Of a DNA stretch of 64,000 nucleotides, positions 1 to 64,000 are shown piece after piece; position 1 is the stretch's first letter, and each line of letters begins with the position of its first letter. Location of the stretch: positions 1 through 64,000 of the IMG/VR virus record IMGVR_UViG_3300042691_039794, one strand, 5' to 3'. This stretch comes from a virus. Made by a program: the position numbers and the translations under genes. The notes beneath the pieces were generated by a model, which made no database searches, was not told where the DNA came from, and worked only from the letters and a program-made list of their open reading frames with translations.

Positions 1-33
1 AGTTCTCCATAAAATCATTTGAAGATATTGAGA

Positions 34-786
34 ATGGAACCGAAAAACTCCAAAATATTTAAAAAGGAAACAATGCAGGCAGTGTCTGCATTTTGTGAAT
101 CTGAAGGTATAAAGGACACTGATCATTTTATGTATCTGTGTTTCAAACAGGGGTTTGATATTAAGAGATATGGTCTTTTGGGAAATACACTTAATGAAGG
201 TGAAAAACACTTAAAAACAAGTGAGGAACCAGAAAAATGGGTGGAAAAGGAAGTAATCGTCGAAAAACGGGTGGAAATTCCTGTTGAAGTGATAAAAGAA
301 GTAGAAAAGATTGTTGAAGTTCCAGTTGAAATAATTAAAGAAGTTGTAATTGAAAAAGAAGTAGTTAAAGAAATACCTGTTGAAAAAGTTGTCACAAAAA
401 TAGAATATATTAGTGACAAAACAACAGAAAATGAACTCGGAGGAATAATTTCCGAGTTAGAAGAAAAAATTTTCTATTTAAGTTCGGAATTAGAATCAGA
501 GAGGAAAATATTTTCCACTAAAATAGAAGAAATGGAAATTATTTTCCAAAAAGAAATGTCTAAAAAAAATGAAGAATTAAATGAAGCTAGACAAACTTTA
601 GACATTCCAAAAGAAAATGAGAAGACAAAACTTTTAGAAGAAACCCTTTTCAAGTTAAGAAAAGAACTTTCCGAAAAAATAAAAATAATAGATGAGTTAG
701 AAAAACAAAAAAACAACACAACAATAAACATGGAACCCAAAGGGGCTGTTTTCCTGAAAGGTTCTAATTTAACACAAAAAATTTAA
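34..786 (+). CDS. Coiled-coil protein with Val/Glu/Pro/Lys repeat
   Basis: I do not recognise this 250-residue protein. A short N-terminal region (about residues 1-70) is followed by a regular repeat at about 75-135 built on units like VEKEV, VEIPVEVIKEV and VEKIVEVPVEII, and then a charged coiled-coil to about residue 235. The ATG at 34 is preferred to a TTG at 19 because an in-frame stop lies at 10-12. The same repeat type ends the membrane protein at 6837, which suggests a shared stalk or scaffold element. The tail (EPKGAVFLKGSN) is not coiled. A structural or scaffolding role is a guess. Confidence 0.8.
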   Translation: MEPKNSKIFKKETMQAVSAFCESEGIKDTDHFMYLCFKQGFDIKRYGLLGNTLNEGEKHLKTSEEPEKWVEKEVIVEKRVEIPVEVIKEVEKIVEVPVEIIKEVVIEKEVVKEIPVEKVVTKIEYISDKTTENELGGIISELEEKIFYLSSELESERKIFSTKIEEMEIIFQKEMSKKNEELNEARQTLDIPKENEKTKLLEETLFKLRKELSEKIKIIDELEKQKNNTTINMEPKGAVFLKGSNLTQKI

Positions 787-790
787 AAAA

Positions 791-1138
791 ATGGAAATAT
801 TAATGTGGATTATCGCGGCTTACGGAATGACTAACATTTTGGTTTATGGATCAATCTTTAATGGATTGAGAAATTCGATACATAAAAATGCACAACCAAA
901 TGTTGGGTGGGTTCTTTTTAGACCTGTGTTTTCGTTTGTGTCTAGTTTAATACAATGTGTATTATGTACATCAACATGGGTAGGTTTTTTCTTATCATTA
1001 ACACTTTTTGCTCCATGGCACGAAACGATTGGACTTAATAAATATTTTTCTATATTCTTCGATGGAATGTTAGCGGCAGGTGCCGTATGGGCAATCAATA
1101 GTATAGTTGAGTGGTTCGAAGAAAATAGACCAAAATGA
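791..1138 (+). CDS. Three-helix membrane protein with CxxC, DUF1360-like
   Basis: A 115-residue protein with hydrophobic segments at about residues 3-24, 52-75 and 88-108. The motif QCVLCTSTWVG (Cys56, Cys59) sits at the start of the second helix. This resembles the DUF1360 layout, a small membrane family with a Cys-x-x-Cys next to a Trp-containing helix. The function of that family is not known to me. The stop overlaps the next start in an ATGA, so it is probably translated together with the small ORF at 1135. Confidence 0.75.
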   Translation: MEILMWIIAAYGMTNILVYGSIFNGLRNSIHKNAQPNVGWVLFRPVFSFVSSLIQCVLCTSTWVGFFLSLTLFAPWHETIGLNKYFSIFFDGMLAAGAVWAINSIVEWFEENRPK

Positions 1139-1287
1139 AAAAAGTAAAGTTTGTATATTTGGATACAATCCAAGAATCAATTATTTTTTATGATGATTTA
1201 TTCTTGGGTGGAAAAAAAGTTGTACAAATTTTTGAAAATGGTATTACTGGTTATACCTCAATTAAACTTGTAAAAATTATAAAATAA
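1135..1287 (+). CDS. Small hypothetical protein (50 aa)
   Basis: A short ORF starting MKKVKFVYLDTIQES and ending KLVKIIK. It is supported by its ATGA overlap with the upstream gene and by the next ATG only 5 bp after its stop. Alternating hydrophobic and charged residues suggest a small beta-rich fold. No family recognised. Confidence 0.6.
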   Translation: MKKVKFVYLDTIQESIIFYDDLFLGGKKVVQIFENGITGYTSIKLVKIIK

Positions 1288-1292
1288 ATAAA

Positions 1293-1604
1293 ATGGGAAA
1301 AAAAGAAAAAGAACACAGAAAAAAAGTTGCGGCAAGAAATGAAAAAATAAAACAAAAAAAATCTGCAATGCAAAAAGCATTTGATTTATTGTTAAAAACT
1401 CAAATGGATAAAATGATTGAGGAAAATAATTTGAATGTGGAAATGTCGGGCAATAACTTAAACTTCGAAGTTGTTGAGGAAAAAACCTTTGACCATGCAT
1501 TATCGTTCCAACCAAATCCTGAAAAGTCAAAATTAATAGAAAATTTATTTGTGGATAATGCAGAACATACAGTTGAAGACGAAAAAGAATCGCCAGAAAA
1601 ATAA
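1293..1604 (+). CDS. Hypothetical charged protein (103 aa)
   Basis: Unrecognised. The first 35 residues are very Lys-rich (MGKKEKEHRKKVAARNEK) and look helical. The C-terminus is acidic (DEKESPEK). It sits 3 bp before the SbcC-like gene, so it is probably in the same transcript. A nucleic-acid-binding helper is possible but not shown. Confidence 0.7.
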   Translation: MGKKEKEHRKKVAARNEKIKQKKSAMQKAFDLLLKTQMDKMIEENNLNVEMSGNNLNFEVVEEKTFDHALSFQPNPEKSKLIENLFVDNAEHTVEDEKESPEK

Positions 1605-1607
1605 AAA

Positions 1608-3980
1608 ATGGATTTATTTAATCCACCAAAATTATTTAATTATAATATTATGATAAAAGATTTGGACTTTTCTTCATATGAAAATCCTACTATACAAGTT
1701 GTTTGGGAAGATTTGACAGAAAATTTTACACAAGATAAAATTAAAAGTGTAAAACATTACTTCTCCAAAAAATACAACACCACAAATGTTAACGTTTTAA
1801 CTAAGGCTAAAACGGTACAAACTGATGAAATGCAATCTATTGATGTTTCTGTAAATATAAGTGATGCAAATTACCAATCGGATTTATTAAAAAATTTCAT
1901 TGAATCAAAAGGATACAAAGATAAAATCGATGACATTTTGGGGATTAACAGAATGGTTGAAAACAAAATGAATGGAGATGAAGACAATCAAACTCAATTC
2001 AAGAAGTGGTATATTAGAAACATCGAGTTTTCAAACTTTTTATCATATGGTGAAAATCAGAAGTTAGATTTTGATAAATTAAATGGTATTGTGGTGGTAG
2101 AGTCAGATCCACCTAACTTCGGTGGCAAGACAGTACTAACGGTGGACCTTTTGATGTTCTTATTCTTCAATGAAACAACAAAAACAACAAAGGCTGAAGA
2201 AATATTCAACAGATTTTCAAACAAAGACAAAGTTCATGTCAAAGGTGAAATAACAATTGATGGTGAAGATTATGTGATTGTTAGAAACATCGAAAGAAAA
2301 ATGTCCAAGAAAGGTGAATGGAATGTTAAAACCGAACTGGACTTCTTTAAAAAACTATCTGACGGAACGTTATTAAACTTTACAGGAGAACAACGAAGAG
2401 AAACCGAAGCGTTCATCAAAACTTCAATCGGAACCAAAGAAGATTTTTTAATGACTATTCTTACAACAGGATCAAACCTTGAAGAATTATTGGAGTCAAA
2501 ACCAACGGCTCGTGGTCAGGTTCTATCAAGATTTATGGGTCTTGAGTTTTTAAAAAAGAAAGAGGAGGTTGCAAAAGAAATCTACGGGGAATTTTCAAAA
2601 CAAAAGTTGTCAAACATATATTCATCTGAACAATTAAAAGATGATATTACTACTCACGAAGAATCAATTAAAACACTTACAACTCAAATTGAGGAAAGTC
2701 AAAAAGAATTGACAAATGTTGAAGATGCGATCACTAAAGGTAAAACCTATCGTGACGACATGTTGAAAAAGAAACATACAAACATTGATCAAGAAATTAG
2801 TAGATTAAACCCGACCAATACTCAAGAAGAAATCAACACGATTGATTTTGAAAAAAAAGGTTACATTTCTAAAATCAACGAACTTAAGGTAGTTGAACCA
2901 AGTGAGTTTTATCATGAGGACAAACACGATGAGGTTAAAGAACAATATAATGAGGTCTACAAAGAGATCGTTCAGATTGATACTGAAATCACATCAATCA
3001 ACAAATTAAAGTCCGAGGTTGAAGGTGGAATCAAGTGTGAGCACTGTGGTATTGAGTTAATGAATGCAACAATTACAAATGCTAAAATTGCGGAACTTGA
3101 TGGACTTATTGTGCAAAAAACCACAAAAACGACATTTATGCAGGATTTATCCCGCAAAGAACAGAGTTTTGTTCAGTTGAAAAAAGAGTTTGACGAGTAT
3201 GAAAAAAATAAACTTGTTAAAGAAAAGTATGAGATATCAGTTGAAAGTTGTGATTTGAAAATGAGCGCTTTAAAAGACAAACTTAAAAGGTGGGAAGAAA
3301 TTCAAGACAAAATCCAAGAGAATCAAAAAATTGATGGTCAGTTAATCAAAGCGGACCTAAGATTAGAGGAATTAGAAAGAGAGAAAACAAAAATAAATTC
3401 CGTTATATCAGGTAACAAAGTTTCAATTTCATCGTTAAATGAAAAGATTGAAAACAATAAAAAGATGATTGTTAAAATCAAGGAAGAAGAAGAAAAAGAA
3501 AAAATTTATAAGATTTTTTTAGAAGCATATGGTAAAAATGGAGTTTCAAAAATTATTATGAAAACCATGATGCCATTGATCAACTCAGAACTTCAAAGAT
3601 TGATGGAGGACTCTTGTTATTTCAAATTAGAAATAAAAATTAATGATAAAAATGAAGTTGAATTTTTGATGATTGATAATAGCACTGGTATTGAAAAACT
3701 TATGACAAGTGGGTCAGGTTATGAAAAAACTATTGCATCCTTAGCTTTAAGATCCGTATTAACAAAGATATGTACCTTACCAAAACCAAACCTTGTCGTC
3801 ATGGATGAGGTATTTGGTAAGATCTCAAATGAAAATTTAGAAATGGTTTCTGAATTTTTTATCAAGATCAAAGATTACTTCGAAAAAGTTTTTGTAATTT
3901 CACACAATCCTTTGATAAACAATTGGTCCGATAACGTAGTAAAAATAAAAAAAGAAAACAACATATCTAAAGTACAATAA
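1608..3980 (+). CDS. SbcC/Rad50-type recombination ATPase (T4 gp46-like)
   Basis: A 790-residue SMC-like ATPase, the kind that works with an Mre11/SbcD nuclease to process DNA ends during phage recombination. The ATP-binding head starts near residue 133 (RNIEFSNFLSYGEN). A divergent Walker A follows (NFGGKT, Lys174). Two long coiled-coils flank a zinc hook CEHCG (Cys477, Cys480). The ABC signature is SGSGYEK (Ser701), and Walker B is LVVMDEV (Asp733, Glu734). Before the head lies an unusual extension of about 130 residues that I do not recognise. The usual partner nuclease (gp47/SbcD) is not adjacent; the phosphoesterase at 63661 is a different, smaller type. Confidence 0.93.
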   Translation: MDLFNPPKLFNYNIMIKDLDFSSYENPTIQVVWEDLTENFTQDKIKSVKHYFSKKYNTTNVNVLTKAKTVQTDEMQSIDVSVNISDANYQSDLLKNFIESKGYKDKIDDILGINRMVENKMNGDEDNQTQFKKWYIRNIEFSNFLSYGENQKLDFDKLNGIVVVESDPPNFGGKTVLTVDLLMFLFFNETTKTTKAEEIFNRFSNKDKVHVKGEITIDGEDYVIVRNIERKMSKKGEWNVKTELDFFKKLSDGTLLNFTGEQRRETEAFIKTSIGTKEDFLMTILTTGSNLEELLESKPTARGQVLSRFMGLEFLKKKEEVAKEIYGEFSKQKLSNIYSSEQLKDDITTHEESIKTLTTQIEESQKELTNVEDAITKGKTYRDDMLKKKHTNIDQEISRLNPTNTQEEINTIDFEKKGYISKINELKVVEPSEFYHEDKHDEVKEQYNEVYKEIVQIDTEITSINKLKSEVEGGIKCEHCGIELMNATITNAKIAELDGLIVQKTTKTTFMQDLSRKEQSFVQLKKEFDEYEKNKLVKEKYEISVESCDLKMSALKDKLKRWEEIQDKIQENQKIDGQLIKADLRLEELEREKTKINSVISGNKVSISSLNEKIENNKKMIVKIKEEEEKEKIYKIFLEAYGKNGVSKIIMKTMMPLINSELQRLMEDSCYFKLEIKINDKNEVEFLMIDNSTGIEKLMTSGSGYEKTIASLALRSVLTKICTLPKPNLVVMDEVFGKISNENLEMVSEFFIKIKDYFEKVFVISHNPLINNWSDNVVKIKKENNISKVQ

Positions 3981-4451
3981 ATGGATAGATTAGAAAATAT
4001 AACAAATTCAGAACTTATATTGGAACTCAATAAAAGAGGTTTATTAACTTCCTCTGAGTACAACTCAGAGTTTGTTGAAAATCCCACAGAAGATATAAAA
4101 GTCATTGTCTCAAAAGGGGTTATAAAAGAAAGTTTAGTTTGTAGGGAATGTAAAGAAGAAAAAACAACAGATAATTTTAGTTTTTACCAAGCAAGAGTTG
4201 ATAAAAATGGATATCTTATGAGATCAAACGCTCTTTGTGTTGATTGTAAAAATATTCTGAATAAAGAAAGACAATTTGCGTTCAAAAACTCAGATTTAAC
4301 GGTAAAACCTGAACCTGGTACTGTCTGTCCTAAGTGCTCAAGACCATGGTCTAACAATTGGCATAAACATCATGAAGGTGATAAATTTATTGATTGGTGG
4401 TGTGGTGAATGCAACATGAGACACGCAGACCAAAGAAACAAAAATATTTAA
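3981..4451 (+). CDS. Zinc-binding HNH/endonuclease VII-like protein
   Basis: A 156-residue protein beginning directly after the SbcC-like stop. It has CxxC pairs at CRECKEEK, CVDCKN and CPKCSRPW, then a His-rich segment (WHKHHEG) and a final CGECN. A His cluster followed by CxxCN is the pattern of HNH/endonuclease VII-type beta-beta-alpha-metal nucleases, though the canonical DHDH of endonuclease VII is not exact. Next to the recombination ATPase, a role in cutting branched DNA is plausible. It could also be only a zinc-ribbon DNA-binding protein. Confidence 0.6.
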   Translation: MDRLENITNSELILELNKRGLLTSSEYNSEFVENPTEDIKVIVSKGVIKESLVCRECKEEKTTDNFSFYQARVDKNGYLMRSNALCVDCKNILNKERQFAFKNSDLTVKPEPGTVCPKCSRPWSNNWHKHHEGDKFIDWWCGECNMRHADQRNKNI

Positions 4452-4455
4452 CATT

Positions 4456-5244
4456 ATGCAAAATAAAATAATTTGTGGCGATTGTTTAGATGAATTAAAA
4501 AAATTTGAAGACAATACATTCGACTTAACTGTTTTTTCACCACCATATGATGGTCTTAGGGATTACAATGGTTATACTTTAAATTTAAGTGATGTTGGAA
4601 AAGAACTATATAGAGTGACAAAAGAAGGAGGTATAGTTGTAATGGTGATCCAAGATCAAACAATTGACGGTCATAAATCATTGACATCATTCAAAACAAT
4701 AATTGATTGGTGTGATAATGTCGGATTTGGACTTTTTGAATGTAACATTTATAAAAAACAAGGAAAAGATGGTGCTTGGTTTACAAAAAGATTCAGAGTC
4801 GATCATGAATACATTCCCATTTTTGTGAAAGGAAAAAGACCAAACTATTTTAATAAAGAAATGGTTAAAATTCCATCGAAACACGGCGGAAAAATTTTGA
4901 CTGGAGGTGCAAATAGAGAAAAAGATGGAACAACTAAAAAATCTCAAAAATTTGAAATAAATGAATTCAAGTGTCCCGGTACTATATGGGATTATTCAAA
5001 TGGAGGGGATAAAAATAAAATAAAAAGACAACACCCCGCAACTTTTCCAGATAAAATACCTTATGACTTTATTCAAGTTTTTACAAAAGAAGGTGATTTA
5101 GTTTTGGATCCAATGTGTGGTTCAGGATCTACTTGTTTGGCTGCAAAAATATTAAATCGAAGTTACGTTGGTATAGATATTAGTCAGGATTATTGTACTA
5201 TATCCGAAACAAGAATTAATAATTTAGAAACAAGTTTAAAATAA
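4456..5244 (+). CDS. Beta-class DNA methyltransferase (SPPY)
   Basis: A 262-residue SAM-dependent DNA methyltransferase of the N4-cytosine/N6-adenine superfamily. The catalytic motif IV SPPYD lies near residue 30 and the SAM-binding motif I DPMCGSGST near residue 218. Motif IV before motif I marks the beta class, and Ser in SPPY is more common in N4-cytosine enzymes. No restriction enzyme is adjacent, so it is an orphan enzyme, probably protecting phage DNA from host restriction or marking it. Two further methyltransferases lie at 15579 and 28227. Confidence 0.9.
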   Translation: MQNKIICGDCLDELKKFEDNTFDLTVFSPPYDGLRDYNGYTLNLSDVGKELYRVTKEGGIVVMVIQDQTIDGHKSLTSFKTIIDWCDNVGFGLFECNIYKKQGKDGAWFTKRFRVDHEYIPIFVKGKRPNYFNKEMVKIPSKHGGKILTGGANREKDGTTKKSQKFEINEFKCPGTIWDYSNGGDKNKIKRQHPATFPDKIPYDFIQVFTKEGDLVLDPMCGSGSTCLAAKILNRSYVGIDISQDYCTISETRINNLETSLK

Positions 5245-5268
5245 TTTTCTGCATTTAAAAAAAAATAG

Positions 5269-5276
5269 TATATTTG
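5269..5276 (+). promoter_or_regulatory. Bacteroidetes -7 promoter element
   Basis: TATATTTG matches the Bacteroidetes TAnnTTTG element exactly, 21 bp before the ATG at 5298 in a short intergenic gap. A TTTTCTG 17 bp upstream could serve as the -33 box. Confidence 0.65.
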
Positions 5277-5297
5277 TAAAACAATTAAAAAACATAC

Positions 5298-5828
5298 ATG
5301 AATTACTTACTTTTTGTTTACTACGATAACACAGTTGAAAACTCAGAAATAACCACAAATAAAATAGCAAGTCAAATTGCCGAACAAATGACCTCTAAAG
5401 AGGCAAAGTTTATGTTTGGAGATAAACACGCGATATTTCATTTTGCTTCGGGAATGGTTATTGATGAAATGGCAGGATGGATTGACATAATTCATGATGA
5501 GCTAGATTGTTTTCAATACTTCTTAATACCAAAACCAAGAAATTCGTCATCAAATATGTCACAAGACAACCTTGATCATTTGTTATCGTTAAAGAAAACT
5601 AAACCAACTAAAAACAAACCAACACCTCCATTAATTAAGTGGGACTTCAAACCAACACAGGATGGTAAAAGTTTTATGGATCTTGCCGATATTATGGTAA
5701 ATTTAAAAAGACCTGAGATTTGTAACATGACTCTTGACGAATTGTTAGATAAAATTGGTCAAAAAGGTATGGAATCTCTTTCTGACTTGGAGAAAAAAAA
5801 GTTAGACGAATATTCAAAATCACTATAA
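5298..5828 (+). CDS. Hypothetical protein (176 aa) upstream of sigma factor
   Basis: Not recognised. The N-terminal half (MNYLLFVYYDNTVENSE) looks like a small alpha/beta domain. A Pro/Lys linker follows at about residues 100-112 (KKTKPTKNKPTPP), then a helical C-terminus. It is the first gene after the promoter at 5269 and lies 10 bp before the sigma factor, so the two are probably one early transcript. A link to transcription control is inference from position only. Confidence 0.75.
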   Translation: MNYLLFVYYDNTVENSEITTNKIASQIAEQMTSKEAKFMFGDKHAIFHFASGMVIDEMAGWIDIIHDELDCFQYFLIPKPRNSSSNMSQDNLDHLLSLKKTKPTKNKPTPPLIKWDFKPTQDGKSFMDLADIMVNLKRPEICNMTLDELLDKIGQKGMESLSDLEKKKLDEYSKSL

Positions 5829-5838
5829 ATATAAATAA

Positions 5839-6639
5839 ATGAAAGACAAAACATTAGGGCCACACATTAATCAAGACGAGATACAATTTTATTTAAGAGA
5901 TATAAGAAAAATAAAAGTCATGACTCCTGAGAGGGAAAAAGAACTGGCAAAACTTATGAAGTCAGATTCCTTATCTCAAAGAGAAAGATCAATTATAGAG
6001 GAAGAGTTGTTGACAGGTAATCTCAGATTTGTCATTACTGTTGCAAAACAATATCAAAATCAAGGATTAGATTTTCCCGATTTAATTGCCGAAGGTAACT
6101 TAGGACTTATGAAGGCAATCAAAAATTTTGATTGGAATAAAGATTTAAGATTTATATCCTACGCAGTATGGTGGGTTAAGCAGTCAATTATCCAATCGTT
6201 AAACGATAATTCAAGAACCATACGTCTACCTGTAAACGTAGTACAAGATTTACAGAGAGCAAAAAAAGAAGTAGAAAATAGTGGAAAAAAATTAGATGAC
6301 AAGTTTAGCACATTACCATCAATCGTTGATTTAGATATGACAATAAGTGAGGATGGAGATACTTTAGTTGATTTAATTGCAAATCAAGATGCTGAAGCTC
6401 CTGATGCGGCATTTAACACAAAAGATATACTTAAAGATAAATTGATGAGTTTATTGGATGTTTTAGATGAAAGAGAAAAAATTATTGTTGGTGATTATTT
6501 TGGTCTCACAGGAACCCCAAGAACCTTAGAAGATATTGGAACTGATTTTGGTTTAACAAAGGAACGAGTTAGACAAATCAAAGAAAAGGCCCTACGTCGT
6601 TTGAGAAATGACTCTTCAGAATTATTTGATTATTTATAG
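5839..6639 (+). CDS. RpoD-family sigma factor, compact form
   Basis: A 266-residue sigma-70 family factor. Region 1.2 (YLRDIRKIKVMTPEREKEL), region 2 (NLRFVITVAKQYQNQGLDF, then FISYAVWWVKQSI) and region 4 with its helix-turn-helix (LTKERVRQIKEKALRRLR) are all clear and very close to primary sigma factors of Bacteroidetes. Region 1.1 is absent and the part between regions 2 and 4 is shortened. The region 2.4-like helix suggests recognition of the TAnnTTTG elements seen through the window, or a variant such as the ATATTTATAAAT sites. It probably redirects host RNA polymerase to phage genes. Confidence 0.94.
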   Translation: MKDKTLGPHINQDEIQFYLRDIRKIKVMTPEREKELAKLMKSDSLSQRERSIIEEELLTGNLRFVITVAKQYQNQGLDFPDLIAEGNLGLMKAIKNFDWNKDLRFISYAVWWVKQSIIQSLNDNSRTIRLPVNVVQDLQRAKKEVENSGKKLDDKFSTLPSIVDLDMTISEDGDTLVDLIANQDAEAPDAAFNTKDILKDKLMSLLDVLDEREKIIVGDYFGLTGTPRTLEDIGTDFGLTKERVRQIKEKALRRLRNDSSELFDYL

Positions 6640-6741
6640 TCGGGTTGAACCGAGATTACCCTTACAACTCGGCAGAAGGTGCCTGAAGTCACCAAGGTGC
6701 AATTCCTCAATTCTATCTAAATGGTAGAATGAAACTACACT
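6640..6741 (+). ncRNA. Structured RNA following the sigma gene
   Basis: This stretch has no ORF and is more GC-rich than its surroundings. Readable helices are CCGAG (6650-6654) with CTCGG (6668-6672), GGTG (6678-6681) with CACC (6690-6693), and ATTCTAT (6710-6716) with GTAGAAT (6724-6730). A strong terminator follows directly. The helices imply a stable small RNA or structured 3' leader. It is not a tRNA cloverleaf, and I do not recognise the family. Confidence 0.55.
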
Positions 6742-6768
6742 CCCCCACTGGTACCGGTGGGGGTTTTT
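6742..6768 (+). terminator. Rho-independent terminator after sigma/structured RNA
   Basis: CCCCCAC (6742-6748) pairs with GTGGGGG (6757-6763) around a GGTACC-containing loop and is followed by TTTTT. It closes the sigma-factor transcript and the structured RNA. Confidence 0.9.
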
Positions 6769-6812
6769 GTTTTTATAAAAATTAAAAAGTCACTTTTAAT
6801 TTATTTATTTTA

Positions 6813-6825
6813 ATATTTATCAATA
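6813..6825 (+). promoter_or_regulatory. Late-type promoter candidate
   Basis: ATATTTATCAATA, one mismatch from the T4-late-like TATAAATA core, lies 11 bp before the ATG at 6837 and after a strong terminator, where a new promoter is needed. Confidence 0.45.
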
Positions 6826-6836
6826 AAAGAAATCAA

Positions 6837-7934
6837 ATGAATAAAAAATTTTTACCATGGTTTTTACTTTTTTGTGCAATAGGACTTTCGAGTACAGCCG
6901 CTTATTATAGTGTAATTGGATTGTCTATTATTTTTTCTGCAGTTGCAATCCCTGTCATAATTATGGGGTCTTTTTTGGAAATATCTAAAATTGCAATTGC
7001 AACATACCTACATGATAAATGGAAAGAAACATATGGAATTTTAAAAATATATTTAACAATTGCATTAGTAACCCTTTCAGTTCTTACATCAATTGGAATT
7101 TATGGACTACTTTCAACTGGTTTTCAAAAAAACATTGCAGGTTTGGAAATTAATAATAAAAAAATTGAAAACATAGAAGTTAAAAAAACAAGATTTGAAG
7201 AAATCAAAGGAGAATATCAAAAAGAAAAAACAACACTAGATAAAGATATCACAAACCTAAGAAATGCACTCTCAACAAATACAACTACTCAAACCGTTGA
7301 TAGAACAACAGGACAAGTTGTGACCAGAGCAAACGGGGGAAACCGAAAAGCATTTGAATCTCAATTGAAGGTTGCACAAACTAATAGAGACACATTGTCT
7401 AAAAAAATTGAAAATATTAATGATAGCATTACTAAGTTAGACCTGTTAGTTCTGGATTTAACTTCACAAGAAATAGAATCGGGGGAATTGGGTGCCATCA
7501 AATACCTTAGTGAAATTACAGGATGGAACGTAAAAAAAACAGCAAATTTCTTTATATTAACTTTGATATTTGTTTTTGATCCTTTAGCAATCGCATTAGT
7601 CATTTCAACAAATCAGGCATTCAAAAATTTCAGAAGAAAAGAAGAAGATGAGGTAGAACCAATTTATGATGAAGTTGAAGTTCCTGAAAGTTACTTCCAC
7701 CCCATGAAATCAAAAGTTACTACACAAGTTGAGACTGAGGTAATTGAAAAAATTGTAGAGGTACCTGTAGAAAAAATTGTAGAAGTAATCAAAGAAGTAC
7801 CTGTAGATAGAATTGTAGAAGTAATTAAAGAAGTGCCTGTAGAAATTATCAAAGAAGTTGAAAAAGAAAAACAACCAATTGAACAAGAAACAGATATTGA
7901 GCCAAATAAAAAAAAGTTAATATATAAAAAATGA
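6837..7934 (+). CDS. Four-helix membrane protein with coiled-coil and VEVP repeat tail
   Basis: A 365-residue membrane protein. Hydrophobic helices lie at about residues 7-24, 26-46, 70-92 and 233-256. A coiled-coil domain of about 130 residues (about 97-225) lies between the third and fourth. The C-terminal tail after residue 290 carries a regular repeat of units such as VIEKIVEVPVEK and VIKEVPVDRIVE, the same type as in the protein at 34. It leads the operon containing the amidase and spanin-like genes, so a role in lysis or inner-membrane remodelling is possible. The family is not recognised. Confidence 0.8.
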   Translation: MNKKFLPWFLLFCAIGLSSTAAYYSVIGLSIIFSAVAIPVIIMGSFLEISKIAIATYLHDKWKETYGILKIYLTIALVTLSVLTSIGIYGLLSTGFQKNIAGLEINNKKIENIEVKKTRFEEIKGEYQKEKTTLDKDITNLRNALSTNTTTQTVDRTTGQVVTRANGGNRKAFESQLKVAQTNRDTLSKKIENINDSITKLDLLVLDLTSQEIESGELGAIKYLSEITGWNVKKTANFFILTLIFVFDPLAIALVISTNQAFKNFRRKEEDEVEPIYDEVEVPESYFHPMKSKVTTQVETEVIEKIVEVPVEKIVEVIKEVPVDRIVEVIKEVPVEIIKEVEKEKQPIEQETDIEPNKKKLIYKK

Positions 7935-8527
7935 GTTTTGAGTTAATCAAGTTCGGTAATTTTTTTTCTCAAGGTATATCCAAATCAAAAAACAAAATAA
8001 TATTGATGCATTCCTCGAGGAACGCCGACCAATACTTGGCATCATTAAAACTCAGAAATAACGGAAAATATGCAAAAGTCCCAAATTACTTCATTTCTAA
8101 AGAAGGAAAAGTATTACAACTCTTAGAAGATGAAAAATATTCAAACTTGACTTGTAATAATCAAATAAATAAAAATTCAATTTTTGTTTGTTTAGAAAAT
8201 TTGGGTTGGTTAAAAAAAGAACCATTAAAAGATGGACACATTAATTGGATTGGAAGTATTTATAAACAAAGGGCGCTTCAGAGAACGTGGAGAGAATATT
8301 TTTTGTGGGAACCTTATCAAGAAATACAAATTGAAATGGTTAGTGAGTTGTGTAATAAACTTTTTGAATTAATGCCAATAGAAAAAAAGTTTGTGGGACA
8401 TAACACAAAAATTAATGGTGTAGAAAAGATGGGGGGTATCTTTAATAGAAGTAATATTCATGAAGATTATACCGATCTGAGTCCGGCTTTCGACTTCGAA
8501 TTACTAAATGAAAAATTAAAATTATGA
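7931..8527 (+). CDS. N-acetylmuramoyl-L-alanine amidase-like endolysin
   Basis: A 198-residue protein that reads as a divergent Amidase_2/PGRP domain, which cuts the bond between N-acetylmuramic acid and the stem peptide. Supporting pieces are ILMHSSRN near residue 25 (first zinc His), PNYFISKEGKVLQL (typical core strand pair), FVGHN near residue 157 and the terminal LSPAFDF, which matches the D-x-x-P-G-F-type end of phage amidases. It overlaps the upstream membrane protein by 4 bp and is followed by spanin-like genes, forming a likely lysis cassette. Divergence makes the zinc ligands uncertain. Confidence 0.7.
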   Translation: MSFELIKFGNFFSQGISKSKNKIILMHSSRNADQYLASLKLRNNGKYAKVPNYFISKEGKVLQLLEDEKYSNLTCNNQINKNSIFVCLENLGWLKKEPLKDGHINWIGSIYKQRALQRTWREYFLWEPYQEIQIEMVSELCNKLFELMPIEKKFVGHNTKINGVEKMGGIFNRSNIHEDYTDLSPAFDFELLNEKLKL

Positions 8528-9102
8528 ATAGATATTACGAAATTAAATCATTACTTGAGGCATCAAAAAAGATGTTAGGTACAAATGTAATAAATGAAAA
8601 AAATCAAATTCTTGATAAGTATTACACTAAATTATTGATCGAAGATGACAGTCAAAATTTTGAAGTTGCAGATCAAGATGAAGAAAACCCTGAAGTTGAC
8701 AAAGAAACTAGAAAAACAGAAAAAAGTAAAACATATAGAATTACAGGGGGATTAGTTTCTATATACTCTCAGGACAAAAAAAATACAGAGTTAACGACTG
8801 AGGACAAAAAAGCTTTTCAAGAAAGTATGGATGAATTTGTTGCTGAAGTAACTGAATTGGTTGATTTCAATAAAATGAATATATACCAAGATAATGTTGA
8901 ATGGTCAGGTAAAATAACTGAATATGACGTTGATTTTTTTATAAGTATTGGGGAAAACAATGGTGTATACATCAACGGCAACATGATGAAACTAGATGAA
9001 GAGTTTGTAGAATTAGTTACAAAATTAAGAGGGTACTTTGAAAAGTTCAAAACAAGATGGAGTAAAGTATTGGCTATAAGAAAAAAAGCAGTAAATAAAT
9101 GA
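8524..9102 (+). CDS. Hypothetical protein with capsid-targeting-like N-terminus
   Basis: A 192-residue unknown. The start MNRYYEIKSLLEASKK resembles T4 capsid-targeting peptides, where a short amphipathic helix ends in (L/I)xE followed by a small residue (here LLE|A). The middle is acidic and the C-terminus is an alpha/beta domain. If the targeting reading is right, it is an internal virion protein trimmed by the prohead protease. It overlaps both neighbours by 4 bp. Confidence 0.75.
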   Translation: MNRYYEIKSLLEASKKMLGTNVINEKNQILDKYYTKLLIEDDSQNFEVADQDEENPEVDKETRKTEKSKTYRITGGLVSIYSQDKKNTELTTEDKKAFQESMDEFVAEVTELVDFNKMNIYQDNVEWSGKITEYDVDFFISIGENNGVYINGNMMKLDEEFVELVTKLRGYFEKFKTRWSKVLAIRKKAVNK

Positions 9103-9452
9103 AAAAATTTATAATTAAAAATTGGAAAACAATTACTCTAACAGTTTTGGGAGTTATTTTTATTTATTTGTTAATAAAAGTTTTGACACCAACTCCTGAT
9201 AGATCCGAACTTAACAAATATAAGTTGGAACAGTTAGATAAACACATATTGGAAATGAAAAATTTACAGAAAAGTTTAAATGACTCAATACAGTCGTATC
9301 AAACTAAAATTTCTGAAATAGATAGAAAAATAACTAATATAAAGATTGAAAAAAAGGAAGTTAATAACTTTTATACACAAAAAAAAGAAGAAATAAAAAA
9401 TGCTGATAAACGACAAATCGATAGTTTGTTAAGAAATAGATATAAGTTTTAA
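9099..9452 (+). CDS. Spanin-like membrane-anchored coiled-coil protein
   Basis: A 117-residue protein with one N-terminal membrane helix (about residues 10-28, TLTVLGVIFIYLLIKVL), a short basic cytoplasmic head and a long periplasmic coiled-coil. This is the layout of an inner-membrane spanin (Rz type), which helps disrupt the outer membrane at lysis. Its position after the amidase and just before a signal-peptide coiled-coil protein supports that, but spanins diverge too far for sequence proof. Confidence 0.6.
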   Translation: MKKFIIKNWKTITLTVLGVIFIYLLIKVLTPTPDRSELNKYKLEQLDKHILEMKNLQKSLNDSIQSYQTKISEIDRKITNIKIEKKEVNNFYTQKKEEIKNADKRQIDSLLRNRYKF

Positions 9453-9453
9453 A

Positions 9454-9870
9454 ATGAAAAATATACTAATATTAATTTTTGTTTCATTAAGTTTTACAAT
9501 TTTTAGTCAAACTAAGAAACCAATAGACACAACACAAATGTGTATACCATACGATGTTGTACAAAAAATGCTTTTAGATTTAAATGATTATGATAAATTA
9601 AAAGAACTGTCCAAGTTAGATAAAAAAGAAATTTCTGAATTAAACAATAAAATAATTTTTTTAGAAAAAACAACCGATACTTGGCAACAAAAAGACTCAC
9701 TAAGTAATGAAATCATAAAAAGTAATGAAGAAAAGTTTAAAATTGTCGAAAGTGAAAATAAAGATTTGAAAAAAGACATAAAAAAATTAAAAACAAAAAA
9801 TGTAATTGTTGAAATTGTTTCAGGGTCTTTAGTAAGTGCATTAACATATTTATTAGTTTTAAAACAATGA
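9454..9870 (+). CDS. Exported coiled-coil protein with C-terminal membrane helix
   Basis: A 138-residue protein with a signal peptide (residues 1-18, ending IFSQ), a segment CIPYDVVQKMLLDLNDYD, a long coiled-coil and a C-terminal hydrophobic helix (about 117-135). I recall similar signal-peptide/PY-V-x-K-x-L/coiled-coil proteins near lysis genes of Bacteroidetes phages. With the gene at 9099 it may act as a spanin pair or unimolecular spanin. Family assignment is from memory and unverified. Confidence 0.6.
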   Translation: MKNILILIFVSLSFTIFSQTKKPIDTTQMCIPYDVVQKMLLDLNDYDKLKELSKLDKKEISELNNKIIFLEKTTDTWQQKDSLSNEIIKSNEEKFKIVESENKDLKKDIKKLKTKNVIVEIVSGSLVSALTYLLVLKQ

Positions 9871-10709
9871 TCCCAAAACCAGATTTCAAAAGTTCTATGA
9901 ATAAATCATTTTCTCAAATTTCGGCAGATTTGAGAGACAGCGACAGTAGCGGGGCGAATGTATTAGACGCAATGAATTTTAAAAACTTGATAAATGCAGA
10001 ACTCAAAGAAACTGACAAATCAAGAAAAAAAAATTTCACAGATTTTTTGAATAGTGAAGAAGATTTACAACATATAAAAAAAATAATCAGCACTGGTAAA
10101 AAAACCTCAAGTTGGCAAAAAAGAAAAGAAATCAAAAAGTATTTGAAAGATATTAACGATATAGATGACTTTTTAAAAAGTTATCAAACTCATTTAACAA
10201 GTAAAAAAGAAGAAACGAAAGAAGCGACCGCCTCGGGATCTGCAGGACAATATTCATCTTTATTTTCGGGTGAAATGAAAGAAACTGAAAAAACAAACAA
10301 TAAGAATGTTAAAAAAATTCCTGAAAAAAAATCAAAAGAACATTCACAAGATGATGGGGAGAGTTATACGAAAACAAAAAAAGTAGAAACAAAAGAAGCC
10401 ACATCATCAGCTTCCTCAGGACAATATTCCACTAACAAAGTTTGGGCGAAATCTATGAATAAAAAAGATTTTAGGGGATATTCAAAAACTCAATTACCTG
10501 GTGGAAAATTTGTAAGAGTTAAGAAAAAATGCAAAAAATTTCCTTATTGTAATCAAGGAGATATTAATGCACTTTCATTATTTGAAAATAAAAGTTTACA
10601 AAAAGTAATACAAAAAATAAGTAGTGAAAGAAATATACACGAAGATATAATTTATCAAGTAATTCTTGATGAATTGAATAAAACAAATATCAATAATATT
10701 TATAAATAA
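9867..10709 (+). CDS. Probable virion-associated protein with EATxSxSxGQYS repeats
   Basis: A 280-residue protein with a helical N-terminal half. A Ser/Thr/Lys-rich middle holds two copies of the motif KEATASGSAGQYSS / KEATSSASSGQYS at about residues 119-132 and 174-187. The C-terminal domain contains KKKCKKFPYCNQGD. I have seen EAT-S-G-S-G-Y motifs in structural proteins of environmental T4-like phages, so a scaffold or internal-core role is likely but unproven. It ends 7 bp before the next gene. Confidence 0.7.
   Translation: MIPKPDFKSSMNKSFSQISADLRDSDSSGANVLDAMNFKNLINAELKETDKSRKKNFTDFLNSEEDLQHIKKIISTGKKTSSWQKRKEIKKYLKDINDIDDFLKSYQTHLTSKKEETKEATASGSAGQYSSLFSGEMKETEKTNNKNVKKIPEKKSKEHSQDDGESYTKTKKVETKEATSSASSGQYSTNKVWAKSMNKKDFRGYSKTQLPGGKFVRVKKKCKKFPYCNQGDINALSLFENKSLQKVIQKISSERNIHEDIIYQVILDELNKTNINNIYK
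10695..10708 (+). promoter_or_regulatory. Late-type promoter candidate
   Basis: AATATTTATAAATA contains an exact TATAAATA (10701-10708), the T4 late core, 8 bp before the ATG at 10717. It overlaps the end of the previous gene. Confidence 0.5.
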
Positions 10710-10716
10710 AAATATA

Positions 10717-12015
10717 ATGGAAAATTTATACAACATAGAAAAACAAGTTTCTAAAAATTTGAAAAAAATTGTCAAAGAAAAAGATGACACTTTGAAATTG
10801 TCTAAAAATCGAAAATTTGATTATGTAGAAGACAAAGAGATTTGTGACGAATGTGGTGGTTATAAAAGTGGTGAAATGGTTGAAGGATTGATGTGTGAGT
10901 GTGGTGGTATGAGAGAAAATCAAGTTTATGAAAGGTACTCTAAAGGTCAAAAATACATTGCAAGACAAGCAGAACCGCACGATGAAATAGATGCGGAAGA
11001 TTTCAAAGTTTTGAGATCTAAAAAAAAGAAAGAGATGAAAGAATACGATGATTATTTGTTAGATATTCCAAGTGACTTAAATATGGATGATAAGTGGAAC
11101 GCCCCATCACCTGACGATTATTATGAAAATGATGAATTTGAAGAGTTAAAAATAGACGATGACATGCCGGCATACAAAACAAAATGGAAACATGATATGG
11201 AAGAATCAGAATGTGTTGAGTGCGGTTACATGGAGGAAGGAGAAACTGAAGAAGGAAATAAATTTACTTATGAATTAGAATTGGCAAGAGATAAAGGTAA
11301 AAAAGAATTTTCTGTTGACGGTAAAAAATATCCTGTAAAAGAATCATATCAATTCACTGAAAATGAAATGGTCAATTTTATAGAAAGAATTGTAGAAGAA
11401 GAAAAAAAATTCAGAGCCGGTAAAGAACCAAAAGGTTACAGGGAATATGATAAAGCCCATAGACAAGATAAAAAACAAAACAACGAGTACATTGAAAGTG
11501 TTGTCAAAAAAATGAAAGATTATCTCAAAACAGGATCTAAAGGTAAATTCTCATTCGATCCTAAAATATTTCCGTCAGGGAATGGTGAGTTGGCTGAAAT
11601 GGATAAAATGGCATACACCCCATCTGATGCGGTTGGTGAATATATCGAAAACTTCACAGCGGCGGCGTTGGAAAACATTGATTACGACACTTTCGAACCA
11701 AACAAAGAATGGGTTGACGATAATATTGTAGGGTCTTCAAGAACCGGTAATAATCCAGATTGGGCAAATGCAGTAGAAACACCTACAAACAAAAAAAGAA
11801 AAGAAATCAAAGACAAAAATCTTTGGAGAAAAACTGAGTTAAAGGCCTACAATAAAGCACCACAACCTGTGTATAAAGAAACTGCAGGAAATAGTAAAGA
11901 TGGGTCATCAAATATAATGAAAGCTTTGGAAAGTCATAACAGAGAAGATAAAAAGTTGACAGAGGAATTTTCTAGAATGAAAAACTTGATTGGGTACTCT
12001 TCAAAAACTCAATAA
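10717..12015 (+). CDS. Probable structural protein with zinc-binding motifs
   Basis: A 432-residue acidic protein. A zinc-ribbon-like piece near residues 43-70 has CDECGG and CECGG, and a second piece has CVECG near residue 166. From about residue 210 there is a conserved-looking block beginning KESYQFTENEMVNFIERIVEE and containing SGNGELAEMDKMAYTPSDAVGEYI and VGSSRTGNNPDWANAVETP. I recall blocks like this in environmental phage genomes beside structural genes. The exact function is unknown. Confidence 0.75.
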   Translation: MENLYNIEKQVSKNLKKIVKEKDDTLKLSKNRKFDYVEDKEICDECGGYKSGEMVEGLMCECGGMRENQVYERYSKGQKYIARQAEPHDEIDAEDFKVLRSKKKKEMKEYDDYLLDIPSDLNMDDKWNAPSPDDYYENDEFEELKIDDDMPAYKTKWKHDMEESECVECGYMEEGETEEGNKFTYELELARDKGKKEFSVDGKKYPVKESYQFTENEMVNFIERIVEEEKKFRAGKEPKGYREYDKAHRQDKKQNNEYIESVVKKMKDYLKTGSKGKFSFDPKIFPSGNGELAEMDKMAYTPSDAVGEYIENFTAAALENIDYDTFEPNKEWVDDNIVGSSRTGNNPDWANAVETPTNKKRKEIKDKNLWRKTELKAYNKAPQPVYKETAGNSKDGSSNIMKALESHNREDKKLTEEFSRMKNLIGYSSKTQ

Positions 12016-12055
12016 TTTACTTTTATAATCTTCTTAATAGTTTTTCATGTAAGTC

Positions 12056-12526
12056 ATGGAAAATAACTTTTACGAATATATTGCAAGACCACTTTCTAAA
12101 GAAGAAATTGATATTTTAATAAAAAGAAATAATATAATACCAGAAAAGATGGAGTTATATTATGATTTCTGTTTTTCTTTATACAATCTAATACTAGAAA
12201 CTTTTTTAGGTGACACATCTTCAGTCAATGAAACAAAAGTCGAAATGAATGAGTCCGACATGGTAAATCATTTTAATTGGTGTTGGCAAAAAACAATCAA
12301 CAATTTTGAGAAAGAAGGCATCAATTTCAATACTGATGGGGACCATAAATTTTATTTCAAGGATTTTTTCCTTGAAATTTTTTATTTGCAAAAAAATGAT
12401 AAAATTAAAAGTGCGATAGACATTTTTTTTGAAGACATTTTCGGTAAAGACAAAAAATACACTCAATCAGACATGGACATAATGTTGAATATTTACAACT
12501 ACTTAGATAGAAATTTAATCATATAG
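12056..12526 (+). CDS. Hypothetical protein (156 aa)
   Basis: Unrecognised all-helical, aromatic-rich protein (MENNFYEYIARPLSKEEID; later HFNWCWQKTINNFEKEG). It lies between two apparent transcription units and ends at a terminator that overlaps its stop codon. Confidence 0.7.
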   Translation: MENNFYEYIARPLSKEEIDILIKRNNIIPEKMELYYDFCFSLYNLILETFLGDTSSVNETKVEMNESDMVNHFNWCWQKTINNFEKEGINFNTDGDHKFYFKDFFLEIFYLQKNDKIKSAIDIFFEDIFGKDKKYTQSDMDIMLNIYNYLDRNLII

Positions 12527-12546
12527 TGTTTACAAAAACACTTTTT
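12525..12546 (+). terminator. Rho-independent terminator
   Basis: AGTGTTT (12525-12531) pairs perfectly with AAACACT (12536-12542) around a 4-nt loop, followed by a T run. It closes the unit ending with the gene at 12056. Confidence 0.75.
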
Positions 12547-12556
12547 AAGAATAAAT

Positions 12557-12564
12557 TATAAATA
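12557..12564 (+). promoter_or_regulatory. Late-type promoter candidate
   Basis: An exact TATAAATA just after a terminator and 25 bp before the ATG of the histone-like gene at 12590. Confidence 0.45.
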
Positions 12565-12589
12565 ATAAACGATTTTAAAAAAACAAAAA

Positions 12590-12766
12590 ATGAATACGTT
12601 AGAACAAATCAAAACACTTACCGAACAACTTAACAGTGATACTACAAAGTTTTTTAATGGTAACAAAAGTGCTGGTACAAGAGCAAGAAAATCGGCACAA
12701 GAACTAAAGGCATTATTACAATTATTAAGAACTGAAATTTTGAATCATAAAAAAACAGACCAATGA
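12590..12766 (+). CDS. Histone H1-like protein Hc1
   Basis: A 58-residue basic protein that matches the short Hc1/bacterial histone H1-like family of Bacteroidetes and Chlamydiae. Family hallmarks are the helix EQIKTLTEQLNSDTTKFFNG followed by NKSAGTRARKSAQELKALL and a Lys/Arg-containing tail. Host members bind DNA and compact the nucleoid. In a phage it could package or shield phage DNA, or silence the host chromosome. It overlaps the next gene by an ATGA. Confidence 0.85.
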   Translation: MNTLEQIKTLTEQLNSDTTKFFNGNKSAGTRARKSAQELKALLQLLRTEILNHKKTDQ

Positions 12767-12951
12767 TCAAATTAGAAACTTTTTTATTTTTCATTTTTGT
12801 ATTTTCTTGTTTATCTTTGATAAACATAGTTGTAAAATTTATAGTCAACTTGTTACAACCTAAACCTGATAAAATTAAACTTACGAGACAGGAACTATTT
12901 TTCTATGGTTTTACTCTTAGTTATATATTGACATACTTAATAAAAAATTAA
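12763..12951 (+). CDS. Small membrane protein (62 aa)
   Basis: Two hydrophobic segments, at about residues 5-28 (FLFFIFVFSCLSLINIVVKF) and 46-59, joined by a basic loop (QPKPDKIKLTRQE). Translation is coupled to the histone-like gene. A holin-like role cannot be excluded, but nothing points to it. Confidence 0.65.
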   Translation: MIKLETFLFFIFVFSCLSLINIVVKFIVNLLQPKPDKIKLTRQELFFYGFTLSYILTYLIKN

Positions 12952-12953
12952 TA

Positions 12954-13358
12954 ATGAGTTTATTCAACGAATTTAACATTTTGTTTCCGTATTTGAACTC
13001 GGTCCGAAAATTAGAGAATTATCTATCTTTTGACGTGGAATTTCCAAAAAAATGGAAAATACCTAAAAGGTTTGTCAATGAAGAGCAAATAGTAGAAAGA
13101 ACAGAGTCAGGTTCAGAATTCAGAAATTTTTCATTTGTTTGCCCTTTTGTTGAAAATGGTGTAGAAGAAACAATTAAAAATCTAAAAAGTATCATTTCAT
13201 ACAATAAAGAATTAGAAGAAAAAGAAAAATTGTTTAACTCAAAAGTACAAGAACTTAAAAATATTTTTGAAAAACAAAATTTAGAAAAATTACATAGCTT
13301 GAAATTTGAATTAATTAATAAAGAATTAACTTTTGATGATGGAGAAGAAACCAAATAG
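12954..13358 (+). CDS. Hypothetical coiled-coil protein (134 aa)
   Basis: Unrecognised. The N-terminal half (residues 1-60) is mixed, with FPKKWKIPKRFV. The C-terminal half is a coiled-coil rich in Glu/Lys/Leu. It is followed by two more small genes with overlapping ends, so these form a short operon of unknowns. Confidence 0.65.
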   Translation: MSLFNEFNILFPYLNSVRKLENYLSFDVEFPKKWKIPKRFVNEEQIVERTESGSEFRNFSFVCPFVENGVEETIKNLKSIISYNKELEEKEKLFNSKVQELKNIFEKQNLEKLHSLKFELINKELTFDDGEETK

Positions 13359-13542
13359 TAAGTTAGAAAAAGAAATTGATTGGTATTTGAATGAAATCGA
13401 AAAAGATAAAAAAGATCTTGAACTACAAAAAGAAAGTTTTATTGAAAACATAAAAAAATTCAATAAAGAAGATCTATTACCAAAAAAACCACAAAAGTTA
13501 ACAATATGGCAAAAAATAAGGAAGTCATTGATGGGATATTAG
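13336..13542 (+). CDS. Hypothetical helical protein (68 aa)
   Basis: Starts at the tandem ATGs at 13336/13339, inside the end of the previous gene. Highly charged helix (KLEKEIDWYLNEIEKDKKDLE) ending with a short amphipathic segment (KLTIWQKIRKSLMGY). No family recognised. Confidence 0.6.
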   Translation: MMEKKPNSKLEKEIDWYLNEIEKDKKDLELQKESFIENIKKFNKEDLLPKKPQKLTIWQKIRKSLMGY

Positions 13543-13820
13543 AAAAACTTGCGTTGATCTCCGAAGCTAGTCAAGATATATTTGAAGACGCAAAACCAAC
13601 AATAATATACGAACTGTCAGATAAGGACTATAAGGAGGTCCAAGACAATTTCAGAGACGTTGATAAAAAATACAATAAGTTCAGAATAGAAATTTCAGGC
13701 GTAGATTTTATTATCATTAATTCAGAAAAAGTTGAAGATAAAAAAGTTGAAGAAGTTACATTAATGACCAAAATAAAAAGATTATTTTCTAAAAGTAGTA
13801 AATCTCCTGTAAAGAATTGA
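13506..13820 (+). CDS. Hypothetical protein (104 aa)
   Basis: Unrecognised alpha/beta protein (MAKNKEVIDGILEKLALISE; later FRIEISGVDFIIINSE), with a basic C-terminal tail (KIKRLFSKSSKSPVKN). It overlaps the previous gene by 37 bp and runs 39 bp into the convergent gene on the minus strand. Confidence 0.6.
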   Translation: MAKNKEVIDGILEKLALISEASQDIFEDAKPTIIYELSDKDYKEVQDNFRDVDKKYNKFRIEISGVDFIIINSEKVEDKKVEEVTLMTKIKRLFSKSSKSPVKN

Positions 13821-14414
13821 TTTATCAATTCCAAAAGAACTAAGTTGTTCATACAATAATTTTTTCTGAACGGATGAAGTATCTGTAACAACGATACAAT
13901 CCGTTCTTTTTTTGTCTATTAAAAAATTAGATAGACATTTCAAAAATCTTAAAGATTCGTCACTTGTTTTGAAAGTAAACATAGAAAAGTTATTATCTTC
14001 TTGTACAAAAATTTTATTGTTTAAAACAAAAACTATCTTTATCACATTTGTTGATAAATAATTTTCATAAAAATCTGTAAGATCTATTTTTTTATTTTTT
14101 TGATTATCGACAAATTTTTCTTCGATCGAAAACTTACTAATTTCTATCAGTTTATATTTGGAATCATCTAAATCCAATTTTATTTGTCTTCCATAGTCGT
14201 CTTTGAAAAAATAACTCGTAAAATCATTTTTGTTTTTAGTTATCAAACCAATTTCAAAGTCACAAGAATCGTAACCATCAATTATCTTTTCGAAATATAC
14301 CTCATTACTTTTTTTTAATTCTTCGAAAAAAAATTTAGCCTTTTCCTCTGTTTTAAATTTGTTGATTATTTTTTTCTTTTTTTTATTTTTGAAAAGTATT
14401 ACCATGTAATTCAT
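13782..14414 (-). CDS. Hypothetical protein (210 aa), minus strand
   Basis: An isolated minus-strand gene between plus-strand units. The N-terminus is very Lys-rich (KNKKKKKIINKFK). Two alpha/beta halves follow, the second with CIVVTDTSSVQKKLLYEQL, which might be a nucleotide-type fold but has no known motif. Its 3' end overlaps the convergent gene at 13506. It is transcribed divergently from dnaJ, with about 30 bp of AT-rich spacer between them. Confidence 0.65.
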   Translation of the reverse strand: MNYMVILFKNKKKKKIINKFKTEEKAKFFFEELKKSNEVYFEKIIDGYDSCDFEIGLITKNKNDFTSYFFKDDYGRQIKLDLDDSKYKLIEISKFSIEEKFVDNQKNKKIDLTDFYENYLSTNVIKIVFVLNNKIFVQEDNNFSMFTFKTSDESLRFLKCLSNFLIDKKRTDCIVVTDTSSVQKKLLYEQLSSFGIDKSILYRRFTTFRK

Positions 14415-14443
14415 GAATTAATTATAAAAAAATTTTTTTTTAA

Positions 14444-15361
14444 ATGAACAACGAAAACTATTATAATATATTGGGAGTGAACGAAAACGTTTCACAGGAT
14501 GAACTTAAAAAGGTTTATAGAAAACTTGCAAAAGAAAAACATCCAGATGCGGGGGGAAATGAAGACGAGTTCAAGAAGATATCAGAAGCATATGATATTT
14601 TAGGGAACGAAGAAAAAAGGTCTGATTATGATAGAAGAAGAAAAAACCCATTTGGTGGATTTGGAGACATGGGGGACATTTTTTCAAGTATGTTCAATCA
14701 AAACAAACAAAGAAGATCCGTACCGATTACAAAACTTGATATGAATGTGGGAGTTTTGGAGTCATATAAAGGAGTGAAAAAACAAGTTTCTTATCAAAGA
14801 AAAAAAATGTGTGACCCTTGTCAAGGATCTGGTGGAAAAAAACAAACTTGTCAAACTTGTAAAGGAGAAGGGGTGTTATGGAAAGAATTTGGTAGTGGGA
14901 TGTTTGTTCAGATGGTGCAAACAGTTTGTAATGTGTGTAGTGGTTTTGGTGAAAAAATAATCGAACCTTGTTTTGTGTGTAATGGAACAGGAAATAGAGG
15001 GGAAATTAAACAAGTTGAAATAAAATTACCACACGGAGTTGATAATGGTCAATTTGTTAAATTAACAGGTATGGGTGATTTTGCTGATGGTACATATGGG
15101 GATTTAATTGTTAGAGTTAATTTACAACCAGAAAGCAACTTTGACAAGTACGAAAATCATTTAGTTTATAATGCTTTTTTAAATTTGGATGATATCAAAA
15201 ATGGAAATCTGAACGTTCCACATCCTGATGGTGAATTGAATGTTAAACTCCCCAAAAAAATAGACACATCAATTCCTCTCAGAGTTAAATCCAAAGGATT
15301 TAAATACAACACAGTTGGAGATTTGATTATAAATCAATACTTGAGATTTGACAGAGATTAA
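14444..15361 (+). CDS. dnaJ: DnaJ-type co-chaperone (Hsp40)
   Basis: A 305-residue type I Hsp40 that stimulates the ATPase of host DnaK. The J domain occupies residues 1-70 with the HPD motif at 33-35. A short Gly/Phe region (FGGFGDMG) follows, then a zinc domain with four CxxCxGxG-like repeats (CDPCQGSG, CQTCKGEG, CNVCSGFG, CFVCNGTG) and a C-terminal substrate-binding domain. It is about 70 residues shorter than typical bacterial DnaJ, mainly in the linker and dimerisation end. Phage-encoded co-chaperones usually aid capsid folding or replication complexes. Confidence 0.95.
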   Translation: MNNENYYNILGVNENVSQDELKKVYRKLAKEKHPDAGGNEDEFKKISEAYDILGNEEKRSDYDRRRKNPFGGFGDMGDIFSSMFNQNKQRRSVPITKLDMNVGVLESYKGVKKQVSYQRKKMCDPCQGSGGKKQTCQTCKGEGVLWKEFGSGMFVQMVQTVCNVCSGFGEKIIEPCFVCNGTGNRGEIKQVEIKLPHGVDNGQFVKLTGMGDFADGTYGDLIVRVNLQPESNFDKYENHLVYNAFLNLDDIKNGNLNVPHPDGELNVKLPKKIDTSIPLRVKSKGFKYNTVGDLIINQYLRFDRD

Positions 15362-15519
15362 AAAAGTGATTTAATATCTTTGATCATAGATATCAATCCA
15401 TATATTGATAGAAAGGTCATTATTCCACCCAAAATAAAAACTAATCTTTGGGTAATTTTAACTTGTTTACTTTCCTTACAAGTTGGGCATTTAACTTCTG
15501 TTGCTTTTTTATTTTCCAT
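15358..15519 (-). CDS. Small zinc-ribbon membrane protein (53 aa)
   Basis: A minus-strand ORF starting MENKKATEVKCPTCKE with one CxxC, then a hydrophobic helix (LVFILGGIMTFLSIYGLI). It overlaps the dnaJ stop tail-to-tail by 4 bp and fills what would otherwise be a 217-bp gap. The sequence TTATAAGT lies directly before its ATG, as it does before the minus-strand gene ending at 23293. Confidence 0.6.
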   Translation of the reverse strand: MENKKATEVKCPTCKESKQVKITQRLVFILGGIMTFLSIYGLISMIKDIKSLF

Positions 15520-15543
15520 ACTTATAATTTAATTATCAGTCAG

Positions 15544-15574
15544 TTGAAAATAAATATCAAAAACACTATATTTG
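15544..15574 (+). promoter_or_regulatory. Bacteroidetes promoter, leaderless spacing
   Basis: TTG (15544-15546), a 20-bp spacer and TATATTTG (15567-15574) match the Bacteroidetes -33/-7 promoter. The -7 box ends only 4 bp before the ATG at 15579, so the mRNA would start at or next to the start codon. Confidence 0.75.
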
Positions 15575-15578
15575 AACT

Positions 15579-16418
15579 ATGTTAAGTTATATTGGAGGTA
15601 AAAGTAAGATTGGAAAGTGGATCGTCCCTTTCTATGATAAAAATATGGAGGTTTATTTAGAGACCTTTGGAGGGATGTTTTGGTGTTTTTATAATATGGA
15701 CCTAAAACAATTTCCAAACCTAAAAAAAGTTGTTTATAACGACTTTAACCCACTTAATTACAATTTATTCAAGTGCGTTCAAAACCCAACAGAATTACTA
15801 CGATCAATCAACTCTATTGATTGTCAAAAACAGGGGGTTGATGTTACACCTGAACTATATCGTGAACAATTTGTAAGCTTTCAGGCTGAAATTTTTAATC
15901 AAGGTTTCAGCGTACAACCTGGCAATTATGAAGTGGCCGCCAAATACGTTTATATTCTAACACAAGTTTTCAGTGGGTCAAAACCTGAAACATCAAACTT
16001 CATTGATCTTAAAGGAAAATACAAATCAAAGTATCTTACGTTTAGAGACAAGTTATCTAAACCTGATTGGGTGGATCATTTTTTAAAAATCACTGACGTT
16101 GAGAATATGGATTTTTCCGATGTAGTTCAAAAGTATGACTCACCATCAACATACATTTATTTGGATCCGCCTTATTGGAAAACTGAAAACTACTACTCAA
16201 ACCACGACTTTGATAGACAAGATCATGAGAGGTTGGCAAACGTATTACACGGAGTCCAAGGTAAGTTTTCATTATCATATTATGATTTTGAACTACTTCA
16301 CAAGTGGTTTCCTGAAGATCAATATACTTGGGTTAGAAAAGAATTTGCAAAGGCGGCGGCAGCCAAGAAGGGTGAGAAACAAAACATGGGGGAAGAATTA
16401 CTTATTATGAACTATTAA
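15579..16418 (+). CDS. Dam-type (D12 class) adenine-N6 DNA methyltransferase
   Basis: A 279-residue SAM-dependent adenine methyltransferase of the D12/Dam family. The N-terminal SYIGGKSKIGKWI and ETFGGMF form the SAM-binding motifs, YIYLDPPYW is catalytic motif IV and the C-terminal FSLSYYD is the following conserved strand. Order I then IV marks the alpha class. No cognate restriction enzyme is seen. It has its own promoter. Confidence 0.9.
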   Translation: MLSYIGGKSKIGKWIVPFYDKNMEVYLETFGGMFWCFYNMDLKQFPNLKKVVYNDFNPLNYNLFKCVQNPTELLRSINSIDCQKQGVDVTPELYREQFVSFQAEIFNQGFSVQPGNYEVAAKYVYILTQVFSGSKPETSNFIDLKGKYKSKYLTFRDKLSKPDWVDHFLKITDVENMDFSDVVQKYDSPSTYIYLDPPYWKTENYYSNHDFDRQDHERLANVLHGVQGKFSLSYYDFELLHKWFPEDQYTWVRKEFAKAAAAKKGEKQNMGEELLIMNY

Positions 16419-16434
16419 TTTTTTTTTATAATCA

Positions 16435-16446
16435 AATATTTATTAA
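16435..16446 (+). promoter_or_regulatory. Late-type promoter candidate
   Basis: AATATTTATTAA, matching the recurring ATATTTATAAAT element with one change, lies 12 bp before the ATG at 16459. Confidence 0.4.
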
Positions 16447-16458
16447 AAAAACAAATTC

Positions 16459-18357
16459 ATGGACTTAGTCAAAATATTGTCTACTGTAGTAGAAAAAAAA
16501 TCTATTAGTACAAAACTTGTTATTAATGAGGCGTTGTCAAAAAAAGTAATTGAGAAACTTTTGAAAAAATTTAAAACGCAAACAAAAGATGACGATTCGG
16601 TTATTCTTAAAACAATCGAAGGTTTTAGTAAATTCAAAGATAGTTTACCAACTGGTAAGAGGGATATTACTCAATATGATTATTTACCTTTAAAAAATAT
16701 CGTTCTAACTAAAGAAACAAAAAAATTAGAAAAAGAATCATATCCAAAATACATAGAACAAAATAAAGGGGCCAATAAAAACGATGTAAAAAAAGCCCTT
16801 AAAAAATATTTTGAGTTGTATCCTTTGTTGGCTCCAAATCAAAGAAATTTAGACAACCTACCATACCTGAAATTAATTGAATTCTTACAACAAAAGTTTA
16901 ATACAATTATTACAGCCGCGGCAACAAAAAAGTTCAAAGAAGAAGCACCTTCAATCACAAATGAGCAATTAATTTATTATATATCTGCTTACTTAGACAA
17001 CTATAATAACTTGCCTGAAACTACACCACCAATATTATTCATGACTTTTGAACAATTGGAACATGTGGTTGATGGTTTGGGTGGAATTTCTGACGATTTG
17101 AAAAAACCAAAAGGTCAGTATGACGACATCGAAAGAATCTATGATCAAGACAACCTTTTGATATTTAAACCAAACGGAAAAGAACAATGTGTAAGATTGG
17201 CACATGGTAGAAGTTGGTGTATATCAAGAGAAGGAGGAAGTAATCTTTATTACAATTATAGATTAGATAAAAATTTAACAATCTACTATGTTATAGATTT
17301 AGATAAACCATACGGTGATTTAGATTTTGCTAGTGTAATACTTGTTGATAAATACGGTAGAAAAAGAATTGCAGATGGAAAAAATATGGCAGGAGGATAC
17401 TCTGGACATAACGTAGAAAGTTGGGACACAATAAGTAAAAAAGTTCCAAAAATTGCCGACAAAGAGAATTTATTTGTACCTGACCCATTAACTGATGAAG
17501 AACAGGATCTATTTTACAAATATAGAAATGCATCAGTAAGTCAAGATGCGGTAAAAGAATTAGGAAGTGTACACGCAGCAGAAATGTGGTTAGAATTAAG
17601 AAGCCCGGATCTTAGCAATTATTCAAACGGAAGTACTGTATATTCAAATTTACCTGACGAACTTAAGAAAAAATATATAAGTTTAGATTTAGGACTGACA
17701 TCTGAAATGATTAAAAATTCTTCACCTGAGGTTTTAAAACTTTATGCGTCACGTCAATTAGAAAAGATACTTAGAAAGTCACTAAAAGAATTGAAAAGCA
17801 CTGATATTAGTTTCTTAAAAACACCAATTATGGCTCAACATAAGGAAGGTTTGAAAGAAAGATTTGCTAGTGAATTAACTATGGGCGGTAATGACAAAGG
17901 ATATATTTCTTTGGAATACCCTAACGATATAAGTTCCAAATTTGCCGCTTTGTATGGTTTTGATACTTTTTTCGATTCATTACCAAATGACATTGAGTTT
18001 TTAACTTTGGAAAATAAATCAGGAGAACCTATGACGGAAAAAATACCTGAAAGTATTTCGAGATTCCAAAATCTAACCACATTGGTTATTATAAATTTTA
18101 TAGATGAATTACCAAACAACATTGGAGATTTGAAAAATTTAGGTTTTTTGAGTATTAATGATTGTCCGAATCTAAAATCTTTTCCCGACTCTATTTCCAA
18201 ACTCAGTTGTTTAGAGTATTTTTCACTCGAAGGATCAAACACCTCACATTTAAAATTACCTGAAAGCGCAAAACCATATATGAAACTTCATTCTGATTTT
18301 GTTGAGTTAGATTTTCCTGAGAATATGAGACAACATTGCGAACCAATAAAATATTAG
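16459..18357 (+). CDS. LRR protein with WC-motif domain
   Basis: A 632-residue protein of unknown function. The N-terminus has a hydrophobic/amphipathic run ending LVINEAL (residues 21-27), similar to capsid-targeting peptides cut after xE. A central domain around Trp253-Cys254 (AHGRSWCISREGG, then NLTIYYVIDLD) recurs in the protein at 37060 around Trp170-Cys171. The C-terminal part from about residue 510 holds leucine-rich repeats (IPESISRFQNLTTL, LPNNIGDLKNLGFL, FPDSISKLSCLEYF). It may be a virion-packaged effector or a protein-binding factor. Confidence 0.8.
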   Translation: MDLVKILSTVVEKKSISTKLVINEALSKKVIEKLLKKFKTQTKDDDSVILKTIEGFSKFKDSLPTGKRDITQYDYLPLKNIVLTKETKKLEKESYPKYIEQNKGANKNDVKKALKKYFELYPLLAPNQRNLDNLPYLKLIEFLQQKFNTIITAAATKKFKEEAPSITNEQLIYYISAYLDNYNNLPETTPPILFMTFEQLEHVVDGLGGISDDLKKPKGQYDDIERIYDQDNLLIFKPNGKEQCVRLAHGRSWCISREGGSNLYYNYRLDKNLTIYYVIDLDKPYGDLDFASVILVDKYGRKRIADGKNMAGGYSGHNVESWDTISKKVPKIADKENLFVPDPLTDEEQDLFYKYRNASVSQDAVKELGSVHAAEMWLELRSPDLSNYSNGSTVYSNLPDELKKKYISLDLGLTSEMIKNSSPEVLKLYASRQLEKILRKSLKELKSTDISFLKTPIMAQHKEGLKERFASELTMGGNDKGYISLEYPNDISSKFAALYGFDTFFDSLPNDIEFLTLENKSGEPMTEKIPESISRFQNLTTLVIINFIDELPNNIGDLKNLGFLSINDCPNLKSFPDSISKLSCLEYFSLEGSNTSHLKLPESAKPYMKLHSDFVELDFPENMRQHCEPIKY

Positions 18358-18360
18358 AAT

Positions 18361-18657
18361 ATGAAAAACATAGATTGTGAGATCTACATAAGCCAACTAA
18401 TTTCTTTCTTTGAAAACAACCCAAACGATTTAATGATTTTGATTGGGGACTTACAAAAAAAAGATTTCTACGATAAGTTAAAAGAGAGGTGTAAAAAAAA
18501 TTCTGAAAATGGAGATGATTACATTTTGAGTCGACAACAGATTGTTGACATCATATTAGAATTAAAAATACCCGAACTTAATAATGTTGTAGACCCACAA
18601 AACCTTATTGATGGTGTGATACAAAAAACCAAATGGGGAGAAATTAATTTAAATTAA
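18361..18657 (+). CDS. Hypothetical protein (98 aa)
   Basis: Unrecognised acidic helical protein (NIDCEIYISQLISFFENNPND), 3 bp after the LRR gene and probably co-transcribed with it. No motif stands out. Confidence 0.65.
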   Translation: MKNIDCEIYISQLISFFENNPNDLMILIGDLQKKDFYDKLKERCKKNSENGDDYILSRQQIVDIILELKIPELNNVVDPQNLIDGVIQKTKWGEINLN

Positions 18658-18691
18658 ACTCAAAAAAATTTTATAATTAAAAAAAAAGTTT

Positions 18692-18699
18692 TATCTTTG
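18692..18699 (+). promoter_or_regulatory. Bacteroidetes -7 promoter element
   Basis: TATCTTTG, an exact TAnnTTTG, in a 64-bp AT-rich gap 22 bp before the DUF932 gene. No clear -33 TTG is visible. Confidence 0.6.
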
Positions 18700-18721
18700 T
18701 ATTCTAATAACAAAACAATAT

Positions 18722-19477
18722 ATGGAATACACATCAGAACTAATCAAAAAATTTGCCCCTTCGGCATTCGCAACTTCCCCATCTCCAAAAATGACAAACA
18801 AATATACCTTTGTTCCTACGGATCAGGTTATTGAGTTTTTTGATCGTGAAGGATGGAAAGTTTCATCAGTAAAACAAACTGGTAAAGGTATACATGGTCT
18901 TCACGAGATCAAGTTTCGAAACAGTGAATTACCAAAAGTAGGAGACACTTTGGTTGAGGCCATAATCCGTAATTCACACAACGGCACATCGGCTTTCTCC
19001 ATGAGTGCAGGACTTTTTCGTTTGGTATGTTCTAACGGACTTACAGTACCAACCGCAGTTGCTGAAAAATTTACAATGAGACACAATCATTTTGGTCTTG
19101 ATGATGTTAAAGAGTTGGCTGACAATTTTTCAAAAAAACTACCTTTAATTGAAACATCAGTCGGAAGTATGATGGCTCGTGAGTTAAACACAGATGAAAA
19201 AATTGATTTTGTTCGCAAATCTGCACAAATCCGTTTTGGAGTTGAAAAAACTTTGAACGATTTGGAAATCATGAACTTGTTAACCCCGAACCGAAAAGAC
19301 GATGAAGGAGACGACATGTGGAGAATCTTTAACGTAGTACAAGAAAAATTTGTAAGAGGAGGAGCACAGGTGATGAACAACAAAGGACGAGTTGTTAAAA
19401 TGAGAAAAATTGATAACATACTTTCTCAAAACACAATCAATACGAAACTTTGGCAATTAGCGGAAGAAATGATTTAA
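18722..19477 (+). CDS. DUF932 phage/plasmid-like protein
   Basis: A 251-residue protein matching DUF932, a family common in large phages and plasmids with unknown biochemical role. The typical stretches are KYTFVPTDQVIEFF (family N-terminal strand-helix), HEIKFRNS, GTSAFSMSAGLFRLVCSNGL and MRHNH. It is a single-gene unit with promoter 18692 upstream and terminator 19483 downstream, and has fewer A/T-ending codons than its neighbours. Early expression is likely. Confidence 0.85.
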   Translation: MEYTSELIKKFAPSAFATSPSPKMTNKYTFVPTDQVIEFFDREGWKVSSVKQTGKGIHGLHEIKFRNSELPKVGDTLVEAIIRNSHNGTSAFSMSAGLFRLVCSNGLTVPTAVAEKFTMRHNHFGLDDVKELADNFSKKLPLIETSVGSMMARELNTDEKIDFVRKSAQIRFGVEKTLNDLEIMNLLTPNRKDDEGDDMWRIFNVVQEKFVRGGAQVMNNKGRVVKMRKIDNILSQNTINTKLWQLAEEMI

Positions 19478-19482
19478 TTAAT

Positions 19483-19513
19483 AAAAAGTGGTGACTTTGT
19501 TACCACTTTTTTT
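19483..19513 (+). terminator. Rho-independent terminator
   Basis: AAAAGTGGT (19484-19492) pairs with ACCACTTTT (19502-19510), followed by T residues. It terminates the DUF932 unit. Confidence 0.85.
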
Positions 19514-19524
19514 ATATTGTAAGT

Positions 19525-19875
19525 ATGGAAGAAAAATTATTATTTAGTAAAGAATCAAATTTTTTGGATATTTTGGAAAAAACGCAAAATAAAATATATT
19601 GTTCTGTGTATCTTTCATCACAATATTCCTTAACTCCCGAATTATTAATGTCAAAAAACTATCAAGTTGAGTATTTAGATTCTGTTGAGATTAATGGAAA
19701 AATATATCACAAACAGGGTATTTTTAAAAACAAATCCAATATTTATTTATATCTTGCTAAAAGCAAAGTTTCACTATCATCTTATGAAATAAAAGTTTTT
19801 TATGAATCAGAAAAAATGAGTGAAGCTTTATTCTTCATTAAAAATTTAAATAAACTAAAAGAAAATGGAAATTAG
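19525..19875 (+). CDS. Hypothetical protein (116 aa)
   Basis: Unrecognised beta-rich protein (NKIYCSVYLSSQYSLTPE; VEINGKIYHKQG). It overlaps thioredoxin by 11 bp and heads the redox operon. A TATATTGT just before the start could be a weak -7 element. Confidence 0.65.
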   Translation: MEEKLLFSKESNFLDILEKTQNKIYCSVYLSSQYSLTPELLMSKNYQVEYLDSVEINGKIYHKQGIFKNKSNIYLYLAKSKVSLSSYEIKVFYESEKMSEALFFIKNLNKLKENGN

Positions 19876-20179
19876 TAGTATCGATCTCAATGAAAAGATC
19901 AAAAACAATGAAAAATTAATCGTTGAATTTTGGGCTCCTTGGTGTGGTCCTTGTCAAATGATGAAACCGGTGTTTGAAGGAGTTGCATCAACCAACGAAT
20001 CCAATGTACAAATGTATACGATGAATATCGATAATAACAGAGAAGTTGCAATGTCATTAGGCATAAGAAACATCCCAACTGTAAAAATGTTTAACATGGG
20101 TCAAATTGTTGAAACAAGAGTAGGAGTTTTAAATGAATCCCAAATAAAAGAACTTGTAACCGAATTAGTAAATGGATAA
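19865..20179 (+). CDS. trxA: Thioredoxin
   Basis: A 104-residue thioredoxin with the active site WCGPC (Cys27, Cys30) and the cis-proline context RNIPTVKMF. Full family length. It most likely reduces ribonucleotide reductase, supplying deoxynucleotides for replication. The reductase itself is not in the window. It is paired with a glutaredoxin-like gene that overlaps it by 8 bp. Confidence 0.95.
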   Translation: MEISSIDLNEKIKNNEKLIVEFWAPWCGPCQMMKPVFEGVASTNESNVQMYTMNIDNNREVAMSLGIRNIPTVKMFNMGQIVETRVGVLNESQIKELVTELVNG

Positions 20180-20465
20180 AATAGTAGTACTTTATACGAT
20201 GAAATCTTGCCCATTTTGTCATATTTTAAAAGAAATGTTAGAAAAAGAAAATCTACCCTTCATCGATAGAGATATTGACGAATATCCTGAAGAATATGAT
20301 TTATTTACAAAGGCAACTGGTAATGAATATGTACCTTCATTTATGACAATTGAATCACCCGAAACCTCCCCAATATCAAAATTATTTGCACCTGAAAGAG
20401 ATTTTGACGAAATTACCGATGGATTACAAATAATAAAAGAATTTTATGAAAAATCCCCTAAATAA
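20172..20465 (+). CDS. Glutaredoxin-like protein
   Basis: A 97-residue glutaredoxin-fold protein with the redox motif SCPFC (Cys13, Cys16) after the first strand (IVVLYTMK) and the YVPSFMTI cis-Pro region. It carries a short insertion and an acidic tail. It probably cooperates with the neighbouring thioredoxin in nucleotide reduction or thiol balance. The terminator begins inside its last codons. Confidence 0.88.
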   Translation: MDKIVVLYTMKSCPFCHILKEMLEKENLPFIDRDIDEYPEEYDLFTKATGNEYVPSFMTIESPETSPISKLFAPERDFDEITDGLQIIKEFYEKSPK

Positions 20466-20477
20466 AAGGGGATTTTT
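20451..20477. terminator. Bidirectional terminator between convergent units
   Basis: AAATCCCCT (20451-20459) pairs with AGGGGATTT (20467-20475), flanked by A residues on the left and T residues on the right. It can therefore serve both the glutaredoxin unit and the minus-strand gene ending at 20481. Confidence 0.85.
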
Positions 20478-20480
20478 AAT

Positions 20481-21167
20481 TTAGAATATTATTACATCTT
20501 TTAATCTATCTTGAACCAAATAAGGTTTTTCAAAATTCTGAAACAATATGTCTTCGTAGAATTCAAAATTATCGAACCTTTTATTAAACTCAACCAAGTC
20601 GAAATCAAAAACATCAAGAATTAAATTTTTGATTACCTGTGTTTCGTAAATTGATTTACACCCAATTTCTAAATCATATTCCTCATCCAAATTTTTCAAA
20701 CGCATTGTCATTTCTTTGATACCTACTGTTGATGATATTTGATTTAGAATATAATGGTAGTAGTAATAAATTGATCTACCACAATCTAAACTATAACCGA
20801 ATGGAAATTCAGATCTGACCGATACAAAGTTTTCATCATTATTACTTTCAACATAAACATCTTTGTGTACTTGTAGTTTTATAAATTTTTTTTCTGAAAT
20901 TTCTTGATCATATTTTATTACATCAACAATATTGAAAGTTTTGTTTTCATATATCGCCAAATGATCATCGAACCATTTAGAAAACTCATCTTGTATTTCA
21001 GTTAAATCTAAAATTGTTTTGGAAGTGGTTACGCCATTAACTAAAAAAAAAGGACCACAGTCGGTAACCTCAATTATAGTTTTTTCTTTTTTGTCGATTT
21101 TGGAAAGGATATAATCTGCAAATAAATTTACAGTTGTGTTTTTTGTGTCTCTTATTAATTTTCTCAT
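20481..21167 (-). CDS. Hypothetical protein (228 aa), minus strand
   Basis: Unrecognised alpha/beta protein (LFADYILSKIDKKEKTIIEVTDCGPFFLVNG). It looks like a conserved phage protein, since the N-terminal strand-turn-strand with TDCG is well defined. It is last in a minus-strand block of four genes (23498 to 20481). No catalytic motif is recognised. Confidence 0.7.
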   Translation of the reverse strand: MRKLIRDTKNTTVNLFADYILSKIDKKEKTIIEVTDCGPFFLVNGVTTSKTILDLTEIQDEFSKWFDDHLAIYENKTFNIVDVIKYDQEISEKKFIKLQVHKDVYVESNNDENFVSVRSEFPFGYSLDCGRSIYYYYHYILNQISSTVGIKEMTMRLKNLDEEYDLEIGCKSIYETQVIKNLILDVFDFDLVEFNKRFDNFEFYEDILFQNFEKPYLVQDRLKDVIIF

Positions 21168-21218
21168 TATTGATTTTTAAAAAAAATAATAAATTAAAAA
21201 AAAACTATAAACACTTTT

Positions 21219-22175
21219 TCAAATGTATTCTGATATATAATCATTTATTATGTTTTTGATATTCGAAGATGAAATTTCATCATCTAACTCAAGTTGCTCA
21301 ATGCATCCATGATAAGTCATCTCTCTAAGCATATCATCGGGACCATAAGTGTCAAAAATATTAATTTTATAATTTGAAAAACACTCAAAAAAGTTTCTTA
21401 AAAAATTATTGAAATCAACAAATTTTAAATATCCCCCATTATATATTTTTGGATAAAATATCTCACTTAGTGAGTTTAAAACTGTTTTTTTCCAATTATC
21501 ATATATGTTTTTTTTATAAGAAAAATTATATAAAGACAATAAATTTTCACGAAGACCCTCAAATGTATCTGTGTATAAAACGGACAAAAACAAATGGTCA
21601 GTTCTTAATATCTCATCAATATTATTTCTAATATTGAAAGTACCGTTTTCAAAATAATTTTCAACTGAACCTTGATTAAACTCAAAATCACCCAAATCTA
21701 AATTTATTGACCCAAAATTTTCTAAAATAAAATTTTTTAAATATCTTTTATTTTCTGGTGTAAATTGTTTCAATATATCATAGTAAAAATCAATTTCAGA
21801 TTCGGAAACATAATCCAAGTTTTCCATTTTTTGAAATTTAGGGTAGTCATTTTCAGAAAAAAACGCGTCAAGGTTCCTAAAGTTGTAAAATTGAAAGTAG
21901 TATTTATCATCTACAACATTTACCATGGGAATTTTGGATAAAAAATAATTGGGACCAACTTCATCAAGTATTACTAAACAAATCTCATTAAATTTATATT
22001 CATCAATACCGTAAAAACAATGATCCCAAATCTGATCTAAATCCAACTTATGAACCATTTTTTTTGGTTTCAAATATTTGAAAACAAAATTTGTAGTTGA
22101 TCCAAATATTCTTAAAACTAAATCTGCATCGGTACCTCCATTGTTAAATAAAGTTATTAATCGAGACGCATTCAT
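21219..22175 (-). CDS. Hypothetical protein, paralogue of next gene
   Basis: A 318-residue acidic, aromatic-rich protein. Its first 60 residues (ITLFNNGGTDADLVLRIFG, then KYLKPKKMVHKLDLDQIWD) match those of the adjacent gene at 22178 (IEYFNNGDWDFISKIF, FIKSKNLLQEIDIDQI) in spacing and key residues. The two therefore probably arose by tandem duplication and then diverged. Function unknown. Confidence 0.7.
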   Translation of the reverse strand: MNASRLITLFNNGGTDADLVLRIFGSTTNFVFKYLKPKKMVHKLDLDQIWDHCFYGIDEYKFNEICLVILDEVGPNYFLSKIPMVNVVDDKYYFQFYNFRNLDAFFSENDYPKFQKMENLDYVSESEIDFYYDILKQFTPENKRYLKNFILENFGSINLDLGDFEFNQGSVENYFENGTFNIRNNIDEILRTDHLFLSVLYTDTFEGLRENLLSLYNFSYKKNIYDNWKKTVLNSLSEIFYPKIYNGGYLKFVDFNNFLRNFFECFSNYKINIFDTYGPDDMLREMTYHGCIEQLELDDEISSSNIKNIINDYISEYI

Positions 22176-22177
22176 AG

Positions 22178-23293
22178 TCAGATGTAATCGTAAAACAATT
22201 CGTTAATATTTTTTGTTGTTCTACTCCAGTCAGGATATTCAGGAACTCTAAAATCAATACACTCAATCTCGTCGTTATTCATCATACCAACCATTAATTG
22301 AATAAACCCACCAAAGTATTCTAAATAAGAATCACTATAATAACCACCTTTATTATTTTCTAAAAACATATCAATTATGTTTTGAAAATTCCTGATTTTA
22401 ATGTAACTATCATATCTAGTCACTTTAGACCCATCAGTTCTAGTAACCTCTCTTGGAACCTCACTAATTCTTCCTTCAAAGTATTCATCTAAACCACGAT
22501 AAACTAAATCGTATACCTCATCTTCATATGCACTATTTTCTGCTTGCCAATATAAACTTCTTAAATTAGAACCTAACTCATCTAAATCATTTTTACATAA
22601 CTCGTTAAACGCACCTTCATCATTGACTAAACCATTTAAGTCTTGAGCCCTTATTCTAAAATAACCTTCAGTTCCTTGTTCTTCAGAAAGTTCAGAAAAA
22701 AAGTCAGAGTCATAATCCTCTAAAGATAATTCTGTATCTCCGATTTCTTTAAAAATAATATCTTTAAGTGCTGTAATGTTTGCGTCATCCAGTTCCTCAA
22801 CAACTTGATGATGGGTTACACTATTGTCAAAATACCAATCATGTCCCAAACCATCTTCACTTAAAACAAGTTTTGCAACATCTCTGGCATTTCCATCTCG
22901 TCTTCCACCACAAAAAAGAATTTCTAATTCTTCTCTATCTCTTAAATGAAGATAAAAACCGTCTGGTCTAATAACTACATCAGTAATAAGATTATGTGTA
23001 ATAAACCATATTGTGTTTTTATAGTTGTTTTCTAAACCATAAAGTAAAAAGTGATTTTTAAATTGATCTGGCATGTCATCATAATCCACGTCTGATAACA
23101 TATTATTTTCTACAAAAAAAGAAAAAAGATTGTCATCATAAGAATCACCAGGTATTTGATCGATATCGATTTCTTGTAATAAATTTTTACTTTTTATAAA
23201 TTTCAAAAAACTTAAAATATTATTTCTAAAAATTTTACTTATAAAGTCCCAATCACCATTGTTGAAATATTCTATTATAGTTTTAACAGTCAT
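22178..23293 (-). CDS. Hypothetical protein, paralogue of previous gene
   Basis: A 371-residue very acidic protein sharing FNNG, KF/KS and D(I/L)DQI landmarks with the neighbour at 21219, 2 bp downstream. The acidic composition (many Asp/Glu/Asn) may mimic DNA or simply be a negatively charged virion protein; neither is proven. Directly before the ATG the minus strand reads ATATTTATAAGT, close to the recurring late-type element. Confidence 0.7.
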   Translation of the reverse strand: MTVKTIIEYFNNGDWDFISKIFRNNILSFLKFIKSKNLLQEIDIDQIPGDSYDDNLFSFFVENNMLSDVDYDDMPDQFKNHFLLYGLENNYKNTIWFITHNLITDVVIRPDGFYLHLRDREELEILFCGGRRDGNARDVAKLVLSEDGLGHDWYFDNSVTHHQVVEELDDANITALKDIIFKEIGDTELSLEDYDSDFFSELSEEQGTEGYFRIRAQDLNGLVNDEGAFNELCKNDLDELGSNLRSLYWQAENSAYEDEVYDLVYRGLDEYFEGRISEVPREVTRTDGSKVTRYDSYIKIRNFQNIIDMFLENNKGGYYSDSYLEYFGGFIQLMVGMMNNDEIECIDFRVPEYPDWSRTTKNINELFYDYI

Positions 23294-23304
23294 ACTTATA
23301 AATA

Positions 23305-23333
23305 TAAAAAAAGGTGGAAAACAATTCCCACCT
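23305..23333 (-). terminator. Minus-strand terminator
   Basis: On the minus strand AGGTGG pairs with CCACCT (23328-23333 and 23312-23317) and is followed by a run of T. It lies after the small gene 23361-23498 and before the gene starting at 23293. Confidence 0.75.
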
Positions 23334-23360
23334 CAGTTAAGATCAATAAACCAACAACAA

Positions 23361-23498
23361 TTATTTGTTTTTATAATATTTTTCAACAATCTTTTTGATA
23401 TTTTCGTTAACAGTTTTTACTTTAGATTGTTGTTGAGTTTTAACTTCTTGTTGAGGTGTTTGAGCTTGATTGGCTTTATTTTTACATCCGCATCCCAT
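23361..23498 (-). CDS. Small Cys-start protein (45 aa)
   Basis: A 45-residue ORF starting MGCGCKNKANQAQ, with a Gln-rich centre and a Lys-rich helix (ENIKKIVEKYYKNK). Phages often carry tiny proteins beginning MGCGC. It has its own terminator and a divergent neighbour at 23581, which makes it a credible real gene. Function unknown. Confidence 0.6.
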   Translation of the reverse strand: MGCGCKNKANQAQTPQQEVKTQQQSKVKTVNENIKKIVEKYYKNK

Positions 23499-23567
23499 GA
23501 TTTATGTTTATTATTGTTTATTTTATATATAATAAATATAACCTCAAATTTTATTTGTAAAGTATCA

Positions 23568-23580
23568 AATATTTATAAAT
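23568..23580 (+). promoter_or_regulatory. Late-type promoter candidate
   Basis: AATATTTATAAAT ends directly at the GTG start of the gene at 23581, in the divergent gap between two transcription units. Confidence 0.45.
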
Positions 23581-25182
23581 GTGAAAAAAATAGTACTTAC
23601 TGAAAAAAATTTAATTAGTTTAATAAATTTAATAATTGAGAATGTCAATCAAGAACAAGAAGTAATTGAGTTGTCATCAGAACAATTTTTGAATCTTTTA
23701 AAACGAGTCAATTACAACTACCAAGGATTAAAAAACATTGCTCAGTTCAAAAATAAAAGATTTAAAATTACTGAAGCATTAAATTTAACAGGTCTCCCTA
23801 TAAAAACTTTATATGATATAGAGGTTGATGGACCACTAATTTTGAAAAGATCTAAAATTGAAAAAATTTATAATGTTGTAGTTGGTGGTTCATTAGATAT
23901 TTCTGACACGAAAATTTCCGAAATTCCTCAAGTCCATACAAATAGATTAATTTATCATGGTAGTACACTTGCCGAAATAGAAAGAAAAAGAAAATTACAA
24001 ATCAAATTTGACGAACAAGAAGAAAGAAGAGAAGAAAATGAATGGGATGAAGAAAACACTGATGAAGAATCTGAAATGGCACATGCCGTTTTTGAATTTG
24101 CCGTTAATAGTGGACATGTTGGTAAAATTGATACTGAAACAGTAAAGGCATTAAAACAAAATATAGAATCATTAGTTGAAAAACAAATTGAGTTAGACAA
24201 AAAACAAGATTCTTTAGACACAAACGACGATGAATGGAATTCAAAATGGGATGAAATTCAAGAAAAAATTGATGAAATAGAAAATGAAATAAAAGATTTA
24301 GAATCTGAGTTAGATGATGAAACAACCGATAAAGTTGATGTCTATAATTTTTATCCTGAGGGTAGAAGTCATTATGATATGAAAGTTTATCTTTCTCTTG
24401 ATAATGGATTTGAATATGTGGTGTCAACATATAGTAACGCGATGTCATCGTTAGAAGATTATTACCAAGAATGGGTTGACAACCCAACAGATTATCTTTC
24501 GAGTGAATTTCTTGAGGGTTATGTGGATGGTGATCAAGTTGCAGAATATTTAGAAGATTCATTCAGAGATAGTGTCTACGATTCTCCTGAATCTTATGAT
24601 GTGACCCGTTTTTTAAGTAAAGATCAAGAAACCGAAATATGGTTACTTGAAATGGAAAAGTGGGTTTATGAGAATGAAGGATTAAGAGTCCCAATAATGT
24701 ACCCAACAAAAGAAATAGACGGAAAAGTTTTTGATTTTGAAGATTCAGAAGGTAACAGATTTCAATATGTAAACACAAGTACAAATCCAAATACTTCAAA
24801 TTGGGTTTTATATAAAGAAGGGCAAGTTATACCTCCTCACCAAATATATGATGATGAAAATACTGAAGAACACAATGAAGAACGTGAAAGTAGAATATCG
24901 GATATTGATTATGAAATAGAGGAAATTAAAGATAATCCAGATGGGGATTTAGATGATGAATCTGTAGAATCTGTTGTGGAAGATATGAAATATGACGCAG
25001 AAAGAAACCCAATGAGTTATGTAAATGATTATGGATTAGATAGTGTATACTTCATAGATACAACACGAATACTTAATGATTTGATTGATAATTCATCATT
25101 TGAAGTTTTAGCATACTACGATGGAAATTACGATGAGATCAATATTAATGGAACCGATTATGTGGTTTTTAGAATCGATTGA
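23581..25182 (+). CDS. Acidic LRR-like protein with capsid-targeting-like N-terminus
   Basis: A 533-residue protein starting at GTG; an ATG at 23579 is out of frame and stops at once. Residues 1-22 (KKIVLTEKNLISLINLIIE) form an amphipathic helix ending in IIE, like a T4 capsid-targeting peptide. A short repeat region of about 20-residue beta units follows (EVDGPLILKRSKIEKI, VVGGSLDISDTKISEI), then a coiled-coil and a very Asp/Glu-rich C-terminal half. A virion-internal protein is plausible. Confidence 0.75.
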   Translation: MKKIVLTEKNLISLINLIIENVNQEQEVIELSSEQFLNLLKRVNYNYQGLKNIAQFKNKRFKITEALNLTGLPIKTLYDIEVDGPLILKRSKIEKIYNVVVGGSLDISDTKISEIPQVHTNRLIYHGSTLAEIERKRKLQIKFDEQEERREENEWDEENTDEESEMAHAVFEFAVNSGHVGKIDTETVKALKQNIESLVEKQIELDKKQDSLDTNDDEWNSKWDEIQEKIDEIENEIKDLESELDDETTDKVDVYNFYPEGRSHYDMKVYLSLDNGFEYVVSTYSNAMSSLEDYYQEWVDNPTDYLSSEFLEGYVDGDQVAEYLEDSFRDSVYDSPESYDVTRFLSKDQETEIWLLEMEKWVYENEGLRVPIMYPTKEIDGKVFDFEDSEGNRFQYVNTSTNPNTSNWVLYKEGQVIPPHQIYDDENTEEHNEERESRISDIDYEIEEIKDNPDGDLDDESVESVVEDMKYDAERNPMSYVNDYGLDSVYFIDTTRILNDLIDNSSFEVLAYYDGNYDEININGTDYVVFRID

Positions 25183-25221
25183 TGTTTACTAGAACAACAA
25201 AATGTCATATTATTTTAATTA

Positions 25222-25998
25222 ATGGCAAAAAAGAAAAAAATAGAGTTTCTTATGGATACCGATTGGATGTTTGAAAAACCAATTGATAGAGAACATAAAG
25301 AATATAAATTATTATCTTATTTTCAAAAAATGGGAGAAAAGTTAGACAAACTAGAACTTTATCCAGGATTTATTGAATTGTCACTACACCTCATCAACTT
25401 ACAAACTTTAATAAAAGATAGAAAGTTAATTTACACAAACAAAAGTTTTAATTCAATTGACGACGAATTATTGGTAAGAGATCTTAAATTAAGAGAAATA
25501 CCACAAATGTCAGAACAAGAATACAAAGAATTCTTATCTATATTAACTTATTCCACCCCTAGAGTTTTTGAGTATTTTAATATCGCTAAATCAGTTTGGA
25601 CTGCAGTTTATGACTCAGTGGATTTGGTCCTCAAAAAAAATAAAAAAAACACAAATTCATCAAAAGGATATTTTTATTTCACCAAAAAATCTGACAACAA
25701 AATTTTTGTATGGGAATATGAAATAAAACCCGCATCTAAAAAATCGCCTGAATTTAAAACAAACGTTACGTTGATTTACAACGATGATGTAAAAAATTTG
25801 ACATTAGCCAAAATAATTTCTAACTTTTCTAATTGGGAAGATAAAAGAACATTACCAGTATTTCAAATGGACAGTAAAGGGGATTTTCCAATAGAAGAAA
25901 CACTATTACCTTTATTTAAGAGAAGATTAATTTCTTTCATCAACCACAATAAATTAAACACTGAGTTTCAAAGGTTGGTAGAAAAAAAAGAAGATTAG
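25222..25998 (+). CDS. Hypothetical protein (258 aa)
   Basis: Unrecognised alpha/beta protein (KKKKIEFLMDTDWMFEKPIDREH; YSTPRVFEYFNIAKSVW). It looks well folded and is likely conserved among related phages. It heads a run of genes leading to glutamine synthetase. Confidence 0.7.
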   Translation: MAKKKKIEFLMDTDWMFEKPIDREHKEYKLLSYFQKMGEKLDKLELYPGFIELSLHLINLQTLIKDRKLIYTNKSFNSIDDELLVRDLKLREIPQMSEQEYKEFLSILTYSTPRVFEYFNIAKSVWTAVYDSVDLVLKKNKKNTNSSKGYFYFTKKSDNKIFVWEYEIKPASKKSPEFKTNVTLIYNDDVKNLTLAKIISNFSNWEDKRTLPVFQMDSKGDFPIEETLLPLFKRRLISFINHNKLNTEFQRLVEKKED

Positions 25999-26001
25999 AA
26001 A

Positions 26002-26184
26002 ATGGGATTCAACAAAAGGTTTCTTAAAAAAGAGAATATATTAAAAAACTTACACCACATTATGATCTATCTTGATGCTGATGCTATAATTTGTACTGAC
26101 GAATTCTCAAAGAAAGTTTATCAAGAATTTCAAAATAACCCTAATGAAAAAGATATTATAGATTTTATAAACAAAACAAAATGA
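26002..26184 (+). CDS. Hypothetical protein (60 aa)
   Basis: Small helical protein (MGFNKRFLKKENILKNLHH) located 3 bp after the previous gene and overlapping the next by 4 bp. No motif recognised. Confidence 0.55.
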   Translation: MGFNKRFLKKENILKNLHHIMIYLDADAIICTDEFSKKVYQEFQNNPNEKDIIDFINKTK

Positions 26185-26438
26185 AAAAAGAAACAACTAT
26201 AGAAGTAAATTTAGGCGTGGGGTTAAATATGATTTTTCCATCACCCACAAATATCATATTATCAAGTGATGAAAACATTGAAATTGAGTATGAAAATTAT
26301 TTAAAATTTGTAAAAACACTTAAAGAACCTGATTACAATTATTTGGTGGAAGATATAAATAATAACACTTTAAGAGAAATGACATTTGACGAGTTTGTAT
26401 TGACTCACTATCAAGATAATAATTCAAATATTGATTAA
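26181..26438 (+). CDS. Hypothetical protein (85 aa)
   Basis: Small acidic protein with an initial beta strand (TTIEVNLGVGLNMIF) and helical rest. It lies 2 bp before glutamine synthetase and is therefore almost certainly co-transcribed with it. A regulator of the enzyme is conceivable but only from position. Confidence 0.55.
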   Translation: MKKETTIEVNLGVGLNMIFPSPTNIILSSDENIEIEYENYLKFVKTLKEPDYNYLVEDINNNTLREMTFDEFVLTHYQDNNSNID

Positions 26439-26440
26439 AA

Positions 26441-27568
26441 ATGAAAGTTAAATTAGAATACGTTTGGTTGGATGGATACAAACCTGAACCAAATTTGAGA
26501 AGCAAAGTAAAAATAGTTGAATACGAGAAAGTTAAAAATGCATTTTTGGATGGAAAATTCCCCATATGGAATTTTGACGGATCATCAACTCTCCAAGCTG
26601 AAACAGGTAACTCAGATAGATTATTAAAACCTATAAGACATTATGTTGCTGATGTTACTTCCACAGTTTATGTTTTATGTGAGGTATTAAATCCTGATGG
26701 AACTCCACACGAATCAAACAAAAGATCACAAATTAGTCAAGGATATGAAGATCTTTGGTTTGGGTTTGAACAAGAATATTTCATTCGTGAAGAAATTAAT
26801 GGAAACATATTGGGACACAAAAGAAATATTTTAAAAGGACAGGGTGAATATTATTGTGGTGTTGGACATAACGTGGTAGGTCGTTCATTTGTTGATGAAC
26901 ATTTAAACATGTGTTTGAATTATGGAATTGATATTACCGGTATAAACGCGGAGGTTGCACTTGGTCAGTGGGAGTATCAAGTTTTCTCTCAAGGAAAACA
27001 CAAAGGTGGAGATGATCTTTGGATGACAAGATACTTCTTACTTAAAATTGCAGAAAAATACGGATACCATATCGAACTTCACCCAAAACCATTAACACAC
27101 GGAGAGTGGAATGGATCAGGACTCCACACGAATTTTTCAACTGATAAGATGAGAAATGAAGGGAATGAAGAATATTTTATGGCTTTATTTAACGCATTTG
27201 AGGCTAGACATGATGATCACATCAAGGCATATGGGTCTAACAATAACCTTCGTTTGACTGGACAATACGAAACTCAATCAATCGATAAATTCAGTTGGGG
27301 TGTTTCTGACCGAGGAGCGTCAATTCGAGTACCTCAAGACACCGCTAAAGAATGGAAGGGGTATATTGAGGATCGAAGACCGGGATCAAATGCCGACCCA
27401 TATAAAATCATTCGTGAGATTGTTAACTCATTGGAAACTACTCATCAAATCTATGAAATGAAAAATATGATGAACACATATGTTGATGTAAAACCATTGG
27501 AAGGAAAATATGGGACAAAATCAAACGATGAGTTATTAAGCGAATATAGAGAAGAAGAGGCGGAATAA
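26441..27568 (+). CDS. Type II glutamine synthetase
   Basis: A 375-residue glutamine synthetase (ATP + glutamate + ammonia to glutamine) of the GSII type found in eukaryotes and Bacteroidetes. The early motif WNFDGSST, the metal/glutamate-site motif FGFEQEYF, the GQGEYYCGVG loop, HGEWNGSGLHTNFST (equivalent to the family WNGAGCHTN motif) and RGASIRVP are all intact, so it is probably active. It may boost glutamine for nucleotide synthesis during phage replication. The stop codon overlaps the start of the DUF3310 gene. Confidence 0.95.
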   Translation: MKVKLEYVWLDGYKPEPNLRSKVKIVEYEKVKNAFLDGKFPIWNFDGSSTLQAETGNSDRLLKPIRHYVADVTSTVYVLCEVLNPDGTPHESNKRSQISQGYEDLWFGFEQEYFIREEINGNILGHKRNILKGQGEYYCGVGHNVVGRSFVDEHLNMCLNYGIDITGINAEVALGQWEYQVFSQGKHKGGDDLWMTRYFLLKIAEKYGYHIELHPKPLTHGEWNGSGLHTNFSTDKMRNEGNEEYFMALFNAFEARHDDHIKAYGSNNNLRLTGQYETQSIDKFSWGVSDRGASIRVPQDTAKEWKGYIEDRRPGSNADPYKIIREIVNSLETTHQIYEMKNMMNTYVDVKPLEGKYGTKSNDELLSEYREEEAE

Positions 27569-27786
27569 TGGAACAAGTTAATCACCCACAACATTACGGA
27601 GGAGAAGAAAATATTTATGAGGCAATCAAAGTGATTGATGCTTGGGATTTAGGGTTTAGTTTAGGTAATACAGTAAAATATATTAGTCGTGCAGGAAAAA
27701 AAGGAAAAGATAAAGAACTCGAGGACCTCAGAAAGGCGTTATGGTACCTCCAACACCACATCGAAACGCTCGAAAACAGGATTTGA
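27568..27786 (+). CDS. DUF3310 (SaV-like) protein
   Basis: A 72-residue protein matching DUF3310, a small phage family often fused to or near nucleotide-metabolism genes. Family marks are the N-terminal NHPQHYGG, then EAIKVIDAW and GNTVKYISRAGKKG, and the helix LEDLRKALWYLQHHI. Biochemical role not established. Its start overlaps the glutamine synthetase stop. Confidence 0.88.
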   Translation: MEQVNHPQHYGGEENIYEAIKVIDAWDLGFSLGNTVKYISRAGKKGKDKELEDLRKALWYLQHHIETLENRI

Positions 27787-27832
27787 TCGAGAGATTACAG
27801 TTTTAGACGCACTTACAACGCCAAACGAGTTG

Positions 27833-28078
27833 ATGAGAGAAACTCTTATTAATTTTATGTGGGGGTTTCTTGGAAATTCAATTGTGGTGTTTGTCGCTAA
27901 AGAACTGGACTTTCTAGTTTTAATTAACTATATCGTCTACTACATCCTAATTTCTTATATTGTGAACAGAAAAAAATACGAAACCATGTTAGGAAAATTT
28001 ATTGTGCTTCCTGGCTCGGCAGCGGCAGGTGCTTATACAGGATATAAAGTTGCACAAATGTTAACAGAACTATTATGA
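27833..28078 (+). CDS. Small membrane protein (81 aa)
   Basis: The ATG at 27833 (MRETLINFMWGFLGN) is chosen because an upstream GTG-start extension would overlap the whole 3' end of DUF3310 in another frame. It has two membrane segments (FLGNSIVVFVAKEL and YIVYYILISYIVN) and a Gly/Ala-rich C-terminal helix (GSAAAGAYTGYKVAQ). Holin-like by composition, but unproven. Confidence 0.6.
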   Translation: MRETLINFMWGFLGNSIVVFVAKELDFLVLINYIVYYILISYIVNRKKYETMLGKFIVLPGSAAAGAYTGYKVAQMLTELL

Positions 28079-28224
28079 AAGAAAACTGGAATCCAAACGA
28101 TCATCAAGGTAAATCAAGATTTAGTTTAGAAACAAGTTACAGGATTTTATTTGTTTGTATCATGATTGCATCAATAGTTTGTACATGGGGATTGATTATC
28201 GAATTAATTAAAATTATATTTTAA
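28075..28224 (+). CDS. Small single-helix membrane protein (49 aa)
   Basis: An ORF of 49 residues starting MKENWNPNDHQGKSRF, with one membrane helix near residues 24-44 (LFVCIMIASIVCTWGLII). Overlaps the previous stop in an ATGA. It ends 2 bp before the methyltransferase start. Confidence 0.6.
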   Translation: MKENWNPNDHQGKSRFSLETSYRILFVCIMIASIVCTWGLIIELIKIIF

Positions 28225-28226
28225 CT

Positions 28227-29078
28227 ATGATAGAAACAGGAAAAATTATAAATGGTGATTGTATTGAGGTAATGAAAACATTACCTGAAGGATCAATTGA
28301 TTTAGTGGTTACAAGTTGTCCTTATGGTGTTGGTATTGCATATGATGTACATGAGGATGATGTTGAGTTTGAAGACTATAAAGTATTTAGTCGTAACTGG
28401 TTGACAGAAACATATAGAGTGTTGAAGGATGACGGAAGAATTGCTCTTAACATTCCTTATGAGATCAATCGTCAAAAAAAAGGTGGTCGTATCTTTTTTG
28501 TTTCAGAGATGTGGCAAATTATGAAAGAGATTGGTTATGGGTTCTTTGGTATTGTTGATTTAGAAGAACAATCACCACATAGAAGTAAAACAACAGCTTG
28601 GGGTTCTTGGATGAGCCCATCATCACCTTATATTTATAACCCAAAGGAGTGTGTAATATTAGCATACAAAAACAAACACATTAAAAAAGTAAAAGGACAA
28701 CCTGAGTGGACAGGTGAATTAACAGAAATTGAAAATGAGGATGGAACAAAAAGAAACAAAATCGTCTACGATGAAAACGATAAGAAAGAGTTCATGGAAC
28801 TTGTCTTTGGTCAGTGGAATTATTTTGCTGACACTAAATCTCTCACTAAGGCAACCTTCTCAATGGACATCCCGACCAAAGCGATCAAAATTTTATCATA
28901 TAAGAACGATATAATTTTAGATCCCTTTTGTGGTAGTGGAACATCAATGGTTGCGGCTCAGATATTAGGTCGTAAATGGTTAGGTATTGAACTATCTCAA
29001 AACTATTGTGAAATTGCTCGGGGTAGAGTTGCCTCTTTCATCTTGGATTCAACTCAAAAAGGTTTAGTACTTAATTAG
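28227..29078 (+). CDS. Beta-class DNA methyltransferase with SCPY motif
   Basis: A 283-residue orphan DNA methyltransferase. Motif IV near residue 30 reads TSCPYG, an unusual change from the normal (S/N/D)PPY because the first Pro is Cys. Motif I near residue 231 is the standard DPFCGSGT, and GIELSQNYCEIA follows. The order places it in the beta class (N4-cytosine or N6-adenine). The Cys change could lower activity or simply be tolerated. Its 3' end overlaps the minus-strand DUF192 gene by 15 bp. Confidence 0.87.
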   Translation: MIETGKIINGDCIEVMKTLPEGSIDLVVTSCPYGVGIAYDVHEDDVEFEDYKVFSRNWLTETYRVLKDDGRIALNIPYEINRQKKGGRIFFVSEMWQIMKEIGYGFFGIVDLEEQSPHRSKTTAWGSWMSPSSPYIYNPKECVILAYKNKHIKKVKGQPEWTGELTEIENEDGTKRNKIVYDENDKKEFMELVFGQWNYFADTKSLTKATFSMDIPTKAIKILSYKNDIILDPFCGSGTSMVAAQILGRKWLGIELSQNYCEIARGRVASFILDSTQKGLVLN

Positions 29079-29420
29079 AACTTCGTCCCCTTCACTTAGG
29101 TTATATTTTTTACAATCACCAGATGGTAATTCTAAAACTAAATTACCATCTCCTTCGAATCGAGGACAGTCATTACTATCCGATTCATTACAAGGTTTAC
29201 AATCATGGTGTATTTTTGATATTCGATTGTTTTTTATAAAAATAATATCCAAAGGAGTGATACAATTTTTCATCCAAAAATTGTGAGTACCCTCACCCAT
29301 CATAAAAAGTAAACCATCAAAATTGTGATTAAACTTTTTACCCATCATTCCCGAATTAATATCTTTTTGTGAAATCAAACATTTCACGTTATAAAAGTTA
29401 TCGTTTATCATTACTCTCAT
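29064..29420 (-). CDS. DUF192 family protein
   Basis: A 118-residue protein of DUF192, a small beta fold often found exported or in phages, function unknown. The family core GLLFMMGEGTHNFWMKNCI and PLDIIFIKNN are clear. The chosen ATG at 29420 leaves a symmetrical promoter-like element between it and the divergent Nudix gene; longer start options would cover that element. Confidence 0.85.
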   Translation of the reverse strand: MRVMINDNFYNVKCLISQKDINSGMMGKKFNHNFDGLLFMMGEGTHNFWMKNCITPLDIIFIKNNRISKIHHDCKPCNESDSNDCPRFEGDGNLVLELPSGDCKKYNLSEGDEVLIKY

Positions 29421-29435
29421 ATTTATAAATATATC
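29421..29435. promoter_or_regulatory. Symmetrical ATATTTATAAAT-type divergent promoter
   Basis: The 15 bp between the divergent DUF192 and Nudix start codons read ATTTATAAATATATC and contain TATAAATA on the plus strand (29424-29431) and a near copy on the minus strand. The ATG at 29436 is 4 bp from the element, so a leaderless mRNA is implied. Confidence 0.5.
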
Positions 29436-29858
29436 ATGAAAACATTTAAAAGATCTTCGGGTGTTCTTGTAAAAAAAGGTAATCAAGTTTTACTATGTAA
29501 AAGGGCGCCAAATCAAAATTTTGAAAGGAAATGGTCAATTCCTATGGGAGGTATTGAAGGAGATGAAACCCCAATAAATGCCGCTCATAGAGAATTTTTT
29601 GAAGAAACAAATTTAAAAATAGATGATGATTTGAAACTAGTCGGATTCATCAACAAATATATAAAAGAATCAAAAACTAAAAGAGGTATTGTTTACGTTT
29701 ATCTTTTAGAAAGTGATGACGATGAATTCTTACCTGATTTAGAAAACGCTAAAGATGGGCATGAACATACAGAATGTAAGTATTTTGACAAAAATGAAAT
29801 GCCTTTGGATGAAAAAAATGAAGATTTAATTAAAATTATTGAAAAAATATTGAAATAA
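29436..29858 (+). CDS. Nudix hydrolase
   Basis: A 140-residue Nudix hydrolase, an enzyme class that cleaves nucleoside diphosphates linked to another group. The Nudix box GGIEGDETPINAAHREFFEE followed by TNL fits the consensus, with Asn in place of the usual Gly near its end. The start follows a 15-bp divergent promoter. The substrate could be damaged nucleotides, capped RNA or a sugar nucleotide. Confidence 0.92.
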   Translation: MKTFKRSSGVLVKKGNQVLLCKRAPNQNFERKWSIPMGGIEGDETPINAAHREFFEETNLKIDDDLKLVGFINKYIKESKTKRGIVYVYLLESDDDEFLPDLENAKDGHEHTECKYFDKNEMPLDEKNEDLIKIIEKILK

Positions 29859-29864
29859 TTTTTG

Positions 29865-29872
29865 TATCTTTG
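29865..29872 (+). promoter_or_regulatory. Bacteroidetes -7 element, leaderless spacing
   Basis: TATCTTTG just after the Nudix stop and exactly 4 bp before the ATG at 29877. Confidence 0.65.
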
Positions 29873-29876
29873 TTTT

Positions 29877-30071
29877 ATGAGAACAATATCCTTAAACATT
29901 GTGGTTAATTCACACTTGAGTGACTCCTTGATTGAAGTCACTTTTAATCCTGAACTCGCTAAAGACAGAATCAGATTTGTTAAAATATTAATAAATCGTT
30001 ATCCTAACCTTGATCAAAGAATTAGTGAAGAAACCCTTAACAAAATTTGGGAAGAAGAAATTGGTTTCTAA
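29877..30071 (+). CDS. Hypothetical protein (64 aa)
   Basis: The start is set at the ATG at 29877 (MRTISLNIVVNSH) because upstream in-frame codons would run through the -7 promoter box. The protein has a beta-rich N-terminus and a helical C-terminus (EETLNKIWEEEIGF). Not recognised. Likely translated from a leaderless mRNA. Confidence 0.65.
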   Translation: MRTISLNIVVNSHLSDSLIEVTFNPELAKDRIRFVKILINRYPNLDQRISEETLNKIWEEEIGF

Positions 30072-30118
30072 TTTGTAAAAAATGTTCATAAATAGTTTTT
30101 TATTTCAGAATTTTCAAT

Positions 30119-30126
30119 TACCTTTG
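30119..30126 (+). promoter_or_regulatory. Bacteroidetes -7 element, leaderless spacing
   Basis: TACCTTTG exactly 4 bp before the ATG at 30131, in a 59-bp gap. Confidence 0.6.
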
Positions 30127-30130
30127 TTAT

Positions 30131-30406
30131 ATGAATAAGACAGGATACAAGATAAAAATAATGAATGAAAAGTTCGGAGATTTGATCAACGAAACATTTG
30201 TTGATCAAACACAGTTTAAGTTATTTTTGAAGATGGTGCACGCAAGTGTTGAACTTAAAGAAGATTTGACTTTTTTCAACGGGGAAACTTTCTATGTTCA
30301 CATACCCTATAAAGTTTTGAGTGATTCTGTAATTGTTACAAAAGTTTTAGAACTCAATTTGAATGAACAAGTTAGAAGTAAAATCGAAGCTCTTGTTACA
30401 GTTTAG
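30131..30406 (+). CDS. Hypothetical protein (91 aa)
   Basis: Unrecognised small alpha/beta protein (KTGYKIKIMNEKFGDLINET; FNGETFYVHIPYKVL). A single-gene unit between a -7 promoter and a structured terminator region. Confidence 0.65.
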   Translation: MNKTGYKIKIMNEKFGDLINETFVDQTQFKLFLKMVHASVELKEDLTFFNGETFYVHIPYKVLSDSVIVTKVLELNLNEQVRSKIEALVTV

Positions 30407-30492
30407 TTTCTTTGTTTGAGTTAAAAACAAAGTGGTGGAGTCGATCCATTTTGGACGACCTTATAGAAAAGGTGAATCAGTTCACCTTTTTT
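30407..30492 (+). ncRNA. Structured 3' RNA with perfect terminator
   Basis: The region after the gene at 30131 folds into at least three helices. CTTTGTTT (30410-30417) pairs perfectly with AAACAAAG (30425-30432). TCG-A-TCCA (30441-30448) pairs with TGGA-CGA. AAAAGGTGAA (30467-30476) pairs perfectly with TTCACCTTTT (30481-30490) as the terminator. Two helices beyond the terminator suggest a processed small RNA or a protective 3' UTR. Confidence 0.55.
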
Positions 30493-30500
30493 AATTTAAG

Positions 30501-30512
30501 ATATTTATAATA
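30501..30512 (+). promoter_or_regulatory. Late-type promoter candidate
   Basis: ATATTTATAATA right after a terminator and 2 bp before the ATG at 30515. Confidence 0.45.
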
Positions 30513-30514
30513 GT

Positions 30515-31774
30515 ATGAAAAAAGTTGTTATATCACAAAATCAAGCAAGTTTCATTTCCAAAGTTTTTTTAAATGAGGCATTAGGGGTACCACAATCTAT
30601 TTTAGATTCGGGTGAAAAATTATATGATCAGATTTTAACCAATTTGAAATCTATTACGGAAAAAGAAGAAGAGTATGAATTTACAGGTAACCTTGACTTT
30701 GAGATTGGAGATAAAAAAAAGAAAAAAATAACTTCATACGAATTGACAGTCAGGACAGAAACATTTGAAAATTACAATGAAAAACCTCAAGTAATCTCAA
30801 TGGCAGTTGGAACGAATTTTGCATTCGACAGAACATTACTTAAAAAAGTAACAGAACCATCTACCGAGTTACACATGTCAATTACCTTTGCAGTTTCAGA
30901 AGATTGGGAACCAAACGAGTTATATGAATTTTTTCAAAATCATAAAGTCGAACAAACGGCATCTTTAGCACACGAAATAAAACATATGTATGACAAACAA
31001 GTTAGACCAACAGCTATGGTTGGTCATGACGCAGAATATCAAGCAACACAACACAAAGATAGTTTCGGAATACCAATAATTGATCATGAATTTTTTAGAA
31101 ACATGTATTTTGTTGCTGTTGCAGAAAACTTAGTAAGAACAACGGAAATTGCATCACAAATGAAATCATTGAATGTAACAAAGAAAAATTTTGAAAATTT
31201 TCTAAAAAATGAAAGAACCTACAAAGAATTGGTAGGAATCAAAAATTTTACTTTTGATTATTTTATTTCGGAACTAAAAAACCAAATGAATAGAGTAGAC
31301 GCTTTATTAGATTACATCGGAGAAAATCCAAATAAAATGACAGAAGACGAAAAAATCAAATCGGTTTTGGAAGTTGTATATATTTCAATCGTTAACAATA
31401 GGTTAAAATTTTTTATGGATATGACATCTAGACCTGCCGATAATTTTTTAAGATTCGGACAACAATTAGGGGCTTTACCTAGTTTTATGGGAAAAGATGT
31501 CACCCAATTAGAAAAAGTTGACGAAGTAAGAGAAAATTTTTTAAAATTTACCACAAGATTTCAAAAAGATCCGATCAAATTTTTTCAGTATGAATGTAAA
31601 AAATTTAATTTTGTTGCAGACAAACTTATTAGAAAAATAATTAAACTTTACGACATGGCAAATGACGATGAGACCCAAGTTACGGAATCAATTCAAAATT
31701 GGGATCTCCACCAAAAACTTATGGAAAAAAAATATGGTAAAAGAAAAATACACACAAAATATCTTTATAAATAA
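30515..31774 (+). CDS. Zincin-like protein with capsid-targeting-like N-terminus
   Basis: A 419-residue protein. The N-terminus (VVISQNQASFISKVFLNEAL) is a helix ending LNE|A, like T4 capsid-targeting peptides cut after (L/I)xE. The centre contains SLAHEIKHMYD, a zinc-protease HExxH motif (His153, Glu154, His157), followed by HDAEYQA which may give the third ligand. A protease packaged in the head and injected with DNA, or a structural relic of one, are both possible. Its 3' end overlaps the RlpA-like gene by 41 bp. Confidence 0.75.
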   Translation: MKKVVISQNQASFISKVFLNEALGVPQSILDSGEKLYDQILTNLKSITEKEEEYEFTGNLDFEIGDKKKKKITSYELTVRTETFENYNEKPQVISMAVGTNFAFDRTLLKKVTEPSTELHMSITFAVSEDWEPNELYEFFQNHKVEQTASLAHEIKHMYDKQVRPTAMVGHDAEYQATQHKDSFGIPIIDHEFFRNMYFVAVAENLVRTTEIASQMKSLNVTKKNFENFLKNERTYKELVGIKNFTFDYFISELKNQMNRVDALLDYIGENPNKMTEDEKIKSVLEVVYISIVNNRLKFFMDMTSRPADNFLRFGQQLGALPSFMGKDVTQLEKVDEVRENFLKFTTRFQKDPIKFFQYECKKFNFVADKLIRKIIKLYDMANDDETQVTESIQNWDLHQKLMEKKYGKRKIHTKYLYK

Positions 31775-32135
31775 AATAACAGTTTTTTTATTTTTATTAC
31801 TTTTTACATCAGTAACTCCATCAACGAAAGAATACAAAGGAATTGCTTCTTACTATGGAAAAACTTGGACTGGTAGATTAACTTCTTCGGGAGAAAAATT
31901 TTATGCCGACAGTTTAACTGCCGCACATAAAACATTCAAATTTGGCACAATTTTGAAAGTAACAAATACAATAAATGATTCTGTTAGATATGTAAAAGTT
32001 AATGATAGATTACCTAAAAGTTCTAAATTTATTATTGATCTTAGTTATGGAACTGCAAAACAACTTAACTTTCTTAAACGAGGAGTAATCCCTGTTGTTT
32101 TAGTTCCTGTCGACACCGTAAAAATCATAAAATAA
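31734..32135 (+). CDS. RlpA-like double-psi beta-barrel protein
   Basis: A 133-residue exported or membrane-anchored protein. The start at 31734 gives a basic N-terminus and a hydrophobic signal/anchor (TVFLFLLLFTSV). The rest is an RlpA-type domain: GIASYYGKTWTGRLTSSGE, LTAAHKTFKFGT, VKVNDRLP and IDLSYGTAKQL align with the family landmarks, including the catalytic Asp region. RlpA proteins are peptidoglycan lytic transglycosylases or glycan binders. It could contribute to lysis or to DNA entry. Confidence 0.85.
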   Translation: MVKEKYTQNIFINKITVFLFLLLFTSVTPSTKEYKGIASYYGKTWTGRLTSSGEKFYADSLTAAHKTFKFGTILKVTNTINDSVRYVKVNDRLPKSSKFIIDLSYGTAKQLNFLKRGVIPVVLVPVDTVKIIK

Positions 32136-32159
32136 TTTTCCCAACCCAATTTAATTTCC

Positions 32160-32167
32160 TATCTTTG
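32160..32167 (+). promoter_or_regulatory. Bacteroidetes -7 element, leaderless spacing
   Basis: TATCTTTG exactly 4 bp before the ATG at 32172, heading a run of small genes. Confidence 0.65.
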
Positions 32168-32171
32168 TTTC

Positions 32172-32405
32172 ATGTGGACAACTAAAGAAACAAAAAGAGA
32201 ATATCGTGGGGTAACAATATGGAAGTTTGAAGGATCAAAAGTTAAAGACTCCTTCAGACGTGGAGACCCACGCACATTTCAAAAAGACGATAAGAGGTTT
32301 ACAAAATGGCATTCTTATCAGGTTGAGCTATTTGGTATTAAATACGAATCAGAATTGTTAAGAGACGTAAAAAAGTATATTGATTCAATCTTTGATAAAA
32401 TATGA
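32172..32405 (+). CDS. Hypothetical protein (77 aa)
   Basis: Unrecognised basic protein (REYRGVTIWKFEGSKVKDSF; WHSYQVELFGIKYES). The strand-loop-strand-helix layout suggests a small nucleic-acid-binding fold, but this is a guess. First gene of an early-type operon; overlaps the next by 4 bp. Confidence 0.65.
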   Translation: MWTTKETKREYRGVTIWKFEGSKVKDSFRRGDPRTFQKDDKRFTKWHSYQVELFGIKYESELLRDVKKYIDSIFDKI

Positions 32406-32584
32406 AAAAACCTTGTAAGGAATGTCCACATGTAATTCGTAATCGTCATAATGATATGATTGTAGAGTTCGGTAAGAGAAGTGGAAAGAAACACAACTGT
32501 CACATGACAGAAGGGGTAAAAGATTTATGGAATGTTACAGATAAAAAATTAGAATGTTATGGATCAAGAAATGAAAAAGTTTAG
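32402..32584 (+). CDS. Cys/His-rich small protein, DUF6283-like
   Basis: A 60-residue protein with PCKECPH at the start, NCHM in the middle and CYGS near the end. The pattern PCxxCP...CH...C.G resembles DUF6283-type small zinc proteins of phages. Function unknown. Confidence 0.65.
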   Translation: MKKPCKECPHVIRNRHNDMIVEFGKRSGKKHNCHMTEGVKDLWNVTDKKLECYGSRNEKV

Positions 32585-32765
32585 ATTACCAAGAAAAACA
32601 AAAAAGAAACTAGAAAAAGATTTTTACACTTATCCAAAAAGTGAACAAAACACTTATTTAGTTGCTTGGCCATCAAAATACGAGGAAGATTATATTGCAT
32701 ATAAAAAAGGATTGTTAAGAGGTTTAAAAGAAGAATCAAAAAAAAGATTAAAAGATGAAAGATAG
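32571..32765 (+). CDS. Hypothetical basic protein (64 aa)
   Basis: Starts at ATG 32571 (MKKFRLPRKTKKKLEKDF); an alternative ATG is at 32559. Rich in Lys and aromatic residues with a helical C-terminus (GLLRGLKEESKKRLKDE). It overlaps both neighbours. Not recognised. Confidence 0.6.
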   Translation: MKKFRLPRKTKKKLEKDFYTYPKSEQNTYLVAWPSKYEEDYIAYKKGLLRGLKEESKKRLKDER

Positions 32766-32976
32766 AGAGATGATTTACGGAGTTTGTGATAAGACAGGAT
32801 CTTGTGATTCTTATTTTGGTTTTTTTAAGACCAGAGAGGGTGCAGAACATGAAGTTGAAATCCAAGCCAAAAGACTCAAAGAAGATTTGGGTATGATGGA
32901 TATTGAAATAAAATCAGATAGGGCAATTTCTCAAGGTAAGTTAGTTATTGTAATCCACCAATATGTTTTGAGATGA
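32755..32976 (+). CDS. Small protein, paralogue of gene at 36810
   Basis: A 73-residue protein whose IYGVCDKTGSCDSYFGFFK, central helix and IVIHQYVLR match the protein at 36810 (IYGVYDKT..CDDYFGYFK ... IIIHPILVR). The shared fold looks like beta-beta-alpha-beta. Duplicate small phage genes often have related roles, but the role is unknown. Confidence 0.7.
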   Translation: MKDREMIYGVCDKTGSCDSYFGFFKTREGAEHEVEIQAKRLKEDLGMMDIEIKSDRAISQGKLVIVIHQYVLR

Positions 32977-33128
32977 TCAACCCAACAGGAAAAAAATTAG
33001 AGAAACTTTTATTTGGAATGTTTAACGACAGAGTTGAAAGTGATACTATTTCATACGAGAATGAGATTAAATCAAACATCAACACATCCCTTAGTAATTT
33101 ACTAGAAAAACTTAATAACGAAGCATAA
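32973..33128 (+). CDS. Hypothetical protein (51 aa)
   Basis: A 51-residue helical ORF (MINPTGKKLEKLLFGMFNDR) with ATGA overlap upstream and TAATG overlap downstream, which supports coupled translation. No family recognised. Confidence 0.6.
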   Translation: MINPTGKKLEKLLFGMFNDRVESDTISYENEIKSNINTSLSNLLEKLNNEA

Positions 33129-33370
33129 TGAATGACTACCAACAAAGATTGATAAACGAAATGTTATCAAAATTATTAGAAGCTAGAAGTTATATTAATA
33201 TTAGTATTGTATTAACAATATTATTTTTATTAGAGTTTGTTTTAGTTTTACTTGGTTATGGTAAGTTTGATTTTTTCTACTTCTCAATATTAATTGTTAC
33301 CTTTGTTGGTAACACACATATGAATAGAAAACACAAAATCGCAATGAAAGAATATGAAAACACTATCTAG
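33128..33370 (+). CDS. Two-helix membrane protein (80 aa)
   Basis: Cytoplasmic helix (YQQRLINEMLSKLLEARSY) followed by two membrane helices at about residues 23-45 and 48-65. The layout and the INEM sequence recall the protein at 43072, so the two may be paralogues. Overlaps the lipoprotein gene by 17 bp. Confidence 0.65.
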   Translation: MNDYQQRLINEMLSKLLEARSYINISIVLTILFLLEFVLVLLGYGKFDFFYFSILIVTFVGNTHMNRKHKIAMKEYENTI

Positions 33371-33602
33371 AATTATTTTATTACTACTATTATCTTTTTC
33401 ATGTACGAAAAAAGAATATAGATACGAAATACACGGTAAAATATATGTACCTACTAGTGGATTAAGTGGTTTACATGATGCCGTTTGGTACGCTGACAGC
33501 ATTGATTACAGTGGGGATACTTTATTTTACATAAACAGTAATGGTGCCCGAGTGAATATAAGACCACCATATAAGTTAATTGACCATAAAAAGAAAAAAT
33601 GA
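33354..33602 (+). CDS. Lipoprotein (82 aa)
   Basis: A lipoprotein signal with lipobox LSFSC (Cys17) then a short beta-rich domain (YEIHGKIYVPTSGLSG; DSGDT-like YSGDTLFYINSNGARV). Probably anchored in the outer membrane or inner leaflet. Phage lipoproteins can block superinfection, but no evidence decides that here. Confidence 0.7.
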   Translation: MKTLSRIILLLLLSFSCTKKEYRYEIHGKIYVPTSGLSGLHDAVWYADSIDYSGDTLFYINSNGARVNIRPPYKLIDHKKKK

Positions 33603-34180
33603 AAACATATAAACAACTACCAATTCCTGAAGACACTGCTTGGGAAAGAAAAACATTATTCGGAATGTTACACTGGAGAATTAGAAATTTTCTAACCAGT
33701 TGTAATAACCTCATCAAATGGTTTCCTACTATTTGGTACGACAGAGATTGGGACGGTCACTTCATCTTAAAAATCTTACAAAAGAAAATAGAGTTCCAAA
33801 GAAAAGAACTTGTTAACGCCAACCGACACACAAGAATCGAATCGGACAATCGTGACATGACTTTAGCCCTTAATTTACTTGAAAGAGTAAAAGAAGAATA
33901 TTACAGTTTGGAATGTATGGATTATTGGGATTCTGAAATAGTATTTGATGATGTCCCTGAAACCCCTGAACTTAAGTCTGTAGAGGTTAATACAACGGCA
34001 GAGAGATATGATGAATACTTAGCAAAATACCCATCTTCAGTTCGAGTGCTTACCAAAGAACACGGTGAAGAATTGGATAAAGAACGTTTATGCTTGATGG
34101 TATCTAACTATAACCACAAAAAGGCGAATAAACTTCTTTTTCGTATTTTAGAAGAAAGATTAGCCTATTGGTGGGATTAA
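33599..34180 (+). CDS. Conserved phage-type hypothetical protein (193 aa)
   Basis: Mostly helical protein with the recognisable run WYDRDWDGHFILKILQKKIEF, which I recall in unrelated large phages, then a His/Arg region (NANRHTRIESDNRD) and C-terminal helices. Function unknown. Overlaps the lipoprotein gene by 4 bp. Confidence 0.7.
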   Translation: MKTYKQLPIPEDTAWERKTLFGMLHWRIRNFLTSCNNLIKWFPTIWYDRDWDGHFILKILQKKIEFQRKELVNANRHTRIESDNRDMTLALNLLERVKEEYYSLECMDYWDSEIVFDDVPETPELKSVEVNTTAERYDEYLAKYPSSVRVLTKEHGEELDKERLCLMVSNYNHKKANKLLFRILEERLAYWWD

Positions 34181-34192
34181 AAATATTATTTA

Positions 34193-34200
34193 TATTTTTG
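34193..34200 (+). promoter_or_regulatory. Bacteroidetes -7 element, near-leaderless
   Basis: TATTTTTG 5 bp before the ATG at 34206. Confidence 0.55.
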
Positions 34201-34205
34201 TAAAA

Positions 34206-34571
34206 ATGAAAAAGGTAGAAACAAAATTTGGAACTTATATTGATATGGAAACAAAAAGCAACACAGAATTAACCAGTGATAAAATCAAGGTATTCGTAGA
34301 AAGATTGAAAAAGATTGGTATTGAAGTTAAACTTCAGGGTAACTTTCCTTGGGTTTATCTTGATGAAATCTGTGGTATCAAAGTAAAAGAAAAGTTTGCA
34401 GGTAATCACGGGTTTACTATAATCTTTCTTCCTGGTAGAATCGACTCACCACCATCTGATTTTACAGATATTGGGGAGACATTCAAACTAATACGAAAGT
34501 ATAGTAGAGAAGCAAAACTTGTTGAGTTAATGAGAATGGACGAAAAAGACGGAATGTATGACACTGAATGA
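34206..34571 (+). CDS. Hypothetical protein (121 aa)
   Basis: Alpha/beta protein (KIKVFVERLKKIGIEVKLQGNF; GNHGFTIIFLPG). It looks like a conserved small phage fold with no catalytic motif. Its end overlaps the next gene by 14 bp. Confidence 0.65.
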   Translation: MKKVETKFGTYIDMETKSNTELTSDKIKVFVERLKKIGIEVKLQGNFPWVYLDEICGIKVKEKFAGNHGFTIIFLPGRIDSPPSDFTDIGETFKLIRKYSREAKLVELMRMDEKDGMYDTE

Positions 34572-34947
34572 ATTAAGGGTGGGTAGTGTAGTGACCCACC
34601 CACTTTTTGGTACACCAACAAAGGTTAGGTCAATCGCCTTCAACGGACTTTATATAGGAACTCCAAATGGTGGCCCAATTCATATTGACGACTTCAAACC
34701 TGTTGAGATAACAGATAAGGTATTGGAGTTATTAAAGTTTATTAGAATGGTGGAAACGGCCCCTGGTATTGGTGAGTTTGATTGGTGGGAAACCGACGAT
34801 CTGTCACTGACACATATACACGAAGGTCTGTATGGTGTTGATGGGTTAAGTGGTATTAAACCGATGAGATATGTTCATCAGTTACAAAATGCATATTTTG
34901 TTGTAACAGGAAATGAATTAGATACAGAAGAATTATTATATTTGTAA
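34558..34947 (+). CDS. Conserved phage protein with VHQLQN motif
   Basis: A 129-residue protein. The N-terminal LRVGSVV...GTPTKVRSI is a small barrel, and the C-terminal VHQLQNAYFVVTGNELD matches a motif I know from many phage and prophage proteins of unknown function. The stop codon overlaps the -7 region of the following gene's promoter. Confidence 0.75.
   Translation: MTLNELRVGSVVTHPLFGTPTKVRSIAFNGLYIGTPNGGPIHIDDFKPVEITDKVLELLKFIRMVETAPGIGEFDWWETDDLSLTHIHEGLYGVDGLSGIKPMRYVHQLQNAYFVVTGNELDTEELLYL
34937..34944 (+). promoter_or_regulatory. Bacteroidetes -7 element, near-leaderless
   Basis: TATATTTG embedded in the last codons of the previous gene, 5 bp before the ATG at 34950. Confidence 0.6.
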
Positions 34948-34949
34948 AA

Positions 34950-35372
34950 ATGGAAAAAGAAAAACAAAAATACAGAATCTATTTAGATGATGTTCGTACA
35001 CCAGTTGATAAAGATTGGATTGTTGTTCGTTCTTACGATGAGTTCGTTCAAAAGATCAACGCAATTGGTTTGGAGAACATTGAACTCATCTCTTTAGATC
35101 ACGACTTGGGTGATAGTGCAATGAGAGAATGGCATTACGGTGTTGTAAAAAACTACACTATTAACTACGATAACATTACCGAAAAAACTGGTATGGATTG
35201 TACTAAATGGTTAGTGAATCAATGGTTAGATGGTAAACCTGTTGTTGAAGTTGTGGTTCATTCTGCAAATGCGGTTGGAAGTGGGAACATGATGGGTTAC
35301 ATTAACAATTACCTACACTTAAATAGAATGGAACAAAATTGCGTAAGAGTTAAAATTGAACACACAGTATAG
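34950..35372 (+). CDS. Cyclic-phosphate-processing receiver-like (cREC) protein
   Basis: A 140-residue protein that fits the cREC receiver-like fold: RIYLDDVRTP at the first strand (acidic pair), LISLDHDLG in the second and TGMDCTKWL, with a later VVVHSANAVG. Published domain analysis links this family to processing of cyclic phosphates at RNA ends. It lies two genes before an RNA ligase, which supports a shared RNA-repair role. Confidence 0.82.
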   Translation: MEKEKQKYRIYLDDVRTPVDKDWIVVRSYDEFVQKINAIGLENIELISLDHDLGDSAMREWHYGVVKNYTINYDNITEKTGMDCTKWLVNQWLDGKPVVEVVVHSANAVGSGNMMGYINNYLHLNRMEQNCVRVKIEHTV

Positions 35373-35375
35373 ATT

Positions 35376-35633
35376 ATGGAATTAGAAAAATTTGAACAAG
35401 CAAAAAAAGTAAAAGAAGATCTTGATAGATTAGAAAGACAAAAACGAAAATTGGAATACGCTCTTGGATCTTGTAGGTTGGGGGTAACTATTAGTTTTAC
35501 ACAGGGGCCGTTTAATAGAAAAGATGAGGTTTCTATTAATAGTATTAGTATTATTAAAGAAATGATAACCAAAGAACTTGAAAGAGTGGCGGAAGAAATT
35601 GAGTTAATTAAAAAAGAATTTGAAAAAATATAG
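35376..35633 (+). CDS. Hypothetical coiled-coil protein (85 aa)
   Basis: Two charged helices (EKFEQAKKVKEDLDRLERQK; TKELERVAEEIELIKKEF) flank a short strand region. It lies 3 bp from its neighbours on each side, between cREC and RNA ligase, so it may be part of that module. Confidence 0.65.
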   Translation: MELEKFEQAKKVKEDLDRLERQKRKLEYALGSCRLGVTISFTQGPFNRKDEVSINSISIIKEMITKELERVAEEIELIKKEFEKI

Positions 35634-35636
35634 AAA

Positions 35637-36770
35637 ATGGAAAATTTAAATAGTGTATGTTATGTTGGTGTGATTGGTGAAATCCGACCAATAGAAGGGG
35701 CAGATAACATAGAACTTGCAATGGTTGGTGGTTGGCAAGCAATCACCAAAAAAGGCGAATACCAAGTTGGTAATAAGGTTGTTGTTGCAACCACTGATGC
35801 TGTGATCCCACAAGCGTTATCTGACCTTATGGGGGTGACTGGTTACCTTCGTAAAGGTCAACGAGTTAGAACAGTAAAACTTCGTGGAGTTTACTCTGAA
35901 TGTTTGTTAATACCGTTCAAGTACTTAGCACCAAAATCTTTAGAGAACAATGTTGAGGAAGGTCACGACATGATGGGTATTTTAGGTGTTACCAAATACG
36001 AACCACCAGTCAAAATGGTTGAGATGAGTGTTGGAGGTAGAAAAATCAAATACCACCAAAACCCTAACTTCCATGTTTACTACAAGTTTCCTAACTTGAA
36101 GAATGTACCTGAGTTGTTCACCGAAGAAGATGTTGTTACAATCACTCGTAAACTTCACGGAACAAATGCTCGTTACGGTATCGTTAAAAAGAAAAAACTT
36201 TCTTTGTTGGATCGTGTTAGAAAGTTCTTTGGAAACAAGTGGGTTGAGTTTGAATATGTTTATGGATCCCATAATGTTGAGAAAGGTTCTGACTCTCAAG
36301 GTTTTTACTCTACCGATGTTTGGAGAACTGTTGCGGATGAATACAAGATCAAAGAAAAGTTGTGGGATTATGTGAAAACTTACTTCATTCCTCAACATTT
36401 AGGTAGTGGTGTTGTGATCTATGGTGAGATCTACGGACACGGGATCCAAAAAAACTATGAATATGGTTTACAGGATATTAAGTTTGCAGGTTTCGATGTT
36501 GAAATCAATGGTGAATACAAAGATTTTAGTGTTGAACGAGGGATATTTAACACCTTAGATTTACCAACCGTTGAAGTTTTGTATAAAGGTAATTGGTCTA
36601 AAGAAGAACAAGACAAACATGTTTTTGGAAACTTTATTGAAGGAACCAAAGTTCCACATGAAGGTATTGTTGTGAAGTCAATCACTGGTGATCGTCACAA
36701 AGTAGCAAAAGTTATCAATCCTGATTACTTAATCTACGGAGAGAAAAATAATGTTGGTGACTCCCATTGA
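35637..36770 (+). CDS. RNA ligase, Rnl5/DraRnl-like
   Basis: A 377-residue ATP-dependent RNA ligase. Motif I KLHGTN places the nucleotide-accepting lysine at Lys172, YGEIYG is motif III, EGIVVK motif IV and KVIN motif V. Residues 1-110 form an extra N-terminal module (GEIRPIEGADNIELAMVGGW, then KVVVATTDAVIP) like the OB-type domain of the Deinococcus Rnl5 ligase. It would reseal RNAs broken by host defence nucleases, possibly together with the cREC protein upstream. A terminator overlaps its last codons. Confidence 0.92.
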   Translation: MENLNSVCYVGVIGEIRPIEGADNIELAMVGGWQAITKKGEYQVGNKVVVATTDAVIPQALSDLMGVTGYLRKGQRVRTVKLRGVYSECLLIPFKYLAPKSLENNVEEGHDMMGILGVTKYEPPVKMVEMSVGGRKIKYHQNPNFHVYYKFPNLKNVPELFTEEDVVTITRKLHGTNARYGIVKKKKLSLLDRVRKFFGNKWVEFEYVYGSHNVEKGSDSQGFYSTDVWRTVADEYKIKEKLWDYVKTYFIPQHLGSGVVIYGEIYGHGIQKNYEYGLQDIKFAGFDVEINGEYKDFSVERGIFNTLDLPTVEVLYKGNWSKEEQDKHVFGNFIEGTKVPHEGIVVKSITGDRHKVAKVINPDYLIYGEKNNVGDSH

Positions 36771-36786
36771 TGGAGTCACCTTTTTT
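36756..36786 (+). terminator. Rho-independent terminator after RNA ligase
   Basis: A perfect 9-bp stem GGTGACTCC (36756-36764) with GGAGTCACC (36772-36780) followed by TTTTTT. The ligase stop codon lies inside the hairpin. Confidence 0.9.
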
Positions 36787-36809
36787 ACTTATCATTTAAA
36801 AAACAAAAA

Positions 36810-37055
36810 ATGGCAGAAGAAAACGACCTGATATACGGAGTCTACGACAAAACAAGAGGTGTTGGAGGATGTGATGACTACTTTGGATACTTCAAAAAAC
36901 ATAAAGATGCTAAATCTGAAATGAAAACTCAGTTTGAACATCTAAAACAAAAAAACCCAAAAGAGACTTTGAAATTGTATAAGGACAGAGTCGTTAAAGT
37001 GAAAGATAAAACAGAAGATATATTGATAATTATTCATCCAATTTTAGTAAGATAA
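36810..37055 (+). CDS. Small protein, paralogue of gene at 32755
   Basis: An 81-residue protein sharing IYGVYDKT, CDDYFGYFK, the Ala/Lys helix and the C-terminal IIIHPILVR with the gene at 32755. An extra GVG insert sits before the Cys. It leads the next operon after the terminator. Function unknown. Confidence 0.7.
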   Translation: MAEENDLIYGVYDKTRGVGGCDDYFGYFKKHKDAKSEMKTQFEHLKQKNPKETLKLYKDRVVKVKDKTEDILIIIHPILVR

Positions 37056-37059
37056 TTTT

Positions 37060-37977
37060 ATGGGACTTAAAAGATTAAAAAAAGAAAATGATTTTTTGAA
37101 TTTGTCATTGATAGAAATAATTTCATCAATCGACCCAAGTAAAACTAAAAAATACACACAGTTTTTAGTTAAAATGATCAAAAAAGATATGAAAAGTAGA
37201 TTAGGAACTCAAAAATATGATGAATTAAATCCTCATTGGGAAAAAGTTTCTTCCAAGTTTGACTGGGAAAAAAATCAAATGAAATCAATTATTACATTAC
37301 AATTGTTGAAACATTTGTTTCCCTATGACGGAATAACAAATTTTGTTACTTTTTGTGAATTTTCAGAAAAAAAAATGATCGATGATAATGATATATCAAA
37401 GTACTCTACATGGGAAAAAATTCAATCTGAAAATTATTTTGCACAAAATAAAGAAGAATTAAAGAAATGTAAAAAGGATATAAAAATAATTTTGGACAAT
37501 GAAGATTATTTGATTTTGAAACCATTAAGTCATTTGTCTTCAGTAAAGTATGGATATAACACAAAATGGTGTACAGCGGCTTTGAATGATCCTGATTATT
37601 TTTATAATCATTCTTATGATGGAATTCTTATTTATGTTATTGATAAAATTACAAACAAAAAATTTGCCTTCTATCGAAAAGGGATATTTAAAAATTCTGG
37701 ATTACAAGTTTATAATTCTGAAGACGAAAGAATTGATTCCTATCAAACAGGAATACCAAGAGACGTTTTAGAAATTTTATTTAAAGAAACCGACCCAATT
37801 TACAACAAAAACAATTTCGAGTATTTCAATGACGACCAAAAAAAGAAAATTGCAAATTCTAGATTATTAGAAGAAATACCGGCACCTATTATACCAATCA
37901 ATCGACATAATACTACGTTCAATTATGAGGATTTTTTGACACAATCAACCGATAATTTATTAGACGAGTTACCATGA
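37060..37977 (+). CDS. WC-motif domain protein (305 aa)
   Basis: Helical N-terminal half followed by a domain centred on YNTKWCTAALND (Trp170, Cys171) and GILIYVIDKITNKKFAFYRKG. The same arrangement (Trp-Cys, a Tyr-rich loop, then an Ile/Tyr-Val-Ile-Asp strand and an Ala/Ser-Val strand) occurs in the LRR protein at 16459. The invariant Cys might be catalytic, but this is inference. Overlaps the next gene by 4 bp. Confidence 0.75.
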   Translation: MGLKRLKKENDFLNLSLIEIISSIDPSKTKKYTQFLVKMIKKDMKSRLGTQKYDELNPHWEKVSSKFDWEKNQMKSIITLQLLKHLFPYDGITNFVTFCEFSEKKMIDDNDISKYSTWEKIQSENYFAQNKEELKKCKKDIKIILDNEDYLILKPLSHLSSVKYGYNTKWCTAALNDPDYFYNHSYDGILIYVIDKITNKKFAFYRKGIFKNSGLQVYNSEDERIDSYQTGIPRDVLEILFKETDPIYNKNNFEYFNDDQKKKIANSRLLEEIPAPIIPINRHNTTFNYEDFLTQSTDNLLDELP

Positions 37978-38165
37978 AAAAAAAAGTTTTAGTTAGATTG
38001 GAAGATTCTATGATTTATAAAACACATATAGAAATTGATTTTACAAAAGTTAAAAATATCATGCCATTTCCAAATGATGTTTTTTTTGAAATCGATAATT
38101 TGAAAGTCGCCATCAAACGTGAAGAATGGGACAAAATACAAGAAGAAATGTTAAAAATTAATTAG
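37974..38165 (+). CDS. Hypothetical protein (63 aa)
   Basis: Small beta-rich protein (KKKVLVRLEDSMIYKTHIEID) ending in a helix (REEWDKIQEEMLKIN). ATGA overlap with the gene before. Not recognised. Confidence 0.6.
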   Translation: MKKKVLVRLEDSMIYKTHIEIDFTKVKNIMPFPNDVFFEIDNLKVAIKREEWDKIQEEMLKIN

Positions 38166-38169
38166 TAAT

Positions 38170-39183
38170 ATGAAAGAAAATATAGAAGATATGATTATTG
38201 ATTTGAAAAATTTGGATTCAATGGATCCTGAAATGATTATGAACGATTATTTAAATGAACCATATGACGACCGAATTGAATACACCAACAACGATAAATC
38301 CCAAAGTACCAATTCAACAACTCCAACATGTTGGGGAACGTTGCAAGACGAAGAATTTGTTCCGGCATTTAAATCAGTTGATAAAGTACCTGCTGGTATT
38401 TATGAGATAGTATGGAATAGATCACTTTCTCAACACACAATAAAAAAACAACCATTTAAAACAGATGAATTATATCAATTACCTTCTTACGAAATTCAAG
38501 ACATTCTTAAAGACATCCAAAATTTTTGGGATCGTAGAGACAAATATCGAGAGTATAACTTTGTTCATAAGCGTGGGATTTTAATGTATGGCGAACCTGG
38601 TTGCGGTAAATCAGGAATAATACAGTTGATTTCAAAACAACTAATTGAAAACGACGGAATTATTCTTAACATCAAAGATCACGACGATGTTGAATATTTT
38701 ATTGACTTCATTGCAACATTTAGAAAAATTGAACCAAATAGACCATTGATTGTTTTATTGGAAGATATTGATTCTATTGCCGGAGAAAGTAATCATTCTA
38801 CAAGTAAACTATTGAACATCCTTGATGGTGTAAAACAAATTGAAGATGTTGTATATATTGCAACAACAAACTACCCTGAAAAATTACAAGAAAGAATTAC
38901 AAACCGACCTTCTCGTTTTGATAGACGTTACAAAGTGGAACTTCCTAATGATGAAATTAGAGAAGCTTACATTCGTCACAAATTGAAAGAAGAAGATTTA
39001 GAAAATGTTGACATCTCTGAATGGGTTAGAAGAACCGAAGGAATGTCATTATCTCACTTGAAAGAAGTTGTAATATCAACTATTGTTATGGGTAGAGAAT
39101 TCGAGGAAGTGATGGATAACCTTGAAGGATTGAAAAAAGCACCATCAATTAAAGGATCAGGAAAAGTAGGATTTAACAGATAA
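38170..39183 (+). CDS. AAA+ ATPase
   Basis: A 337-residue AAA+ ATPase. The N-terminal about 115 residues are acidic and unknown. Walker A is GEPGCGKS (Lys147), Walker B is VLLEDID (Glu198, Asp199), sensor 1 is ATTNYPE and the arginine-finger region is RPSRFDRR. The small lid domain follows. It resembles the Bcs1/FtsH side of the family but has no membrane or protease domain. It may remodel protein or nucleic-acid complexes. Confidence 0.9.
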   Translation: MKENIEDMIIDLKNLDSMDPEMIMNDYLNEPYDDRIEYTNNDKSQSTNSTTPTCWGTLQDEEFVPAFKSVDKVPAGIYEIVWNRSLSQHTIKKQPFKTDELYQLPSYEIQDILKDIQNFWDRRDKYREYNFVHKRGILMYGEPGCGKSGIIQLISKQLIENDGIILNIKDHDDVEYFIDFIATFRKIEPNRPLIVLLEDIDSIAGESNHSTSKLLNILDGVKQIEDVVYIATTNYPEKLQERITNRPSRFDRRYKVELPNDEIREAYIRHKLKEEDLENVDISEWVRRTEGMSLSHLKEVVISTIVMGREFEEVMDNLEGLKKAPSIKGSGKVGFNR

Positions 39184-39186
39184 GAT

Positions 39187-39339
39187 ATGAAAAAAGGAAT
39201 TTATTATTTACCGTTGTTTTTATTAATATTATTTATAATGGTTGGAACATTTTATTGTGGTGATTATTTAGGTTTCGCCATGTCAACATTATCTATGTTG
39301 TTGTTAGGTGAGGTTTATTATTTAAGATTTATAAAATGA
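39187..39339 (+). CDS. Small two-helix membrane protein (50 aa)
   Basis: ORF starting MKKGIYYLPLFLLILFIMVG with a second hydrophobic part (LGFAMSTLSMLLLGEVYYL). It begins 3 bp after the ATPase and ends in an ATGA with the next gene. Confidence 0.6.
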   Translation: MKKGIYYLPLFLLILFIMVGTFYCGDYLGFAMSTLSMLLLGEVYYLRFIK

Positions 39340-39533
39340 TTATAGAACACGAAGGAAAAATTTATGAAACAGTAATATCAAAACCAATAAAAGTTGGCGA
39401 TTTATATTACGATTGTATGGTACACAAAGTGAGAGAATGTCAATCTTTCATTTGTTTTGATCCATGGTCGTTAAAATTAGAAGAAATCAAAAAAGAAAAA
39501 AAAATATTGACTGATGCTGTAGAATTGAAATAA
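39336..39533 (+). CDS. Hypothetical protein (65 aa)
   Basis: Beta-rich small protein (IIEHEGKIYETVISKPIKVG) with two Cys (YDCMVHKVRECQSFICFD). It may bind zinc or be a small barrel. Last gene of its operon before the promoter at 39539. Confidence 0.6.
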   Translation: MIIEHEGKIYETVISKPIKVGDLYYDCMVHKVRECQSFICFDPWSLKLEEIKKEKKILTDAVELK

Positions 39534-39538
39534 AACAC

Positions 39539-39546
39539 TATCTTTG
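39539..39546 (+). promoter_or_regulatory. Bacteroidetes -7 promoter element
   Basis: TATCTTTG 29 bp before the ATG at 39576. It gives a normal 5' leader, unlike the leaderless cases. Confidence 0.6.
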
Positions 39547-39575
39547 TGGTGTAATCAATTAAACCCATCACAATT

Positions 39576-40304
39576 ATGTCAACTTTAACTCTCGTTCAAA
39601 ACTACCAAGGTTCTAACTCTTTCGTCCTTAAAATGAAAGATGTAATTTCTAAATATGGTAAACTTACCGTAGGTCAAGCATTAGCGGTTGAAAAAATCCT
39701 TAGTGCTCCTGTTGAAGTAAAAAAAGTTGAGTTGACTGAAGACATGAAAAAAATTCAGGCGTACGCTGGTGAGAACTCTTTTGTTAAAGAGATCCAGTCT
39801 AAACTTGAGAAGTATGGTAAGTTGTCAGACAAACAAGTATCAGCGGCAATTAACCAAATCCAAAAAGAAGAGAGCAAATCTCAAATCAAAAAAATGAATA
39901 TCCCTGCGGAAGGAGACACCATCCAAGTTGGTCGTAAGATCGGTCAACAAATGAAAGATACCTACGGACTTCAGTTCAATCCTACAATCTTGGATATCAC
40001 TAAAGTTTTAGGAATTTCACCTAAAGCTGTTAAGTTCGCAGGTAAGATGACCGTAAAGAGGGCTAAAGTTTGTGTATGTTGTGCTAAGACCTTGACCGAC
40101 GAGTTTTCAATGTTGACTACAATGGGTAAGACATGCGCAAAACACATGGGTGTTGAATACATCAAAGACAAGAGTCAAACAGATCGTTTTCGTGAGGACT
40201 ACCTTAAACGAGTAGAAGAGATCGGAGTTATGGAATTTTGGGTTCCTAAATCCCAACTTAAGAATTGGGAAGGTGAAACCAACTTCTTACTTGAGATTTT
40301 ATAA
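39576..40304 (+). CDS. Zinc-motif hypothetical protein (242 aa)
   Basis: A helical repeat-like N-terminus comes first: SLKMKD/LEKYG units GSNSFVLKMKDVISKYGKL and ENSFVKEIQSKLEKYGKL are internal duplicates. A domain with KVCVCCAKTL and KTCAKHMG follows, likely binding one zinc. Codon usage is less AT-biased than in many neighbours. It is a monocistronic unit with its own promoter and terminator, so it is probably strongly expressed early. Function unknown. Confidence 0.75.
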   Translation: MSTLTLVQNYQGSNSFVLKMKDVISKYGKLTVGQALAVEKILSAPVEVKKVELTEDMKKIQAYAGENSFVKEIQSKLEKYGKLSDKQVSAAINQIQKEESKSQIKKMNIPAEGDTIQVGRKIGQQMKDTYGLQFNPTILDITKVLGISPKAVKFAGKMTVKRAKVCVCCAKTLTDEFSMLTTMGKTCAKHMGVEYIKDKSQTDRFREDYLKRVEEIGVMEFWVPKSQLKNWEGETNFLLEIL

Positions 40305-40310
40305 ATATTA

Positions 40311-40335
40311 ACCCCAACTTTAATGTGGGGTTTTA
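40311..40335 (+). terminator. Rho-independent terminator
   Basis: ACCCCA (40311-40316) with TGGGGT (40326-40331), followed by T-rich sequence. Confidence 0.8.
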
Positions 40336-40344
40336 TATTTATAT
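40335..40344 (+). promoter_or_regulatory. Late-type promoter candidate
   Basis: ATATTTATAT directly after a terminator and 3 bp before the ATG at 40348, a variant of the recurring element. Confidence 0.4.
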
Positions 40345-40347
40345 CAT

Positions 40348-40866
40348 ATGGATAGATTAATAGAAAGAGTTATTAAACAATATTTGTTAGAAACAAGAAA
40401 ATTTCCCAAAAAAAAAGGAATGGAAGTTTATGACAGAATGATGTACAACATTGTGTCAACATACCATCAATGGTTCGATAGACATGGGGACAATAGCTAT
40501 GATAAAAATTATGATATATTCTTTGAAAAAAATGTTTCTGACGATGATTATCGAGTTGGAGTTTCAGATTCAATTTTAATCCCTCTTATCAAAAAAGAAA
40601 TTGGCAATATAATCGAAAGTTTCAAAATACATAATCCATGTAACAAAAGAATTATTTTCACCAAAAAAAGAAATGATAATCAAGATGAAGAATATTTTGA
40701 TTTTATTGAATTCATAGTTCAAAAAGATGGTAATGAGTTAAAAATTGTTACCTCAGCATTTTCTGAAGATGGTAATTTTTTATTTTTTGGTGTTAGACCA
40801 AGAAGTAAAAAAGAAAATTTAAAAGAAAGTTCTTGTAAAAGTGGTGAAATAGTTGTGCAATTATAA
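40348..40866 (+). CDS. Hypothetical protein with capsid-targeting-like N-terminus
   Basis: A 172-residue unknown. The start DRLIERVIKQYLLETRK is an amphipathic helix ending LLE|T, in the style of T4 capsid-targeting peptides. The remainder is an alpha/beta domain ending with a flexible Lys/Ser tail. Late-type promoter upstream. A packaged internal protein is an inference. Confidence 0.7.
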   Translation: MDRLIERVIKQYLLETRKFPKKKGMEVYDRMMYNIVSTYHQWFDRHGDNSYDKNYDIFFEKNVSDDDYRVGVSDSILIPLIKKEIGNIIESFKIHNPCNKRIIFTKKRNDNQDEEYFDFIEFIVQKDGNELKIVTSAFSEDGNFLFFGVRPRSKKENLKESSCKSGEIVVQL

Positions 40867-40883
40867 AAAATACACTATCTTTG
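40853..40883 (+). promoter_or_regulatory. Bacteroidetes promoter for a structured RNA
   Basis: TTG (40853-40855), a 20-bp spacer and TATCTTTG (40876-40883), the same geometry as the promoters at 15544 and 61804. Here the downstream product is not a protein but the GC-rich RNA region 40884-41108. Confidence 0.7.
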
Positions 40884-41023
40884 TAAAAGAATTGATTGTT
40901 ATTGGTTCAATCATTAAAAAATACCAATCGTAGGGTGTCTGGCGTAATCCGACACAGGTTTAAATTCCGACCCCAAGGTAAAAATTATCCCCATCTTGAT
41001 GGTGGGGATCTTATTTAAGAGCC

Positions 41024-41048
41024 CCCATTCCTATAGGATGGGTTTTTA
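41024..41048 (+). terminator. Internal terminator-like hairpin
   Basis: CCCATTCC-TATA-GGATGGG followed by TTTTTA inside the structured RNA. It may make a shorter 3' end or be part of the fold. Confidence 0.55.
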
Positions 41049-41078
41049 GGACCGTTATCCGTTAGGGTAACAATTGAA

Positions 41079-41108
41079 AGGGGGAATTCGCTACTCCCCC
41101 TTTTTTTA
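41079..41108 (+). terminator. Rho-independent terminator of structured RNA
   Basis: AGGGGGA (41079-41085) with TCCCCCT (41095-41101), followed by a T run. Confidence 0.9.
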
Positions 41109-41135
41109 TTAATAAAAAATATCTATGATTAGATC

Positions 41136-41213
41136 ATGATTGCAGGAATTGTATATATTATTCTTATTTTTATATTTGGTATATTTGGTAAACACAGAAA
41201 ATTTTTAAAATGA
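41136..41213 (+). CDS. Tiny hydrophobic protein (25 aa), tentative
   Basis: MIAGIVYIILIFIFGIFGKHRK is a single membrane helix. Its stop overlaps the next ATG in an ATGA, as for many gene pairs in this window, which is the main support. Confidence 0.4.
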   Translation: MIAGIVYIILIFIFGIFGKHRKFLK

Positions 41214-41809
41214 AAACTATATTTTTAGATAATGATGGAGTGATTTGTCTCTCCAACAATTGGGGTGAGAGAGCAAAAAAATGGGCGAACTTTAAAAGAG
41301 ATAACCCTGAAGTTGAATTTACAAGTAGACCTGTTCAGTGTAGATTTGACGACTTTGATGATAAGGCCGTCAAGGTATTAAACGAGATACTTGAACAAAC
41401 TGGTGCTGAGATCGTTGTGAGTTCTGATTGGAGATTACATGCAACATTGGAAGAACTTGGTGAATACTACGAGAGTCAAGGGATTATCAAACGACCTATT
41501 GCAGTTACAGATCAATTCAAAGATCTATTCCCTAAGGAATGGAACGCGTTTAGATTTCGTGCTGAATTAGAATTAGAAAGAAGTATGGAGATAGGACATT
41601 GGATAGAGAATCATCCCGAGGTTACTCATTGGGTTGCGGTTGATGATTTGAATATGAGCCCTGAGTTTTTATCCAAATACTTCTCACATAGTGAAAACGA
41701 AGGTAAAAATCCCGGTTTATCTAATTTTGTACTAACACCAAGATCAAGAGAGGGCATCAAACAATCGGGAATTAAAGAAAAAATTATTAAATTTCTAACA
41801 AATGAGTAA
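41210..41809 (+). CDS. HAD-superfamily phosphatase (HAD_SAK-like)
   Basis: A 199-residue haloacid dehalogenase-fold protein. Motif I is IFLDNDGVI (nucleophile Asp and the +2 Asp), motif II is VVSSDWR, and the C-terminal VAVDDLN gives the metal-binding acidic pair. It resembles the HAD_SAK families of phages proposed for nucleotide or RNA-end phosphate removal. A role beside the cREC/RNA ligase pair is possible. Confidence 0.82.
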   Translation: MKTIFLDNDGVICLSNNWGERAKKWANFKRDNPEVEFTSRPVQCRFDDFDDKAVKVLNEILEQTGAEIVVSSDWRLHATLEELGEYYESQGIIKRPIAVTDQFKDLFPKEWNAFRFRAELELERSMEIGHWIENHPEVTHWVAVDDLNMSPEFLSKYFSHSENEGKNPGLSNFVLTPRSREGIKQSGIKEKIIKFLTNE

Positions 41810-41975
41810 TAGGTTTAAAAATCTCAAAATTGGAGATAGAGTAAAAACTAAATTGTCTGGTATGGCAACTGTAGTGGAAATTGGTTGTTATGGCGGACAC
41901 ATGGTAAAATTGTTATGTGACAATCCAAGGTGGTTTTGCCCATATTTTTATGAAACTGAATTAGAATTAATATGA
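41802..41975 (+). CDS. Small KOW/SH3-like protein (57 aa)
   Basis: ORF MSNRFKNLKIGDRVKTKLSG with GMATVVEIGCYGGHMVKLLCD. The GDRV...ATVVEI...VKL pattern is that of a small SH3/KOW-type barrel. Overlaps both neighbours by 4-8 bp. Confidence 0.6.
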   Translation: MSNRFKNLKIGDRVKTKLSGMATVVEIGCYGGHMVKLLCDNPRWFCPYFYETELELI

Positions 41976-42361
41976 TGACAAAAGAAGAGATGAATGATTA
42001 CCTTGAATCAATAGGCGGACTTGAGAATGGTATGTTTTCGAACAAACCAAAAATTTTCACTTGTGATTTTTTTTATGTTGACGAAGGATGGTACGCATTA
42101 ATAAAAAATTTGATTGATGATCTTTTACAATTAGGTTGGGATAAAAAAGTAACTCAAGTTAAGGAAAAGTTTGGAGGACTGAGGTTTTATATCTGTAATG
42201 GGTCAGATGAAATTTTCAAAAGAATTACAATTGCTGAAGAAGAAAGTTATAAAATTTGTGAAACTTGTGGACAAATTGGAACGTTAAGAACAAATATAGG
42301 TTGGTATTTAACACTATGCAACAAACATTATGATGAAAAATATAAAAAAACTATTTCATGA
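41972..42361 (+). CDS. Zinc-ribbon phage protein (129 aa)
   Basis: The C-terminal half has VKEKFGGLRFY, then CETCGQIG and a later CNKHYD, forming a likely zinc ribbon. The VKEKFGGLRFY phrase is one I have seen in many phage hypothetical proteins. Function unknown. Confidence 0.72.
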   Translation: MMTKEEMNDYLESIGGLENGMFSNKPKIFTCDFFYVDEGWYALIKNLIDDLLQLGWDKKVTQVKEKFGGLRFYICNGSDEIFKRITIAEEESYKICETCGQIGTLRTNIGWYLTLCNKHYDEKYKKTIS

Positions 42362-42647
42362 TAGACCAGATCTTTTAGAAAATACAGAAGTCAAAAAATT
42401 GATAGAATACACGCAAGAACTTGAAGGACAAATTTTTGAAAGAAAAGTTGAAGATACTTATGATAAAGAACATATGTTAAAATCTATGATCTCAGATATT
42501 TTATTAAGTTGTAAAGAATACGATGAAAACAAGATACTCCAAGAAAGATATCCTGATTTATATAAAAAAATTGATGCGGATGATTTAGTAAAAAATTTAA
42601 TGAACTATATTATAACTATGAACTCTAAAAATAATTTAAAAATATAA
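42330..42647 (+). CDS. Hypothetical helical protein (105 aa)
   Basis: Unrecognised acidic all-helical protein (LFHDRPDLLENTEVKKLIE). It starts 32 bp inside the previous gene. Translation is probably coupled. Confidence 0.6.
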   Translation: MMKNIKKLFHDRPDLLENTEVKKLIEYTQELEGQIFERKVEDTYDKEHMLKSMISDILLSCKEYDENKILQERYPDLYKKIDADDLVKNLMNYIITMNSKNNLKI

Positions 42648-42649
42648 AA

Positions 42650-42967
42650 ATGGAACAAAATGCAAAACAAAAAGTCAAACTAATCATGGTTGAAAATCAA
42701 CCATATATTGTTTGTTCAGATAAGTTAAAAGTTGGTGACAAAGCACTCGTCACAGTTGGTGGTCAATTCCCTTCGGTTGTACTATGTGAAAACGAAATGG
42801 TCTTAAATTTGATAGTTGATTCGAAACTTTCACTAACAAATGCCTTTAAAGTTTTTATGGAACCTGACGCAATAAAATTCGAAAGTCAACAAATTGAAAA
42901 AATATTAGAAAACGACGGTTTGTTAGAGGTCGAGTATGACGGAAAAAATTATAAATATTCATTATGA
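42650..42967 (+). CDS. Hypothetical beta-barrel-like protein (105 aa)
   Basis: Beta-rich protein (KVKLIMVENQPYIVCSDKLK; VGDKALVTVGGQFPSVVLCE). The VGDKALV and VVLCENE phrases suggest a small SH3-like domain. It ends in an ATGA with a small membrane ORF. Confidence 0.65.
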   Translation: MEQNAKQKVKLIMVENQPYIVCSDKLKVGDKALVTVGGQFPSVVLCENEMVLNLIVDSKLSLTNAFKVFMEPDAIKFESQQIEKILENDGLLEVEYDGKNYKYSL

Positions 42968-43068
42968 TGGAAATAGAAAAATATGTTCAAATGATAGGAA
43001 TTCCTTTAGTTCTTATTGGCATATTGATTCATCTTATTTACAGACATTTTAAAAAAAGACCAAAATAA
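42964..43068 (+). CDS. Tiny membrane protein (34 aa)
   Basis: MMEIEKYVQMIGIPLVLIGI then a basic tail (RHFKKRPK), a single membrane helix. ATGA overlap upstream and a 3-bp gap downstream. Confidence 0.5.
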   Translation: MMEIEKYVQMIGIPLVLIGILIHLIYRHFKKRPK

Positions 43069-43071
43069 GAC

Positions 43072-43350
43072 ATGGAAAACTTTTCGGAAGATCAAATAAA
43101 TGAAATGATTTCTGAAATCAAATCAAAAAAAAGACAAACCAAGTTTGTTTTGGTCATTTCAATTTCAATGTTGTTTTTTGAATTTTTCTTTCTTTTAATA
43201 AATAAATTTAAATTGGACTACATGTTTCTATTTGTAGTCCTTTTTCTTTTATTTCAAATTTACATGGGATTTATTAAATCATTAGAACAAAATGTAACAA
43301 TTATATTTTTGGAAGATTTAAAAAAACATAAATTAACTAAAAAAAAATAA
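43072..43350 (+). CDS. Two-helix membrane protein (92 aa)
   Basis: Cytoplasmic helix with INEMISEIKSKKRQTK, then two hydrophobic segments (FVLVISISMLFFEFFFLL and MFLFVVLFLLFQIYMGF) and a Lys-rich tail. Same layout and INEM phrase as the protein at 33128. Confidence 0.65.
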   Translation: MENFSEDQINEMISEIKSKKRQTKFVLVISISMLFFEFFFLLINKFKLDYMFLFVVLFLLFQIYMGFIKSLEQNVTIIFLEDLKKHKLTKKK

Positions 43351-43571
43351 TGGATGTTTTGGATCTTCATGGAATTAAACACGCCGACGTTCAAAAAGTT
43401 TTGGATTCTTTTCTTTTCGAAAACATGAAACACAACAAGAAAAAAGTAGAAATAATTACAGGATTGAGTGAACAAATGAAAATAATTGTGAAAAATGTTT
43501 TAGAAGATTATAGTTTTGATTTTGAACAGGATTTTATAAATCCAGGAAAAATTATAGTCCATCTTGTTTGA
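43350..43571 (+). CDS. Smr (small MutS-related) domain protein
   Basis: A 73-residue stand-alone Smr domain. LDLHGIKHADVQKVLDSFL gives the LDxHG motif, and VEIITGLSEQMK corresponds to the TGxG loop, with Gly kept and the second Gly changed. Smr domains nick DNA or RNA or act on stalled ribosomes. The start overlaps the preceding stop by 1 bp. Confidence 0.85.
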   Translation: MDVLDLHGIKHADVQKVLDSFLFENMKHNKKKVEIITGLSEQMKIIVKNVLEDYSFDFEQDFINPGKIIVHLV

Positions 43572-43639
43572 GTAAATTAACATAAAACATTTACAAGATT
43601 TAGTTTTTTTCTTAATTTTTTTTAAATAAAACATACAAC

Positions 43640-43816
43640 ATGGACAAAAGAATTATACACGAACAATTATTGAATGAACACAGGATGTTGATCAATAAAA
43701 TTTCTGATATCAAATCACAATCTGTAGAATTGAATCCTCAACAGAAAAATGAAATTTCTAATTTGGAAAAAAAAGTAAAACTAATCGCTGAAAAATTATA
43801 TAATTTATACAAATGA
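43640..43816 (+). CDS. Hypothetical coiled-coil protein (58 aa)
   Basis: ORF MDKRIIHEQLLNEHRMLINK followed by a Lys/Glu/Leu helix. Its stop overlaps the dehydratase start in an ATGA. It heads the sugar module after a 68-bp AT-rich gap. Confidence 0.6.
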   Translation: MDKRIIHEQLLNEHRMLINKISDIKSQSVELNPQQKNEISNLEKKVKLIAEKLYNLYK

Positions 43817-44736
43817 AAGTAGTAGTAACAGGTGGTGCAGGATTTATTGGATCCGCGTTTATAAATCATTTATTGGATAATTTTAAGTGTGATGTTCTTT
43901 GTGTGGATAAATTAACCTATGCCGGCGAAAGAAAAAATATAAAACATGATGTTTCTTTCTTACAAAAAGATATTTGTGATTTGACATCAGAAGACCTTGG
44001 TGAATTTGATTACATTGTACATTTTGCCGCTGAATCTCACGTAGATAATTCTATAAAAAATGGTTTACCATTCATCAGGACAAATGTAGAAGGGACATTC
44101 AACTTGCTGGAAATCTCAAGAAAAAACAAAAATTTAAAAAAATTTATTCATATTTCAACCGATGAGGTTTATGGTGACATGGCAGAGCTAGAAAAAGATT
44201 ATCTTGCCAAAGAAACTGATCCTTTAAGCGGAAGTTCATATTACTCCGCAACAAAAGCCGCTTCTGACATGTTAGTACTTTCAGCGAATAGAACATATAA
44301 TTTACCTTTTTTGATTACCAGAACTTGTAATAATTTTGGGGAACATCAGTTTGAGGAAAAATTTTTACCAACAGTTGCAAGGTCAATCAAAAATGGACAA
44401 CCAATCCCTGTTTATGGTGATGGTAATCAAATTAGAGAATGGATGTATGTTTATGACAATGTAAAAATAATTTGTGAATTAATGTTTGATAATACTGTAA
44501 AAAATGAAATATATAATATCGGTACTGAATATAGATGTACTAATCTAGAAATAATTCAAAAAATAGGAAAAATTATGAACATGGAAGTGACTTATAAAAA
44601 TGTTCAAGACCGATTAGGACATGACAAAAGATATGGTTTGGATTCTACAAAAACAAAGAAATATTTTAAAACGATAAAAAATGAAATCCCAAGATTTGTA
44701 ACTCTTGATGATTTTCTACACAAAATGTATTCCTAA
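43813..44736 (+). CDS. dTDP-glucose 4,6-dehydratase-like enzyme
   Basis: A 307-residue extended short-chain dehydrogenase. VTGGAGFIGS binds NAD, HFAAESHVD and STDEVYGD are family marks of RmlB-type dehydratases, and the catalytic Tyr/Lys are in YYSATKAASD. Slightly shorter than RmlB (about 340-360). The probable reaction is dTDP-glucose to the 4-keto-6-deoxy sugar. With the GT9-like gene at 45623 it suggests phage-directed glycan synthesis. Confidence 0.9.
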   Translation: MKVVVTGGAGFIGSAFINHLLDNFKCDVLCVDKLTYAGERKNIKHDVSFLQKDICDLTSEDLGEFDYIVHFAAESHVDNSIKNGLPFIRTNVEGTFNLLEISRKNKNLKKFIHISTDEVYGDMAELEKDYLAKETDPLSGSSYYSATKAASDMLVLSANRTYNLPFLITRTCNNFGEHQFEEKFLPTVARSIKNGQPIPVYGDGNQIREWMYVYDNVKIICELMFDNTVKNEIYNIGTEYRCTNLEIIQKIGKIMNMEVTYKNVQDRLGHDKRYGLDSTKTKKYFKTIKNEIPRFVTLDDFLHKMYS

Positions 44737-44738
44737 AA

Positions 44739-44990
44739 ATGACTGGGTTATTGATAAAAAGAAATAACGAATGGGTTGTAAAATACGACAGAGGTCATGA
44801 GGTTTTATTTTACGAAATTTGTGAACAATCAAAAATATGGACCCAAAAAGAAAGCGTGTTAAAATTTTTACACGAAAATGTAGAAGTAGAATTCAACTTG
44901 ATTGTTAGCGGTTCTTATGATCGAAATAAACAAGAACAAGTTAGGGAATTTTGCGCTAAAATAATACTAGTCGAACACAGTAGCATATGA
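44739..44990 (+). CDS. Hypothetical protein in sugar module (83 aa)
   Basis: Small alpha/beta protein (MTGLLIKRNNEWVVKYDRGH) 2 bp after the dehydratase and overlapping the methyltransferase by 4 bp. No motif recognised. Confidence 0.6.
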   Translation: MTGLLIKRNNEWVVKYDRGHEVLFYEICEQSKIWTQKESVLKFLHENVEVEFNLIVSGSYDRNKQEQVREFCAKIILVEHSSI

Positions 44991-45622
44991 TAGATAACTA
45001 TGAAATTTTAGAAAATGGACTTATAAAACAACTTGAATTTATATCTAAAATACAGGAATATAATTTTCAATATGTTGATGAAAGGTATAATAAATATGGT
45101 GAGAAAGGACCCCAAATGGCAGGATTAAGATTTGGATATCTATTAGGTATTTTGGGATTCACTCCCGAATCAATATTAGATGTTGGATTTGGTAATGGTG
45201 ACTTTTTGAAAGTATGTAAACAAGGTGTTGACAAGTGTTATGGAAACGATATTTCTGAATATCCACTACCGAATGGTGTTGAATTTGTAAAAGATATTAC
45301 TGAGAATTTTTATGACGTTATTTCTATGTTTGACGTTTTGGAACATTTTGAAGATATTTCTTTTGTAAAAAATCTTAAATGTAACTATATGTACATTAGT
45401 TTACCTTGGTGCCATAACTTTTCTGATGAATGGTTTGAAAACTGGAAACATAGAAGACCGGATGAACATTTATGGCATTTCAATCAAAAATCTATTGAAA
45501 AATTTTTTAATGAAATGGGATTTGATATGGTCGTTTATTCGGACATTGAAGACACAATAAGAAAACCAAGTGACGAACACCCAAACATATTAACTTGCAT
45601 TTTCAAAAAAAGAAAATCGTAA
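44987..45622 (+). CDS. SAM-dependent methyltransferase (class I)
   Basis: A 211-residue Rossmann methyltransferase. SAM motif I is ILDVGFGNGDFL, the acidic post-I residue is in YGNDISE, and FDVLEHFED with YISLPWCHNF follow, the layout of Methyltransf_23-type enzymes in sugar clusters. The likely target is a sugar or small molecule made by the neighbours. Confidence 0.85.
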   Translation: MIDNYEILENGLIKQLEFISKIQEYNFQYVDERYNKYGEKGPQMAGLRFGYLLGILGFTPESILDVGFGNGDFLKVCKQGVDKCYGNDISEYPLPNGVEFVKDITENFYDVISMFDVLEHFEDISFVKNLKCNYMYISLPWCHNFSDEWFENWKHRRPDEHLWHFNQKSIEKFFNEMGFDMVVYSDIEDTIRKPSDEHPNILTCIFKKRKS

Positions 45623-46537
45623 ATGAAATTTGGGTTCAAAATTTCAGGTTGTTTTGGAGATGTTTTATATTCTACACCCGTTCTTAAGTATTTGAGTAAA
45701 TGTCATAACGATGTTTTAAATGTAGAAACAAATTACCCAGAAGTATTTGAAAATAATCCATATGTTGGTAAAGTATATAATCCTGAAGAAGGACAAATAA
45801 TACCACACGATCAAATATTTTATGATTGTAATGGACACAATTTTGGTGATGTACAAAAACAAATCAGAAAAATGTATTTGACTGATTATTGGTCAACACA
45901 TTTAGGTTTTATTCTTTCACCCGAGGAAAAAACTATAGAATATTTCCCACAAAAACTGGACATTGATTTACCAAACAAAAAATATATTGTTATTAATCCG
46001 TCAAAAACATGGGATTGTAGAACATGGTCTAAACAAAATTGGGAAGAACTTACTAACAAAATTATAGAGTTTGGTATTGACGTGGTTGTTGTTGGTAAAA
46101 ATATTGTCTATAATGAAGACGACAAAAAAACTTCATTACAAGTTGAAAATTCAAATGTGATAAGTTTGGTGGATAAATTAAATTTATCCCAACTTTGGCA
46201 TCTTTTAGAAAATAGTTCGATGGTTATAACAATGAATGCGGGATTATTACCTTTTGCTGGCACAACTGATTGTAAAATTTTACAACTAGGAGGCGCAATA
46301 AATCCTTATTACAGAACACCCTATAGAAAAGGTTCACAAGATTACAAACATAAATTCATAAGTGGTTCTTGTGATTTGTTTTGTCAATCAGACATGAAGT
46401 ACAATGTTTTAGGTGATAAAAAAATAACAAGATGGAATGGATACAGATCGCCGGGTTGTTATGAAAATAAACCAACCTTTGAATGCCATCCATCGGTTAA
46501 TGCCGTTTTCAATGGAGTTTTGGAATTTTTAAAATAA
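45623..46537 (+). CDS. GT9-like glycosyltransferase
   Basis: A 304-residue protein with the layout of glycosyltransferase family 9 (heptosyltransferase type). The N-terminal GCFGDVLYSTPVLKYL corresponds to the donor/acceptor loop. The C-terminal YIVINPSKTWDCRTWSKQNW, SLVDKLNLSQLWHLLENSS and TMNAGLLPFAG match the nucleotide-sugar domain. It could modify host LPS or a phage component. Confidence 0.85.
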   Translation: MKFGFKISGCFGDVLYSTPVLKYLSKCHNDVLNVETNYPEVFENNPYVGKVYNPEEGQIIPHDQIFYDCNGHNFGDVQKQIRKMYLTDYWSTHLGFILSPEEKTIEYFPQKLDIDLPNKKYIVINPSKTWDCRTWSKQNWEELTNKIIEFGIDVVVVGKNIVYNEDDKKTSLQVENSNVISLVDKLNLSQLWHLLENSSMVITMNAGLLPFAGTTDCKILQLGGAINPYYRTPYRKGSQDYKHKFISGSCDLFCQSDMKYNVLGDKKITRWNGYRSPGCYENKPTFECHPSVNAVFNGVLEFLK

Positions 46538-46542
46538 AACAA

Positions 46543-46980
46543 ATGAAAAATTTAAATGATTTTAGGATTGTAAAATTTGTGTATCCATTCCCTTTGACAG
46601 AATTAGAAGAAATGTTGTGGGGAAAAATGACAATTGAGGAATCCAAGTGGGCAATACAATTAACTTTGAAAGGTATCAATGAAACTGGTGGTGATGAAAA
46701 CAGTTGTTGGGACCTGTTGTTTCTTGATTCAAAACTACAAGAAAAAATAGAAACCATACTTGAAAAGTATTCGATACAATATAGTTTGGAATATCACAAT
46801 GATAAAATTTTGAATTTTGACAAATATGAAAATTTTTTTAGTGATAAATTTTTAAAAAAGTTTAATGAATATTTGAAACAAAATTTGACAGTTGATGAAA
46901 TTTTAGATAATATTTTGAAAGTTGGGGTGGAAAATATTTCAGTATTTGAAAAATATTTTTTAGACAATTTTAATATTTAA
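46543..46980 (+). CDS. Hypothetical protein (145 aa)
   Basis: Unrecognised, helical and acidic (PFPLTELEEMLWGKMTIEES). It lies 5 bp after the glycosyltransferase and may end that operon. Confidence 0.65.
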   Translation: MKNLNDFRIVKFVYPFPLTELEEMLWGKMTIEESKWAIQLTLKGINETGGDENSCWDLLFLDSKLQEKIETILEKYSIQYSLEYHNDKILNFDKYENFFSDKFLKKFNEYLKQNLTVDEILDNILKVGVENISVFEKYFLDNFNI

Positions 46981-46994
46981 AAATTCGAAATAAT

Positions 46995-47087
46995 ATGGTA
47001 AAAAATGATGGACCTGAGATTGAATTGATGTTTTGTGTAATGGTTGGTATTTTTTTGGGAATTTTATTGATTAATTTGATGAAATAA
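46995..47087 (+). CDS. Tiny membrane protein (30 aa), tentative
   Basis: MVKNDGPEIELMFCVMVGIF followed by LGILLINLMK, one membrane helix. Located in a small gap with no other ORF. Confidence 0.45.
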   Translation: MVKNDGPEIELMFCVMVGIFLGILLINLMK

Positions 47088-47092
47088 TTACC

Positions 47093-47398
47093 ATGGGATT
47101 TGACAAAAAAATATTAGAGTTGAGTAGAACTATCTACCAAACCTCAATAATGGCACATAGTACAAAAAAAGACCCATCTCATCAAATTGAACAAATCAAA
47201 AATTTGATCAGAGAGTTTATAAGAGTCGAGGTAGTTCCATATGAATTGACTGATTCAGAAAAAATGAGTTTTATACTAAAAAATGAGATGAAAATTTGTG
47301 ACGCAATATCTAAAGGACATAAAGCAACCGATCAAGATGAGTTTGCTGAAGTAAGAAAAAAAATGAAAAAATATAGACAAGATTTAAAATTAATATGA
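47093..47398 (+). CDS. Hypothetical protein (101 aa)
   Basis: All-helical, charged protein (KKILELSRTIYQTSIMAHST). Overlaps the next gene by 4 bp. Not recognised. Confidence 0.62.
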   Translation: MGFDKKILELSRTIYQTSIMAHSTKKDPSHQIEQIKNLIREFIRVEVVPYELTDSEKMSFILKNEMKICDAISKGHKATDQDEFAEVRKKMKKYRQDLKLI

Positions 47399-47682
47399 GC
47401 GAAGATAAAATACCTTACCCCTTAAAAAACTCACAACTTGGACCTGATGGGGCATTTGATGATCAGAATGGAAAAAAAGTTTGTATTGGATCAGATGGTT
47501 ACTACGATGACGATGAAGATATGTCAATTTGGGATAATACTTTAAGAGACGGACTTGAAGAAATTGAAGTATTTGAGACAATTCAAAAAATAAGAAACTA
47601 CTATAATGGTCACCACAATATTGATGGAAGACCACCCTCAAGAAAAGATTTTAATGATTACCTTGATTCGTTAGAAAAATAG
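47395..47682 (+). CDS. Hypothetical protein (95 aa)
   Basis: Acidic protein with a beta-turn N-terminus (SQLGPDGAFDDQNGKKVCIGSDGYYDDDED) written here as two parts, SQLGPDGAFDDQ and VCIGSDGYYDDD, and a helical end. The Asp/Gly-rich turns could bind calcium, but no EF-hand fits. Confidence 0.55.
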   Translation: MSEDKIPYPLKNSQLGPDGAFDDQNGKKVCIGSDGYYDDDEDMSIWDNTLRDGLEEIEVFETIQKIRNYYNGHHNIDGRPPSRKDFNDYLDSLEK

Positions 47683-47697
47683 TTTTATTTTTTCTTT

Positions 47698-47937
47698 ATG
47701 ACAGAAAAAGAACTATATCTTCTTGGGTTTGAAAAACATCACATGGAAGAAGACGATGATTATTATTACTACCTTGATGTAGTGAGTGGATTAGGATTTA
47801 TAACCTGCACAAGTTTTCAGGCAAATGAGAACGGATGGTATGTGGAAATATTCAATACAGAACCATCAATTAGATTCACAAAGTTTGGCGAACTTCAAGG
47901 AATACTCAATCAACTAACAAGTGCAATCGTAAAATGA
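47698..47937 (+). CDS. Hypothetical protein (79 aa)
   Basis: Small alpha/beta protein (LYLLGFEKHHMEEDDDYYYY). The LGFEKH...YYYLDV pattern is common in phage hypothetical proteins. First gene of the run leading to thymidylate synthase. Confidence 0.65.
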   Translation: MTEKELYLLGFEKHHMEEDDDYYYYLDVVSGLGFITCTSFQANENGWYVEIFNTEPSIRFTKFGELQGILNQLTSAIVK

Positions 47938-48170
47938 TAAAACATTACCCCCAACCTAAAGAAAAATACCAACACTATAAAGGTGGTCAGTACGAAGTTA
48001 TTTGTATGTGTAATCATACAGATACCAATGAACCACTTGTAATTTACAAATCACTTTCTTTTGGTTCACAATACGCAAGACCATTTTCTGAGTGGTACGA
48101 TGAGGTCGAAACTAAAAAATGGGGAAATAAAGAATATTCAGTTTTAAGATTTGAAAAAATAGAAGAGTAA
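47934..48170 (+). CDS. DUF1653 protein
   Basis: A 78-residue protein matching DUF1653: KYQHYKGGQYEVICMCNHT, LVIYKSLSFGSQYARPFSEW and a C-terminal (V/S)LRFEKI. The family is a small barrel of unknown role found in bacteria and phages. Both ends overlap neighbours (4 bp and 1 bp), including thymidylate synthase. Confidence 0.88.
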   Translation: MIKHYPQPKEKYQHYKGGQYEVICMCNHTDTNEPLVIYKSLSFGSQYARPFSEWYDEVETKKWGNKEYSVLRFEKIEE

Positions 48171-49342
48171 TGAATACATTAGACAAACAATACCAAGAAT
48201 TACTCCAAGACATATTGGATAATGGAGTAACAAAAAGTGATCGTACAGGGACTGGAACCAAATCTATTTTTGGTTATACAATCCGTCATAATATGAGTGA
48301 AGGATTTCCTGTGTTAACAACCAAGAAAATGGCGTGGAAGACGATGGTTACCGAATTGTTATGGTTCCTTCGTGGTGATACAAATATTAAATTCCTTGTT
48401 AATAACGGTTGTCACATTTGGGATGGTGATTCTTATAAAGCATATGAAAAGTGGTACGATGAGGTAGCAGTTCATTCTCCGTTTGGAGAGGTGCCAAGAA
48501 TGACAAAGGAAAGCTTTATCAAAGCGATTGGGCTTGATGATGAGTTTGCTAAGAAGTGGGGTGATTTAGGGCCAGTATACGGTAAGCAATGGAGAAGATG
48601 GGGTAGAAAGAATGTGACTAATTACGACTTAAAGGATGTAAAAGGTTCCGACCAACATAAAGTAATACAGGCAATTGAAAATGGTGAAGATGTTACCAAG
48701 TATGGTGTTAAAATAGAATACCAAAACAATTCAATAGACCAAATCCAAAACCTAATCAACGACCTTAAAACAAATCCTGACTCAAGACGACTAATGGTTA
48801 ACGCTTGGAATGTAGGTGAATTAGACCAAATGGTTTTACCACCTTGTCATTATGGATTTCAAGTTTATACAAGAGAGTTGAGTAGTGGTGAACGTAGAGA
48901 TTGGGTCATCAAAAATAGAAGTCAACAAATGCCTAAGTTTTTTGATAGATTAGGATGGGAAGGTAATGTTGCTGAAGTTCTTGAAAATTTTAATGCCCCA
49001 ACCAAAGCAATCTCTCTAATGTGGAATCAACGTTCAGTAGATACATTCTTAGGTTTACCATTCAACATTGCATCTTACGGACTTCTACTTACAATCTTGG
49101 CTAAAGAAGTTAACATGGTTCCTGACCAGTTAATTGGAAACTTAGGTGATACTCATCTTTACCTTAACCATCTTGAACAGGCGAAAGAACAAATTGGAAG
49201 AGAACCATTTGAGTTACCAACCTTAAATCAGTTCCCAACTTATGAAGGGTCAAGACCATCAATAGAATCTTATGTGGTAGGTGATTTCACACTAAAAAAT
49301 TATCAATCACACGAAACAATTAAAGCGCCACTTTCTAATTAA
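48170..49342 (+). CDS. thyA: Thymidylate synthase (ThyA type), enlarged
   Basis: A 390-residue ThyA that converts dUMP to dTMP using methylene-tetrahydrofolate. The nucleophile is in LPPCHYGFQ (Cys226), the phosphate-binding arginine is near SRRLMVNAWN, and the fold marks RTGTGTKSIFG and GDTHLYLNHLEQ are clear. Length exceeds the usual 264 or so because of insertions at about residues 85-190 and 235-260 (RELSSGERRDW). Catalytic parts are intact. Confidence 0.96.
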   Translation: MNTLDKQYQELLQDILDNGVTKSDRTGTGTKSIFGYTIRHNMSEGFPVLTTKKMAWKTMVTELLWFLRGDTNIKFLVNNGCHIWDGDSYKAYEKWYDEVAVHSPFGEVPRMTKESFIKAIGLDDEFAKKWGDLGPVYGKQWRRWGRKNVTNYDLKDVKGSDQHKVIQAIENGEDVTKYGVKIEYQNNSIDQIQNLINDLKTNPDSRRLMVNAWNVGELDQMVLPPCHYGFQVYTRELSSGERRDWVIKNRSQQMPKFFDRLGWEGNVAEVLENFNAPTKAISLMWNQRSVDTFLGLPFNIASYGLLLTILAKEVNMVPDQLIGNLGDTHLYLNHLEQAKEQIGREPFELPTLNQFPTYEGSRPSIESYVVGDFTLKNYQSHETIKAPLSN

Positions 49343-49345
49343 AAA

Positions 49346-50170
49346 ATGAATAAAATTTTAGAAATTTTTAAACAGTTCAAAACTGAATTGGTGTGGATTT
49401 ATTTTTTCATGTTGATTACAGAATTATCAATTCTTGCAACACCACTCCTTCTTGGAAAAAGTATTGATGGATTGATAAACGGAAATTGGTATTGGTTAAT
49501 ATTTCTTGGGATTTCATACTTCATATCAAACTTTTTCAATTACAAAAGAATGGTATATGACACCAAAGTTTATACAAAAATTTACAATAGTATTGTTTTT
49601 AGATTTTTAAAAAAAAATAATGTTGATGTATCTACAAAAATTGCAAGAACCGACATGGCACACCAGATAGTTGGTGTTTTAGAGGGTTATGTTCATTATT
49701 ATATTGCAACAGTTGTAACAATTTTAGGATCAATAGGTTTCATTTATTCTGAAAATTGGAGAGTTGGATTACTTGTAACTTTAGGGTTTATTTTAATACT
49801 TCTTGCTGTTTTAGTTTTTTATAAAAAAATTAAACAAGCAATCAAAGTTAGAAACAATCAATACGAAAAAAAGGGTGAGGCGTTAGAAAAAGGTTATTTA
49901 GAGTCAATATCTTTTTTTAACAGAAGAGGAAAATTAGAAATTTTTGAATCCACACTACAGGGTAAAAATTGGTTTTTGATTGGATCAATTAAAAATTTAT
50001 TTTTATTTCTATCTATAATCCTTCTTGTTACAACAACGGAAAACATAACAATAGGAAGTGTGGTTACGGTTTACTCCTATGTTAATAATTTTATGATTTC
50101 ATTGTTATCAGTTCCTGTGGCTGTTGAAATGTTTTCGAGATTAAGTGATATATTAAAAAGAATAAATTAA
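49346..50170 (+). CDS. Orphan ABC-exporter transmembrane domain
   Basis: A 274-residue protein with about six membrane helices in the pattern of an ABC exporter transmembrane domain: ITELSILATPLLLGKSIDGL, then YFISNFFNYKRM, and the intracellular loop region RTDMAHQIVGVLEG. No ATP-binding domain is attached or adjacent. It resembles the stand-alone six-helix ABC membrane family (PF13748 type). It may pair with a host ATPase, or inhibit a host transporter as a decoy. Confidence 0.8.
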   Translation: MNKILEIFKQFKTELVWIYFFMLITELSILATPLLLGKSIDGLINGNWYWLIFLGISYFISNFFNYKRMVYDTKVYTKIYNSIVFRFLKKNNVDVSTKIARTDMAHQIVGVLEGYVHYYIATVVTILGSIGFIYSENWRVGLLVTLGFILILLAVLVFYKKIKQAIKVRNNQYEKKGEALEKGYLESISFFNRRGKLEIFESTLQGKNWFLIGSIKNLFLFLSIILLVTTTENITIGSVVTVYSYVNNFMISLLSVPVAVEMFSRLSDILKRIN

Positions 50171-50174
50171 AATT

Positions 50175-50411
50175 ATGAACAAACAAAATGATTGGAATGA
50201 TCCTGTATTATCAGATGGAGATTTCCCACAAGAAAACAAAACAAAATTCCAAGTAGGAGACAAAGCAATTAAAGTTAAAGGATATAAGTTCCCTTGTACT
50301 ATCGTATCAGTATTTCAAACCGTAGAAGGAAATGTCCGAGTAGTGGGTGAAATGGATGAATATGGACTTCTTCATATCTTTAACGAAGATCAATTAGAAA
50401 AACAAAATTAA
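50175..50411 (+). CDS. Hypothetical SH3-like protein (78 aa)
   Basis: FQVGDKAIKVKGYKFPCTIV and VVGEMDEYGLLHIFNEDQL form a small barrel-like pattern similar to other phage KOW-type proteins. Not assigned to a family. Confidence 0.65.
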   Translation: MNKQNDWNDPVLSDGDFPQENKTKFQVGDKAIKVKGYKFPCTIVSVFQTVEGNVRVVGEMDEYGLLHIFNEDQLEKQN

Positions 50412-50412
50412 A

Positions 50413-50706
50413 ATGAAAGAAAAAGAAATTAAAGAAGAAAAGATTCAAACAAAAAAAAGAATCTACAAACCAAAAAAAAGAATCATACATGAAGTTGATA
50501 TAAAAACATTGGAAACTTCAGATGATTTAGATGATATGTATTTGAGGTCAGGAGAAGTTTATCAAAAAGTTATTAAAAAACCTAAACAAGCCGGATCCTA
50601 CAAAATAGGAAAAAGTTTTCATGTTTTTTTTGACAAAAAACCTAAAGTAATTCATAGATTTTTCACAAAATTATTTTTAGGTTGGACTTGGCACAATCAA
50701 AAATAA
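50413..50706 (+). CDS. Hypothetical basic protein (97 aa)
   Basis: Very Lys-rich N-terminal half (EEKIQTKKRIYKPKKRIIHE), C-terminal GKSFHVFFDKKPKVIHRFF. Possibly nucleic-acid binding. It lies 1 bp after the previous stop and ends before the late-type promoter at 50738. Confidence 0.6.
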   Translation: MKEKEIKEEKIQTKKRIYKPKKRIIHEVDIKTLETSDDLDDMYLRSGEVYQKVIKKPKQAGSYKIGKSFHVFFDKKPKVIHRFFTKLFLGWTWHNQK

Positions 50707-50737
50707 TCTTTTTAAATTAGTTAAATCAATTTCATTC

Positions 50738-50751
50738 TATATTTATAAATA
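50738..50751 (+). promoter_or_regulatory. Late-type promoter candidate
   Basis: TATATTTATAAATA with an exact TATAAATA (50744-50751), 9 bp before the ATG of the endolysin-like gene at 50761. This is the best context for a late promoter. Confidence 0.6.
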
Positions 50752-50760
50752 AAAATAGAT

Positions 50761-51645
50761 ATGAAAGTTTTAAAATTAGGATCTAAAGGAAAAGAGGTTG
50801 AAGATCTTCAAAAATACTTAAAAATTAAAGTTGATGGTGATTTCGGACCTAAAACAGAAGAGTCAGTAAAAAAATTTCAAACTGCAAATAAATTAGTTGC
50901 TGATGGTATTGTTGGTGAAAAAACATGGAATGCCATGGGTTTTTATATTACCACTGAGTTATCTGAAACGATAATATCCACTGAAAAATTGATCATAGAT
51001 CAAAAATACATGGATAAAGATGAGTATTTGGCAGGACCAACAAAAAAAGAATATTTGTTTTTACACCATACCGCTGGAGGACACGACCCTTATTCTGTTA
51101 TTAAAATGTGGAATAACGACACTCGAGGAAGAGTAGGGACAGAATTTGTTATGGGAGGTCAGTCCGTGTTCAACGGCAATGACATATATGATGGGTCTCT
51201 TGTTCAATGTTTTCCTGAGGGTGCTTATGGTTGGCACTTAGGTGAAAATGGATCACAACACATGCATACTCACTCGGTTGGTATTGAAGTTTGTAATTTT
51301 GGACCAATTAAAAATGGTTTAACTTATACTGGTCAAAAGGCAAATCCACTTCAAATTGTGGAACTTAAACAACCATTTAGAGGATCAAAATTTTATCATA
51401 GATATTCTGATAAACAAATCAGTACACTCAAATCATTCATTTTATACATTGCAGAAAGAGATAGTATTGACGTAAGAAAAGGTTTGGTACAAGAGATTAA
51501 AAGTAAAGGTGCTGCAGGTTTCGAATTCAATTCTGACGCTTACTACGGGAAAATAAAAGGTATGTGGACACACACCAACACAAGAAAAGATAAATCAGAC
51601 ATGTTTCCTCAACAAGAACTCATCGACATGTTATTAAGTTTGTAA
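50761..51645 (+). CDS. Amidase (PGRP/Amidase_2) with peptidoglycan-binding domain
   Basis: A 294-residue cell-wall hydrolase. Residues 1-57 are a peptidoglycan-binding domain (GSKGKEVEDLQKYL, VDGDFGPKTEESVKKFQ, ADGIVGEKTWNAM). The amidase domain then has the zinc His pair in FLHHTAGG (His102/His103), GWHLGENGSQHM, THSVGIEVCNFG and a C-terminal WTHTNTRKDKSDMFP. It cuts the sugar-peptide bond of peptidoglycan. With no signal peptide it needs a holin or acts from the virion. Confidence 0.93.
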   Translation: MKVLKLGSKGKEVEDLQKYLKIKVDGDFGPKTEESVKKFQTANKLVADGIVGEKTWNAMGFYITTELSETIISTEKLIIDQKYMDKDEYLAGPTKKEYLFLHHTAGGHDPYSVIKMWNNDTRGRVGTEFVMGGQSVFNGNDIYDGSLVQCFPEGAYGWHLGENGSQHMHTHSVGIEVCNFGPIKNGLTYTGQKANPLQIVELKQPFRGSKFYHRYSDKQISTLKSFILYIAERDSIDVRKGLVQEIKSKGAAGFEFNSDAYYGKIKGMWTHTNTRKDKSDMFPQQELIDMLLSL

Positions 51646-51647
51646 AA

Positions 51648-52205
51648 ATGAAATTTTTGTTTTCTGAATCTCAAAGTGAATCTTTGATAAATTTATTTGA
51701 TAAAACTATACAAAAACATGGGTTACAAAAAGTTTTGTATAAGTACAAACTATCGATGAATGATGCGATCAGATTAATTGGTGATTTACCAATCAATAGA
51801 TTTACAAATGAAGATTTATATGAACTATGTGTTTATTTTGTAATCAGAGATAAAAAATATTGGAATGAAGGATTGAGTGATGGAGATTTTAGATTAACTT
51901 TTGAAGTGGATAGTTTTGTTGGTACAATAAACACTTTATTTGTTTCATTGTCATTAAAACAAACATTTGAATTGAATGGTATGGCAACTCCTTATTGGGA
52001 TGCATCAAGTGCATTACCAATTGATTTTGATTATTTTTCATATAAAATTGGATATGATATAACAGGTGACTTTTTTGAAAGAGTCGATTTGAAAAATAAA
52101 TTTCAAAATTTAGGTGAAGTTGTCCAATGGTTGTATAAAGATTATCCTTTTGTAGTTTTCGAAGAAAATTTGAAAGTTGTTAAAAAGATGATGGAAAATT
52201 TATAA
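51648..52205 (+). CDS. Hypothetical protein (185 aa)
   Basis: Unrecognised. The N-terminus (KFLFSESQSESLINLFDKTI) is reminiscent of the short targeting-like helices of other genes here but lacks a clear xE cleavage site. The rest is a mixed alpha/beta domain with many aromatic residues (YKIGYDITGDFFERVD). It is 2 bp after the amidase, so co-expressed late. Confidence 0.68.
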   Translation: MKFLFSESQSESLINLFDKTIQKHGLQKVLYKYKLSMNDAIRLIGDLPINRFTNEDLYELCVYFVIRDKKYWNEGLSDGDFRLTFEVDSFVGTINTLFVSLSLKQTFELNGMATPYWDASSALPIDFDYFSYKIGYDITGDFFERVDLKNKFQNLGEVVQWLYKDYPFVVFEENLKVVKKMMENL

Positions 52206-52262
52206 TTTCACCCATCAGGGGAAAAGATCCCCAACTTGGTCACACCAATAATATTTAAATTT
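52206..52262 (+). other. Short hairpin-bearing leader
   Basis: GGGG-aaaagat-CCCC and TTGGT-cac-ACCAA form two adjacent small hairpins between two genes, followed by ATATTTAAAT near the next ATG. They may stabilise or separate the transcripts. They are not terminator-like, since no T run follows. Confidence 0.4.
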
Positions 52263-52267
52263 TTGAA

Positions 52268-52450
52268 ATGGAAAATGTTGACATTCTAAAAGAAGTAAAA
52301 CCACTTCTTGATGAACTTAAAAGAATCCAAGGAAAAGAATCCGAAGAATTGGTCCTACGTTTGGAAGATAAACTTGAAAAAAAAGAAGAACAACTCCAAC
52401 TTAAAAACGATCAAATGAAATTGGAGATTCATAGATTATCAGGATTATGA
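52268..52450 (+). CDS. Small coiled-coil protein (60 aa)
   Basis: An unbroken charged helix (VDILKEVKPLLDELKRIQGK to the end). ATGA overlap with the next small membrane ORF suggests a matched pair. Function unknown. Confidence 0.6.
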   Translation: MENVDILKEVKPLLDELKRIQGKESEELVLRLEDKLEKKEEQLQLKNDQMKLEIHRLSGL

Positions 52451-52542
52451 TTACAATTATTTTAGCAATTACACTCGGATCATTATTTTCTATTGGACTT
52501 ATTAAAATAACAGAAAAGTATAAAAATAGAAATAAAAAATAA
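52447..52542 (+). CDS. Tiny membrane protein (31 aa)
   Basis: MITIILAITLGSLFSIGLIK then a basic tail (KYKNRNKK). A single membrane helix with positive cytoplasmic end. It lies between wall-hydrolase genes, so a holin-like or anti-holin part is imaginable but unsupported. Confidence 0.5.
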   Translation: MITIILAITLGSLFSIGLIKITEKYKNRNKK

Positions 52543-52552
52543 AATAGTTAAT

Positions 52553-52576
52553 CCCCACTCAAAAGGTGGGGTTTTC
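52553..52576. terminator. Terminator between convergent units
   Basis: CCCCAC (52553-52558) with GTGGGG (52566-52571), then TTTT. Located between the plus-strand small genes and the minus-strand GH19 gene that ends at 52581. Confidence 0.75.
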
Positions 52577-52580
52577 TGTT

Positions 52581-53417
52581 TTACTTAAGTAAGTTATAAT
52601 ATTCTTTAAAGTGTTTGATACGATCAGGTAAACCAATTGTTCCACCATTCACTCTTTTTGTTACTGAAGTAACTGTTGCATCATCAGCACCTTTATCGCA
52701 AATCGCCCAAAGTTTATTTGAATCAAAGAAGAAAGCTGCAGACGCTAAAGGATATTTGGTTGCAACCAAGTCAGGATTCGCAACACAATCTTCACCAATA
52801 AATTTTGTAAAGTTTGTATAGTTTGCCTTTCCTGTTAATTGGATATAACCTCTACCTCTAAATTTAAATCCTTCTTTAGATGCTTCATCTCCATTACCCA
52901 TTCTTGATGCGTAAACACGAGCGGCAATCTTTTCAGGTTGACGAGCGTAAGATTCATTTAAGTTACCAGGAAAATACTTTCCGAAGATCTTCTTCAAACC
53001 ATCCGCAGAGTAATTCAAGTTTTCACTTACTGCCTTGAAATTACCTGACTCATGACCACATTGTGCCAAGAAGTGAGCTAATCTCAAATTATTTGTAATA
53101 TTGAATTTCTTTGCAGTTTCAGGAATCTGAGCAAGAACCGCATCAGGAATATGACCCTTTAACTTCTCAATATTTAATGGACCTCCTGATGGGATAACCA
53201 CATCCTCTTTAATAACTTCTGTGGTAGGTTTTGACTCACCAAATAGTTTAGCCCATGTTGCATCACCAACGATACCATCATCTTTTAAACCATTCGCTTT
53301 TTGCCAAGCTTTAACCGCAGCTTCTGTTTTTGGTCCGAATTTACCTATGGCTTCTACACCTAATTTTTCTTGGAGTTTTTTTACATCAGCTCCTTCTGAT
53401 CCGACTTTTAATATCAT
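52581..53417 (-). CDS. GH19 endolysin with peptidoglycan-binding domain
   Basis: A 278-residue muramidase/chitinase-fold enzyme on the minus strand. Start at 53417 gives MILKVGSEGADVKKLQEKLG, a peptidoglycan-binding domain (residues 1-53). From about residue 80 the GH19 domain has LAHFLAQCGHESGNF with the catalytic Glu, YASRMGNGDE and FRGRGYIQLTGKANY. It cleaves glycan strands. Unlike its neighbours it is transcribed leftward, with codon choice slightly richer in G/C. Confidence 0.93.
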   Translation of the reverse strand: MILKVGSEGADVKKLQEKLGVEAIGKFGPKTEAAVKAWQKANGLKDDGIVGDATWAKLFGESKPTTEVIKEDVVIPSGGPLNIEKLKGHIPDAVLAQIPETAKKFNITNNLRLAHFLAQCGHESGNFKAVSENLNYSADGLKKIFGKYFPGNLNESYARQPEKIAARVYASRMGNGDEASKEGFKFRGRGYIQLTGKANYTNFTKFIGEDCVANPDLVATKYPLASAAFFFDSNKLWAICDKGADDATVTSVTKRVNGGTIGLPDRIKHFKEYYNLLK

Positions 53418-53526
53418 AATGTTAGATTTTCCTATAAATAGTAAATTCATTAACAAAGTAAAGTTTTTCTTATAAAAAAATGATCAGTTCGTGGTTTTTA
53501 AGATACTTATTAGTAAATGAAAAAAT

Positions 53527-54126
53527 ATGGGATACACAAGAGAACAGGTCGAGGCTGCCGTTAAAGCCAAAGGTTATGTTTATTTCGAAGACGCCTCAAA
53601 CAAGGGTTACGACATAAACATTATAGGTATAAGAAACGCGGCTACCGGTCAAAAGGTAACAAACGCGTTTGATGACTTATTAACGATAAGTTACAAAGAT
53701 GAAACAGGAGCGTGGAAATACCACGAATGGCCAGCAACCACAGATCCTGGTAAAAAAGGTGTGTTGGAATATCACAACTCTGCCGGTGTTGCAAGACTTG
53801 TTGAAGGTCAGTACAGAGGTTCACACTCTATTGGTCTTCACCAAGGTAAATACGAAGCTTTAAGACAGGCAAAAAATGTTAAAGTTTATCGTGACCCAAA
53901 TCGTGATTTAACTTATGATGAAACAAAAATTGCTGAAGGAGTTTTTGGTATTAACATTCACAAGGCAGGTGCCGATTCAACTTATGTTGAGAATTGGAGT
54001 GAGGGATGTCAGGTGTTTAAGAAGTCGGCGGATTTTGAATCTTTTATGAAGATCTGTAGATTGGCTCGAGACAAACACGGAAACTCTTTCACATATACTC
54101 TTATTGAGAGTTCAGACATAAAATAA
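53527..54126 (+). CDS. L,D-transpeptidase/YkuD-like candidate
   Basis: A 199-residue protein. Near the C-terminus, GINIHKAG (His145), a 13-residue gap and WSEGCQVF (Cys161) resemble the YkuD-type catalytic signature H-x(14-17)-(S/T)-x-G-C. Other strands (TISYKDETGAWKYHEWPATT; GVARLVEGQYRGS) fit a beta-rich enzyme. No signal peptide is seen. It may act on cell-wall peptide cross-links as part of the neighbouring wall-enzyme group, or be a virion protein. The assignment rests on one motif. Confidence 0.6.
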   Translation: MGYTREQVEAAVKAKGYVYFEDASNKGYDINIIGIRNAATGQKVTNAFDDLLTISYKDETGAWKYHEWPATTDPGKKGVLEYHNSAGVARLVEGQYRGSHSIGLHQGKYEALRQAKNVKVYRDPNRDLTYDETKIAEGVFGINIHKAGADSTYVENWSEGCQVFKKSADFESFMKICRLARDKHGNSFTYTLIESSDIK

Positions 54127-54150
54127 AACTAAACTTTAAGAACTACGAAA

Positions 54151-56058
54151 ATGAAACAACTAAAAAGCCTGTTGATCGGGCTTTTGCTATTCTTACCATT
54201 TATTGGTAAGGCACAGGTACCTGCAGCACCATCAAATGGTCTATGGGGAATTATCGCAGCCCAATATCAAGTTGGGACAACAGCACAAGGCACAACAGAT
54301 GCGAAGATCACACTTCAAAATACTACCCTAACAAAATTTGCGGGTACTCAATTTAGAGTGTTCTACGATAATGTAGCGTTTACAAATGCAACGGTATCTT
54401 TAATTGGATCACCAACAAACTTAGACCTTCAGTATATTACAAATACGGCAAATGGTTACATTACCATTACACTTGTTTACACAGGTCCAAGTGCGACTTA
54501 CACAATACCAAATGGTGAAAGATTTTTAATTACTTTCACTCATGCGGCGGCGGCAACATTTAATAACTTGGCGTCGATCAGTAACTTAACTTGGTCAGGA
54601 CCTCAAACCTTTACACCGTATGCCGCAAAACAAGATGGTATGGATACTACGTTAAGTGTTCATAACTATGGTGGTGTTTTCACTCCTGTTAACTTCGCTT
54701 ATCACGGAACATTCACAAACGTTACTGGATCTGCGGCTAAGTATTTAAACTTGGCTTTACAGAGAAGACCGTTTGGTGGGAACACATGGACACAACACTC
54801 AACTTATGTTACTGATATCAACGGGGACTTTAGTATTTCAGTTCCTTTAGATACAACATATTGGGATGTTAGATTGGCAATCCAAGGAGACACAATGGGT
54901 GTTGGTAATATTATCTCATCAACAGATGCTCAGTTAATAAATCAGTGGGTTTTAGGAAACGGAACTATGACTGGATTTAATTACTACTCTGCGGATGTTA
55001 ACGGATCTAATAACATAACCGTATCTGATGTATGGGGTGTGTTTGGTAGAATCTCAGGAAGATTTAACTCATGGCCAAACAACACAAAAGATGTTAAATT
55101 CTTTACAGCATCTGAATACACAACAATCAATGGATCAGCAACTAACTACACATCAACTATTGCAGGTGTAACAAACTTTACATTTGATATCCTACCGGGT
55201 CAACCTGACTCAGTTGTATATTATGTATTGGTTCCTGGTGATGCTAACGGTACAGGTTATAACATGGCTCGTGTTACTCCTATCGAAGTATTGGTTGGAC
55301 CAATACCAGGTTTGGAATCACAAATCTATAATGTGATCGATACTAAAGTTGAGTATGACTTCCCTACAACAACTATAGAAGTTAATGTTCCTCATATTTC
55401 GGTTGAATCTGGAAACTTGGTAAACCTTCCTGTGAAAGTATTCACAAACGGAGAGGAGTTATCAGCACTTCAATTCGGTTTGAAATATGATACAGACCTT
55501 TTAGAATTTAAAGGAATCATTTCTTCATCAAATGCAATGGAGTGGATCACATATGTGAATCCAAATGACGGACAAATAGATTGGGGTGGGTTTGATCAAA
55601 CAAACAACGAACAAACTTTAAAAGATGGTGATGAGGTTGTTACATTACAGTTTATTGCAAAACAACCACAAACACTTTGGGAAGATAGTCCATTGTATAC
55701 TTCATTGAAGTTTGCAGGTACGAAAGACTCAAAGGATTTAACAATAACACCAACTAACGGAATCCTACAAGTATTAAAAAGTAACATGGGAGATGTTAAC
55801 GGAAACACAATACAAGTTAATCCTAATCCTGTTGTAGATGAAGTTACAATCACCTTCAAAGTTGAAGAAACAACAATCGCAAACCTTTCAGTTTATGATG
55901 TGGTTGGAAGAAAGTTGATCACAATTTTAGATGGGCAGTTACCAAATGGTGAATATACCTATAATGAAAGTTTAGGTACATTAAAACCAGGACTTTATGT
56001 GGTAACATTAACTATGGAAAATGGAGGAACAAAAGTTTCCAAAATTGTAAAACAATAA
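54151..56058 (+). CDS. T9SS cargo protein with cohesin-like and dockerin-like domains
   Basis: A 635-residue exported protein. Signal peptide residues 1-22 (LLLFLPFIGKAQ). Then a beta-sandwich at about 23-170, a module at about 175-390 with a dockerin-like calcium loop (ADVNGSNNITVSD, about 283-295), a cohesin-like domain at about 412-545 (ISVESGNLVNLPVKVF, LQFGLKYDTDLLEFKG), and a C-terminal type A T9SS sorting domain from about 556 (VNPNPVVDEVTITF to LKPGLYVVTLTM and the final Lys-rich end). T9SS is the Bacteroidetes outer-membrane secretion route, so the protein should be displayed or released at the host surface. A phage-encoded T9SS substrate is unusual. Confidence 0.88.
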   Translation: MKQLKSLLIGLLLFLPFIGKAQVPAAPSNGLWGIIAAQYQVGTTAQGTTDAKITLQNTTLTKFAGTQFRVFYDNVAFTNATVSLIGSPTNLDLQYITNTANGYITITLVYTGPSATYTIPNGERFLITFTHAAAATFNNLASISNLTWSGPQTFTPYAAKQDGMDTTLSVHNYGGVFTPVNFAYHGTFTNVTGSAAKYLNLALQRRPFGGNTWTQHSTYVTDINGDFSISVPLDTTYWDVRLAIQGDTMGVGNIISSTDAQLINQWVLGNGTMTGFNYYSADVNGSNNITVSDVWGVFGRISGRFNSWPNNTKDVKFFTASEYTTINGSATNYTSTIAGVTNFTFDILPGQPDSVVYYVLVPGDANGTGYNMARVTPIEVLVGPIPGLESQIYNVIDTKVEYDFPTTTIEVNVPHISVESGNLVNLPVKVFTNGEELSALQFGLKYDTDLLEFKGIISSSNAMEWITYVNPNDGQIDWGGFDQTNNEQTLKDGDEVVTLQFIAKQPQTLWEDSPLYTSLKFAGTKDSKDLTITPTNGILQVLKSNMGDVNGNTIQVNPNPVVDEVTITFKVEETTIANLSVYDVVGRKLITILDGQLPNGEYTYNESLGTLKPGLYVVTLTMENGGTKVSKIVKQ

Positions 56059-56081
56059 ACCCTAAATAAACAAAAACAAAA

Positions 56082-56426
56082 ATGTCAGAAGAACAAGAAA
56101 CACAAGAGACTAATGACGGGACATGGTCAGGTCTTAAAAAAACAATCATCGGAACTTTAACAACAGTTATAGCCGGTGGTGGTATTTGGTTAAGTACAAT
56201 TTTATTTGGTGGTAGTAGTGAAGAACCGAAAGAGGAAACAAAAACAGAACAGTCTGGAGGTCAAGCACCAATCACAATAAATGTACAACAAAACCAAGAA
56301 AATAAACAAAAAACAGAGAACAACAATGGGGGTGGTGTAGTTCGTGAGAGAATCATCGAAAGACCTGCACAACAACCAGCGGCACAACCTGAGAAACCTA
56401 AAAAAGTAGAAGAGGAATCTTGGTAA
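56082..56426 (+). CDS. Membrane-anchored disordered protein (114 aa)
   Basis: An acidic N-terminus (MSEEQETQETNDG), one membrane helix at about residues 21-45 (TIIGTLTTVIAGGGIWLSTIL), then a Gln/Asn/Glu-rich tail with RERIIERPAQQPAAQPEKP. It could be a small spanin- or Tol-like linker. It sits between the T9SS cargo and a possible holin. Confidence 0.65.
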   Translation: MSEEQETQETNDGTWSGLKKTIIGTLTTVIAGGGIWLSTILFGGSSEEPKEETKTEQSGGQAPITINVQQNQENKQKTENNNGGGVVRERIIERPAQQPAAQPEKPKKVEEESW

Positions 56427-56453
56427 TAAATAAACAATAAATAAAAACAAAAA

Positions 56454-56738
56454 ATGGGACACAAGAAAACAAAAAAATCATTCTTAGTAAGAATGTTCAT
56501 GGATCATAACGATATCAACGAAAAATCAATAGTTGGTTTTGGTTCATTTTTAATGATGGTTATCTGTCTTGGTGTAGACATCTGGACAGGATTTCACGGA
56601 CAAAAAATGCCAATCAATCAATTTATCTATGATGGATTTTTATGGATCACTTTAGGTTCATTTGGAATTGCATCAGTTGATAAGTATTTTGCTGGTAAGA
56701 ATCCAACTAACGAGGAAGAGGAAGAAGTAGAAGGGTAA
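56454..56738 (+). CDS. Two-helix membrane protein, holin-like candidate
   Basis: A 94-residue protein with a basic N-terminus (GHKKTKKSFLVRMFMD), two membrane helices (VGFGSFLMMVICLGVDIW and FLWITLGSFGIASVD) and an acidic tail. Such N-basic/C-acidic two-helix proteins are typical of holins. I recall similar FLxRMFMD proteins in Bacteroidetes phages. It is directly upstream of the CsgG-like gene. Confidence 0.62.
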   Translation: MGHKKTKKSFLVRMFMDHNDINEKSIVGFGSFLMMVICLGVDIWTGFHGQKMPINQFIYDGFLWITLGSFGIASVDKYFAGKNPTNEEEEEVEG

Positions 56739-57472
56739 TGAAAAGAATACTTTACATATTACCATTTCTAATGATCGGATGTAAAACTGTAGCTCAGCCC
56801 CCTCAAGGAGGGGGTATTGGCTCTGTTAAAACAGAACAATATGTTGCAGATTTTGAAAAGAAACAATCAATAGACTCGGTTGCTGATTACGATGGATCTA
56901 TTCAGGTTCCTATCCAATTATTAAAGATTGGAATTAACGAAGAACTTTATGAATTATATCCTGAGTTAAAAGATAAAAGAGTAGGTCTTGGTGTTACAAA
57001 TATTGTAATTGAATATTTGGAATATACCAACAGATTTATTTTCACCGAAGAAAAGGAAGATATCAAACAAAGAATGATTGCTCAAGACAAGGCATCAGAC
57101 AAAGGTATATCTTCAAATAAAATAGAAGTAAAAGGTAATGTTGTTTTGGCTAAGTACTTCGTTTATATTGAGGTATATGATTTTTCAGTATCAGAAGACG
57201 AGATTGTAAAAGTTAATGGACAACAAACCGTAAATCAAACTACAAGATTAGGTCTTCAGATCAAATTTGTAGATGCTGAAACAAGTCAGGTGATTGTAGG
57301 ATCAGGACTTGGAGAAGCGGTAACAATTAAAACAACATCAATCTTGGGTGATATCTCAGATGATGTTAAATTCAACCAATCAACTGTAGGTATATCTACA
57401 AAAAAAGCTTTAGAAACAGCCTCATCAAGAGTTGTGACTAGACTTATATCAAAAGGTGTATTTCCGAAGTGA
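56738..57472 (+). CDS. CsgG-like outer-membrane lipoprotein
   Basis: A 244-residue lipoprotein (lipobox LMIGC, Cys15) with a CsgG domain. VGLGVTNIVIEYLEYTNRFI, LAKYFVYIEVYDFSV, RLGLQIKFVDAETSQVIVGSGLG and VGISTKKALETA follow the family. CsgG forms an outer-membrane secretion pore for curli subunits in bacteria. CsgG genes are known from marine T4-like phages, where a lysis or secretion role has been suggested. Here it precedes two barrels and a C-type lectin rather than curlin genes. Confidence 0.87.
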   Translation: MKRILYILPFLMIGCKTVAQPPQGGGIGSVKTEQYVADFEKKQSIDSVADYDGSIQVPIQLLKIGINEELYELYPELKDKRVGLGVTNIVIEYLEYTNRFIFTEEKEDIKQRMIAQDKASDKGISSNKIEVKGNVVLAKYFVYIEVYDFSVSEDEIVKVNGQQTVNQTTRLGLQIKFVDAETSQVIVGSGLGEAVTIKTTSILGDISDDVKFNQSTVGISTKKALETASSRVVTRLISKGVFPK

Positions 57473-59133
57473 GAATAAACATTTTCATATCTTTGTTGTT
57501 CGTCCTATTTAGTTTTTTCAAACTAAACGCACAGACCTACAACTATTCTTACACTGATCCTTGTACAGGAAACATAAAAAACCTTATAGTCCCCATCAAT
57601 GGTTCAGTCACGGTGGGGTACTATGGTTTTGTTGAGAATTTTACTCAACAACAATTTACAGATGGAACTTTTGAAACTTGGGCTAACCAAGTTTTTTCGC
57701 AATATGAAGGATCACCATGTTCAGAGATAATTGGACTTGGTGGGCAGATTAACATCGGACAAGATGTTGCTTTAAATACAATAGGTATAATCAATTCTCT
57801 TTCGTCTTTAATGGACATATCAAATGGGGCAACCGACTTTTTGAGTGGATCATTAAATGCGGCGTCAAATTCTTCTAATACCCAAGGAAGTAAAGGTAAT
57901 AAGAAGAATGGGAATAATTCCCAAAATGGAAGTGGAAACAATACACCAAATACTAATAACACCACAACCAATAATACTCAAAATCAAACAAATGGAACAA
58001 GTAACACTACTGAAGGAAGTACAACCACTTCTGGAACAAATGAAACAAGTTCAAACAACGGAGGAAATGGAACCACTAATCAAAATGGTGGAACTGAAAA
58101 TCCAACACCAGCAGGAGGAACTTCAACTGAGGGTGGATCAAATGCGAATGGAAATTCACAGGCTAGCCAGCCTATAAACAATCAAAACCAAGGTAATGAA
58201 AATAATAGTAATAATACTAGTGGCGTCGATCCTGGGAACGCTAGTGTCGTTGGGAATAGTGGGAATGTGGAAGGATCTAACCAACAAGGACAACAAGAAT
58301 TAACCAATAATGGTTCTACAACTAACCCTAACGGTAATGGTTCTAATGGTGGTGGGAACTCTGGTGTGGGGGGTAATGGTGGAAACCAACCTAACACAGA
58401 AGAAACAACACCACAAGAAGAACAAGGAGGAGGACAAACCAATATTACACAAGGGGCTACAAAAACAATAAATCAGAATAAGGAAGGTGGTAAACCTACA
58501 GTAATTGCATCGAGTGATTTTGTAGGTTTCAACTTTCAAAACTCTGAAGTTAGAACAGGATTGAAACTAACGGGTGGATATCATAACATGCGTTGGGATG
58601 GCGAAACTGCTCGTGGTGGTTTGGTTGATTATGTATCGGCACAACAGGGACCTAACATGACTGGATACCATGCGTGGATCAACAAAAGAAGTGTTGGTCT
58701 TTTATCAGGAACTTTATCTTTAGGGTTTGAAGGTAGAGGATCTGTCTATGGGACAATTGCAGGAGGACAAATGTTTATGTTCCCAAAAATTCCAAGTTTG
58801 AAAGCGGTTTATATGGGAACCGTATCATACGGTCAGGTATATAAAACTCAGTTCTTAGGAACTGCAATGATTGCAGGAGGGATGTATGACTTGAAGTTTG
58901 GAAAAAGAATAGATGTTAAACTTATGAGTTTATTTGTTTATTCACCATATGTCAGTTATTACAATGATTTAGTATTAAAATCTCCTTATGTAATCTTACC
59001 AAGTATTGGAACCAATATAAGTATTACAAAGAGATTTAAATTCAACATAAATGCAGGAGGGGCGTGGGCAATAAAGGTAAACACTCTAAATTATACAATA
59101 ACATGTGGAACAAGATTATTAGTTGGACAATAG
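57469..59133 (+). CDS. Exported beta-barrel protein with Asn/Gly/Thr-rich linker
   Basis: A 554-residue protein. Signal peptide residues 1-22 (FVLFSFFKLNAQ). N-terminal domain to about 130 with two Cys, then a low-complexity region of about 210 residues (about 130-340) made almost only of Asn, Gly, Thr, Ser, Gln and Glu. A C-terminal barrel-like domain of about 210 residues follows, whose last strands (IGTNISITKRFKFNINAGG, TCGTRLLVGQ) resemble the protein at 60101. The repeats are not the regular curlin type. It is probably an outer-membrane or surface protein in the CsgG module. Confidence 0.8.
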   Translation: MRINIFISLLFVLFSFFKLNAQTYNYSYTDPCTGNIKNLIVPINGSVTVGYYGFVENFTQQQFTDGTFETWANQVFSQYEGSPCSEIIGLGGQINIGQDVALNTIGIINSLSSLMDISNGATDFLSGSLNAASNSSNTQGSKGNKKNGNNSQNGSGNNTPNTNNTTTNNTQNQTNGTSNTTEGSTTTSGTNETSSNNGGNGTTNQNGGTENPTPAGGTSTEGGSNANGNSQASQPINNQNQGNENNSNNTSGVDPGNASVVGNSGNVEGSNQQGQQELTNNGSTTNPNGNGSNGGGNSGVGGNGGNQPNTEETTPQEEQGGGQTNITQGATKTINQNKEGGKPTVIASSDFVGFNFQNSEVRTGLKLTGGYHNMRWDGETARGGLVDYVSAQQGPNMTGYHAWINKRSVGLLSGTLSLGFEGRGSVYGTIAGGQMFMFPKIPSLKAVYMGTVSYGQVYKTQFLGTAMIAGGMYDLKFGKRIDVKLMSLFVYSPYVSYYNDLVLKSPYVILPSIGTNISITKRFKFNINAGGAWAIKVNTLNYTITCGTRLLVGQ

Positions 59134-60101
59134 TATTTTTTTGTGTGTTCTCATTAAACGCACAAAACTTTACATATTCAGGTTACATAAGAAATGCTGA
59201 TGGTACTGGAGCTGTTAATGTACCTGTTAAATTATATAAAAGAACTACGCCCGTAATAAATGGGTTCACATCTCAAAATAACTACAACGGACATTCTTAC
59301 TATAGATCTACAGGATCTATGTTTTGGAGCGATGCTAGACAAGCTTGTCTGAATATGGGAGGACACTTGGTTACGGTAACAAGTGCTGCTGAAAACTCTT
59401 TTATATTTGGGATTTGGCCTTCAGGTTGGATTGGATTAACAGATGAAGTAGTTGAGGGTCAATGGAGATGGGTTACAAATGAAACATACTCCTACACCTC
59501 ATGGAATCCTGGTGAACCAAATAATGCGGGTAACGAAGATTATGTTCAATTTGTGGGGGGTGGTAAATGGAATGACTTACCAAACGGAGTATCCTTACCA
59601 TATGTGTTAGAGTTTGAATATATAGTAACATACACACCATGGGTATTACATCAAACAGTATACACAAACGCTTCAGGATATTATAATTTTTCACAACCAA
59701 CAAACCCATCAGTTGAATGGTACATACAGTACGACGCACCAACACCAGTAACTGCATTACAAATAACTGATATGGTTGAAGTTTCTAAATTGGTATTAGG
59801 GATAACCTCAATTAAAAGTATTCACTACCATAGGTATGATGTTAACTATGATGGTAGAATAAATGTTGCAGATGAAAACTACATTAATCTTAGACGATAC
59901 GGTTTTTTTGGTGGGTGGATTAATATGAGTCCATCTAGATTATTCACACCTGCACAATACACAACATTAACGACAAATACAACAGACATGAGAATAGCAA
60001 TTCCTGGTGTATCATCTATAACAATAAACTCACCTGTAAGTGGGGGATCGCAAAACTATTACTTGATAGCTCCTGGGTATAAAACAACAGTCAGTTACTA
60101 A
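59103..60101 (+). CDS. C-type lectin with dockerin-like module
   Basis: A 332-residue exported protein (start 59103 chosen to give the signal SWTIVFFCVFSLNAQ). After a short beta domain comes a C-type lectin domain at about residues 63-171: SYYRSTGSMFWSDARQACLN, LVTVTSAAENSFIFG, WNPGEPNNAG (the EPN sugar motif) and GGKWNDLP (WND). The rest, about residues 175-332, carries a dockerin-like loop RYDVNYDGRINVADENYI and a beta domain, all homologous to the middle of the T9SS cargo at 54151. The lectin should bind a glycan; its calcium-dependent residues are present. Overlaps the upstream gene by 31 bp. Confidence 0.87.
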   Translation: MWNKIISWTIVFFCVFSLNAQNFTYSGYIRNADGTGAVNVPVKLYKRTTPVINGFTSQNNYNGHSYYRSTGSMFWSDARQACLNMGGHLVTVTSAAENSFIFGIWPSGWIGLTDEVVEGQWRWVTNETYSYTSWNPGEPNNAGNEDYVQFVGGGKWNDLPNGVSLPYVLEFEYIVTYTPWVLHQTVYTNASGYYNFSQPTNPSVEWYIQYDAPTPVTALQITDMVEVSKLVLGITSIKSIHYHRYDVNYDGRINVADENYINLRRYGFFGGWINMSPSRLFTPAQYTTLTTNTTDMRIAIPGVSSITINSPVSGGSQNYYLIAPGYKTTVSY

Positions 60102-60898
60102 TGAAAAAACTTTTAATTACACTTTTAATACCTTTTGGGTTGTTTAGTCAAGGACCGCCACCACCTCAACAAACATCCACAACTACACAAGATTTTGGTA
60201 ATACCCAAAATAATATTAACGGAGTTCAAGGTAGATCTTTTGGTGGAGGATCAATAGTTAAACCAAATCCAATTCTAACATCCGCAGATTTCGCATTTAT
60301 CCAAAACCCAACATATGAAACTGGATGGAGATATGGGACGGGTATTGGTTATAGTCGAATTAACATGGGTAAAGGTTTTGGAGTAAACGCAATGTTAACT
60401 TTTGATTTAACCCAACAAACATATTCTTTGTATTACAGAAAAAATGATTGGTATTTTCATTTAAACACTGGTAAAATGGGTTTTACTTTAAACAATGGGT
60501 TTAGTGTGACTAAAATATGGGAACTTGGAAAAATGTATGATTTAACATTAGGGGTTCAGGTAGGTAATTCAGTGGTTATAAACGGTGATAAAAATTCGAT
60601 AGGTGCTTATTTTGTTAATGTACCGTACTTAGTTTTATTGGGTCAAAAAGAAATAATAATATCAAAAAAATTAGAATGGAGACCCGAGGGATTTATTACT
60701 CTGTGTTCACCATATTATGATATAGGAAAAAAATACTTCTCAACATCAAACACATTCAACGTTGTTGTAGGGAATAATATTTCATACAATTTATCTAAAA
60801 AATTTAGGTTGAATATTGATTGGAGAATGAATATGAATACAACCCCAAAGTGGGGTTTAATGAATAATGTTCTTATTGGAACAAACTTAAAATTTTAA
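60101..60898 (+). CDS. Outer-membrane beta-barrel protein, paralogue of gene at 57469
   Basis: A 265-residue exported protein (signal ending LFSQ at residue 17), a short Pro/Gln/Thr linker (GPPPPQQTSTTTQDFG) and a barrel of about 200 residues with alternating hydrophobic strands (RYGTGIGYSRINMG, NAMLTFDLTQQTYSLYYR). The last strands NISYNLSKKFRLNIDWRM and NNVLIGTNLKF align with the end of the protein at 57469. The terminal Phe is typical of outer-membrane barrels. Start overlaps the lectin stop by 1 bp. Confidence 0.78.
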   Translation: MKKLLITLLIPFGLFSQGPPPPQQTSTTTQDFGNTQNNINGVQGRSFGGGSIVKPNPILTSADFAFIQNPTYETGWRYGTGIGYSRINMGKGFGVNAMLTFDLTQQTYSLYYRKNDWYFHLNTGKMGFTLNNGFSVTKIWELGKMYDLTLGVQVGNSVVINGDKNSIGAYFVNVPYLVLLGQKEIIISKKLEWRPEGFITLCSPYYDIGKKYFSTSNTFNVVVGNNISYNLSKKFRLNIDWRMNMNTTPKWGLMNNVLIGTNLKF

Positions 60899-60901
60899 AA
60901 T

Positions 60902-61354
60902 ATGAAAAATATAATCTTACTACTTGGTATGTTACTACTTGGTAACCTCGCAACGGCACAACAGTGTGTTTATGTTGATTCAGTTTACAACACTGCTAAA
61001 CTAAAAGAAATGGGAAACAGAGATATCAGGTTTGGTATTCGACAAATTGTTGAGGATGAACTATCCGAAAAGTTTTGTTTATCTGAGGAAGGAAAAGATA
61101 TTGATGTTGAAGTATTTTACTTTGGATTACCTAAAACTACAATTAGAATTGTTGGTGTTGAAAAGACCGAATCAGTTACTCAAGTTGGTGTTAGATTATA
61201 CTATGATGGTAAATGTTATGAAGGGATTGGAGAGTCAGAAACAGAGATCAGAGCAATTATGATTGAGGTTAAAGAAGGTATGTTACCTTTTGAAAAAATG
61301 ACTGTATCATCGGCATTAAAAAAGGCTATACACGAAGCCGTTATCAAAATATGA
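60902..61354 (+). CDS. Exported hypothetical protein (150 aa)
   Basis: Signal peptide residues 1-20 (LLGNLATAQ), then a small alpha/beta domain with three Cys (AQQCVYVDS, KFCLSEEG, DGKCYEGIG). Rhythm of the last strands is slightly CsgG-like, but I cannot assign it. Overlaps the next gene by 4 bp and belongs to the exported module. Confidence 0.72.
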   Translation: MKNIILLLGMLLLGNLATAQQCVYVDSVYNTAKLKEMGNRDIRFGIRQIVEDELSEKFCLSEEGKDIDVEVFYFGLPKTTIRIVGVEKTESVTQVGVRLYYDGKCYEGIGESETEIRAIMIEVKEGMLPFEKMTVSSALKKAIHEAVIKI

Positions 61355-61803
61355 AAATATGGCAACTTTTGATATTGTTAATGTTTTGGTCATCATCTTT
61401 CTCGCAAATCCGTATCGCTGATGTTGGGGATGGTTGGAAAGGTAAAGTAGAACAAGCATTAGATACTATAAAGAAATACGACATTCAAAAGTATTATCTG
61501 ATTATGGAAAACTGTTCTAATGTTGCTTATTGGAATGGAGGGTTCTCAACCACAGAAGGAGATAGTACAATCACTATACCGGCAAGAGAAATGAACGATG
61601 GAAATATCTATAACATTTCTGCGATTTTAGTTCACGAAACAATACATTTATACTTCAAAGGAACCAAGTTCAATTTGAATCCAAACACCGAAGAAGTAAT
61701 TGCATATCAACACGAACTTGAATTTTTAGAAAAGATTCCATGTGTTGATCCATGGTTAATTGAAAATGCCAAAAACAAAATCAAATTTTATTCAAAACCA
61801 TAG
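61351..61803 (+). CDS. Secreted zincin-type metalloprotease candidate
   Basis: A 150-residue exported protein (signal residues 1-19, WSSSFSQ) with the zinc motif LVHETIHLYF (His95, Glu96, His99) and a downstream EEVIAYQHELEF that could supply the third ligand. The small size and early core (YYLIMENCSNVAYW) suggest a minimal zincin. A target in the periplasm or at the surface is likely, perhaps another protein of this module. Last gene of the module; the next has its own promoter. Confidence 0.78.
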   Translation: MKIWQLLILLMFWSSSFSQIRIADVGDGWKGKVEQALDTIKKYDIQKYYLIMENCSNVAYWNGGFSTTEGDSTITIPAREMNDGNIYNISAILVHETIHLYFKGTKFNLNPNTEEVIAYQHELEFLEKIPCVDPWLIENAKNKIKFYSKP

Positions 61804-61834
61804 TTGATTTAGTTAATCAATTGGTCTATTTTTG
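61804..61834 (+). promoter_or_regulatory. Bacteroidetes promoter, leaderless spacing
   Basis: TTG (61804-61806), a 20-bp spacer and TATTTTTG (61827-61834), exactly 4 bp before the ATG at 61839. A small inverted repeat TTGATT/AATCAA overlaps the -33 region and could be an operator. Confidence 0.7.
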
Positions 61835-61838
61835 AGGT

Positions 61839-62060
61839 ATGAAAAGAATTGCACTCATATCTCTTTTATTACTTTTGTTCTCTTGTGTCCCAACATATAA
61901 ATACAAAATTACTAATTCAAAAGGAAATTCATTTTACTGTAATTTCTATAACGAAACGGGTAATGGGTGCATTTTTTTTAATAAAAACCCTGGTTTAAAC
62001 AATACACCAGGAGAACCACACATGATTTGTGGTGAATATAAAATTGAAAAGTTAAAATAA
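61839..62060 (+). CDS. Lipoprotein (73 aa)
   Basis: Lipobox LLFSC (Cys16) followed by a short domain with three more Cys (FYCNFYNETGNGCIFF, MICGEYKI). Probably disulfide-bonded and outer-membrane attached. Leaderless mRNA predicted. Superinfection immunity is a possible role. Confidence 0.68.
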   Translation: MKRIALISLLLLLFSCVPTYKYKITNSKGNSFYCNFYNETGNGCIFFNKNPGLNNTPGEPHMICGEYKIEKLK

Positions 62061-62061
62061 A

Positions 62062-62316
62062 ATGGAAAAAGAAGGACCGGATGTTGGATTATTGTTTGTG
62101 ATGATATTAGGTTTTTTATTAGGTATGGTTTTAATATCTTGTGAGGAAAAAAAAGAACCAGAAATTGTAATAGAATTATCAAAAGATAGTAAAAACTCTA
62201 CTAGTAATGTTGATGAATATGCCTATCAAGGTTGTGAGTATATAGTGGTAGGGCCAATAAACCGTAGATGGGGTTCACATAAAGGAAACTGTAAAAACCC
62301 AATTCATAAAAAATGA
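62062..62316 (+). CDS. Lipoprotein/membrane protein with YQGCEY motif
   Basis: Hydrophobic segment ending VLISCEE (possible lipobox, Cys27), then a Lys/Glu/Ser linker and AYQGCEYIVVGPINRRWGSH and GNCKNPIHKK, a C-terminal motif I have seen in many phage small proteins. Function unknown. Confidence 0.68.
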   Translation: MEKEGPDVGLLFVMILGFLLGMVLISCEEKKEPEIVIELSKDSKNSTSNVDEYAYQGCEYIVVGPINRRWGSHKGNCKNPIHKK

Positions 62317-62636
62317 CAGATCAAGAAATCGTTAAATACGGAGAAATACAATACCTAAAAGGTAGATTAGATGAACTTTTCAAAGCTCTATCAACAATAA
62401 CCAATATGGACAGGAAAAGAAGACTGGACCAACGAATTGAAAAATACTTCAACAAATTAAAAAAAGTTGATGAAGTCGCATTTCATTTATATCAAGTAGA
62501 GTTGAGTAACAGACAAAGATCAAAAGAAAAATCTAAAAACGAAATTAAAGATTTACTTGAACAAATTTTAATAAATGAGAATATCATGAATGAAGATATT
62601 CTTGAAAGGATCAAAAAACAAATTGATCGTTACTGA
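62313..62636 (+). CDS. Hypothetical coiled-coil protein (107 aa)
   Basis: All-helical, charged protein (KYGEIQYLKGRLDELFKALS). Overlaps neighbours at both ends by 1-4 bp. Not recognised. Confidence 0.65.
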   Translation: MTDQEIVKYGEIQYLKGRLDELFKALSTITNMDRKRRLDQRIEKYFNKLKKVDEVAFHLYQVELSNRQRSKEKSKNEIKDLLEQILINENIMNEDILERIKKQIDRY

Positions 62637-63016
62637 TGAGTGATAAAAAACCTGACAATGTTTCTGATAACCCTGGGTTGTTACCATACGGTAGTAATGT
62701 TGGTGCTCCGGCAATAGTCGTTACTGACATACAACACTGGAAGGAACCAAGAGTCATATCTGTTAATCAACAATTCGAAGATAAGTTTTTAGAACTCAAG
62801 AAAGAGTATGAAAAATTAATTGAAGAATACAGATGGAATGATTTAGTTTACAAAGCAAAGTTTAGTTTCGAACCTGTTATTGGAAAAACTTATCATCTAT
62901 ATTATAATAAAGATGGTAAGATATTTCTTTCGGTTATCTCGCCAAGTGAATGGAAGTTCGAACACATCGGATCTTTCAAATACAATCACGACAATAAATG
63001 GATAAAAATAGATTGA
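62636..63016 (+). CDS. DUF2452 protein
   Basis: A 126-residue protein matching DUF2452: NPGLLPYGSNVGAPAIVVTD, VNQQFEDKFLELKKEYEKL, YKAKFSFEPVIGKTYHLY and FLSVISPSEW. The family is found in eukaryotes, Bacteroidetes and phages, with no agreed activity. Start overlaps the previous stop by 1 bp. Confidence 0.88.
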   Translation: MSDKKPDNVSDNPGLLPYGSNVGAPAIVVTDIQHWKEPRVISVNQQFEDKFLELKKEYEKLIEEYRWNDLVYKAKFSFEPVIGKTYHLYYNKDGKIFLSVISPSEWKFEHIGSFKYNHDNKWIKID

Positions 63017-63072
63017 TATGTTTTACAAATTTAGATATAATTTACTCAAATATATTTTACGAATCATAAGAA

Positions 63073-63483
63073 ATGGAACAACTAAACACACACCCAATTA
63101 AGAAATCCGATTTAGGATTTCATGGTAACCTTTTTGGGGGGAAATTACTCGCGTGGATTGACGCTTCTGCCGCAGGATATGCAATGCAACTTTGTGATAC
63201 ACCAAGAATGGTGACCGTATCTATTGATCAATGTAACTTCGAAAGACCAGCAAAAGAAAGTCAGTTATTAAAAATTTATGGATTTCCTTGTAGAATTGGA
63301 AATACTTCATTAACTTTGTATATGGAAGCAAGAGCCCATAGTGTTTACACAGGAAAACAAGATTTGGTTTTAAAAACACAAATTACATTTGTCCAAATTG
63401 ATGAAGGGGGTAATCCGATTCCACTTGGAGAAAAAGCTAAAAAAAGAATATCTAATTTAATTGAACAAAATGAACGCGACTAA
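63073..63483 (+). CDS. Acyl-CoA thioesterase (hotdog fold)
   Basis: A 136-residue single hotdog domain of the YciA/acyl-CoA thioester hydrolase type. DLGFHGNLFGGKLLAWID is the catalytic Asn/Asp helix and VTVSIDQCNFERPAKES the following strand. It would release fatty acids from acyl-CoA. In a phage this may alter host lipid use or membrane make-up. Overlaps the next gene by 14 bp. Confidence 0.88.
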   Translation: MEQLNTHPIKKSDLGFHGNLFGGKLLAWIDASAAGYAMQLCDTPRMVTVSIDQCNFERPAKESQLLKIYGFPCRIGNTSLTLYMEARAHSVYTGKQDLVLKTQITFVQIDEGGNPIPLGEKAKKRISNLIEQNERD

Positions 63484-63664
63484 AGATTTTGAATTTGTAC
63501 TAAGAGTATTACACTCAAGTGAAAACCTCGACCACATTAAAACATCCGATAAGTTATTTGAAAACTTCAAGGACAAATGGAAAAAAAGAATGGAATGTTA
63601 TGAGCTTGTAGATTACATGTTCAAATACAAAGTGGAAAGAAAAAGAAATAAAAAAAATATATGA
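63470..63664 (+). CDS. Hypothetical protein (64 aa)
   Basis: The start is set at ATG 63470 (MNATKDFEFVLRVLHSSENL) rather than a TTG at 63461. Helical and basic with a Lys/Arg tail (KYKVERKRNKK). Overlaps both neighbours. Not recognised. Confidence 0.62.
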   Translation: MNATKDFEFVLRVLHSSENLDHIKTSDKLFENFKDKWKKRMECYELVDYMFKYKVERKRNKKNI

Positions 63665-64000
63665 AACTTACAATAATATCAGATACTCACAACCACCACA
63701 AAAGAGTTACAGATGATTTACCAGGAGGTGACTTATTAATTCATGCTGGTGACCTTAGTTCTATGGGTTATCAACATGAGATTGAAAATTTTGCAAAATG
63801 GTTTGATAGTTTGGACAACTATTCAACTAAAGTTTTTATTTCAGGTAATCACGATTGGGGATTTCAAAACAACACTGAAAAAATAAGAGGCCTTTTGACT
63901 GGTTATAAAAATATCGATTACCTTCAAGACGATTTTATGGGAATAATAGAAGGTGGTGGACCTGAGGTTAAAATTTGGGGTAGCCCATGGCAACCTGAGT
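63661..64000 (+). CDS. Calcineurin-like metallophosphoesterase (partial, window end)
   Basis: The first 113 codons of a metallophosphoesterase. ISDTHNHH, HAGDLS and FISGNHDWG are the metal-binding motifs, and VKIWGSPWQPE starts the GSPW-type region. It resembles small MPPED-like phosphoesterases more than the gp47/SbcD nuclease, since it lacks the longer nuclease layout so far. The 3' end is outside the window, so size and class remain open. Confidence 0.88.
   Translation, partial: MKLTIISDTHNHHKRVTDDLPGGDLLIHAGDLSSMGYQHEIENFAKWFDSLDNYSTKVFISGNHDWGFQNNTEKIRGLLTGYKNIDYLQDDFMGIIEGGGPEVKIWGSPWQPE

Follow-up and report, generated by a model that had tools for sequence, protein, structure and literature searches.

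A conserved phage module of exported proteins that may display an exchangeable adhesin on infected Bacteroidota cells

Genes for a real, conserved, mobile and largely phage-specific set of exported proteins lie at 54151-61803 of the window, by which we mean the whole 64,000-nucleotide stretch analysed here (the first 64,000 bases of a virus contig of 75,564 bp). Large Bacteroidota viruses have in common a block of no fewer than six such genes. An earlier note had proposed a phage-encoded exported and outer-membrane module at this position; that core claim is strongly supported, and every open reading frame (ORF) it listed was found in place. On balance we favour the view that the genes specify a module of the cell envelope, by which an infected Bacteroidota cell comes to carry an exchangeable glycan-binding adhesin on its surface; the mechanism of display and its purpose are what we infer.

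Proteins are named below by the first position of their genes (Table 1). Seven have N termini resembling signal peptides: 54151, 56738, 57469, 59103, 60101, 60902 and 61351. A simple signal-peptide rule, under which some membrane proteins including 56454 also score positive, picks out 7/7 of these genes and 16/114 of the remaining ORFs of the ~75.6-kb contig. Nine signal-like genes stand in a row, an arrangement reached in 0/20,000 gene-order shuffles. The claimed cluster of exported proteins is confirmed. Across the core exported families 90-100% of members have signal-like N termini, and every member of the scaffold family (TCOH) is positive by the rule. The single-TM protein 56082 and the holin-like protein 56454 are encoded between the exported genes. 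The likely start of 59103 is the ATG at that position, within an ORF opened by a GTG at 59064. Promoter searches found 10 copies of the Bacteroidota motif, with 8.1 expected, and a sigma-70 scan was near background.

Table 1. Genes of the module and their predicted products (window coordinates)
Product	Length (aa)	Position	Strand	Features
Scaffold/T9SS cargo (TCOH)	635	54151..56058	+	Signal peptide, N-terminal beta domains, dockerin-like ~213-363, cohesin 409-508, T9SS type A sorting domain 557-635
TM1	114	56082..56426	+	Single predicted membrane segment (N-terminal); tail rich in Q/P; C-terminal Trp invariant
TM2, membrane protein	94	56454..56738	+	Accessory; context suggests a holin-like protein, probably of a lysis cassette
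CsgG-fold exported protein	244	56738..57472	+	Lipobox in window copy; highest conservation among the module genes
Main barrel protein (BARn)	554	57469..59133	+	Signal peptide, N-terminal domain, low-complexity linker, predicted 12-strand C-terminal barrel
Adhesin (LEC)	332	59103..60101	+	Signal peptide, Ca-dependent-type C-type lectin head, C-terminal dockerin-like module
Second predicted barrel (bar2)	265	60101..60898	+	Accessory
P150	150	60902..61354	+	Exported paralogue of the CsgG-fold protein
Secreted HExxH zincin (ZN)	150	61351..61803	+	Accessory

Conservation was assessed in viral contigs. A scan with 56738 as query gave 150 relatives, of which 80 were retained, and a second scan, started from the homologous protein of Flavobacterium phage immuto (an isolate), extended to the opposite side of the family. 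After removal of loci with less than 5.5 kb on either flank and dereplication at 95% CsgG-fold protein identity, 34 loci remained. The scaffold, CsgG-fold protein, barrel protein, adhesin and P150 co-occur in 34/34 of them, on contigs of up to 309 kb, and the same core set is together in immuto. The loss of gene order among relatives that would have told against a module was thus not seen: scaffold, TM1, CsgG-fold protein and barrel keep a constant order, with an extra small membrane protein among them in some loci; the adhesin gene follows the barrel, except in the immuto group, where it precedes the scaffold. TM1, whose features in Table 1 come from an alignment of 30 relatives, was called in 32/34 loci; in the remaining two an antisense ORF fills its slot.

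Few relatives were found elsewhere. Among 50,697 phage records the only matches were immuto isolates, and one profile scan of bacterial and archaeal genomes (~85,000 species, one genome each), which uses peptide patterns that distant relatives may escape, found two relatives, both on contigs of metagenome-assembled genomes (MAGs; 254 kb and 12.6 kb). Outside the immuto group the CsgG-fold protein is 63-77% identical to the immuto copy, including in phages whose terminases are ~30% identical, and it is the most identical protein that the window contig and immuto have in common (71%). Identity in this protein is nevertheless not uncoupled from terminase identity, the two having a positive rank correlation of 0.83, and the case for horizontal transfer therefore rests on a specific incongruence. 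The terminase of contig G011 is 57-58% identical to those of the immuto group and ~30% to those of window-like phages, whereas for the CsgG-fold protein of this contig the figures are 72-74% (immuto group) and 84-87% (window-like phages), which indicates that the module has passed from one phage lineage to another.

The scaffold 54151 carries a cohesin domain (PF00963, 37.2 bits against a cut-off of 24.1), which recurs in 15/16 records searched. Its C terminus matches Por_Secre_tail and, above cut-off, the type A sorting domain of the type IX secretion system (T9SS; TIGR04183, E 1e-9); the T9SS tail is present in 22/22 scaffold relatives, bearing out the earlier claim of a T9SS substrate. In immuto the scaffold is split in two and the tail is on gp015. 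When 16 records were searched for T9SS tails (15 from phages, up to 309 kb, and a bacterial MAG), the scaffold was the sole T9SS-tailed protein found in 14/15 phage records; the exception is the window contig, with a second such protein at 73225-73797. The tail indicates export through the T9SS of the host: like type A cargo, the scaffold combines a Sec signal with the C-terminal type A sorting domain, and the host T9SS should therefore place it on the surface of the cell. No T9SS tail is present on the adhesin. A dockerin-like module is common to 54151 and 59103 (BLASTP E 3e-9 over 151 aa), as had been claimed, and in the window contig and immuto it is confined to scaffold and adhesin. The scaffold's own dockerin-like stretch has a profile match to the solved dockerin 4uyp (E 0.003); two dockerin matches in Pfam, at 17.5 and 19.3 bits, fall below the cut-off of 22.9.

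The adhesin 59103 matches Lectin_C with E 6e-16, in agreement with its earlier description as a C-type lectin, and in a phmmer search of solved structures its head is closest to mannose-receptor domains. The sugar- and calcium-binding motifs EPN and WND of the mannose class are present in 50/50 distinct C-type heads. Other loci have other heads at this position: C-type lectin with Laminin_G_3, C-type lectin with Ig_7, GEVED, and one type left unassigned. Head class differs in 99 pairs of loci whose CsgG-fold proteins are at least 93% identical, a count of non-independent pairs that includes near-duplicate contigs and two overlapping classes (C-type and C-type/Ig_7, where one probe contains the other). 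In the pair L013 and L014 the CsgG-fold proteins are 98% identical and the adhesin tails 81%, but L013 has a GEVED head and L014 a C-type lectin/Ig_7 head; in other pairs the adhesin tail diverges as well, down to 33-40%. By these comparisons the lectin position is that of a swappable adhesin, the heads of which differ between phages with CsgG-fold proteins ~98% identical.

Such replacement resembles the exchange of receptor-binding tips, and lectin domains are known on the virions of jumbo phages (PMC7824862), so the lectin and scaffold might instead be particle components that bind host glycans at adsorption. We regard this role as disfavoured and quite improbable: the signal-like N termini of the core exported families would remove the proteins from the cytoplasm, where virions assemble, and in immuto a long distance separates the module from the genes for head and tail.

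The predicted structure of 56738 (AF2, low confidence, pLDDT 59) has CsgG as its best Foldseek match (4uv2, E 2.8e-8, probability 1.00), followed by FlgT, PelC and LptE. At the sequence level there is no Pfam match even at E 1, no membership in CsgG across Pfam, PHROGs, NCBIfam and PDB profiles, and nothing past the leader in an hhalign comparison with Escherichia coli CsgG. Of the proposal that 56738 is a CsgG-like lipoprotein, the CsgG relation is thus supported by fold only, and lipidation by the motif of the window protein but not across the family, a lipobox being present in 26/81 distinct relatives. CsgG has two transmembrane hairpins and forms a 36-strand pore. The equivalent hairpins of 56738 are shorter (21-22 residues, against 28-29 in CsgG); their alternating hydrophobicity is similar, in an amphipathicity test that does not discriminate.

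P150 (60902) is, by profile comparison, a paralogue of this protein: hhalign against the CsgG-like family gives a probability of 95.7% (E 9.5e-9), and the P150 profile matches CsgG-like proteins directly. It has no match to CsgE, a candidate identity we therefore rejected, and a likeness to ribosomal protein S1 was dismissed as a short stretch.

An AF2 prediction of low confidence (pLDDT 55) gives the main barrel protein 57469 a domain at the N terminus that leads through a long linker to 12 strands. The N-terminal domain has a conserved Cys pair and a long helix, and the linker comprises ~220 aa of low complexity. Its best Foldseek match is FapF (5o67, E 2.1e-5), with several other 12-strand barrels close behind. 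FapF consists of a coiled coil, a linker and a plugged 12-strand barrel (PMC5557850), and 57469 follows the same plan at the level of fold, with no sequence match to FapF. A profile of the barrel searched against the PDB gave what appear to be chance low-complexity matches only. The earlier note had missed this FapF-like architecture, as it had the paralogy of 60902, the head swapping at the lectin position, a secreted nuclease in some versions of the module and the restriction of the CsgG relation to the level of fold.

With CsgG and FapF as top fold matches, and the FapF plan in 57469, the module might be a hybrid of the curli and Fap systems dedicated to exporting an unfolded or fibre-forming substrate, either the low-complexity linker or another protein. 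We consider this improbable. In the module we saw no repeat protein like CsgA or FapC, its genes include no C39 peptidase, family scans of the module proteins gave no FapC substrate, FapD peptidase, curlin or CsgF, sequence-level matches to CsgG, CsgE and FapF are absent, and the exported proteins are folded-domain adhesins.

We prefer display of the adhesin on the infected cell, which could work as follows. The scaffold would reach the surface through the host T9SS, and its cohesin would hold the adhesin by the dockerin-like tail of the latter, for which the Pfam matches lie below cut-off. The barrel and CsgG-fold proteins could form an exporter or anchoring complex: 57469, 56738 and 60902 would help the adhesin to cross the outer membrane or to be held there, with 56738 and 60902 as two CsgG-fold periplasmic proteins of the complex and 56082 as a link to the inner membrane. 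A stricter version, which we put forward tentatively and as rather less than an even bet, has the CsgG-fold proteins and the FapF-like barrel move the swappable lectin through the outer membrane to dock, cohesin to dockerin, on the T9SS-exported scaffold; tailed phages would then have a trans-envelope display system, exchanged between lineages, that gives the cell a new glycan-binding surface. Of two candidate purposes we slightly favour the masking of surface glycans against competing phages (superinfection exclusion), a role that accessory genes for a secreted nuclease or protease would fit; in the other, infected cells would adhere to glycans on neighbours or particles.

Most of the recognisable domains belong to known folds and families, and what appears new, from the open-access literature searched, is the system that they make up. 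Earlier reports describe T9SS-tailed proteins in phages, for Cryophage (PMC7468147) and for phages with BACON-domain proteins (PMC6949934). Those have type A tails too and are thought to use the host T9SS, but they are hydrolases and binding proteins that are scattered or variable, whereas here one conserved scaffold belongs to a fixed module with a CsgG-fold protein, an outer-membrane barrel and an adhesin. Curli (type VIII) secretion offers the fold of 56738, its export and, by motif, the lipidation of the window copy; unlike in curli, sequence similarity to CsgG is undetectable, the hairpins are short, the lipobox is unconserved, CsgA/B were not seen, similarity to CsgE is lacking and there is an extra CsgG-fold paralogue. 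FapF and 57469 both run from a helical domain at the N terminus through a long disordered linker to a 12-strand barrel, but the fold similarity extends to other 12-strand barrels, the N-terminal domain differs, and the module has neither a FapC-like substrate nor a C39 peptidase. PelB/PelC and LptD/LptE likewise combine a periplasmic lipoprotein of CsgG-like fold with an outer-membrane barrel (PelC and LptE being among the Foldseek matches of 56738); our module is without a polysaccharide or LPS pathway, and its pairing is suggested by gene order. As in cellulosomes, a cohesin above the Pfam cut-off and dockerin-like modules occur in one gene set, but here the dockerin is below cut-off, there is one cohesin, the partners are adhesins and not glycosidases, and the genes are phage-encoded.

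Known phage changes to the host surface involve single proteins or glycan-modifying enzymes. We found no description of a phage CsgG/T9SS/cohesin module in the open-access literature, nor an earlier one of a conserved multi-gene phage apparatus that reaches from the inner membrane to the exterior and is largely absent from bacterial genomes. If our reading is right, the infected cell gains an adhesive surface specified by the virus, with a specificity that evolves through domain swaps, much as in tail-fibre tips but on the cell, and the module offers an entry to superinfection exclusion, aggregation of infected cells and phage use of Bacteroidota type IX secretion. The cultured pair of immuto and its Flavobacterium host makes direct testing possible.

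The earlier note had offered three functions: coating or remodelling the cell surface, secretion of the lectin, or an outer-membrane pore for lysis. The first two fit best, because the T9SS tail is universal (22/22) and the lectin heads are swapped. In a lysis stage the CsgG-fold proteins and barrels would perforate or destabilise the outer membrane, as spanins would, in concert with the holin-like protein and endolysins. Endolysin genes lie within 5.5 kb of the core in 20/34 loci, a frequency that makes a link to lysis possible; holin-like genes are inside or beside the module in several (in L033 and relatives a Phage_holin_4_1 gene is directly upstream), and 56082, with one TM segment and a Q/P-rich tail, is loosely spanin-like. 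The linkage of holin and endolysin to the core is nonetheless inconstant: 14/34 loci have no endolysin nearby, and in immuto a homologue of 56454 and one of the endolysin (63%) are at 43.4-44.3 kb, beside an annotated holin and ~27 kb from an intact core. Moreover, the universal T9SS tail and the swapping glycan-binding heads have no obvious part in perforation. A lysis role, the pore included, is therefore disfavoured, and we judge it unlikely; the lysis genes are neighbours of the module and not parts of it. The family of 56454 occurs in 8/34 loci, without a Pfam match, and as its immuto homologue adjoins the endolysin and annotated holin, it is probably a lysis-cassette gene and not module core.

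Two secreted enzymes recur beside the core: an Endonuclease_NS in 12/34 loci and the zincin (61351) in 21/34, the latter with HExxH in 49/49 sequences, as expected of the secreted zincin proposed earlier. With T9SS-tailed hydrolases reported in Cryophage (PMC7468147), one could picture a surface scaffold with binding modules, and a nuclease and protease that degrade matrix or scavenge nutrients to feed the cell during a long infection. We give this little credence: the enzymes are accessory and not core, and in the window contig and immuto the dockerin-like module is carried by scaffold and adhesin, not by them.

The accessory barrel bar2 has relatives in only two viral contigs (L163 and L164), where it occupies the same position as in the window. 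The suggestion that the two barrels are related stands weakly: BLASTP finds no similarity between bar2 and BARn, but hhalign aligns them with a probability of 79% and E 1.6e-5.

The last residue of TM1, the one-TM protein of the exported and outer-membrane module, is an invariant tryptophan in all 30 aligned relatives, which suggests, from the alignment, a conserved contact at the C-terminus.

A gene for an exported nuclease (Endonuclease_NS) adjoins the adhesin gene in 12 of the 34 lineages; the window has no such gene. In the 403-aa adhesin of locus L003, the N-terminal head gives no above-cut-off match to any Pfam family. The Amidase_2 endolysin, GH19-type endolysin and phrog_3000 protein genes stand in line immediately upstream of the module. 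Past the window end, the window contig carries another gene, the second one whose product combines a signal peptide with a T9SS type A tail.

Features in the window and related loci (prefixed coordinates follow the numbering of the named contig or locus)
Feature	Coordinates	Strand
Amidase_2 endolysin	50761-51645	
GH19-type endolysin	52581-53456	(-), opposite
phrog_3000 protein, weaker endolysin similarity	53527-54126	
TM1	56082-56426	
Exported Endonuclease_NS, examples	L009:3775-4362; L083:9935-10510	
Adhesin, 403 aa	L003:10339-11547	
Second T9SS-tailed protein	G000:C1:73225-73797 (= L002:13225-13797)	
Major head protein match	23581-25182	
Glutamine synthetase-like protein	26441-27568	
Protein with leucine-rich repeat region, 632 aa	16459-18357	

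Of the ten large window proteins scanned, just one gave a capsid-protein signal, and its similarity to the major head protein family phrog_10 is very remote (E 8e-6). Elsewhere in the window, a 632-aa protein has a leucine-rich repeat region under the Pfam cut-off, and the match of a 375-aa glutamine synthetase-like protein covers only part of the catalytic domain.
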